A DNA stretch of 28,197 bases from a virus, in IMG/VR virus record IMGVR_UViG_3300031841_003411, positions 1 through 28,197 of that record. The stretch is one strand, 5' to 3'. The notes beneath the pieces were generated by a model, which saw nothing but the letters and a program-made list of their open reading frames with translations, did not search any database and was not told the DNA's origin. A program made the translations under genes and the position numbers. Positions 1 through 28,197 of the stretch are shown piece after piece. Each line of letters opens with the position of its first letter. Within the stretch, counting starts at the first letter, position 1.

Positions 1-35
1 TGACTACTAATTGGTAATGCTGCTAAGGTTGCCAT
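1..35 (-). CDS. Start of a virion gene, cut by the window edge
   Basis: An ATG at 35-33 begins MATLAALPISS and stays open to base 1. The stop codon of the upstream tail gene overlaps this start in a TAATG arrangement, the same coupling used between the two genes before it. From its place after the gp12-like tail gene it is probably another virion protein, for example an internal or ejection protein. That is inference from T7-like gene order only, because just eleven residues are visible. Confidence 0.6.
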   Translation of the reverse strand, partial: MATLAALPISS

Positions 36-2080
36 TATGTTTTTACCTCAAGACCGATACTTAATATTTGAAAAGGCATAGGCGTGTCCTGCGTTAGTGT
101 TACATCCGCTTCGATACTCCATCCTGTTAGGTGGATTCGTTTTGTTTCTGTTTGTGGCGTAGGTGCGTCGAATTGATCTATACCGATTGTTTTATCTGCC
201 AGACGATGCCCGTTTACAATCACCCCGTTAGACTCGTACATATTCACCGCTACACGGTTAATTCGTTTTTTAGATGCTGCGTTAGGGCCATTTTGTAAGC
301 CGATATTAAGCGGCATTGTTTTAACAATAGGCTGGTATTCTAGCCCCGCTTCGATTGTGTCTGCTGTTCTACCAATAGTTATTTGGCCTGATGTCACAAC
401 TTGATCTGCTTGTACTGCGCCATCTGCTTTAACTTTTACTGTTTCGCCTTCTAAATGGTCAAGGCCGGTCAATGTGTCACTAGCCAGCCCGGTTCCGATA
501 ACCCCTGAATCGGTATTCAATAACTCGTTCTCGCCTTCAATGTAATAAACTGTATTGCCGTCTATATATCGCTCAACCAGCATGTAAACTTTAAAGTCCA
601 CAACGGCTACGGATTTTATTAATCCGCTCGCGCCTTCTGTTTTCCAGCTAGTGAAGGCAGTTACGTTTTCGCTAGCTAGTGTGTTAAAAACAGTCACGGT
701 GCCGTCATCATTCACCATAAACACATAGTTAGCATCTGAGCTTTCAGTGCCCACCCTTAATGCCATTTTTTTAGGGTTTTTGATAAGATGCGGCGCTAAT
801 ACTGAGATTGACCTTGATTCATTAGCCTGAAACTCGTTAATAAATACAAACTGATTAATCGCCTTCCCTGTGCGCTGAATAAATAGCGTAACACCGTCAA
901 TTGTGACAGGTCTTGCACGTTTGGCTCCTAACTTACTTTGTGGTAATACCGCGATATTTTCTGGCGTAATAGGTGATTCTGGAACATAGAACTCACCGCC
1001 TGATGTGAATACTTGTAATGATCGGTTAGAAAACATTGCCGTCACTGCGTTGATCTGGTCGCTGTCTAGTGTTGCTGTTATGCCTTCATCGTCTCTTGAC
1101 CGACCTTGATCGAAGTTAAAGAAGTCACCAACTCGACTGCTCCAAATAGTCGCAGGTCTTTCTTTTGAACCCCCAAACCACAACCTCCCCTCATGGAAAG
1201 TACAGGTCTTTGGCCAACCTCGCGTAGAACTCCACACGTCCTCCTTACGAGATACGCCTGTTTGGGTAACTGTTGTTACTACCTCAAACCCGGTGTTCTT
1301 GGTTGAAATCGGTGTTACTGTTAATTCATCCCAATCTTCGGCTGAATCGCCTGAGAATGTGATCTCATAAGTATCAAGTGTTGTCACAGTGTCAACGGTA
1401 ATACCAGTATTACCAGTATTAGGCAAAGCCAACAAAGCGTCAGCTATATCGTTCTGGTTAGTGGTATCGCTAGATGAAAGAACAATCTCTTCGGTTAATA
1501 TCCCGTTAAGGCTTATCTTATATCTATCGCCATAGTTATGATTAGCAAAGTTAATTTCCTGCGTATTGTTAACGGGCGTTGGGCTGCTACCGTCGTTAAA
1601 ATCATACTGAGGGATGTTAACTAATGGCGCTGTCGCTATTGTCCAGCTCGTGTCTGAACTACGAGTTATTGTCCTTGTTTCTACATCTTCATGCGTGATG
1701 ATGATTGTATCTGCCGACTGTATGTAATCAAACTCCTCAATCTGAGCCAGCGTCCAAGGCGTAACAAGGTAATCATTACCAGTACCATTGATGTTTGTTT
1801 GCAATACCCCGTCTTTAAATACTTGCATTTTGCCGTTTGAAAAAGCCAGCAAGTAATTTTGTTCAACATTAAACGAGAATGTTTCTAACCTTCCATTGCC
1901 TTCTGCTTCTGCCAGATACTCCATTCCGTAACGTTTTTTTACGCCGCCTTGTGGAATGGTCAACACATTGGTTGCTGTCTTTAGTCCATTGTAATAAGCT
2001 GCTAAGTCTACCCTTCCGGTTAATTGTGGCGTTAACTCGCCTCTAACCATTGAGCTTTGAAAGGTCCATAAATCAGCCAT
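35..2080 (-). CDS. Tail tubular protein B-like (nozzle) protein
   Basis: A 681-residue soluble, beta-rich protein with no signal peptide or membrane segment. The N-terminus, with WTFQSSMVRGELTPQL at residues 5-20 and TIPQGGVKKRYG at 41-52, matches the conserved start of tail nozzle-like proteins in podoviruses related to T7 gp12. The gene follows capsid and gp11-like genes as in T7, and overlaps its upstream neighbour by one base (TAATG), so translation is probably coupled. Expected role: the distal tail tube below the adaptor ring, through which DNA leaves. The family call rests on the N-terminus, the length and synteny; the middle part (about residues 160-280) looks like an extra beta domain. 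Confidence 0.65.
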   Translation of the reverse strand: MADLWTFQSSMVRGELTPQLTGRVDLAAYYNGLKTATNVLTIPQGGVKKRYGMEYLAEAEGNGRLETFSFNVEQNYLLAFSNGKMQVFKDGVLQTNINGTGNDYLVTPWTLAQIEEFDYIQSADTIIITHEDVETRTITRSSDTSWTIATAPLVNIPQYDFNDGSSPTPVNNTQEINFANHNYGDRYKISLNGILTEEIVLSSSDTTNQNDIADALLALPNTGNTGITVDTVTTLDTYEITFSGDSAEDWDELTVTPISTKNTGFEVVTTVTQTGVSRKEDVWSSTRGWPKTCTFHEGRLWFGGSKERPATIWSSRVGDFFNFDQGRSRDDEGITATLDSDQINAVTAMFSNRSLQVFTSGGEFYVPESPITPENIAVLPQSKLGAKRARPVTIDGVTLFIQRTGKAINQFVFINEFQANESRSISVLAPHLIKNPKKMALRVGTESSDANYVFMVNDDGTVTVFNTLASENVTAFTSWKTEGASGLIKSVAVVDFKVYMLVERYIDGNTVYYIEGENELLNTDSGVIGTGLASDTLTGLDHLEGETVKVKADGAVQADQVVTSGQITIGRTADTIEAGLEYQPIVKTMPLNIGLQNGPNAASKKRINRVAVNMYESNGVIVNGHRLADKTIGIDQFDAPTPQTETKRIHLTGWSIEADVTLTQDTPMPFQILSIGLEVKT

Positions 2081-2649
2081 TAATACGTTCCGCCATTCCG
2101 CACGTCTGTAAACGGGCTATCCACAATAGCTGTTTGTGGTCTGCCCTGTGAGTCTATGCTCTTAGCTTTTGATAGCGCTAATTGTGCCAATCGTGCGTAA
2201 TACTCTGCTTTGTTTCTATCTTCTGTTATTGAGATAGCAAAGTCTGACGCTAATCTGTACTGTAAAGCGTCAATAAAGTGCGCTGGTAATACTGTTTCAC
2301 TAGGCTTATGCGTATAGCTAACAATCATATTCGACTCGTTACAATAAAGTAATGAGCCGCTTATTGTGTAATTAGTGTGCGGCATTGTTCGCCACAACCT
2401 GAGCATATCAGTTGGTAACTGGTACGCTGTGCTAAATCCTGTTTCTTTGTCTGGTGCTTGAGAGAGCTTGCTTAACTCTTGCTCTTTAAAAGCAAATGAC
2501 CAAGGATGTGAAGATAATAATGATTCATAGATAGTAGGGTACAAGTTAGCCGATACAGTTGGCCCGGCACCTGCTTCGGTGAATGAAGATATAGGGCTAT
2601 CCCCAACTAATAATAATGCGTTTGAGCATATACTAATACCTGTCGCCAC
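2080..2649 (-). CDS. Tail tubular protein A-like head-tail adaptor
   Basis: 189 residues. The N-terminus (ICSNALLLVGDSPISSF, residues 7-23) is typical of gp11-like tail adaptor proteins of T7-like phages: a helix with ALLLVG followed by a Ser/Pro turn. A later HPWSFAFKEQEL stretch (about 48-59) and the AYQLPTDMLRLWR segment are also typical. Such proteins form the ring joining the portal to the nozzle. The gene lies directly before the nozzle gene and overlaps it by one base. The C-terminus (TDVRNGGTY) is short and lacks a fused domain. Sequence pattern and synteny agree. Confidence 0.7.
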   Translation of the reverse strand: MATGISICSNALLLVGDSPISSFTEAGAGPTVSANLYPTIYESLLSSHPWSFAFKEQELSKLSQAPDKETGFSTAYQLPTDMLRLWRTMPHTNYTISGSLLYCNESNMIVSYTHKPSETVLPAHFIDALQYRLASDFAISITEDRNKAEYYARLAQLALSKAKSIDSQGRPQTAIVDSPFTDVRNGGTY

Positions 2650-2688
2650 AATTCCCCCTTGATTCAGGCGTTAACCTGATGTTAATGA

Positions 2689-2713
2689 TATGCGCCCCAA
2701 TTAGAGGCGCATA
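2689..2713 (-). terminator. Hairpin between capsid and tail genes
   Basis: Arms TATGCGCC and GGCGCATA form a strong 8-bp stem with a short loop in the gap between the capsid-associated gene (ends 2725) and the gp11-like gene (starts 2649). A second, weaker stem CAGG/CCTG lies just beyond, at about 2664-2678. There is no long T run on the minus strand, so this is more likely a partial terminator or an RNA-processing or stability element that sets capsid against tail expression than a full stop. Confidence 0.45.
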
Positions 2714-2724
2714 CCCTCCCTTAT

Positions 2725-2988
2725 TTAGTCAGTATCCGTTTCAGTTACTGCTAAACCATCTGACACATCAACAACACCTGAAGCATTACTCAAAACGCTT
2801 ACAAAAGACGTTGTGGGTGTGGCTGTGTCTACAACTAAGATCACGTCACGAATATTCAATACATCTGAAAGATCGTTAAAGTAACCTGATGTGTTCACCG
2901 TTGCGATTGCGTCTGCTGAGCTATACGTATGAATACGCACGCCATTAGCGCGACCGTCAGGTGAGAATCCAGATAATGCAAAAGCCAT
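2725..2988 (-). CDS. Small capsid-associated protein
   Basis: 87 residues, starting MAFALSGFSP and ending TETDTD. It contains SADAIATVNTSGYFNDLSD (residues 24-42), a pattern seen in small proteins encoded next to the major capsid gene of many podoviruses; they are probably decoration or stabilising proteins, but their role is not well defined. It starts two bases after the capsid stop codon, so the two are co-translated. No membrane segment or cysteine is visible. The placement is firm and the function is inferred. Confidence 0.55.
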   Translation of the reverse strand: MAFALSGFSPDGRANGVRIHTYSSADAIATVNTSGYFNDLSDVLNIRDVILVVDTATPTTSFVSVLSNASGVVDVSDGLAVTETDTD

Positions 2989-2990
2989 GA

Positions 2991-3854
2991 TTATACCCCC
3001 TCGTCATATTGAATTTTAACGATGCCCTGTGGTTCACGAGCAACCGCGCCAGCTTTAAATAGACCATTCGCCAACCAAGACGTTTTTTGTGCTACCCAAT
3101 CAATAGTCGTTTTCATGTCAAGACCAATAGCAAGACCAATAGCTGACTTTTGATAGGCAAATGCTACACGGTCGGATGCTGCGCCCGGTAAGCCGCCCTC
3201 AGTACGTGTGCCGATCTTCTTAAACTTGAAGCCCATGTAAGAATCTAAGTCACCATCAACTAAGGCTTTAACAACGCCATAGTCTGAGCTAGTAACAGTG
3301 GTATCTTCTAGTAACTTCTGAAGAGCTTGGGCACGTAATACAATGTAGCGATCTGAAGATTCAGCCTCAATATCATCCAAGTGACCAGCGGCGCTACGAA
3401 TAGCGGATAAATCAAAGTTACGTGTAGCTGAAATATCAAAGACTCGACCAGTATCGGGGTCCTCATCGTTAGTAGATGCGAATGTTACTGCTGCCATTGC
3501 GTCAATGATAATCTGATCTTCACGACGACGAATAGCATTAGCGATAGTCATTGCTAATTCTTGCTTTTCATCGAAATTAACTTCTGCTTGATCGAAAATG
3601 TCTGTGTACTCAGGCGCGTTCCAGTTGGCTAAGGTAGCTGTTTGGCGATCATGCCCGATATCCATAGGCGTAACATCTGCTTGTGATGCTTTTTGATTAG
3701 CAACACCTTTGCCCATGCGTGTGAATTTATAAGACTCGCCTACCACCCCTGTTCGATTAGTGACTGTCTCACGTAGATTGCCTTGCCCTTGATATTGATG
3801 TTTAACCTCTTGGTCGAACTCAATAACGGCGGCATTAGATAGAAATTTACTCAT
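2991..3854 (-). CDS. Major capsid protein
   Basis: 287 residues, starting MSKFLSNAAVIEFDQEVKH. Visible hallmarks are an early FDQEVKHQYQGQG segment, the RMGKGVANQKASQADVTPMD region (47-66), a helical IANAIRRREDQIIIDAM spine-helix-like stretch (about 104-120) and a C-terminal TSWLANGLFKAGAVA. This is the pattern of HK97-fold capsid proteins of T7-like and related podoviruses, though shorter than T7 gp10. A consensus promoter lies about 135 bases upstream, giving high late expression separate from the rest of the operon. Flanking scaffold and portal genes upstream and tail genes downstream support the call. Confidence 0.8.
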   Translation of the reverse strand: MSKFLSNAAVIEFDQEVKHQYQGQGNLRETVTNRTGVVGESYKFTRMGKGVANQKASQADVTPMDIGHDRQTATLANWNAPEYTDIFDQAEVNFDEKQELAMTIANAIRRREDQIIIDAMAAVTFASTNDEDPDTGRVFDISATRNFDLSAIRSAAGHLDDIEAESSDRYIVLRAQALQKLLEDTTVTSSDYGVVKALVDGDLDSYMGFKFKKIGTRTEGGLPGAASDRVAFAYQKSAIGLAIGLDMKTTIDWVAQKTSWLANGLFKAGAVAREPQGIVKIQYDEGV

Positions 3855-3989
3855 TTTAATAGCCTCTTATATTTTAATAAAACTTTTGTTTAGTTTTACC
3901 AGTGACCGAAATCGGGTGGCTTAACTAATCTTTTTAGTCTGCCTTCCACAATTCCGGCCATAAGAGGGTATCGGATAGAAGTTAGTTAG

Positions 3990-4018
3990 ATATTAATACT
4001 ATTTTGATCTAGTGTCAA
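3990..4018 (-). promoter_or_regulatory. Consensus sigma-70 promoter for the capsid gene
   Basis: On the minus strand there is TTGACA (4018-4013), a 17-base spacer, then TAATAT (3995-3990). Both boxes are essentially consensus. It drives the capsid gene and downstream tail genes with a leader of about 130 bases. Two direct copies of TGACGTTATT at 4024-4033 and 4039-4048 (plus-strand reading) sit immediately upstream, at a 15-base step, and could be activator or repressor half-sites. Confidence 0.75.
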
Positions 4019-4071
4019 CTTTTTGACGTTATTCATCATGACGTTATTGCTATTAGTCAATATTTTGGCTG

Positions 4072-4980
4072 CTATATATCCTCGTTCCTGTCTTTAATAA
4101 CGCCCCTAACAACGCCTCTAATACGAGCGTATGCCTTGCTTACGCCTACAAATGGGACGTAGAGCGTATTTAGTATGCCTGTGAGAGTGATGCTTCCTGC
4201 AAGATTAAGCATCGTCGCAAAAATAGTATCTAAGATACCTGTCGGCGTTATCGAGCCAGACTTTAATAATTCAACTCGTTTTAATATTGAACCGCTTGGT
4301 GTAACACTGCCTACGGTTGATTTGTTGATTTGCTTGGCGATTAGTCCGCTTGGCGTAAAAGAACCTAATAATGACTTGCTGACGCGCTTTAATAACGATC
4401 CTGTCGCAGTTATTGCACCTGATACACTCTGTAGCACCACAACCTTAGTATTTACTATGCCTGAAGGGGTAATACTGCCTGATTTATCTAAATTAACTTG
4501 CTTCTGAATAACGCCGCTTGGAGTCATTGAGCCAGATTCTGACTTGATAACGAGCTTTTCTAATGCCCCAGCAGGAGTTAACGAGCCTGTGACAGTCTGT
4601 GGCGTGGTAGTTGCTCCCGCCGTAACAGTAACAATCTGATTACCATTTTCAAAAGAGGCCGCAGAGCTTTGACCAACTGCTCTTATGTGGACGTAATAAG
4701 TACCTCCACCATCACCTGTAACTGTGACCGAGTGTGTTATGGTGCTATCAGTTCCGACGGTAGGATTAGTTGTAACCGATAAAGAGCCTACATCACTGGT
4801 AGGTATTGCGCTATATGGCCCACCCGATACAGTGGCGAACTCCCAATGTAAATCTACGGATTCTTCCCCACCATGACCCGCCTGTGTATAGGTGCAGGAC
4901 ATTGTAAACGTCTGACCTGTGTCGATTGCTGGGTCTGACGCTGGGGCGGTAAGCGTTACGCCTGTGAGGTCTTGAGCCAT
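4072..4980 (-). CDS. Ig-like domain protein with eight GSITPSG repeats
   Basis: 302 residues. Residues 5-122 look like one Ig-type beta sandwich, with the usual Cys (29), Trp (46) and a late Tyr-Tyr strand (95-96). Residues 132-270 hold eight copies of a motif like GSITPSGIL, at a step of 18-20 residues, each followed by a variable KxV-type strand. A basic tail (SKAYARIRGVVRGVIKDR) ends the protein. No signal peptide or membrane segment. Placed between capsid and scaffold genes, it is probably a virion surface or decoration protein, possibly binding carbohydrate or host surface. The function is inferred from Ig-like domains in other phage head and tail proteins. Confidence 0.6.
   Translation of the reverse strand: MAQDLTGVTLTAPASDPAIDTGQTFTMSCTYTQAGHGGEESVDLHWEFATVSGGPYSAIPTSDVGSLSVTTNPTVGTDSTITHSVTVTGDGGGTYYVHIRAVGQSSAASFENGNQIVTVTAGATTTPQTVTGSLTPAGALEKLVIKSESGSMTPSGVIQKQVNLDKSGSITPSGIVNTKVVVLQSVSGAITATGSLLKRVSKSLLGSFTPSGLIAKQINKSTVGSVTPSGSILKRVELLKSGSITPTGILDTIFATMLNLAGSITLTGILNTLYVPFVGVSKAYARIRGVVRGVIKDRNEDI
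4171..4587 (-). repeat. Coding repeat, eight units of 54-60 bases
   Basis: The region encodes eight consecutive copies of a G(S/A)xT(P/A)(S/T)G-type motif. First residues are at 132, 150, 168, 188, 206, 224, 242 and 262 of the 302-residue protein, so steps are 18, 18, 20, 18, 18, 18 and 20. The DNA copies have diverged, so the repeat is kept at the protein level. Confidence 0.8.
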
Positions 4981-5252
4981 TAAACAACCCTAAGTTGACA
5001 ACGCTCGGTAAATCCAGCCTCTCTTGCTTGCTTGTTTATCATGTCTATATCAGCTTGATGTCTCGGATATTGACTACACCCTTTCGGCTTGCCAGATAAG
5101 TGTAATCCACATAAGCCGCCTTGAGTTAATTCTGAACATGGGCCAGCTAATCCAGGGATATGATGCGTAGCTTTACAGCAAACAGAATGACACACGTCGA
5201 TAGGACAAGACTTAGTGCCATCCTCTGCTGTTATGTAACCCTCTACTTTCAT
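4980..5252 (-). CDS. Cys-rich small protein, possible metal-cluster fold
   Basis: 90 residues with eight cysteines at 16, 21, 25, 26, 39, 48, 59 and 85. The arrangement CPIDVCHSVCC, then a GPC, a GLCGLH and a GCSQYP segment recalls the YkgJ-type zinc or iron-sulphur cluster family, but spacing does not match well enough to be sure. It overlaps the Ig-repeat gene by one base at its 3' end and follows a ten-codon ORF at its 5' end. Cys-rich proteins are unusual inside a head gene cluster; a role in virion assembly or metal binding is speculative. Confidence 0.5.
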   Translation of the reverse strand: MKVEGYITAEDGTKSCPIDVCHSVCCKATHHIPGLAGPCSELTQGGLCGLHLSGKPKGCSQYPRHQADIDMINKQAREAGFTERCQLRVV

Positions 5253-5281
5253 TGGCTTGCTACTGCTATAACATCATCCAT
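5249..5281 (-). CDS. Ten-codon ORF coupled to the Cys-rich gene
   Basis: ATG at 5281 begins MDDVIAVASQ and its TGA overlaps the ATG of the Cys-rich gene. It is preceded by an excellent AGGAGG placed inside the last codons of the upstream structural gene. Either it is a translated coupling peptide delivering ribosomes to the next start, or the strong ribosome binding site serves the next gene after internal slippage. Protein function is unlikely. Confidence 0.3.
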   Translation of the reverse strand: MDDVIAVASQ

Positions 5282-5282
5282 A

Positions 5283-5828
5283 TTAGCCTCCTGAGGGCAC
5301 CGTTAGCTCATACGTGAACTGAATAGCGTCATCAGTGGCTAAGTTAATAGCTGCAAATACCGATCTGTCCATTAACGTTCCTGCTGTTGACGCATCAAAC
5401 AAACCATGCTCAACTACTGCCCTTGGAGCTGTTGCTGTCACCGTCCCTACGCTTTGATAAATGTTAGCGCTTGCGCCTTCTGCTTGCGTCCCGTTGGTTC
5501 GTGTCTCTACGGCTGTAACAAGGGCAGTGTCGCCTATTGACTCGGCTGTGCCACCTGTACCCATTTCATGAAAGCTGAAATTGGCTATTTGACCAGTAGA
5601 CGACTGGAGCTGATCAACAAGGAAATTAACAAAGGCGGTAGTTACCACCTTAGTAGACACAATGCCTAGCTCCTCTATATCGCCATTTGCTCGAATAACT
5701 TTAGCCATTAAGCGAGACTCAGGCATAACTGCGCCTGATTGATAGCCGCCGGACCCTAACGGCCTAGCAATTTGTTTCGCTGTCAGTCTTAAATACTGAC
5801 AAACAAGTTTATATAAGTTATTTAGCAT
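5283..5828 (-). CDS. Conserved phage structural protein, unknown role
   Basis: 181 residues from the ATG at 5828, which has an AGAGG nine bases upstream; the longer frame to 5882 begins with GTG and has no ribosome binding site. A short helical start is followed by MAKVIRANGDIEELG and VVTTAFVNFLVDQL, then a beta-rich half ending QFTYELTVPSGG. Proteins of this type occur among podovirus head genes as hypothetical virion proteins. It sits between scaffold-side genes and the capsid. No catalytic motif seen. Confidence 0.55.
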   Translation of the reverse strand: MLNNLYKLVCQYLRLTAKQIARPLGSGGYQSGAVMPESRLMAKVIRANGDIEELGIVSTKVVTTAFVNFLVDQLQSSTGQIANFSFHEMGTGGTAESIGDTALVTAVETRTNGTQAEGASANIYQSVGTVTATAPRAVVEHGLFDASTAGTLMDRSVFAAINLATDDAIQFTYELTVPSGG

Positions 5829-5907
5829 TATCCCCGTCCTCTCTTTTTCCAACCTCTGATTAAACAAAAACCAACCCACCACGAATTAAGCTTTATAAAT
5901 AGTTTCT

Positions 5908-6216
5908 TCATCTGCTTATCCTGTAGTTGATGGTGCCTGACGAATAGCTTGTACAGTTGAACCTATAAAGAACATGATACTCATGCTCTTCGACTACTCC
6001 GTTAATATCGTCTGTATAAGTAGCTGGATTAGGCACGCTGTCTTTACTAGCAACATGCCATGTGCTGCCATCATCGAATGACTTTTCTAGACTAATGGTC
6101 GCTACTGCTCCTGAGAAGTCCAGCAAAACATTCCCGCTGCCGTTTAGCTCTACTGACTCGGTAGCACCTGTGCTGGTTATTGTGCCGCCGATTGATCTAA
6201 CAGCCATCTTAGCCAC
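5908..6216 (-). CDS. Hypothetical beta-rich protein of the head operon
   Basis: 102 residues. Alternating hydrophobic strands (VELNGSGNVLLDFSGAVATI; YHVLYRFNCTSYSSGTINYR) suggest a small beta sandwich, as in phage head-decoration or fibre-base proteins. Its start overlaps the end of the scaffold gene by eight bases, so it belongs to the same translation-coupled operon. I do not recognise a family. Confidence 0.5.
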   Translation of the reverse strand: MAKMAVRSIGGTITSTGATESVELNGSGNVLLDFSGAVATISLEKSFDDGSTWHVASKDSVPNPATYTDDINGVVEEHEYHVLYRFNCTSYSSGTINYRISR

Positions 6217-7039
6217 CTACCACAACACGATGCTCACCAGAACCCCACAAGGCATCGCGTTTCTTTTCGTATTCCGCTTTGAATGAAGGGTCGCTGTTGA
6301 TCTTCCTGTTGCCGAATTCATCCTTAGCAAATAGCATTGACTTAACTTCTTCTTCAGTTACACCGCCAGCACTTTGAAGATCAGCGGATGATAACGGTGC
6401 CGAACGAGTTAACCCGATCATGTGCTCTAATGCTTTAACACTAGCTGCGGTTGCTGTCATCTGCTGGAAGCCTTCGACTAAATCCTCGCTTAGATTAGCA
6501 CTGGCCCACGCACTAAGATTATTTAGTCGTGTTTGTGCGTTATTACCAAGAGCTTTTATTTCATCTTGCTTGCTTTGTTCTAATGCTTGTGCCTCTGCGA
6601 TCTTTGTAATTGAATACAACTCGACCATTTCATTAAAGCCTTTCTGACTCATGTTTGAGTTCTTGGCAAATTCTTTAGCTTCTGCCAAGATTGGGTCGTC
6701 GTCGTCAATCTGTACGCCTTGCTCTTGTAATGATTCGCTCAACTCTAGCGCGTAATCTTCAGGTGCCCCGGTAAACGAGCCGAACTTACTTTCTAGCTCT
6801 GTGTAAGCCTTAGCCTGTTCTGACACTGTTTTATACTTATCAGCTTTGAACCATTCAGGCGGCTCACCTTCGCCAGCTATGCCCTCGTTATAGCTCCATG
6901 TCGGGGTTTCTTGTTCACCATTAACAGCTTCAGCAACTAACTGTTCGTTAGTTTTCTGGTCTGTTTGCTCGGTTGCTGCCTGTTCGGTTGTTGTTTGTTC
7001 ACCTGCTGCTGGTTCTGCTTGTTCGCTTTCTTCACTCAT
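6209..7039 (-). CDS. Capsid assembly scaffolding protein
   Basis: 276 residues, very acidic. The N-terminus (residues 2-45) is almost wholly Glu, Gln, Thr and Ala and likely disordered; the middle has PEWFKADKYKTVSEQAKAY and a GAPEDYAL signature typical of podovirus scaffolds; the rest is predicted helical. Such proteins shape the procapsid and leave before DNA packaging. Position between portal and capsid matches T7 gp9. It overlaps the next upstream gene by eight bases. Confidence 0.75.
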   Translation of the reverse strand: MSEESEQAEPAAGEQTTTEQAATEQTDQKTNEQLVAEAVNGEQETPTWSYNEGIAGEGEPPEWFKADKYKTVSEQAKAYTELESKFGSFTGAPEDYALELSESLQEQGVQIDDDDPILAEAKEFAKNSNMSQKGFNEMVELYSITKIAEAQALEQSKQDEIKALGNNAQTRLNNLSAWASANLSEDLVEGFQQMTATAASVKALEHMIGLTRSAPLSSADLQSAGGVTEEEVKSMLFAKDEFGNRKINSDPSFKAEYEKKRDALWGSGEHRVVVGG

Positions 7040-7328
7040 TGCCTGACTCCACGCGCTTGATTGTTAATAATATTTGACGGATAAAACGTTTCTGACCTTC
7101 ATTAATACCAATTTCGACATATCCCATGTTTGGCTCTGCTGTGCTATTTAAGATCAGGGCCTCTTTCCACATAGCTAGAAGCTCTTTGCCTTTCTCGTTC
7201 TGCTCGAAAACAGCATGAATCAAGTAGTCGATCTTCTCAGCTTTAGCTTGAAGCTCTGCCTTTTGCTTACGTACTTCTTCTTGGTCAACCTCAATCCCAA
7301 GTTCATCAAAGAAATTCCTATCCTGCAA
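7032..7328 (-). CDS. Small helical protein between portal and scaffold
   Basis: 98 residues. The first 40 are charged and helical, then FEQNEKGKELLAMWKEAL and a C-terminal INEGQKRFIRQILLTIKRVE. The pattern of a G-x-x-L helix, a loop and a final GxRxxxxxI helix resembles the small Bbp19-type phage proteins found next to scaffold genes; that match is suggestive only. It overlaps the portal gene end by eleven bases and the scaffold start by eight. Confidence 0.5.
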   Translation of the reverse strand: MQDRNFFDELGIEVDQEEVRKQKAELQAKAEKIDYLIHAVFEQNEKGKELLAMWKEALILNSTAEPNMGYVEIGINEGQKRFIRQILLTIKRVESGNE

Positions 7329-8862
7329 CTTGACCTCCTTGCTCTATTGATTGCTCAGCCGCTTGTTGTACTGATTCTGTAATTTGTTTCACTTCATCTT
7401 CTGATCTTACTAATGAAGCTGGGACACCCAATGTTTCCTGCCAATAACGCGGTAGATCTTCGATCTTGACCGAAGCGGCTACTACTTCAGGCGGTAATGA
7501 CTGCGCCACTGAGCCAAACCACAATTGGCTGTTTTGAAAATCTTCCTGACCTTCTGCCTTTGCTAGTGGGCTAGTCATTCGAATTGTCACCTCTCGACCA
7601 TCAACTCGCAAATCAGGCACCTTGCCTAATGATTGCATAATGTCGATAACAGCCGTCATCAATGGCTCGATAAGCTCTGTCTTTAATCTACCGAAACTCG
7701 CGCCTTGAGTTCTAAGCATGTCCTGATTTCTTAGCGTAATCTCTGTTGCTGTTCGTACCGGGTCGGATAAATCACCCATTGGGTCAGCAAATAGAGCTTT
7801 TCTAATGCCGTTTTGTAAATCTTCGAGTAACGCGCCACCCAAACCAATGTCGCCTGCTCTTGGTAGTGCTGATAGCGAAGGGTTACCGCTTGCATTACTA
7901 GCCACTGGAAGTATCGCGCCCGGTGCTATTCGTGCGGTATGGGGGTTAAAAATCCCATCATCAACGCCCGTATAAACCCCAGTCATTTGAATTGCTGCGT
8001 TCTTTAACGTGAATTCGCGCACCTTATTAGCTGTTCTAATGTCTGCGATCATCTGGACAATGGGCCCACGCCCATAAACCTCGCCCGGTGTTACATGCCA
8101 GCGCACAGGAATAACACGCTTGCTATTAAATGATTGGGTGAATATTAAGGCTTTAAGCGGCTTGTAGATGATGACTTGATGATATTTGCCATCTTTAGGG
8201 TTAAATAGTACGCCGTTAAGTATTTCTACTTCTTTCGATGACTCTTTAGCTGCTAGTTTTGCTAATGCTTCAGGTAATTCCGCACTTGGCCATAGTCGTT
8301 TAATATGCGAAGGCTTAACCTTCTGCTTGCGCCATGTGCTCTCAATTGGGCCAGAAGGCGGCTTTTCTGGGTATAACTCGGCTAAAGGTATATTGCTGAA
8401 CCTTATCACCTCGCCCTTGGAAAAATCCCCCTCTTCTACTGCAATAGCGCCTGTGCCGATACCTAGATCAATCAGTGTCGGTGCTATTTCTGTGTAGAAG
8501 TTTGAGTGGTTAAGCTCGTCAAATACCTGAGAAGTGATTTCTTCAAGGTCCTCATTCACTTTGTCCTCGTCTGCTTCTGGTATATCCGAACCAGCCACGA
8601 ACTCCAAATACTCTTGCCAAGGTGGCATAAATGCGCCCTGTATTCGATTGGCAAACTGCTGGAGTCCTAGGACAGCGGTAGAGTCATAAACTTGACGGTT
8701 CTTTGATTGACCCTGCGAATGATCATTGAACGTCTCACGGTTAGGTGCTGCGTAATCGAACGCCTCTTGATGCAATGCTCGCCACAGCTCACGAATACGA
8801 GCAGCCTCATCAAAGCGCTTGATTAAGTCTGTAACTGAGCCTAGCCCCTTCGGTGTTTCCAT
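7318..8862 (-). CDS. Portal (head-to-tail connector) protein
   Basis: 514 residues, near the usual length for podovirus portals. The start (LIKRFDEAARIRELWRALHQ, then AFDYAAPNRETF) is characteristic, followed by VYDSTAVLGLQQFANRIQGA (residues 58-77) and MPPWQEYLEF, and in the second half the HTARIAPGAILP and DPVRTATEITLRNQDMLR segments of the head-to-tail connecting protein family. Twelve copies form the vertex ring through which the terminase pumps DNA. The C-terminal 30 residues are Gln and Glu rich. Its ATG overlaps the upstream gene's stop codon. Confidence 0.85.
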   Translation of the reverse strand: METPKGLGSVTDLIKRFDEAARIRELWRALHQEAFDYAAPNRETFNDHSQGQSKNRQVYDSTAVLGLQQFANRIQGAFMPPWQEYLEFVAGSDIPEADEDKVNEDLEEITSQVFDELNHSNFYTEIAPTLIDLGIGTGAIAVEEGDFSKGEVIRFSNIPLAELYPEKPPSGPIESTWRKQKVKPSHIKRLWPSAELPEALAKLAAKESSKEVEILNGVLFNPKDGKYHQVIIYKPLKALIFTQSFNSKRVIPVRWHVTPGEVYGRGPIVQMIADIRTANKVREFTLKNAAIQMTGVYTGVDDGIFNPHTARIAPGAILPVASNASGNPSLSALPRAGDIGLGGALLEDLQNGIRKALFADPMGDLSDPVRTATEITLRNQDMLRTQGASFGRLKTELIEPLMTAVIDIMQSLGKVPDLRVDGREVTIRMTSPLAKAEGQEDFQNSQLWFGSVAQSLPPEVVAASVKIEDLPRYWQETLGVPASLVRSEDEVKQITESVQQAAEQSIEQGGQVAG

Positions 8863-9074
8863 TAGTCACCGCCTAGCTTATTTGACATTCCGCTAGTGCC
8901 ACGTTCTGACGTTGACACTAATAATGATCGACCGCCTGCTTTGCTTGTTGCCATTGCCTTACGTCTAGCAACCTCATCATCTGCTTCAGCAAGTCTCAAC
9001 TCTTCTTTCTTCTGCTGTGCCTTTAACGCGCTATCATCTGGTTTTTTTGGTTTACCGCCTAGTACGTCACCCAT
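8862..9074 (-). CDS. Small charged protein upstream of portal
   Basis: 70 residues, mostly Lys, Asp, Glu and Ala, with a GRSLLVSTSERG segment at 48-59 and no hydrophobic core, so probably an extended helix with flexible ends. Similar short proteins lie between terminase and portal genes in other podoviruses. It overlaps the portal start by one base. Function unknown. Confidence 0.5.
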   Translation of the reverse strand: MGDVLGGKPKKPDDSALKAQQKKEELRLAEADDEVARRKAMATSKAGGRSLLVSTSERGTSGMSNKLGGD

Positions 9075-9075
9075 A

Positions 9076-9468
9076 TTAACTCCTATTGATTAGATATTTA
9101 TACAACTGATACGGCGTATGAATAAAGAAATCTTTAATTCCCAGCACGCCCTTGATTACTTCTACACAATTAAACACGCATAAACGAGCCATTTTAGACT
9201 TGCGTGATATATGAACAGTTACAGGGATAATCACAGCGTCAGCCCCAGCATATAGCCTTGGATGGGGGAAATCATTTGTTGACACCAGCGATAAATGAAT
9301 GTGTGACTGTGTTGGGTCTATAACTTGCCATAAATATCCACCTTCTGTTTCCCTCATAGCATACACATGTTGGAAGCCTTTTTGAAGATACTTCGTCAAA
9401 ATATTGTCGTTTTCTGCGTTTATAAATACAATGTGCCAATTTTCTGACACTTCTTCACTAGGTTTCAT
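9076..9468 (-). CDS. Unknown protein between terminase and portal, possible peptidase fold
   Basis: 130 residues. Visible features are WHIVFI (11-16), GFQHVYA (31-37), SHIHLSLV (55-62) and, late, CVFNCVEVIKGVLGI followed by a TPYQLYKYL helix. A His early and a Cys starting a helix later, followed by a TPxxLxxxL stretch, are compatible with circularly permuted NlpC/P60-type proteins, but no active site can be assigned with confidence. Its start overlaps the terminase stop by four bases. Confidence 0.45.
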   Translation of the reverse strand: MKPSEEVSENWHIVFINAENDNILTKYLQKGFQHVYAMRETEGGYLWQVIDPTQSHIHLSLVSTNDFPHPRLYAGADAVIIPVTVHISRKSKMARLCVFNCVEVIKGVLGIKDFFIHTPYQLYKYLINRS

Positions 9469-11765
9469 TCGAATAGATCAAAGTCAGTTCTTGCCACAAT
9501 TGGCCTTTCAAACTCTGTAGACTCACGTTTTAGAGCTGCCCTACCTTCTCCACAGGCTAATAATCCATATTCGCCGGCTTCGCAATTAGAAACCAGAACT
9601 CCATTGGCGTAATAACAATGAGCTTCTTCAACTTCAATGCTATATACGACCCTCTCTTCTATATGTTCTTGCTCTACACCTTTGACCGCACCATTTACTT
9701 CTGGATGCAGATGTTGACCTAACAGAGTATTCTTCATTGCACTCCACGCAAGCTTTCTTAACGATAGTGCTTTTCGCGAATAATGCCGCTGCCCCTTTCC
9801 TGCCAATTTCTCTGGCTTTGTCTTGGTTACGTTTTCTCCACTCAACTGCTTCCTTCTGCGCCTTTTCGATGTTACGAAGAGCTGTTTTTTCCCTATTATC
9901 CCTATCTTCTCTCCAGTGCCTCTTGTGGTGTTCGCTACTGTGTAGGCACATAAGGTTTTCTGGTGAGTTATTAAAGGTATTCCCATCAACATGGTGAACA
10001 TCGTGCTTATCTGGTATCTTACCTTTGTGGTAAATATATACTTCGCGGTGCAAATACTTTGAATCAACGCTTTTATAATACCCGTCTCTTTTATAAAACC
10101 TAACCCCATTAAACTCATAAATTTTGTTTTTAGCGCTAGACCTAATCGGTAAAACTTCCAATGGTATGACCATAACCTACCCTCATTTGAAATAAATCTG
10201 TATTTTACCGCATCAGCTGGAATAAATCCATTTAGCGTCCAAACAGGATGATCTGGTGTGCACCTTGCAAACCCAGCATCTATAGTTAAAGCTTTTCGAC
10301 TGCCTGTAGCTAAAATCTTTCTAGCGCCTAATGGCGTGTTAACTAAATCACCTTCCTTCAACAACGCTACATCTATATAACCAAACGGAGTCGAGATCAT
10401 TGTCCCAGCCACAAAACATACATGAGAATACTTATTCTTGTCCGGCTCATCGTGATACCTCTCATCCCCTGCCACTTGCTTTCTTTTATAGCAGAATCCA
10501 CCAGCTAGACCTTTACGCCAAGTCTTACACTTTGGGCTTATCATAAATGCTGGCTTGCCATCCATACACAGGCGTTTCATAGGGTTAATGATTGATGATC
10601 GCCTAACTAACGGGTCATTTGTGTGTGTTGGCTGGACGTTTATTCCATGCTTCCACAATACTTTAAACGGTGTCATTTCGGTAGCTTGGCCTTTCTGGTC
10701 GCCTGCTGGGTCCCCTCCACCTGTTTGAAATGTAAAGCCGGGGTAAGTTTGATCTATATAAAGTTTTAATTCTGGTGCAAATACAGCCGCGCTCATATCT
10801 TCCGTCACAAGCTCGTCGAATCCTATATACCTGCCCATTGCTTTATCATATTGAATAAAGCTACAGGCAGGCGTTCTACCGAAGTCAACGCCCAAAATTA
10901 TTGGTAAATGCGGTGATGGTTTGTACTCTTCGCTCATACAGTGAACAGAATCAACATATTCAGGATAAACAGGCTTACCATCAGCAACAAAGCCATATTC
11001 ATTCGCTAGATTGACTTTTATCCAATCTGGTGACTTACCTTGCATGCCTTTGATGTAATAGCCATCGGGAAGGTTAATAAGATTCTCGGCATTTTCATTG
11101 ATGATAAACTTGTCGCCCTGCTGTATAACTCCTCCCGGTTGCCTGTGAAAGTTCCAGCCCTCAGGGTGAATATTCTCGGCTAGATCATAATACCAGTGGT
11201 CCTCATCTGGTGCGTTAGTGTCGCCAATCATGCCGTGCCAAGTTGGGCTGACGCCTCCAGCTGCCTTAGATGGATAACGGCCATGTCTTAAGTCTGCCAT
11301 GTCAACAACGGCCTTATTCAGCTCTTTAACCTCATTTAACCAAAACCCTGTAGCTTGAGCACCCCTGAGTTTTTTCACAGCGTCAGCACGGTCTAAGGCT
11401 AAGAATATAAGCTCTGATTTAACATTCGTTCCATCTTCTAGATCAAAGTCTAATCTGTGCGTTGGTGGCTCTAAGCCTCCACCTGTGTACCTGCCTAAAT
11501 CACGATAAAGCTCTAGCCAATCTTTGATCGTTGTAGTCGTTAAATCGGGGAATGTGTTTCTTACTGCGTAGAATCTTGATGGCCTAACGTTCTGCTCATT
11601 GGGTGCTTGGTTGCACATAGCATTAAATAGCTTCTGACAGGCTTGAACTGTCTTACCACTGCCCAATGGCCCCATAATAAACTCAACGCGGTCCCATGAG
11701 CGTGCAAAGTCACCTAATGCCTTGCCTTGGGGCTTAGTTATGAATTCAATCGTCGCTGCTGTCAT
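9465..11765 (-). CDS. terL: Terminase large subunit containing an intein
   Basis: ATP-driven DNA-packaging motor and nuclease. 766 residues from the ATG at 11765; a longer frame begins at a TTG at 11786. Walker A is GPLGSGKT (32-39); a Walker B-like strand ending in Glu is GFWLNEV (140-146). The nuclease domain shows GVDFGRTP (Asp 294), GGGDPAG (Asp 352) and the last acidic motif, YSHVCEAGEYG, split by an intein. Residues 450-727 are the intein; splicing leaves a 488-residue terminase, normal for the family. It overlaps the small-subunit gene by 20 bases. The intein sits in the nuclease active-site motif, so unspliced protein should be inactive as nuclease. Confidence 0.88.
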   Translation of the reverse strand: MTAATIEFITKPQGKALGDFARSWDRVEFIMGPLGSGKTVQACQKLFNAMCNQAPNEQNVRPSRFYAVRNTFPDLTTTTIKDWLELYRDLGRYTGGGLEPPTHRLDFDLEDGTNVKSELIFLALDRADAVKKLRGAQATGFWLNEVKELNKAVVDMADLRHGRYPSKAAGGVSPTWHGMIGDTNAPDEDHWYYDLAENIHPEGWNFHRQPGGVIQQGDKFIINENAENLINLPDGYYIKGMQGKSPDWIKVNLANEYGFVADGKPVYPEYVDSVHCMSEEYKPSPHLPIILGVDFGRTPACSFIQYDKAMGRYIGFDELVTEDMSAAVFAPELKLYIDQTYPGFTFQTGGGDPAGDQKGQATEMTPFKVLWKHGINVQPTHTNDPLVRRSSIINPMKRLCMDGKPAFMISPKCKTWRKGLAGGFCYKRKQVAGDERYHDEPDKNKYSHVCFVAGTMISTPFGYIDVALLKEGDLVNTPLGARKILATGSRKALTIDAGFARCTPDHPVWTLNGFIPADAVKYRFISNEGRLWSYHWKFYRLGLALKTKFMSLMGLGFIKETGIIKALIQSICTAKYIFTTKVRYQISTMFTMLMGIPLITHQKTLCAYTVANTTRGTGEKIGIIGKKQLFVTSKRRRRKQLSGENVTKTKPEKLAGKGQRHYSRKALSLRKLAWSAMKNTLLGQHLHPEVNGAVKGVEQEHIEERVVYSIEVEEAHCYYANGVLVSNCEAGEYGLLACGEGRAALKRESTEFERPIVARTDFDLFE
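9585..10418 (-). mobile_element. Intein in terminase, 278 residues
   Basis: The in-frame insert begins at Cys (codon 10418-10416) with CFVAGTMISTPFG, an intein block A. Block B follows as CTPDHPVWT, with the usual Thr and His. Block F is VVYSIEVEEAHCYYANG and block G is GVLVSN followed by Cys, the first C-extein residue. The penultimate residue is Ser rather than the common His, as in some other inteins. About 190 residues between blocks B and F show no in-frame endonuclease; they are basic, low in acidic residues and coincide with an HNH gene in another frame. Terminase ends and insert ends join cleanly into an uninterrupted conserved motif. Confidence 0.9.
9640..10173 (-). CDS. HNH endonuclease nested out of frame inside the intein
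   Basis: 177 residues in the -1 (equally +2) frame relative to terminase, same strand. ATG at 10173 has a GAGG seven bases upstream, and the frame is closed just before it by TGA and TAG, so it is translated on its own and not as an N-terminal fusion. HNH motif: VHHVDGN (59-65), NN (68-69), NL (73-74), then His at 78, 82 and 83. A C-terminal zinc-finger-like part has CVEC (142-145) and CGQRC (162-166). It ends over the first codons of block F. Expected role: cut intein-free terminase alleles to spread the intein. Activity is inferred from the family. Confidence 0.88.
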   Translation of the reverse strand: MVIPLEVLPIRSSAKNKIYEFNGVRFYKRDGYYKSVDSKYLHREVYIYHKGKIPDKHDVHHVDGNTFNNSPENLMCLHSSEHHKRHWREDRDNREKTALRNIEKAQKEAVEWRKRNQDKAREIGRKGAAALFAKSTIVKKACVECNEEYSVRSTSASRSKWCGQRCRARTYRREGRI

Positions 11766-12009
11766 CTTGGCCCGATAAATCGACAACTTTCACAATATGC
11801 CTTACGTTAACATCGCCTTTAATCGATAAAGGCAACACCTTACCCACTAGTGTTAGAAAAGCATTGGGGTTAGCTTCGGCCTGCTCTTGAAGATAGTTAA
11901 TACCTCCAGCTCTATCTAAAGCTGTTAAAACCATATCTTTAAGCTCTTTAGTCACCTTGTTTGGTGTTCCTGCCGTCCTACCTCCCGTTTTCTTTCTCTT
12001 CGCTGTCAT
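11746..12009 (-). CDS. terS: Terminase small subunit
   Basis: 87 residues. The N-terminus KKTGGRTAGTPNKVTKELKD (6-25) and the middle AGGINYLQEQAEANPNAFL are typical of short phage small-terminase or DNA-recognition proteins. The C-terminus is acidic (DLSGQDDSSDD). It lies directly before the large subunit and overlaps its start. Such proteins bind the packaging site and load the motor. Confidence comes from pattern plus position. Confidence 0.7.
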   Translation of the reverse strand: MTAKRKKTGGRTAGTPNKVTKELKDMVLTALDRAGGINYLQEQAEANPNAFLTLVGKVLPLSIKGDVNVRHIVKVVDLSGQDDSSDD

Positions 12010-12037
12010 TTCTAAATACCTCTACTATAGATAAAGT

Positions 12038-12235
12038 CTACATGCTATCATTCATGTAATACGCCGCTCTCAAGTAAGCCTCTAGAACTTTTCTTGCTCT
12101 AGTGAATTTATACTGACTAATACCTAAATCAAGCTTTATGCTTTTTAATGTTTCGCCTGTTTCTTGCTTTCTTCGCCATATAGCTAAACCAGTCGCATAA
12201 TAGTCGTCTAATTGGTTTTCTGTTAAAGCTGCCAT
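12038..12235 (-). CDS. Small protein with possible helix-turn-helix
   Basis: 65 residues, starting after GGAGCTAAA. The segment LKSIKLDLGISQYKFTRARK (30-49) has the spacing of a helix-turn-helix, suggesting DNA binding near the terminase genes. It could be part of packaging-site recognition or a regulator; no closer family is recognised. The start lies one base past the stop codon of the 58-residue gene upstream. Confidence 0.5.
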   Translation of the reverse strand: MAALTENQLDDYYATGLAIWRRKQETGETLKSIKLDLGISQYKFTRARKVLEAYLRAAYYMNDSM

Positions 12236-12236
12236 T

Positions 12237-12413
12237 TTAGCTCCTATACTTACTCATATCTTTTTTGCCTGGTTCCCAACGTTTCACGCCGAATTCTAGC
12301 AACATATTACCCTGCCCGGTCATTACTGCTAGTTTGCTGATTAACGCTTCTAAGTTATCGACTCGTTTCTTTAGTTCTAATACTGTCGGGGTTTTGCTGT
12401 TAGTGTTTGACAT
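12237..12413 (-). CDS. 58-residue hypothetical protein
   Basis: Starts at ATG 12413 inside the end of the previous gene and stops at TAA 12239-12237. The protein has a helical LELKKRVDNLEALISKLAVM part (12-31), probably a short coiled coil, then a GVKRWEPGKKDMSKYRS tail. Tight packing against both neighbours and the ribosome binding site of the next gene at its 3' end support it being real. Function unknown. Confidence 0.5.
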   Translation of the reverse strand: MSNTNSKTPTVLELKKRVDNLEALISKLAVMTGQGNMLLEFGVKRWEPGKKDMSKYRS

Positions 12414-12666
12414 TCGTTGATCTCTTTAATGTTAGTTTACGTTCTGCAAGTTTTAACTTCTCTTCAATAAATAAAGCATCAGTTCTCTGCTTTGCTTGAT
12501 CTACTATGTGTTTTCTTATGTCGTTAAATGTTGATCGATACATCCCGGCCTTAGCAAATATCACAGCTAGCTCCTCTAACGACTCAGCGCCCTTGCTTAT
12601 GCTTTCACTTGCCAACTCTTCGATTGACTGCTCAATTAAATTGTATAGTGCGTCTTCACTTATCAT
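12400..12666 (-). CDS. Small helical protein, first gene of the late operon
   Basis: 88 residues, all predicted helical, with an acidic first half (LIEQSIEELASESISKGAES) and a basic end (LKLAERKLTLKRS). ATG follows AAGGAC; a TATAAT box lies only about ten bases upstream, so any transcript from it would be nearly leaderless. It shares the 120-base gap with a divergent plus-strand promoter. I do not recognise a family. Confidence 0.5.
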   Translation of the reverse strand: MISEDALYNLIEQSIEELASESISKGAESLEELAVIFAKAGMYRSTFNDIRKHIVDQAKQRTDALFIEEKLKLAERKLTLKRSTNVKH

Positions 12667-12716
12667 GTCCTTATTATAGCATAAAAAATTATTTTAAAAT
12701 AAATTACATTTTCTTG

Positions 12717-12745
12717 TTGACTTGTTACGCGTAACACAATAAACT
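12717..12745 (+). promoter_or_regulatory. Promoter of the short plus-strand transcript
   Basis: TTGACT (12717-12722), 17-base spacer, TAAACT (12740-12745). It lies 45 bases upstream of the gene at 12790 and reads away from the terminase operon. The spacer is almost filled by a perfect palindrome. Confidence 0.65.
12723..12736. promoter_or_regulatory. Palindromic operator candidate inside the promoter spacer
   Basis: TGTTACGCGTAACA is a perfect 14-base palindrome located exactly between the -35 and -10 boxes. A repressor dimer bound here would block RNA polymerase. The regulator is not identified; the YdaS-like protein at 18649-18843 is one candidate. Confidence 0.5.
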
Positions 12746-12789
12746 ATCTTCAAGCGTTAAGAAAGACGCATCACAAACGGAGCAATAAA

Positions 12790-13020
12790 ATGACAACTTT
12801 ACTATCATTAGACGAAAAAAACACAATCAATTTAAAAATGAAAGGGTATAAGCTTAGCGATGGCGACATGCTTTTAGTTGGAAGTAAAGAGGAGCTAGAC
12901 AAGGCTGAAAAATTCATTGATGAAGATGGGTTCGGTGGCATATATTTTGACCCTACTGGTGGTGAGCATAGTTATACAGAATATATGTTCGTAGACAACG
13001 CGATAAGACTTTATAACTAA
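12790..13020 (+). CDS. Hypothetical protein of the short plus-strand transcript
   Basis: 76 residues, with GGAG seven bases before the ATG. The sequence is mixed helix and strand with an acidic FIDEDGFGGIYFDPTGGEHS loop (42-61) and no membrane segment or cysteine. It has its own promoter, possibly repressible, and is followed two bases later by a 47-residue gene and a terminator, so the pair forms an independent unit inside otherwise minus-strand DNA. Such isolated units are often morons or regulators; function unknown. Confidence 0.6.
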   Translation: MTTLLSLDEKNTINLKMKGYKLSDGDMLLVGSKEELDKAEKFIDEDGFGGIYFDPTGGEHSYTEYMFVDNAIRLYN

Positions 13021-13021
13021 T

Positions 13022-13165
13022 ATGCCTAAATCAAATAAAGAAAGACAGGCCCTGTTGCGTAAGCGCAGGGCGGAGCAAGGGCTAATAGAAGTTAGGGGGG
13101 TATACGCTAAGAAAGAAGATATACCAGATATTAAAGACTTCGCCAACTCACTTAAACAAAAATAA
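13022..13165 (+). CDS. 47-residue basic protein
   Basis: ATG begins one base after the upstream stop codon, so translation is probably coupled. The protein starts KERQALLRKRRAEQGLIEVR, a basic helix, then VYAKKEDIPDIKDFANSL. Similar short proteins with an ERQ..LR.RR helix and a GLIEVRG strand are common in phages and look like small ribbon-helix-helix-type DNA binders; that assignment is tentative. A terminator follows twelve bases later. Confidence 0.55.
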   Translation: MPKSNKERQALLRKRRAEQGLIEVRGVYAKKEDIPDIKDFANSLKQK

Positions 13166-13176
13166 AAGCATATACG

Positions 13177-13201
13177 AAACCCCTATTTTTAGGGGTTTTT
13201 T
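13177..13201 (+). terminator. Rho-independent terminator
   Basis: Arms AAACCCC and GGGGTTT around an eight-base A/T loop, followed by a T run on the plus strand. It ends the short plus-strand unit. The minus-strand endolysin gene stops at its edge; on that strand there is no good T run, so it works mainly for plus-strand transcripts. Confidence 0.8.
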
Positions 13202-13583
13202 AATATGTCCAAGCCCAAGGCCTATTGCCAGTTTCAATATCATCAATATGAATAAATCTACTACTGAACGAACCCTTCTGGCTTAGCCCTAGCCCGTTTA
13301 TACCTACATCGGTTACTAAATCTATAAGCTCTAGAGCATCATTCCCATAGCAAAGTATATCCACTGCCTTTCCTGTTGTGTGAGGCCCGTTCTCACCAGT
13401 GCTTGATACATTCTTATTGTGATCTGGGCACCTGTAAGCCGAGCTTAATAACATTGGCTTACCCCAATACTCCCTAATTTGTTCTAACTTAACCATGAAA
13501 TCAGCGTCCATTTCAGCCCGACCACAGCCACATTTGCATTTAAGCTCGTTCTCTGTAAAGTGTTTACTGCTTTTAACTTTCAT
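13200..13583 (-). CDS. M15 peptidase endolysin
   Basis: 127 residues, the size of stand-alone M15 (D-Ala-D-Ala carboxypeptidase-like, VanY/M15A) lysins. SAYRCPDHN (48-56), GPHTTGKAVDI (66-76, giving His and Asp zinc ligands) and RFIHIDD (109-115, third ligand His) form the active site. The N-terminus HFTENELKCKCGCGR is usual for the family. No signal peptide, so it needs a holin, perhaps the gene at 25832-26131. Its start overlaps the metallophosphoesterase gene by eleven bases. Function: cleave peptide cross-links in host cell wall at lysis. Confidence 0.85.
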   Translation of the reverse strand: MKVKSSKHFTENELKCKCGCGRAEMDADFMVKLEQIREYWGKPMLLSSAYRCPDHNKNVSSTGENGPHTTGKAVDILCYGNDALELIDLVTDVGINGLGLSQKGSFSSRFIHIDDIETGNRPWAWTY

Positions 13584-14769
13584 TTTGCTGCTCTCTAAGT
13601 GATGACAAACTGAGCGTATGCCTTTCTATTTCGCCGTGTCGCTCATGTATATGAATTGACGACATATCACGCCCTGATCTGTACCCTTGTGCTGTGTGCC
13701 ATGCGTCTTTTCCCGCTAGTGTCCTGAATGATTCCCACATACACCCTGCTAGCTCCATTGAGTTTTTAGAATGAATGTGGCCAGTATACCAATATCTGTG
13801 TTTAGTTTCTCCCCAATCCAAAGGCTTATCAGTCGCCATAACTCCGGCTAACTTCTCGGGCTTGCAGCTATCGCCATGCGTTGAGCCTATCAAAACCTTG
13901 CCGTGCCTGTAGAACCAAAACTTGCTTGGTGAATTATCAACTGTCACTCGTTTGTTGTTCTCAAAATATAGACTCAAGGCTAAGGCTAATGCTTGGCTAG
14001 TGTGCTCGTCGTGGTTACCTATAACGTTTTTAACGATGACTTGCTTGTGTTTCTTTAGTGCTGAGTAGACACACTCAATCAAGGCCCTTGCCCCTATGTT
14101 TAAAACTTTATTCCACCTTGCATCTGTGTCAACGTCTGTGCCTGCGGTTGTTGTGCTGCTCTTTGAGTCAGCGTGGAAGAAGTCGCCTAGGTTAAGTATG
14201 ATTGCTGTGTGCGAAGGTGGGGACCTATCCACTAAATTACGAACAGCATCCTTCAAGTCTCTTTCTGCTATCTTTAGATCGAATGACTCTCCGCACTCTT
14301 TAGACCAAGCAAGCATACCAAAATGGGGGTCACCCATGGGATAGACTGTTAGCATTTCTTTATTACTGATTTTTGGCGACTTTACTAACTCGCTCGTTGC
14401 TTTGTAGCCCTCAAAAGCATCTTGGAATGAGTTGAGAACGCTGGTTAATACTTGGTCTTTATCTGCCTTTGTTTTTACCCACTGTATTTTTAAGTTTCCA
14501 GCTTCGTCATAAAGTGTACTTGTGCCTGATACCGTAAAACCCTCTGCTGCTGGCTTGGTCATATCATTGGCAGGTGCATAACCTTTAGCCGCCGCTTTTG
14601 CTTTTAGTGACTTTAAAGACCTTTGATTACCCCTGTGATCTGTTCTTAGTAGTTTTGAAGCTTTGGTGAAGTTCATATCGCACTCAATTAGTGCGTCGAT
14701 TATTCTTTCTTGGCCAGGCGCTGCAAACTCTCTCAGCCCGTTTAGGTATTCAACTGTGTCTTTAATCAC
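13573..14769 (-). CDS. Metallophosphoesterase
   Basis: 398 residues from a GTG at 14769, chosen because GGAGGGAGAAA precedes it and it overlaps the upstream stop by eight bases; the longest frame starts at 14832 and would overlap the neighbour by 71 bases. Calcineurin-like motifs in order: GDPHFG (146-151), GDFFH (195-199), GNHDEH (251-256), STHGD (296-300) and TGHIHS (329-334), which supply the two-metal site. The N-terminal 120 residues include an INxxTxAxxLL-like helix-turn-helix region. Phages often carry this enzyme; its substrate is unknown and might be a nucleic acid or a nucleotide. Confidence 0.85.
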   Translation of the reverse strand: MIKDTVEYLNGLREFAAPGQERIIDALIECDMNFTKASKLLRTDHRGNQRSLKSLKAKAAAKGYAPANDMTKPAAEGFTVSGTSTLYDEAGNLKIQWVKTKADKDQVLTSVLNSFQDAFEGYKATSELVKSPKISNKEMLTVYPMGDPHFGMLAWSKECGESFDLKIAERDLKDAVRNLVDRSPPSHTAIILNLGDFFHADSKSSTTTAGTDVDTDARWNKVLNIGARALIECVYSALKKHKQVIVKNVIGNHDEHTSQALALALSLYFENNKRVTVDNSPSKFWFYRHGKVLIGSTHGDSCKPEKLAGVMATDKPLDWGETKHRYWYTGHIHSKNSMELAGCMWESFRTLAGKDAWHTAQGYRSGRDMSSIHIHERHGEIERHTLSLSSLREQQNES

Positions 14770-14980
14770 TTTCTCCCTCCATGTCAAAAGCTCCGCAGCA
14801 ACACTCATTAGAGCTATACGCAGCGCATACACATATTCGTTTTATCTCACCAGTTTCCTTGTTCAAATCATACCCAACGATACCGAAATCCCCCTTTAAT
14901 ACTAACGTGGGGTATCTCTCATCGTCAGCCGTCAAGTAATAAGTAACTCCGTACGCCTTGCTGGCGTCACTCACTTTCAA
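14762..14980 (-). CDS. Small Cys-rich hypothetical protein
   Basis: 72 residues. The second half holds CVC and CCC clusters (Cys at about 51, 53, 61, 62 and 63), possibly a metal site, and ends in an acidic DMEGESD. It overlaps both neighbours, as do other genes of this run. No family recognised. Confidence 0.5.
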   Translation of the reverse strand: MKVSDASKAYGVTYYLTADDERYPTLVLKGDFGIVGYDLNKETGEIKRICVCAAYSSNECCCGAFDMEGESD

Positions 14981-15158
14981 CCTCGGCGCTAGGCGTATTA
15001 ATTACTAAATTAAGCTTCTCTGTTAATTCGTTAATAATCATTAAAGCTACCGCAGCATCTTCTTTTGATCGGGCATAATCGGTAAAGTGGGTCTTTATAT
15101 CCTCAATAGCTCTTGAGTATTCATCAATCACTATCCTTGTTTTGCTGCACATATTCAT
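14967..15158 (-). CDS. Hypothetical helical protein
   Basis: 63 residues from an ATG eight bases after GAGG. Mostly helical (IVIDEYSRAIEDIKTHF; AAVALMIINELTEKLNLVI), with no known motif. It lies between ninG and the Cys-rich gene and overlaps the latter by fourteen bases. Confidence 0.5.
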   Translation of the reverse strand: MNMCSKTRIVIDEYSRAIEDIKTHFTDYARSKEDAAVALMIINELTEKLNLVINTPSAEVESE

Positions 15159-15168
15159 AGTTTAACCC

Positions 15169-15849
15169 TCACATTTCTAAGTAAATTTTTAATTCTCTTA
15201 TCTCAGCGTTAAACATCTTACGCATAGCAATCAATTCATCACAATCCCAATCTACCACCCTGTCAACTTCGCAGTATTCGATAATTTCCTTCGCCCTTTC
15301 TTGACCAAATCTATCTCTAAGACCTTGTAGATAACCGCGCGTGTTCTTATTACCGCTTATATTACCACTTAACCCCTTATTACAGTATCTATTGCATTGA
15401 AGATATGTATTTAATACGTCAAATCTTAGCTCACTTTGGCTTCCAACTGTCTTATAATGTCCACAGCACCAATCCATATTCGGCTTATTGCAGCTAATAC
15501 ACGTCGGCTCTAATCCTCTATCCTTGAACCACTTAAATTCCTGCAATCGCCTAAGCTTGTTAAACACGGGCTGCGTGATTTTCAACTGATACGCTAAATC
15601 GCTTTCTTTAAACTCGCGCTTCTTCTTGGCCCACGCCTTTTTGTCCTTAATGTGTTCTTTCCTTAACGACTGTGCTAATTTTCGTGATTTCTTCTCGTTA
15701 ACCTCTTGTTGTTTCTTTCTAGCCCACTTAATCGCGTGATCTGTCGAACAGAAACAACCTATCCCCCACGTGACCATCAATTCAACTGGTGCGGATGACT
15801 TACAAAACTTGCATTTTTTAGACTTACCCACCATTTTTCTGACGGTCAC
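15169..15849 (-). CDS. ninG: NinG/Rap recombination protein
   Basis: 226 residues from the GTG at 15849, preceded by AGGGG at five bases and by the stop of the small upstream ORF; an ATG five codons further (15834) and a longer frame to 15885 are alternatives. N-terminal zinc ribbon (CKFC, 13-16; CFC, 32-34), a basic helical middle, then CISCNKPNMDWCCGHY (117-132) and RFDVLNTYLQCNRYCNKGLS, the HNH-like core of lambda NinG. In lambda this protein (Rap) binds branched DNA and helps resolve recombination intermediates in the Red pathway. It fits with RecT and SSB in this genome. Confidence 0.85.
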   Translation of the reverse strand: MTVRKMVGKSKKCKFCKSSAPVELMVTWGIGCFCSTDHAIKWARKKQQEVNEKKSRKLAQSLRKEHIKDKKAWAKKKREFKESDLAYQLKITQPVFNKLRRLQEFKWFKDRGLEPTCISCNKPNMDWCCGHYKTVGSQSELRFDVLNTYLQCNRYCNKGLSGNISGNKNTRGYLQGLRDRFGQERAKEIIEYCEVDRVVDWDCDELIAMRKMFNAEIRELKIYLEM

Positions 15850-15850
15850 A

Positions 15851-15964
15851 TTAACCCCTAACGGGAATATATTTACTAATAACAACGCTATGTACCGCTA
15901 TCAGTTCGAACGGGAATAATTTAGGTTTATTTAGCGTTTCATCAATCTTCGTTATATCATTCAT
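15851..15964 (-). CDS. 37-residue ORF upstream of ninG
   Basis: ATG at 15964 follows AGAGG at a good distance, and the TAA lies one base before the GTG of ninG. The peptide has a hydrophobic stretch LFPFELIAVHSVVISKYI. Its spacing supports translation, at least as a coupling ORF; a function cannot be suggested. Confidence 0.45.
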   Translation of the reverse strand: MNDITKIDETLNKPKLFPFELIAVHSVVISKYIPVRG

Positions 15965-15974
15965 TATCGGTCCT

Positions 15975-16145
15975 CTAGGTTTTAACTATAACAGCATCAT
16001 CATACTGAACAAAATTAATATAGCCCTCATCCTCAATGCTTTTGTATTCATTGCCCACATCACCAAGAAAGGGAACAGTGTCGCCAATTTTACTTGAATA
16101 CCACCTGCTTCTATCTGGACACTGTATTATTTTTAACATCTCCAT
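15975..16145 (-). CDS. 56-residue hypothetical protein
   Basis: Starts at ATG 16145 with AAAGG upstream; an internal ATG at the third codon is an alternative. Sequence MEMLKIIQCPDRSRWYSSKI then a V-PFLGD strand and acidic end. It reads like a small beta protein similar to short accessory proteins of other phages. Next ORF starts eleven bases downstream. Confidence 0.5.
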   Translation of the reverse strand: MEMLKIIQCPDRSRWYSSKIGDTVPFLGDVGNEYKSIEDEGYINFVQYDDAVIVKT

Positions 16146-16162
16146 AATATTAACCTTTATTG

Positions 16163-16456
16163 TTAAATTATAACTAGCGCATAAACCGGACGCAAAAGAG
16201 CGCCGGTTATGCGGTTGTTAGATCGGTATAATCTATCTCCATCTAATATCCCGAATGGCATTTGACCGCCGGCTAAAAAACCTTTTATAAGCATTACATC
16301 GTTTTCATTAATATGCAAAAAAGGCATACTGCTATTTTTGAATCTATTACTGACAGTCTCTTCGCTAAGCCAGTCTATAAGCGGCTGAAGTTCGTATCTA
16401 CATATTTCGCAATGGTTACTATCATTACTTTCTATGTTGCAAATGTAGCAGTCCAT
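16163..16456 (-). CDS. Zinc-ribbon-start small protein ending in an attC-like site
   Basis: 97 residues. The N-terminus has CYIC (3-6) and CEIC (16-19), a short zinc ribbon, followed by LQPLIDWLSEE and a mixed domain. The last 15 residues (ITGALLRPVYALVII) are encoded by an attC-like palindrome at 16168-16223, so the C-terminus may be a read-through of recombination-site DNA rather than selected protein. Upstream 60 bases are AT-rich and may hold a promoter, but no clear boxes are seen. Confidence 0.5.
   Translation of the reverse strand: MDCYICNIESNDSNHCEICRYELQPLIDWLSEETVSNRFKNSSMPFLHINENDVMLIKGFLAGGQMPFGILDGDRLYRSNNRITGALLRPVYALVII
16168..16223. repeat. attC-like palindrome 1
   Basis: Outer boxes TTATAAC (16168-16174) and GTTAGAT (16217-16223, fits GTTRRRY) enclose arms GCGCATAAACCGG and CCGGTTATGCG with single extrahelical A bases, loop AAAAGA. 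The core is nearly the same as the site at 24365-24422 read on the other strand, including GCGTCCGGTT and CATAACCGGCGC. Confidence 0.6.
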
Positions 16457-16519
16457 AAATCACCTTATAATTAATAACTAGATAATAACATATTTCAACA
16501 AAAGATAAACAATTATTTA

Positions 16520-16867
16520 CTATTTATTTTCCCACCATTGATTGTCACTGCTTATCATCTGCTGCTCCCTGCTGTGCCAAGGATAATGAATACCTGATTG
16601 CTTAATCATGTGAAGCTCAAATACTTGGTAAGCCTCTTGTATTTCTACTGTTGTTAGCTGTGAGCTTGTCTTTCCGTACATGGCTTTTGTTACTTCATCG
16701 AATAATAGCTTCATGTTTTCTTTTGTCCATAAAACTTTAAAGCCGCGCTTATGGGCCTTTTCTATGAATACGTGGTAATCGAATCCGGCCTCATTTAACT
16801 TATTAGCATAGCCGTCAAGTGTTGAGTGAAGGCTTTTATTTTGAAGTCCTGTTCTTGGTTCACTCAT
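16520..16867 (-). CDS. Conserved phage protein of unknown function
   Basis: 115 residues. The pattern NKSLHSTLDGYANKLNEAG (10-28), WTKENMKLLFDEVTKAMYGK (49-68), a LTTVEIQEAYQVFE helix and GIHYPWHS near the end recurs in many phage early regions, but I know of no assigned role. Overlaps the gene upstream by four bases (ATGA type) and lies beside the replication-loader genes, so a replication or recombination role is possible. Confidence 0.55.
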   Translation of the reverse strand: MSEPRTGLQNKSLHSTLDGYANKLNEAGFDYHVFIEKAHKRGFKVLWTKENMKLLFDEVTKAMYGKTSSQLTTVEIQEAYQVFELHMIKQSGIHYPWHSREQQMISSDNQWWENK

Positions 16868-17061
16868 TTCTTTGCCCTCAGCTTCATCAATAAATTTAAC
16901 GTCTTTCTTAGTTTCTCGTCGCCAGTTCTATCTAGGTGATCCTGTATCTCTTCTCGTGGACGTTTAAGCCATGCCCTAGCCTCTTTGTCGCGCTTTATAC
17001 ATTCGAGTTGGTGCGCTCTCATTTCGTCTTTTTCTTGCTGGCTTAGTTGTGCAAAGCTCAT
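16864..17061 (-). CDS. Small basic helical protein
   Basis: 65 residues from ATG 17061, preceded by GAGG at six bases and overlapping the loader gene stop as ATGA. Highly charged helix (QQEKDEMRAHQLECIKRDKE) followed by RPREEIQDHLDR and a Lys-rich end. It could be a nucleic-acid-binding accessory factor of the replication genes; no family recognised. Confidence 0.5.
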   Translation of the reverse strand: MSFAQLSQQEKDEMRAHQLECIKRDKEARAWLKRPREEIQDHLDRTGDEKLRKTLNLLMKLRAKK

Positions 17062-17603
17062 GATAACCTCGCATGTTCTGGACAATACCAGTTATCAGAA
17101 CCTTTTAAGCTGCCTGTAACGCTCCCAGCCTTGTGACAATGATTCACAGCACACGTAGCCTCGCTTCCTCTGTTTGGCGACCTTATCAATCCTTTGCGCT
17201 TGTCCTGTGCTATTAACTGGTAATGCCTTTCAAGTAGAATGTCGTGGTCAGTAGCATTTTCGCCTAGTTGAGCCTTTGCCAGTTCTTCGATAACATCAAT
17301 AGCATGTGTCGGAGGTGGTAATGCTGCTTGCTTTTCAGCTTCTAGCCTTTCTGCATTTTCTTTTTGTGCCTTTTTCTGTAGAACAGATATTTCCTTAAGC
17401 GCTTCTATAATGTCGGCAGGCTTAGGGCAATACTTTGATTCTAGTGAATGTTTGCCAAACGCTGCTTTAATGTTAATTAAGTCGAAGTTTCTTAATAATT
17501 TCCACCAAGCCCGTTTTACCTCGATATCAGGGCAAGTCTTGTTATATAGCTTGAAGTTAGTATCAAGTAATTCCTGAAATTCTGTTGAGTCGTTATCATT
17601 CAT
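17058..17603 (-). CDS. Helicase-loader-like replication protein
   Basis: 181 residues. The N-terminal WWKLLRNFDLINIKAAFGKH then YCPKPADIIEAL (about 59-70) matches the pattern of G39P-type phage helicase loaders and replication P-like proteins. A charged linker (EISVLQKKAQKENAERLEAE) and a C-terminal zinc finger with Cys at about 151, 156 and 174 and His at 155 and 177 follow. Likely helps load host or phage helicase at the origin, together with the next gene upstream, whose end it overlaps by eight bases. Confidence 0.55.
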   Translation of the reverse strand: MNDNDSTEFQELLDTNFKLYNKTCPDIEVKRAWWKLLRNFDLINIKAAFGKHSLESKYCPKPADIIEALKEISVLQKKAQKENAERLEAEKQAALPPPTHAIDVIEELAKAQLGENATDHDILLERHYQLIAQDKRKGLIRSPNRGSEATCAVNHCHKAGSVTGSLKGSDNWYCPEHARLS

Positions 17604-17958
17604 TAGTTAAAACCCCACTAACTGTAATTTCAGGCTTCATATCGAAACAACTAGGTTCGTTTAATTCTTCTGCTGTTGCGTGTTGAGAAACTGTGCTTTC
17701 TGCAAAGTGCTCTAGCTTCTCACCACTTCTGCAAATAAGCTCAATATCATTAAAGGGTTTATTACGTGGATTAGCGCCCATCGACCAAGCATCTTGACGG
17801 CATCCGTTAATAGCATCTTTGATATCATCTATCTCATAACCTTCTCTCAACCGGTCTTTAATAGCCTTGCTTCGCTTTGGGGTTAGCTTGCATTTATTAG
17901 GGTTTTTATCCATCGCTACAACCCAGTAATTGAATATGTATTGTATATCGTCTTTCAT
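17596..17958 (-). CDS. Replisome-organiser C-terminal-like protein
   Basis: 120 residues. IFNYWVVAMDK, LTPKRSKAIKDRLREGY (26-42), IDDIKDAINGC and a NKPFNDIELICRSGEKLEHF segment match the conserved C-terminal domain found in phage O-like replication initiators and DnaD-type replisome organisers. The usual N-terminal origin-binding winged helix is missing, so the protein is either a domain stand-alone or works with another origin binder. It overlaps the loader gene downstream. Confidence 0.6.
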   Translation of the reverse strand: MKDDIQYIFNYWVVAMDKNPNKCKLTPKRSKAIKDRLREGYEIDDIKDAINGCRQDAWSMGANPRNKPFNDIELICRSGEKLEHFAESTVSQHATAEELNEPSCFDMKPEITVSGVLTNE

Positions 17959-17984
17959 TATTAACTCCGTTAGTTAATCCGTAT

Positions 17985-18042
17985 AAAAAAGCTGCGGCGT
18001 TGAGTACGGTTCTCAATGTTCGGTAATTAGCCTAGCCGCAAC
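17985..18042 (-). terminator. Large hairpin with T run before the replication genes
   Basis: On the minus strand GTTGCGGC and GCCGCAGC form an eight-base stem enclosing a second stem TTGAG/CTCAA, followed at once by TTTTTT. This has the form of a rho-independent terminator or attenuator between the accessory genes and the two replication genes. It stands in the same gap as the partial attC-like half-site at 18058-18080. Confidence 0.55.
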
Positions 18043-18074
18043 TTAAAGTCTTGTTTATTCCGCTTATTGCGCTG

Positions 18075-18320
18075 TTATATGCCTTTCACCCAGCAATCGG
18101 TAAACTCTGGGAAATTTTTAGGCTTACACTCTTCACCACCATACTCAAAGGCCAACCCCTTAATATTAGCTAAGTCTCCAACTTCGCAGATTCCCCATGT
18201 CCAGCAATCGGCATTTTCTGGCTCATGCAAAATCATCAGTTCCATTTCTGCGCGCATCAGTTCTTTTATCGCCTCTATAAATCTTGATGTAGGTCTTACT
18301 GTTTCAGTGTCATATTTCAT
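18075..18320 (-). CDS. Small acidic hypothetical protein
   Basis: 81 residues from ATG 18320, seven bases after GAGG; the longest frame to 18353 would run into the attC-like site. Helical FIEAIKELMRAEMELMIL (14-31), then CWTWGICEVGDLANIKGLAF and a final FTDCWVKGI. Three Cys and several Trp suggest a compact fold. The stop codon is inside the box ATATAAC, as in integron cassettes. Unknown function. Confidence 0.5.
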   Translation of the reverse strand: MKYDTETVRPTSRFIEAIKELMRAEMELMILHEPENADCWTWGICEVGDLANIKGLAFEYGGEECKPKNFPEFTDCWVKGI

Positions 18321-18334
18321 CTTTAATCCTCGGC

Positions 18335-18395
18335 TTATAACAAGGTTTATCAAGCCGACTCGCTGACGCTCACGGCTTATTAACGGGCGTTATAC
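18335..18395 (+). repeat. attC-like palindrome 2
   Basis: Boxes TTATAAC (18335-18341) and GTTATAC (18389-18395) enclose L''-like ATCAAGCCGAC and L'-like CGGCTTAT. The arms pair except for one extra C, the asymmetry seen in true attC sites such as that of aadA cassettes, whose inner boxes TCAAGCCGAC and CGGCTTA are nearly identical. Canonical orientation is therefore plus. Inner loop GCTGACGC. Size 61 bp. Confidence 0.65.
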
Positions 18396-18400
18396 GGATG

Positions 18401-18508
18401 CTATTTAAAAATAGCGTAGCCGACAACAGCCACAGAAAAGCATGCGCAACCAATGGCAAATGCCGCAGGCCAAGTAATATTATTTACAGCTTCTAAAAAT
18501 TCAATCAT
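18401..18508 (-). CDS. 35-residue membrane protein
   Basis: ATG at 18508 with GGAG eight bases upstream. After MIEFLEAVNN comes one long hydrophobic stretch (WPAAFAIGCACFSVAVVGYA, 13-32) and a short end. A single-span inner-membrane peptide, unknown role; small lysis or superinfection proteins look like this. It ends five bases before the attC-like palindrome 2. Confidence 0.5.
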   Translation of the reverse strand: MIEFLEAVNNITWPAAFAIGCACFSVAVVGYAIFK

Positions 18509-18510
18509 AT

Positions 18511-18633
18511 TTATTTCTCCGTTTTCGTTATGCACTGTTTTTCTGCATCCCCGTAGCGCATAACAAGTCGTTCGTCCTTACTTGCTGATTCGGTGGCTTT
18601 TTCTGGTTTATCTTTTTGTTTAGTTTCTTGCAT
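18511..18633 (-). CDS. 40-residue protein sharing a leader with a plus-strand gene
   Basis: Starts MQETKQKDKPEKATES after GGAGCTATAAAA. The first 25 codons and the upstream ribosome site match those of the gene at 23405, including PEKATE and DERLVM. Homology stops exactly at GTTATG. The rest (RYGDAEKQCITKTEK) is unrelated. A 7-bp inverted pair, GTTATGC and GCATAAC, lies in the tail of the gene at 18527-18533 and 18558-18564. Function unknown. Confidence 0.5.
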   Translation of the reverse strand: MQETKQKDKPEKATESASKDERLVMRYGDAEKQCITKTEK

Positions 18634-18648
18634 TTTTATAGCTCCTCG

Positions 18649-18843
18649 TTAATTGCCTTCAGGCAACATATCCCTACAAGTAACCTTGCCACTTGTAGCG
18701 TCCTCGATACGTATGGCCAGGCATAGCCCAGCATTACGATTACCGCTTAAGATATTGCTGAGGTAGCTTGGCAATATCCCAATCTTTTTTGCAAAGTCTT
18801 TCTTAAGAATTTTGTTTTCTTTTAAATATTCTTCTAATGTCAT
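18649..18843 (-). CDS. YdaS/Cro-like helix-turn-helix regulator
   Basis: 64 residues. MTLEEYLKENKILKKDFAKK then GILPSYLSNILSGNR (22-36) is a standard XRE-type helix-turn-helix; the end (GKVTCRDMLPEGN) resembles the YdaS/Cro-like C-terminus, though without the usual LRPD. Likely represses early promoters in the divergent region at 19859-20546 or the palindrome promoter at 12717. It lies in the leftward transcript, where a Cro-type gene is expected. Confidence 0.7.
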   Translation of the reverse strand: MTLEEYLKENKILKKDFAKKIGILPSYLSNILSGNRNAGLCLAIRIEDATSGKVTCRDMLPEGN

Positions 18844-18913
18844 TTTTTATTCACCTACTCTAATTATTTCAGGTATTTCCATCCATCCTGTTACGCTCAT
18901 TCTGTTAGCTTGC

Positions 18914-19234
18914 TTACCAAACTTTTAGTAATTTACTTAATGCTAACCTAAGCCAATCTGGGCAGTCCTCTACAACTGTAGCGGTATTCTTACAAAATTT
19001 TATATTCCTAATGTCAATATTAAATCCTTTTTTATCATCTCTCTCGTTTATTGAAAAAAAGAAATCATTATCTTGCGGTATATTTTGCCAGATGCAATTA
19101 ATGACAAAAAACTCACTTTCTCTACTGTCATCATAAGATTCAGCATTGAATCCCGTACTAGTATTCATAATGCGACCATCATCACCAGCAAAACTAAAGA
19201 TACTATTGCCTGCTTTTCTATCCTTATAATTCAT
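18914..19234 (-). CDS. Hypothetical early protein
   Basis: 106 residues, soluble and mixed, with an acidic, Asn- and Phe-rich middle (SEFFVINCIWQNI; DNDFFFSINERDD) and a final DCPDWLRLALSKLL helix. Upstream ribosome site is weak (GAGAAA). No family recognised. Confidence 0.5.
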   Translation of the reverse strand: MNYKDRKAGNSIFSFAGDDGRIMNTSTGFNAESYDDSRESEFFVINCIWQNIPQDNDFFFSINERDDKKGFNIDIRNIKFCKNTATVVEDCPDWLRLALSKLLKVW

Positions 19235-19267
19235 ATTTTTTTCTCACACATAAAGTTTATAAATAAT

Positions 19268-19417
19268 TTACTCATCATAGCCACCAAATAAAAGCCAGCA
19301 CCCATCACATAAGCCATCATGGTTAGCACTTGCGTCACGTTCGCCGCACTCTTCACATACTGGGCCTTTAAGGGCTACTATAAGTAATATTGCTAAGAAT
19401 ATTAGTAAGTAATACAT
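19268..19417 (-). CDS. 49-residue membrane-anchored zinc-ribbon protein
   Basis: ATG at 19417, AGGGG eight bases upstream. MYYLLIFLAILLIVALKG is a single membrane span or signal anchor; after it CEEC (21-24) and CDGC (38-41) form a small zinc ribbon facing one side of the membrane. Short proteins of this kind occur in phage early regions; a role is not known. Confidence 0.55.
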   Translation of the reverse strand: MYYLLIFLAILLIVALKGPVCEECGERDASANHDGLCDGCWLLFGGYDE

Positions 19418-19462
19418 ATCTTTTCCCCTGTTATTAATTCATTGTTCCGCTTATTACTGCTG

Positions 19463-19858
19463 TTATAAGTAAACATATTCGCATTTTACCGGTATTCGCA
19501 CCCTTTCTCTTTGCCCTTGGTATTTATGTGTTTTACTGCATTGTAAATAAATCATCCCAAATACAGTTGCGTGTCTAATGTTGCCGATAGTGTATTTAAT
19601 ATCTTTAACCTTACCCCAGTCCTCCGGCGCTGTTATTTTTGAGAATGTTGTTTTATTTAGTAATGGTATTAGTGCTTTTTGCAGCATTTCAATAGTAAAA
19701 GCAACTGTCCCATCACTGCCAGATTGTTCGATTCGCCAATAATCCCTTTCGTCAGACTTCATGTTTGAGTCATAGGTAATATGGCTAATATCAGCATCAG
19801 GCCACCATTCCTTAATAAGCTCCATAGGGTTGTGTAATTCTTTTTTAAAATCACTCAT
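19463..19858 (-). CDS. First gene of the leftward early transcript, unknown
   Basis: 131 residues, soluble, with ELIKEWWPDADISHI at 13-27, YDSNMKSDERDYWRIEQSG and many aromatic residues; the end CEYVYL is hydrophobic. AGGAGA lies eight bases before the ATG and a good promoter is 50 bases further up. Its TAA falls in TTATAAC, the start of an attC-like half-site. Possibly an anti-host or regulatory early protein by position only. Confidence 0.55.
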   Translation of the reverse strand: MSDFKKELHNPMELIKEWWPDADISHITYDSNMKSDERDYWRIEQSGSDGTVAFTIEMLQKALIPLLNKTTFSKITAPEDWGKVKDIKYTIGNIRHATVFGMIYLQCSKTHKYQGQRERVRIPVKCEYVYL

Positions 19859-19908
19859 AACAACTGTCTCCTGTTGAAAATTTAAGTATTAATTCATAAC
19901 TTAACGAT

Positions 19909-19937
19909 ACTTTAACCGATGATTAAACATTATGCAA
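19909..19937 (-). promoter_or_regulatory. Leftward early promoter
   Basis: On the minus strand TTGCAT (19937-19932), 17-base spacer, TAAAGT (19914-19909). Four of six -35 bases match consensus. The tandem TAAATGTAA repeat ends four bases from the -35 box and could be an operator or an UP-like element. Confidence 0.6.
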
Positions 19938-19962
19938 GTGATAAATGTAATAAATGTAAAAA

Positions 19963-20019
19963 AAGCCCTAACTTGAAAACCGTCACTTGAAACGTGGGGT
20001 TGATAAAAGTTAGAGCTTC
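19963..20019. repeat. Interrupted palindrome in the control region
   Basis: Outer arms AAGCCCTAACTT and AAGTTAGAGCTT match at eleven of twelve positions; inside are AACC/GGTT and CAC/GTG. CTAAC at one end and GTTAG at the other recall an attC, but the boxes fit poorly and size is small. It could be a terminator, an operator or a decayed recombination site. Confidence 0.45.
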
Positions 20020-20349
20020 GTTTATACTACACACCATTAGAGGTTCACAAAGCCTCTAACTAATAGTTGAAGGTAAATAGGACCTAACAACTAGTTTGTA
20101 TATTATACAAATTCCAGCTTTATCGGTCAACTCTAATAAGTGTTTAGATGTCTTGACTGAAAACTCAAAGACAATGCTGAAGAGCTTTAACCTTAAAAAG
20201 TTTGTGTGGCTGGGGGCTAGGCTGACCCAATGCTTTAGCAAGCTATGAAACGCTCGTTATGTGATTTTTTTGTATGGGTTTGATGCTTACCATTTAGTCT
20301 ACGATCACAAGTAGGCGAAAAGCAGGGCGTAATTAGTTACACATTCACA

Positions 20350-20366
20350 ACCAATAGCTAATTGGT
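20350..20366. promoter_or_regulatory. Palindromic operator candidate
   Basis: ACCAATAGCTAATTGGT: arms ACCAAT and ATTGGT are perfect, around a five-base centre. Located 120 bases upstream of the rightward promoter. No second copy was noticed nearby. Confidence 0.4.
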
Positions 20367-20487
20367 ATAAACAATATGATGAAAGGTTTAGTATATATTT
20401 ATATATCACAAATCGGTCTAAATGATTGCTATTGCCTAAAATAATAGACAGCATAAAAAACTTTTCTAAATTATTTCTCATTTGGTG

Positions 20488-20515
20488 TTGACAGCGTGGT
20501 TATTCGTGCTAATAT
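20488..20515 (+). promoter_or_regulatory. Rightward early promoter
   Basis: TTGACA (20488-20493), 16-base spacer, TAATAT (20510-20515): near consensus. It lies 31 bases before the first plus-strand early gene and should drive the whole run to recT, and probably to ssb. Confidence 0.8.
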
Positions 20516-20546
20516 GAACTTACACAAACGGTAAAGGAATAAAAAA

Positions 20547-21182
20547 ATGATTGACTTAACAAAATATTCATTAGAAGAGTTGCAAAATAAGGTTAAAAAG
20601 ACTGTTGGAGGTAATGATGTGGAGATCTATGCGATTTATATAGATCAGGACTATCCAATATTAGGCGCTATTCTAAGGGATAGTGAATGGGTCCCTAATG
20701 ACTGGACAAGTAAGGGCGTGAATATAGAAGATTATGAAGAGATAGGCAGTAACCTAGACCTATCAGCCTTTACTACGGAAATAGACTATAACCAATTGCC
20801 TGTTGATACGCTTATAGAAGTTGATGGCATAGGCAAAAGATATACAGCAGGGATGACTCCATGTAATGGCGATCTAGTCTGTTTTTTCAGTGAAGGGAGG
20901 GACAGTAATACAGAAATAGAATCTACACGCGCCGAAAAAGAAACATGCAAACTAATAACAAACCCTCGAAAAGGATGGTTTGGTGGTGAAATCGGTATTC
21001 CTGATGGGGTTAAATTGAGAGTATGGGAGGCTGTGATATTGCTTGGCGTATTATATTCTAATACCAGCATCAAAATAATGGATGAGGATTTACGCAAAGG
21101 GTTTAACAAATCAAGTGGGCATAAAGGAATAACCAGCTATCAAATACTAGGTGAAGATTATCAAGAAGGAGATGAATTATGA
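20547..21182 (+). CDS. First gene of rightward early operon, unknown
   Basis: 211 residues; ribosome site AAAGGA. Acidic, soluble, with N-terminal helix (YSLEELQNKVKKTV), a middle LIEVDGIGKRYTAGMTPCNG and a GVKLRVWEAVILLGVLY hydrophobic segment near 165-178 that is not long enough for a clear membrane span. No known motif. As the first gene after a strong promoter it may act on the host or regulate early transcription, by position only. Confidence 0.6.
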   Translation: MIDLTKYSLEELQNKVKKTVGGNDVEIYAIYIDQDYPILGAILRDSEWVPNDWTSKGVNIEDYEEIGSNLDLSAFTTEIDYNQLPVDTLIEVDGIGKRYTAGMTPCNGDLVCFFSEGRDSNTEIESTRAEKETCKLITNPRKGWFGGEIGIPDGVKLRVWEAVILLGVLYSNTSIKIMDEDLRKGFNKSSGHKGITSYQILGEDYQEGDEL

Positions 21183-21307
21183 TTGACCAAAGAAGAAACT
21201 GTGAAGAACGCGACAACCGCAAAATAAGAAACTCAATGATTGCTTTTTATTCAATCCTTGGCGTTAGCATATTGGCTTTAACTCACACGATTTACGCAGC
21301 GCTATGA
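21179..21307 (+). CDS. 42-residue single-span membrane protein
   Basis: Overlaps both neighbours by four bases (ATGA at each end), a strong sign of coupled translation. A charged start (MIDQRRNCEERDNRKIRN) precedes one membrane helix (about 21-40, AFYSILGVSILALTHTIYAA). Topology suggests a cytoplasmic N-terminus. Role unknown; small early membrane peptides often affect superinfection or host physiology. Confidence 0.55.
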   Translation: MIDQRRNCEERDNRKIRNSMIAFYSILGVSILALTHTIYAAL

Positions 21308-21642
21308 GTATATCGAAAGGTATGCCGTGCCACATTACGGCAATGGGTGACGAGTTTGATAACCATGACTCGGTTGAGGTTGATGAAGAAAGAGAGATAG
21401 CTATTATCCAAGAAGCTTTATTAAACGGCGACCGGTTCAATACTTTTGGTAGTCACATTGCTGACTTTAGTAATGTAGTAGATGACGAGCTTTGTTGTAA
21501 TGCTGAATTTAGTAACGCATTAAGAAAGTTGATGATTGGTGATACTAGCAAAGCAGTTAAGGAAATACGTGCGGTTGTTAACAAAGAGGCTTATAAAATA
21601 GCTGAATTAATTTACATGGAAAGGGCGGCTAAAGATGAATAA
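21304..21642 (+). CDS. Hypothetical acidic early protein
   Basis: 112 residues, acidic, with VDEEREIAIIQEALLNG (26-42), a FGSHIADFSNVVDDELCC middle and a helical end. Starts in an ATGA overlap and its stop overlaps the next gene by eight bases. No motif recognised; belongs to the recT operon. Confidence 0.5.
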   Translation: MSISKGMPCHITAMGDEFDNHDSVEVDEEREIAIIQEALLNGDRFNTFGSHIADFSNVVDDELCCNAEFSNALRKLMIGDTSKAVKEIRAVVNKEAYKIAELIYMERAAKDE

Positions 21643-21880
21643 AACAATAGAAATTTTAATTGACGAGCAGTACGGCGAAGAGATTTATGAGCTTACTTAC
21701 TCAGTAGAAGGTGATGCCAGCGATGCGATAGAGCCTCAAGCAATAGAGATCATCATGTTAAAGGATAGCCAAGGCCACGATATAACAAGCGACGTTTCCA
21801 ATCCGTTTTTAGAAGATGATGAATTTAGACGTGTTTGCATAGAGCAAGCTATGGAATATGAAGAAGGTGAAATATTATGA
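21635..21880 (+). CDS. Hypothetical acidic early protein
   Basis: 81 residues, strongly acidic. Beta-like start (KTIEILIDEQYGEEIYELTY), then an IEIIMLKDSQGHDIT strand and an acidic helix (ICIEQAMEYEEGE-like). Ends in an ATGA overlap with recT, so expression is tied to recombination. Position before recT could suggest a partner of the annealing protein, but there is no exonuclease signature. Confidence 0.5.
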   Translation: MNKTIEILIDEQYGEEIYELTYSVEGDASDAIEPQAIEIIMLKDSQGHDITSDVSNPFLEDDEFRRVCIEQAMEYEEGEIL

Positions 21881-22962
21881 GCAGGAATATTGCAGAATAT
21901 ATCGAAGATACCAAGGAAAGGTTTAACGAGATAGCACCTAACGGTATAAAGTATTCTTCTGAAAAAGGATTCGCTATACAGTTATTAAAAGCTAATGAAT
22001 ATCTAATGGGCGTTGCAATAAAAAACCCGCAGTCATTACAGCAAGCAATAACCAACGTAGCCGCTATTGGTCTTTCATTAAACCCTGCTGAGAAACTTGC
22101 TTACCTAATCCCTCGAAATGTTAAGGTCGGGAAGAGCTGGGAAAGTCGCGTCTATCTTGAGCCTTCTTATATGGGCTTAATAAGACTAGCAACTAACTCA
22201 GGCGGGATTGCTTGGATTCAGGCCGCCGTTGTTAAGCAGAATGACTCCTTTAAGGACGTAGGTATGGGGCAAGCGCCACTACATGAATATGAGGCTTTCG
22301 GTGATCGCGGTGATGTGGTTGGAGTATATGCTGTGGCCAAGACAAAAGACGGTGATTATCTAACAGAAATAATGACGTTAGAAGAGGTCCATAAAATAAG
22401 GGATAGATCAGAAAGTTATAAAAAATACCAATCTGGCACTTGGGTAACTGACTTTATAGAAATGGCTAAGAAGGCCGTCATAAGACGATTATTCAAAACC
22501 CTACCATTGACCGATGAGAACGCAAGAATGGCTCATGCCATCGACCTGTCGAACGCTAACGCGGATATAGAGCAGATTGTTACATCGCCAAATGTCGGTA
22601 GCATATCAGTAGAACAAAAAAAGTTCTTTGATGAACTGATTGAAAAAGGTGACGCTTTCGGCATGACGGTCTTAATGAAAGGGCTTGATGAAAGAGAGTT
22701 TTCAAACTTATATCATTCTTTCGAGAAAGGCACCAAGGGCAAGTATCAAAAGATAGTGGATGATCTTACAAAACGCGGCTCTAGCATCTTGGCTGATTAT
22801 GTAACACAGTTCTCTGATATGTTAGAAGCTAACGACACTGACGGCGCTGTTGAGTTATTGGATGGAATGAATAAAGAAGAGATTAACGTTATCTTGGATT
22901 CTTGCTCAACTGAGTGCTGTGCTTTTATTAATGAAGTTATTGAAAATGGTAGCGAGCTATGA
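21877..22962 (+). CDS. recT: RecT-family single-strand annealing protein
   Basis: 361 residues. The family core is clear: KGFAIQLLKANEYLMGVA, NPQSLQQAITNVAAIGLSLN, LAYLIPRNVK, VYLEPSYMGLIRLA and the FIEMAKKAVIRRLFK segment near 196-210. RecT proteins coat single strands and anneal complementary DNA during phage replication and recombination. The core ends near residue 245; about 115 further residues (from VEQKKFFDEL on) form an extra acidic helical domain not usual in RecT. No adjacent RecE or lambda-type exonuclease is seen. Overlaps genes on both sides by four bases. Confidence 0.88.
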   Translation: MSRNIAEYIEDTKERFNEIAPNGIKYSSEKGFAIQLLKANEYLMGVAIKNPQSLQQAITNVAAIGLSLNPAEKLAYLIPRNVKVGKSWESRVYLEPSYMGLIRLATNSGGIAWIQAAVVKQNDSFKDVGMGQAPLHEYEAFGDRGDVVGVYAVAKTKDGDYLTEIMTLEEVHKIRDRSESYKKYQSGTWVTDFIEMAKKAVIRRLFKTLPLTDENARMAHAIDLSNANADIEQIVTSPNVGSISVEQKKFFDELIEKGDAFGMTVLMKGLDEREFSNLYHSFEKGTKGKYQKIVDDLTKRGSSILADYVTQFSDMLEANDTDGAVELLDGMNKEEINVILDSCSTECCAFINEVIENGSEL

Positions 22963-23357
22963 AAGAAAACGAATGTCAATGGTGCGGCGGTCCTAAAACA
23001 ATTCGCGAAGATGAAAGGCCCTGTATATTCAGGATAAGAAAAACGTGTAGTCGCGAATGTAGAACTGCTTTAACAAATCACACAATGGCGAAGAAGCGAG
23101 CAGCCAATAAAATTGTAAAAAGAGTTGATATAAAGCCGCGAAGATGCCCAGAATGTGATAAACTATTTAGCATAAGAAAAAACGAAAGGGCCGATAGTTT
23201 TAAAAAATTGAAACGGTGCCCAGCTTGCACCGAAGAAAGAAACTCTACCAAGCCGTATAAATTGGAAGAAGTGTTATCAGTTTTAAAGAAGCGAGATAGG
23301 ATGATGCAAATTGCAGTGCTTAGCCCGAAGATTGGGTTAATGCAATACATGAAATAA
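22959..23357 (+). CDS. Double zinc-finger protein
   Basis: 132 residues, basic. Two metal sites can be seen: CQWC (7-10) with CSREC (30-34), and CPEC (63-66) with CPAC (87-90); the first resembles the C-terminal finger of the intein-nested HNH protein. Basic stretches (KKRAANKIVKRVDIKPRR) suggest DNA or RNA binding. It overlaps recT by four bases, so it may act with it. No nuclease motif. Confidence 0.6.
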   Translation: MKENECQWCGGPKTIREDERPCIFRIRKTCSRECRTALTNHTMAKKRAANKIVKRVDIKPRRCPECDKLFSIRKNERADSFKKLKRCPACTEERNSTKPYKLEEVLSVLKKRDRMMQIAVLSPKIGLMQYMK

Positions 23358-23404
23358 CGCCTTTAGTTGTGCAGCCTGCGGGAATTAATGAAGGAGCTAT
23401 AAAA

Positions 23405-23686
23405 ATGCAAGAAGATACGCAAACCGATAAACCAGAAAAAGCCACAGAGGTAGCGGGTCAGGACGAACGCCTTGTTATGTTGCCAATGCCTGAAAATAAA
23501 CATCGCGTAGAAACTGGTTCAATTCAGTTTGGTGATGATTGGGCAGGAATTTTTATACGAGGCGACAATGCGGCGTTTTATGCAAATGCGATTAATACGT
23601 TAATGATGTATGACAAAAGCGACCATATGGCATTATCCGCTTTGAATGGTTTATATCAATTATTGAGAAGCTGTAAGCAAACATAA
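23405..23686 (+). CDS. Leader-fusion protein ending in an attC-like site
   Basis: 93 residues from ATG 23405, eight bases after AAGGAG; a longer frame from 23369 has no such site. Residues 1-25 (PEKATE, DERLVM) match the 40-residue gene at 18511-18633. After the GTTATG at 23474 the sequence is unrelated: SIQFGDDWAGIFIRGDNAAF and an HMALSALNGLYQLL helix. Its stop codon lies in the box ACATAAC of the attC-like site. A leader joined to cassette-encoded sequence at a core site would explain this pattern; that is inference. Confidence 0.6.
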   Translation: MQEDTQTDKPEKATEVAGQDERLVMLPMPENKHRVETGSIQFGDDWAGIFIRGDNAAFYANAINTLMMYDKSDHMALSALNGLYQLLRSCKQT

Positions 23687-23743
23687 CCATTAGAGTTAAA
23701 AGGCCGCCACCTTTTGGCGGTCGTTTTGAAAGATTTGTTAGCT
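23681..23743. repeat. attC-like site A of the tandem cassettes
   Basis: ACATAAC (23681-23687) and GTTAGCT (23737-23743), 63 bp. Inner arms TTAAAAGG-CCGCC pair with GGCGG-TCGTTTTGAA except for one extrahelical G, loop ACCTTTT. Read on the minus strand the inner boxes (TTCAAAACGAC, TTTTAAC) resemble L'' and L' boxes of classic attC sites. GTTAGCT is complementary to AGCTAAC, the first box of site B. The stem could also terminate transcription. Confidence 0.7.
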
Positions 23744-23754
23744 GGGAGGCTACG

Positions 23755-23964
23755 ATGAACTTAACAGAAGTAAAAGACGTGACGAAATTACAAAGCATGG
23801 TTTTAGACCTTTGGACACTACTTGATGATATAGACACGCTTGATGATATGTGCAAAAACAATAATGAGGCATTTAGAAAACTTACAAGAGACTTGCAGCA
23901 AAAAAGGCATAAGGTTTTAACCAGCGATGGATATAACTTGCTCATACCTGATTTATCCAGCTAA
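23755..23964 (+). CDS. Cassette gene: small helical protein
   Basis: 69 residues; GGGAGG precedes the ATG and overlaps the end of site A, while the stop TAA lies in AGCTAAC, the first box of site B. So the gene fills one integron-like cassette of 278 bases. The protein is one long acidic helix pair (LQSMVLDLWTLLDDIDTLDD) followed by LTRDLQQKRHKV; it could form a coiled coil. Function unknown. Confidence 0.6.
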   Translation: MNLTEVKDVTKLQSMVLDLWTLLDDIDTLDDMCKNNNEAFRKLTRDLQQKRHKVLTSDGYNLLIPDLSS

Positions 23965-24021
23965 CGTTTTATTTAAAGGGCGCACGCCTTTTGTGCGTCC
24001 ATTTTGAAATTTTTGTTATGT
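23959..24021. repeat. attC-like site B of the tandem cassettes
   Basis: AGCTAAC (23959-23965) and GTTATGT (24015-24021), again 63 bp. Arms ATTTAAAGGGCGCAC and GTGCGTCCATTTTGAAAT pair with one extrahelical G and a short mismatch, loop GCCTTTT. GTTATGT is complementary to ACATAAC, the first box of site C. Confidence 0.7.
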
Positions 24022-24026
24022 AATGA

Positions 24027-24359
24027 TTATTTAAAAACATCGAAGTCTGTTTCCATTACAACAGGTTCGGTAAATTTTTTAGGAGATTTAAAATGTTTAA
24101 GTTCTTCAGAAAGGCGTTCGTTTTCGTTTTTGATATTTATGACGGCTTCTTCTTGAGCCTGTTCTGCATCCTTCCGTTTAGAGATGAAACCCTCAAGCTC
24201 TTTGTTTTTGGAATCAATCGTCGCTTGAAGGGTTCCGACTTCTTCGGATTTGATATGGACACTCCTCAAAAAGAACCAATTAGCGCAGAGGGATATGACT
24301 GCGATTGCAGAGATAGGGTTGCTGGTGATGATTGTGAGAAAATACATGAATCCATCCAT
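24027..24359 (-). CDS. Membrane-anchored coiled-coil protein, possible inner spanin
   Basis: 110 residues, opposite in strand to all neighbours. A membrane helix (about 15-32, NPISAIAVISLCANWFFL) is followed by a long charged coiled coil (about 35-90) and a short end. This is the form of inner-membrane spanins (Rz-like), which join membranes at lysis; no Rz1-type lipoprotein is seen. The start may be Met1 or Met5; neither has a strong ribosome site. It is the only gene between attC-like sites B and C, so it seems to have come in as a cassette. Confidence 0.5.
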   Translation of the reverse strand: MDGFMYFLTIITSNPISAIAVISLCANWFFLRSVHIKSEEVGTLQATIDSKNKELEGFISKRKDAEQAQEEAVINIKNENERLSEELKHFKSPKKFTEPVVMETDFDVFK

Positions 24360-24364
24360 TAGTC

Positions 24365-24422
24365 ACATAACACCCGCATAACCGGCGCGGTTTTTAGCGT
24401 CCGGTTCATGCGCTGGTTAGAA
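24365..24422. repeat. attC-like site C of the tandem cassettes
   Basis: ACATAAC (24365-24371) and GTTAGAA (24416-24422) around arms CCGCATAACCGGCGC and GCGTCCGGTTCATGCG with an extrahelical C. Inner part nearly matches palindrome 1 at 16168-16223 on the other strand. GTTAGAAC is complementary to GTTCTAAC; the end of ssb reads GTTCTAAA, one base different. Confidence 0.65.
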
Positions 24423-24449
24423 CAAATTTTAATTAGAAAAGGAAATAAA

Positions 24450-24884
24450 ATGAGTAAAGATTTAAACCAATGTAATTTCATAGGTCGTCTTGGGAAAGAT
24501 GTAGAAACAAGGCACTTAACAAGCGGGGAAGCAGTTGCTAACTTTAGTATAGCAGTTGGGGACGATTACAAAGACAAGCAAGGCAACAAGGTAGAGCAAA
24601 CCGAATGGGTGAGTATATCAGCGTTTGGTAAGCTTGCTGAAATATGTAATAAATACCTAAAGAAAGGCTCTAAGGTTTACGTTTCAGGAAAGATGAATAC
24701 TCGCAAATGGAAAGATCAAAGTGGGCAGGATAGATATTCAACTGGAATTAAGCTTCAAGATATGATTATGATTGACAGTAAAGGAAGTGATCAAGATGAA
24801 CTAGCTCAAGGCGGTAATTTTAGCGATGCTCCTAAGCAGCCTTCAGGCTCGATGGAAGATTTTGATGATGAACTACCGTTCTAA
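24450..24884 (+). CDS. ssb: Single-stranded DNA-binding protein
   Basis: 144 residues from ATG 24450, after AAAGGAAATAAA. Bacterial-type SSB: OB-fold start (NQCNFIGRLGKDVETRHLTS), TEWVSISAFGKLAEICNKYL, GSKVYVSGKMNTRKWKDQSG, then a linker rich in Gly, Gln and Ser and the acidic tip DFDDELPF that recruits partner proteins. It covers single strands in phage replication and should work with RecT and the helicase loader. The gene follows attC-like site C directly and its stop lies in a GTTCTAA box, so it may itself be a former cassette; the stop context is partly fixed by the conserved PF end. Confidence 0.9.
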   Translation: MSKDLNQCNFIGRLGKDVETRHLTSGEAVANFSIAVGDDYKDKQGNKVEQTEWVSISAFGKLAEICNKYLKKGSKVYVSGKMNTRKWKDQSGQDRYSTGIKLQDMIMIDSKGSDQDELAQGGNFSDAPKQPSGSMEDFDDELPF

Positions 24885-24894
24885 AAGGGATGTT

Positions 24895-24923
24895 TTGACT
24901 TACCTTTTATATTAGGTTATAGT
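24895..24923 (+). promoter_or_regulatory. Promoter upstream of the HNH gene
   Basis: TTGACT (24895-24900), 17-base spacer, TATAGT (24918-24923), 29 bases before the HNH start. It would express the HNH gene apart from the early operon. The stem AAAAGG/CCTTTT (24884-24908) overlaps the promoter and may be a weak terminator for ssb. Confidence 0.6.
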
Positions 24924-24951
24924 AGCGCCTCTAACTGTTGGAGATGACGTA

Positions 24952-25410
24952 ATGAAAATTTGCAATATATGTGAAATAGAAAAAAGCAAGTGTGATTTTT
25001 ATAAGGGTCACGCTTGCTGTAAGGATTGCTACAAGGCTAAAGTTAAAAATTATCAGCTTAATAATAAAAGCAAGATACAAGCTTACGAGAAAAGTAGGGC
25101 TAGCTTACCTCATAGAGTTAAAGCCAGAAAGGAGTACTCTACTTCCAAGGCTGGTCTTGAAGCTGGCAGAAGGGCCAAAACGGCTTGGGCAGAAAGAAAC
25201 GCCATAAAGAGAGGCGCTTCGACGATGGTTCGTAAGGCTGTACGTGAAGGGAAATTAATTAAACCTAGTCATTGTTCAGATTGTGAATGCGAGCATAATA
25301 GATTACACGGGCACCACGATGATTATTCAAAGCCTTTAGATGTAAGATGGCTTTGCCCAACTTGCCATAATCAGTGGCATAAAATAAACGGTGCCGGATT
25401 GAATGGTTAA
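24952..25410 (+). CDS. Free-standing HNH endonuclease
   Basis: 152 residues. A Cys-rich start (CNIC, 4-7, and CCKDC, 22-26) forms a small zinc finger, followed by a basic helical linker. The HNH part has CSDC (108-111), LHGHHDDYSKP (118-128) and LCPTCHNQWHK (134-144), combining a beta-beta-alpha metal site with a structural zinc. Such proteins are common phage homing-type nucleases; none of the flanking genes shows an intron. Own promoter. Different from the intein-nested HNH protein. Confidence 0.8.
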   Translation: MKICNICEIEKSKCDFYKGHACCKDCYKAKVKNYQLNNKSKIQAYEKSRASLPHRVKARKEYSTSKAGLEAGRRAKTAWAERNAIKRGASTMVRKAVREGKLIKPSHCSDCECEHNRLHGHHDDYSKPLDVRWLCPTCHNQWHKINGAGLNG

Positions 25411-25439
25411 TTTTAATCTTAGGTGAGTACATTCTGACC

Positions 25440-25832
25440 CTACAACTCGTATATAGTCCTGCTGCCTTCAGGCTTAACGCCGTTCCTGAAGTACAGCTCT
25501 ATTGCTAAGTATTGATACTGCGCTCTAATTTTCGTCATACCATCCGCGATACATATCTCTTTGTAGAGTGTATTCGCGGCTGGTAGATGATCGACTGGTA
25601 ACTTGTTATTACCAATCATAATACAAAGCGCATCATGGAAAAGTGACGCTCTCATAATGTTCTTCGTATCGAAGGCACCTGTAGCGCCATCCCAAGCAAA
25701 GCCTTTTTTAACTAATAAATACCCGTCAGGATATAGTCGGTAATAGGTTGATTTAATATCATACCCGGCAATACCAGTATGAACACCCTCGTCCTTCTCT
25801 AGTTGGAACTTTACGTTTTTTGAATATAACAT
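25440..25832 (-). CDS. DUF1353 family phage protein
   Basis: 130 residues from ATG 25832, which overlaps the stop of the holin-like gene as TAATG; longer frames to 25961 run inside that gene. GYLLVKKGFAWDGATGAF (about 37-54) and ASLFHDALC (63-71) are the family signature: a conserved FxWDGA and an SxxHD motif that could bind metal. Family members occur in phage late regions but have no proven function. Expressed with lysis-type neighbours. Confidence 0.75.
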   Translation of the reverse strand: MLYSKNVKFQLEKDEGVHTGIAGYDIKSTYYRLYPDGYLLVKKGFAWDGATGAFDTKNIMRASLFHDALCIMIGNNKLPVDHLPAANTLYKEICIADGMTKIRAQYQYLAIELYFRNGVKPEGSRTIYEL

Positions 25833-26131
25833 TATCTTTTTGGAAACTCCATACCAAGCCAATGAAGAGCGCCAGCTAAGGCGGCTGATGTTACTGATAC
25901 CCATAACACAAACCGCCCCAACAAAGTCGCCACCTTTACAACGCCGCTGCCTGCGTTCCATGCTGCGACAAGACCATTAGTAGACGAAGCAAGAGAATCC
26001 ACCGACTCACTAAGCTCAACAATTAACGACATTATCTCCCGATGTTTCTTATCTTCGTTAGACTTATCATCATTGTATTTATTGATATGGCTATCAAGCC
26101 GCGCTCTTAAATCTCTTATATCTTCTTCCAT
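25832..26131 (-). CDS. Holin-like protein (coiled coil plus C-terminal membrane span)
   Basis: 99 residues. The first 60 are a charged, helical, coiled-coil-like region (EEDIRDLRARLDSHINKYND), then an Ala/Ser stretch and one membrane span (about 74-92, FVLWVSVTSAALAGALHW), with a short basic end. This order resembles XhlA-type haemolysin/holin proteins. Position after a lysin remnant supports a lysis role. It could make the hole for the M15 endolysin at 13200-13583. No second span seen. Confidence 0.5.
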   Translation of the reverse strand: MEEDIRDLRARLDSHINKYNDDKSNEDKKHREIMSLIVELSESVDSLASSTNGLVAAWNAGSGVVKVATLLGRFVLWVSVTSAALAGALHWLGMEFPKR

Positions 26132-26133
26132 GT

Positions 26134-26319
26134 CTATATACTATGTTTGCGCCCCAACAACTGTGCCATCTGTATCTTGTAACCCACAATCTCCCTGACC
26201 TTCTGCACCCGGTTCAGATGCTCCTGAGACACGCTGCGCTCATCACAGTCAGCGTGTCCACAGGTGCATAGCAGCTTCGGGTCAGTATCAGGGTGGAAAT
26301 TTTTAGTATTTATCAACAT
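26134..26319 (-). pseudogene. Truncated M15 peptidase remnant
   Basis: 61 residues from ATG 26319 (a TTG two codons earlier is possible). NFHPDTDPKLLCTCGHADCD and the SVSQEHLNRVQKVREIVG helix form the N-terminal part of M15-type lysins. Sequence then turns to KIQMAQLLGRKHSI and stops; the SGYRCP, HxxGxAxD and H motifs of the catalytic part are absent and only a few bases remain before the next gene. So the enzyme core was deleted, not frameshifted. It could still be expressed as a small wall-binding-type peptide, but I treat it as a broken gene. Confidence 0.55.
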
Positions 26320-26328
26320 AACCAATAT

Positions 26329-26631
26329 CTAAATTCCATCAGGTCCAACATCATACGGACCAGAACCACCACTGTCAGGACCATCCGCTACAAAATTGAG
26401 GATGAGGCCAAGCAATTTGATATTATCGGTATGAGTATCAGCAGCGTCTGCTGGCAGCCTATCAATGCGAATTAGCAACCCGTCATTGTTACTATAACTG
26501 ATAGGTGTCGCCAATGTGTGAGTACGTTTATTTGCAACATTGATTGTGGCGTTTACCGTAAGTGTCGCGTTCTCGTTTACTCCCGGAGTGGCGAGGCCTG
26601 TGCTGCTGAGTCGGTTAAGGGTTAGGTGCAT
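26329..26631 (-). CDS. Hypothetical protein after the tailspike
   Basis: 100 residues. Beta-like first half (NATLTVNATINVANKRTHTL), then GLLIRIDRLPADAADTHTDN and a Gly/Pro/Asp-rich end (PDSGGSGPYDVGPDGI). It begins four bases after the tailspike stop. Probably a small virion or tailspike-associated protein, judged only from neighbours. Confidence 0.5.
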   Translation of the reverse strand: MHLTLNRLSSTGLATPGVNENATLTVNATINVANKRTHTLATPISYSNNDGLLIRIDRLPADAADTHTDNIKLLGLILNFVADGPDSGGSGPYDVGPDGI

Positions 26632-26635
26632 TAGG

Positions 26636-28197
26636 CTAGAAGTCCAAACTATACTTAACTGTTTGTATAACAGGTGGCAAGAAAAGACCTGCGTTACTAG
26701 GCAATGTGGCTAACACCTGTATTTGCCCATTTGTCCCCGTACTTTTGAATGCTGCAAGCGCACCCGTAGAGTCAACAGTGCTGAAGTTTTGAATCGTATG
26801 ATACCCCCTCATACCTACAGGCAAGTAGTAAACTATAGTCCCAGCCGTACCTGTTCCACCAGCCGTAACTCCTGTAAAATGTATGTACCCTAATTCATCT
26901 TTGTAGGCCTCATTGTTGCCCCAACCATTCTGCCCTACCAATGTTACTGGCATATTAATATTGTAGCTAGATAATGTTGTTATCTGACACTTAAACTGTT
27001 CGTCTGTTCTAGGATTTGATGTTGTTGTGTAAACATTGTTGTCAAACTTGAACACATTGAATTTCGACAATGCTGTACAGTAAATATCATCAATATCACA
27101 AGAAACGAAGTTGTTCTTAGTAATTACACAAGCCTGTGCGTTATCTAAATAAATACTATAATCAACATTCGTACCGCCACCGAAGTTATTATTTTCAATT
27201 ACAATATTTGTGCTTATCCTAGTTAAGCCCTCTATGTAAACGCTCGATGCCGGAACCGATGTGTTTGCACCATACGCTTGATTCTGCTCAACTTGGTTAT
27301 TTAAAAATCGTATCTCTGAGCCGTTGATAATATGTAATGCGCCATCCCTGCCAACAAGCGTGTTATCGCTTACTGTATTATTTCTAACACCGTTCTCAAT
27401 ATCGAACGTGAACGCAAACCCGTTTTGTGCAGGGAACACGTTGTTTTTAGTAAAAACGTTAGCATCACCGCACTTTAAATAGATTGTTGACGAGCATGTG
27501 TTAAGCTCAAACAAGCAGTGCGCCCAATTTAATGAGTCTGACACATAAAATGAATGGCCTCCGTTTACAGGATTTGCTGTCAAAGTACAGTTTCTAATAC
27601 TTGATGATATTAAAGGAAACCCTCCGTAAATTTCAACAGAGTGCTTGCCACCACCATTGAAGAACATTCTAAGAGAATCCATCGACCAATTTCTAACATC
27701 AAGGTTTCCACCATTGTCTGACATAGCTATACCAAACATTGAAGTCGTGCTTGATACTGAGTCACCTCGTAGAGTCGCTCTACCACTCTCTCCTTGTAGA
27801 GATACATACCTAGTTAATGTGAACACATAAGTGCTTTGACTAGTCACGGAATAGTTCCCAGCAGGGAAGAACACCGTTGACCCCAGTGGCGCATTATCAA
27901 TAGCCGCTTGAATAGCTGCCGTATCATCCGTAACCCCATCACCAACAGCACCGAAATGCCTAACACTGATACCATTAGGGAATAAACCTTGCGCTTGATG
28001 TGTATTCAAATCAATGAAAGTACCACCGTCATCAGTGCCTGTAGCAGCAGCTACAATCTCATAGTCGTTACCGCCACCATCACCAGCCGAATTATATCCA
28101 AGCGTCCTAACTGTTTGCCCAACAACTAACGATGTATCAGCGACCATTTCAGCGACAGTATCAAGCACCTTAACATAGTCAGTTTCTACGATAACGC
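26636..28197 (-). CDS. Tailspike with pectate-lyase-type beta helix (5' end outside window)
   Basis: Open from 26636 to the window edge, 519 codons visible; upstream codons (VIVETDYVKVLDTVAEM) are in frame, so the GTG at 28168 is probably internal. YNSAGDGGGNDYEIV near the start is a common head-binding linker of phage spikes; VRHFGAVGDGVTDDTAAIQA is the start of the pectate-lyase-3 right-handed beta helix, followed by many Asn-rich coils (for example IENNNFGGGTN). The last ~90 residues form a separate beta domain. Expected role: binds and probably cuts host surface polysaccharide. Catalytic residues cannot be assigned. Confidence 0.8.
   Translation of the reverse strand, partial: VIVETDYVKVLDTVAEMVADTSLVVGQTVRTLGYNSAGDGGGNDYEIVAAATGTDDGGTFIDLNTHQAQGLFPNGISVRHFGAVGDGVTDDTAAIQAAIDNAPLGSTVFFPAGNYSVTSQSTYVFTLTRYVSLQGESGRATLRGDSVSSTTSMFGIAMSDNGGNLDVRNWSMDSLRMFFNGGGKHSVEIYGGFPLISSSIRNCTLTANPVNGGHSFYVSDSLNWAHCLFELNTCSSTIYLKCGDANVFTKNNVFPAQNGFAFTFDIENGVRNNTVSDNTLVGRDGALHIINGSEIRFLNNQVEQNQAYGANTSVPASSVYIEGLTRISTNIVIENNNFGGGTNVDYSIYLDNAQACVITKNNFVSCDIDDIYCTALSKFNVFKFDNNVYTTTSNPRTDEQFKCQITTLSSYNINMPVTLVGQNGWGNNEAYKDELGYIHFTGVTAGGTGTAGTIVYYLPVGMRGYHTIQNFSTVDSTGALAAFKSTGTNGQIQVLATLPSNAGLFLPPVIQTVKYSLDF

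Follow-up and report, generated by a model that had tools for sequence, protein, structure and literature searches.

The terminase large subunit (TerL) reading frame in the window, by which we mean the whole 28,197-nucleotide stretch of viral DNA that was analyzed, is interrupted by what is very probably a mobile cis-splicing mini-intein, mobilized by an HNH_3 endonuclease gene that lies within it, out of frame, and is translated separately. The features on which this reading draws are as follows (all on the minus strand).

9465-11786 (-): TerL ORF, one open frame, interrupted by the intein (ORF list)
10419..11786 (-): TerL N-extein, comprising the ATPase domain and most of the nuclease domain (ORF list)
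10418-9585 (-): intein, 278 residues in the TerL frame (translation)
10418-10416 and 9587-9585 (-): intein ends, Cys1 and Asn278, respectively, flanked by KYSHV and CEAGEYG
10380..10418 (-): intein block A, from Cys1, CFVAGTMIST (translation; Cys1 invariant in alignments A2/A3)
10239..10274 (-): intein block B, GFARCTPDHPVW, with TxxH (translation; Thr54 and His57 invariant or nearly so)
10180..10184 (-): Shine-Dalgarno sequence GAGGG for the HNH gene, within the intein (sequence; duplex energy -6.1)
10173-9640 (-): HNH_3 homing-type endonuclease gene, 177 aa (Pfam HNH_3, E=2.6e-14)
9609..9650 (-): intein block F, VVYSIEVEEAHCYY (translation; Tyr259, Val263, and His267 conserved)
9585..9608 (-): intein block G, ANGVLVSN, followed by Cys+1 (translation; Asn278 invariant)
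9468..9584 (-): TerL C-extein, CEAGEYG... (translation; homologues)

The identity of the host gene is indicated by an intein-free homologue (L002), which matches the phrog_2 terminase large subunit (E=7e-17). The ORF opens at a TTG codon (11786), though a downstream ATG is probably the true start; by analogy, the C-extein would carry a nuclease motif with a catalytic acidic residue. An earlier note on this DNA had placed blocks A, B, F, and G in the terminase frame, and translation bears this out with exact coordinates. All residues of a class 1 cis-splicing intein are present (Cys1, T54xxH57, Asn278, and Cys+1); block F reads VYSIEVEEAHCYY in the window intein, and the penultimate residue of block G (ANGVLVSN|C) is serine, where histidine is usual. 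Pfam matches of the intein to splicing domains fall under the curated cut-offs (Hint_2, E=1.5e-5; Intein_splicing, E=0.0025). A profile built from related inteins matches the gp41-1 intein in the PDB (E=4e-20); this best PDB match is known as a split intein from fractured-gene loci. In the AF2 model of the intein, the two Hint halves (residues 1-70 and 250-278) are confident, with pLDDT mostly 79-98, and the loop from 74 to 250 is disordered; Foldseek searches with this model return inteins as top matches (probability 1.00, E from 5e-4). Together with the profile match, these models point to a Hint fold. The halves of a split intein lie on separate polypeptides; those of the window lie in the single open frame 9465-11786. 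Insertion is in frame, and the exact empty site, KYSHV|CEAGEYG, occurs in the intein-free homologue, with equivalent sites in about 20 intein-free relatives. These data suggest a class 1-type cis-splicing intein, for which splicing is predicted.

The HNH gene covers intein residues 82 to 259, in the interval from block B to block F; it is read on the same strand as the intein but in another frame (-1), and its stop codon is overlapped by the first codons of block F. The 177-residue protein that the earlier note had read in another frame of this strand is thus recovered (10173-9640), with its own ATG, a GAGGG at a spacing of 6-7 nt, and TGA and TAG stops in its own frame just 5' of the gene start. 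The protein matches phrog_15471 (E=6.8e-23), and its AF2 model has a pLDDT of 92. The HNH motif and a DNA-binding zinc finger that would be expected of an HNH homing endonuclease are both found: catalytic residues H60, H61, N69, and N73 are conserved, as are Cys142/145/162/166 of a C-terminal Cys4 zinc finger. A profile of the HNH alignment (A4) matches I-HmuI (1u3e, E=0.001); Foldseek with the HNH model gave nothing significant, I-HmuI being first at E=0.29, so that the likeness to I-HmuI comes from the profile search alone. The intein stretch covering the gene is, as had been noted, open, basic (pI 10.4), and without motifs, and it matches no endonuclease family in Pfam; no in-frame endonuclease was found there. 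A promoter scan of the region identified nothing beyond chance. A group I intron was considered and rejected: RNA structure and stops in the host frame would be expected of one, and the window has no Rfam match and an open host frame. The layout is not an assembly error, since it recurs in a second contig that differs by 4.4% over the region aligned.

Evidence for mobility comes from comparison with the related contig L029/L007, which is 4.4% divergent from the window over 4.4 kb (95.6% identical). Across the 834-bp intein, the two differ at 3 positions, where the regional rate predicts 36 differences (P about 1.6e-12). Double coding cannot by itself account for this island of identity, because intein DNA outside the HNH overlap is also nearly identical (1 difference versus 12.9 expected, P=3e-5). 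A near-identical element in two otherwise diverged phages fits recent homing transfer; in principle, ordinary recombination that happened to exchange the intein could yield the same island. Divergence from intein-free relatives is just mildly raised in the first 100 bp beside the intein, and exon co-conversion was not used as evidence. By its sequence, the HNH protein would be a homing enzyme that cuts the empty allele, a role for which the transfer island is the one line of mobility support.

Protein searches with the intein and the HNH protein separately, as the earlier note had proposed, recovered phages with the same HNH gene out of frame in a TerL intein. The annotated examples are Rhodobacteraceae phage LS06-2018-MD07, Acinetobacter phage Highwayman, and Tetrasphaera phage TJE1; an unannotated gut contig also has the layout. 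In all three annotated records (3/3), only TerL is annotated over the nested DNA and the HNH gene is unannotated, which suggests that nested HNH genes are being missed. An alignment of nested-layout HNH proteins was then scanned against viral and genome contigs. Strict loci, in which both intein halves are recognized, number 69, the window included, and the intein is in the HNH+1 frame and open in every one (69/69). They form 33 HNH clusters at 50% identity and come from phage contigs and from genomes labeled Bacteroidota, Bacillota, Myxococcota, Actinomycetota, Nitrospirota, Nitrososphaerota, and Thermoplasmatota. The extein flanks are nearly always TerL motifs (DH|CDALRY, HDD|CDA), with a Walker-B-like site in L053, L066, and L125. 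A second scan, started from the intein side, gave the same picture.

Over all loci collected there are 144 open inteins: 121 with an HNH gene, 20 mini-inteins, and 3 others. The 121 nested inteins (87 after de-duplication) hold the homologous HNH gene in the same relative frame, none of them in the intein frame, and nearly all lie at conserved TerL sites; the layout is not unique but recurrent. As the locus queries were built from nested examples, these frequencies are not a census of all inteins. The three others comprise one intein with an in-frame HNH (L211), one with an in-frame LAGLIDADG (L216), and one with a different type of HNH, out of frame in the opposite phase (L232; PF01844 E=0.0017, just under the cut-off). 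In five loci (L042, L043, L058, L067, and L094), the intein is open in the opposite phase, with no stops there and 9-17 in the usual phase; nested layouts therefore exist in both phases. In L125 (CAMBEE010000024.1), HNH genes at 2013-2618 and 3435-3977 fall within one 1023-codon open frame; two inteins seem to be present in it, each of them with a separate HNH gene out of frame. In L133, the N-intein and C-intein are in different frames around the end of block B and the remainder is open, probably reflecting a 1-nt indel, whether from an assembly error or in a pseudogene. Two further loci (L207 and L208) show strong intein C-block matches without a recognized N-block in the same open frame, and are possibly large, split, or divergent inteins.

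Stop expectations were obtained by synonymous recoding of each HNH gene with the codon usage of its own TerL. Across the 33 cluster representatives, the intein frame over the HNH gene contains no stops, where 147 would be expected (summed log10 P = -77); the third frame of the same 33 genes contains 626. For the window alone, 4.9 stops would be expected on average in the intein frame, and 0.18% of trials had none (P=0.0018). Where members of the HNH family are free-standing or lie in split loci, both frames contain stops, as a rule many of them, with up to about 25 in the intein-equivalent frame of free-standing homologues. The lower intrinsic stop load of the usual intein phase (147 expected versus 541 in the opposite phase) may explain its dominance without a single origin.

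Replacements and stop-creating changes were compared with expectation in 18 independent pairs. Replacements in the HNH frame are depleted (766 versus 1200 expected), those in the intein frame are not (1196 versus 1163 expected), and stop-creating changes are depleted (29 versus 65 expected). The amino acids of the HNH protein are conserved, and the overlapping intein stretch is constrained only to remain open, leaving the intein loop free to vary as long as it does so. The proposal that each frame constrains the other consequently holds in part: the HNH frame keeps its amino acids, whereas the intein frame keeps only its freedom from stops. Relatives with a stop-filled intein frame, which had been expected to speak against the nested arrangement, do exist; they look like split inteins (N-intein, HNH, C-intein) and add to the picture instead of contradicting it.

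At HNH starts, 14 of 32 loci have a Shine-Dalgarno duplex energy of -6 or below, against 2.9 expected and a maximum of 8 in 1000 controls, though roughly one locus in three has a weak signal or none. It is improbable that the nuclease is instead produced as a fusion to the N-intein by programmed -1 frameshifting. The constant -1 position of the HNH gene relative to the intein in the main group is the common direction of bacterial frameshifting, but this phase has intrinsically fewer stops (147 versus 541 expected), which accounts for the bias; a minority of loci use the other frame, and the distance from the HNH-frame stop to the HNH domain that follows it has a median of 12 codons. A slippery X_XXY_YYZ heptamer falls in the gap between stop and domain in 7 of 87 loci, and the window is not among them. 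Given the enrichment of Shine-Dalgarno sequences and the rarity of slippery sites, internal initiation is favored. We give little credence to a history in which an ancestral in-frame HNH intein underwent two compensating frameshifts, leaving the nuclease reading as a dying remnant and only the intein frame of importance. In-frame HNH and LAGLIDADG inteins do occur in the same sets (L211 and L216, respectively); purifying selection, however, acts on the HNH frame and not on the intein frame, the HNH genes have their own starts and ribosome-binding sites, and the family has free-standing relatives but no in-frame member among the loci collected.

That HNH proteins are common near terminase genes (PMC12613952, PMC11855218) invites a different function for the protein, that of a packaging partner of terminase, like the HNH proteins beside terminase in HK97-type phages. 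This we regard as very improbable, since neither the intein nor any HNH match is present in near-identical phages (one of them a 35-kb record), the element does not extend beyond the intein and bears a transfer island, and the HNH profile is of the I-HmuI homing type. More generally, searches of six intein-free relative records of 4-38 kb returned no HNH match. Although stops are intrinsically rarer in the phase used, an overlap of ORFs by chance, with the intein frame merely open, is next to inconceivable given the complete avoidance of stops across the 33 clusters and the stop-filled free-standing controls, and was rejected on these counts. The claim that a splicing intein and a separately encoded HNH nuclease share the same DNA is thus upheld at the level of sequence, by both homologies, the empty site, stop avoidance, enrichment of ribosome-binding sites, and HNH conservation.

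Under the preferred reading of a mini-intein mobilized by a nested nuclease gene, the HNH_3 gene would occupy, out of frame, the B-F slot, which in canonical inteins holds the endonuclease. Ribosomes on the TerL frame would traverse the HNH DNA and produce a 278-residue intein with a predicted Hint fold and a disordered basic loop, which would excise itself and restore TerL. Other ribosomes would initiate at the internal Shine-Dalgarno sequence and ATG, a start site suggested by sequence statistics, and produce the 177-aa HNH nuclease; it is plausible that nuclease dose is in this way set independently of terminase, as previously suggested. In a co-infection, the nuclease would cut or nick the TerL site of a phage that lacks the intein, and repair would copy the entire composite element, in keeping with a near-identity island limited to the intein between two diverged phages.

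Four states are found among relatives, mostly at one TerL nuclease motif: mini-intein, free-standing HNH, nested, and split. Mini-inteins without HNH include L035 and L036, as well as L209 at a Walker-B-like site. L209 (130 aa, without HNH) and L213 (275 aa, with HNH) are the same intein, with 82% DNA identity where aligned, and L036 and L200 form another mini/nested pair at one site. Free-standing HNH genes lie just downstream of intein-free TerL in L040, L041, and L081; the first two are the nearest HNH relatives of the window in the HNH tree (37% identity, moderate support). In the split form L071 (346-2754), TerL-N with the N-intein, the HNH gene, and the C-intein with TerL-C are three overlapping genes. 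TerL is likewise divided between two genes, an intein half on each side of the break and HNH in between, in L033, L050, L052, L087, L098, and L110, and the same arrangement is seen in L118-L122, L132, and L149; by sequence, L071-like loci are candidate natural split inteins. In L033 (MG592603.1, Vibrio phage 1.238.A), the annotation gives TerL as two 'hint' proteins and omits the HNH ORF that separates them.

The HNH tree requires 19 changes of state, compared with 33 in shuffles; its deep branches are poorly supported and leave the direction of change unfixed. Distances among HNH proteins and among inteins correlate (r=0.35, permutation p=0.001), which suggests that the composite is mostly inherited as a unit, and no clear swap of HNH genes between inteins was detected at the thresholds used. 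By analogy, a free-standing HNH gene targeting the conserved TerL site probably entered a mini-intein there, after which selection would have kept the intein frame open; a later break of frame would likely give a split intein with HNH between its halves, a step suggested by the relatives. Collaborative homing has been proposed for group I introns (PMC2988022), and inteins have a conserved endonuclease slot (PMC6801210); the mini/nested pair L209/L213 and the pattern of four states are as would be expected if collaborative homing had filled that slot. In its broadest form, the proposal is that an out-of-frame HNH gene in the endonuclease slot is a general, repeatedly evolved route to mobile mini-inteins in phage terminases. 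Either alternative frame would serve, no fewer than two HNH families would have taken part (L232 representing the second), and natural split inteins could arise when such a composite loses its open frame; we advance this tentatively, as a serious possibility short of a favored conclusion.

The closest described parallel in the literature considered here, the ShiLan element, consists of an HNH gene set out of frame within a phage DNA methylase; neither intein nor intron was found there, and no ribosome-binding site was detectable (Arsenault, Gosselin, Gogarten 2025, PMC11855218). As in that case, the host gene in the window stays open in its own frame across an HNH gene that is read in another, and ShiLan and the nested TerL inteins share zinc fingers, a sporadic distribution, and proposed independent initiation. 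Unlike ShiLan, the HNH gene of the window fills the endonuclease slot of an intein with recognizable blocks, and the nested layout is found mostly in TerL and across many phyla. Canonical bifunctional inteins, represented here by L216 and L211, likewise have Hint blocks flanking an endonuclease in the B-F slot and home as whole elements, but splicing and cutting reside in one polypeptide rather than in two proteins from two frames. Fractured genes with split inteins, reportedly described by Dassa et al. (2009), also hold a separate endonuclease gene between N- and C-intein, and the split form L071 shares its HNH family and TerL site with the window; the window intein differs as one continuous chain that reads through the endonuclease DNA. 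In group I introns with nested or overlapping endonuclease ORFs, a separately translated HNH similarly rides a splicing element at a conserved site (PMC2988022), whereas splicing in the window would act on protein, which demands a host frame without stops over the whole endonuclease gene. TerL inteins of mycobacteriophages lie in the ATPase domain (PMC5050341), and that of the window lies in the nuclease domain.

Our literature search returned no description of an intein with an out-of-frame endonuclease, but priority may lie with earlier work. PMC11855218 cites a preprint about non-canonical inteins of actinobacteriophages (Gosselin et al. bioRxiv 10.1101/2025.01.02.630785) and, in the context of overlapping frames, a 1998 paper (Gorbalenya); the inteins described by Gosselin et al. 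may be related ones, closer than ShiLan.

A separate overprinted gene uncouples splicing from cutting, and an ordinary free-standing HNH gene could mobilize a mini-intein without evolving a fusion. Inteins have generally been regarded as carrying the endonuclease as a domain of the same chain. The nested layout creates long same-strand overlaps in an essential phage gene, and with every intermediate state present around a single site, ideas on how mobile inteins and split ones originate can be put to the test.

Elsewhere in the window, a NinG-like recombination protein is encoded at 15172-15885 (-) (Pfam NinG, E=1.2e-23). A free-standing ORF of 152 aa at 24952-25410 (+), rich in Cys and His (CSDCECEHNRLHGHHDDYSKP...LCPTCHNQWH), looks like a second HNH-type or zinc-binding protein.
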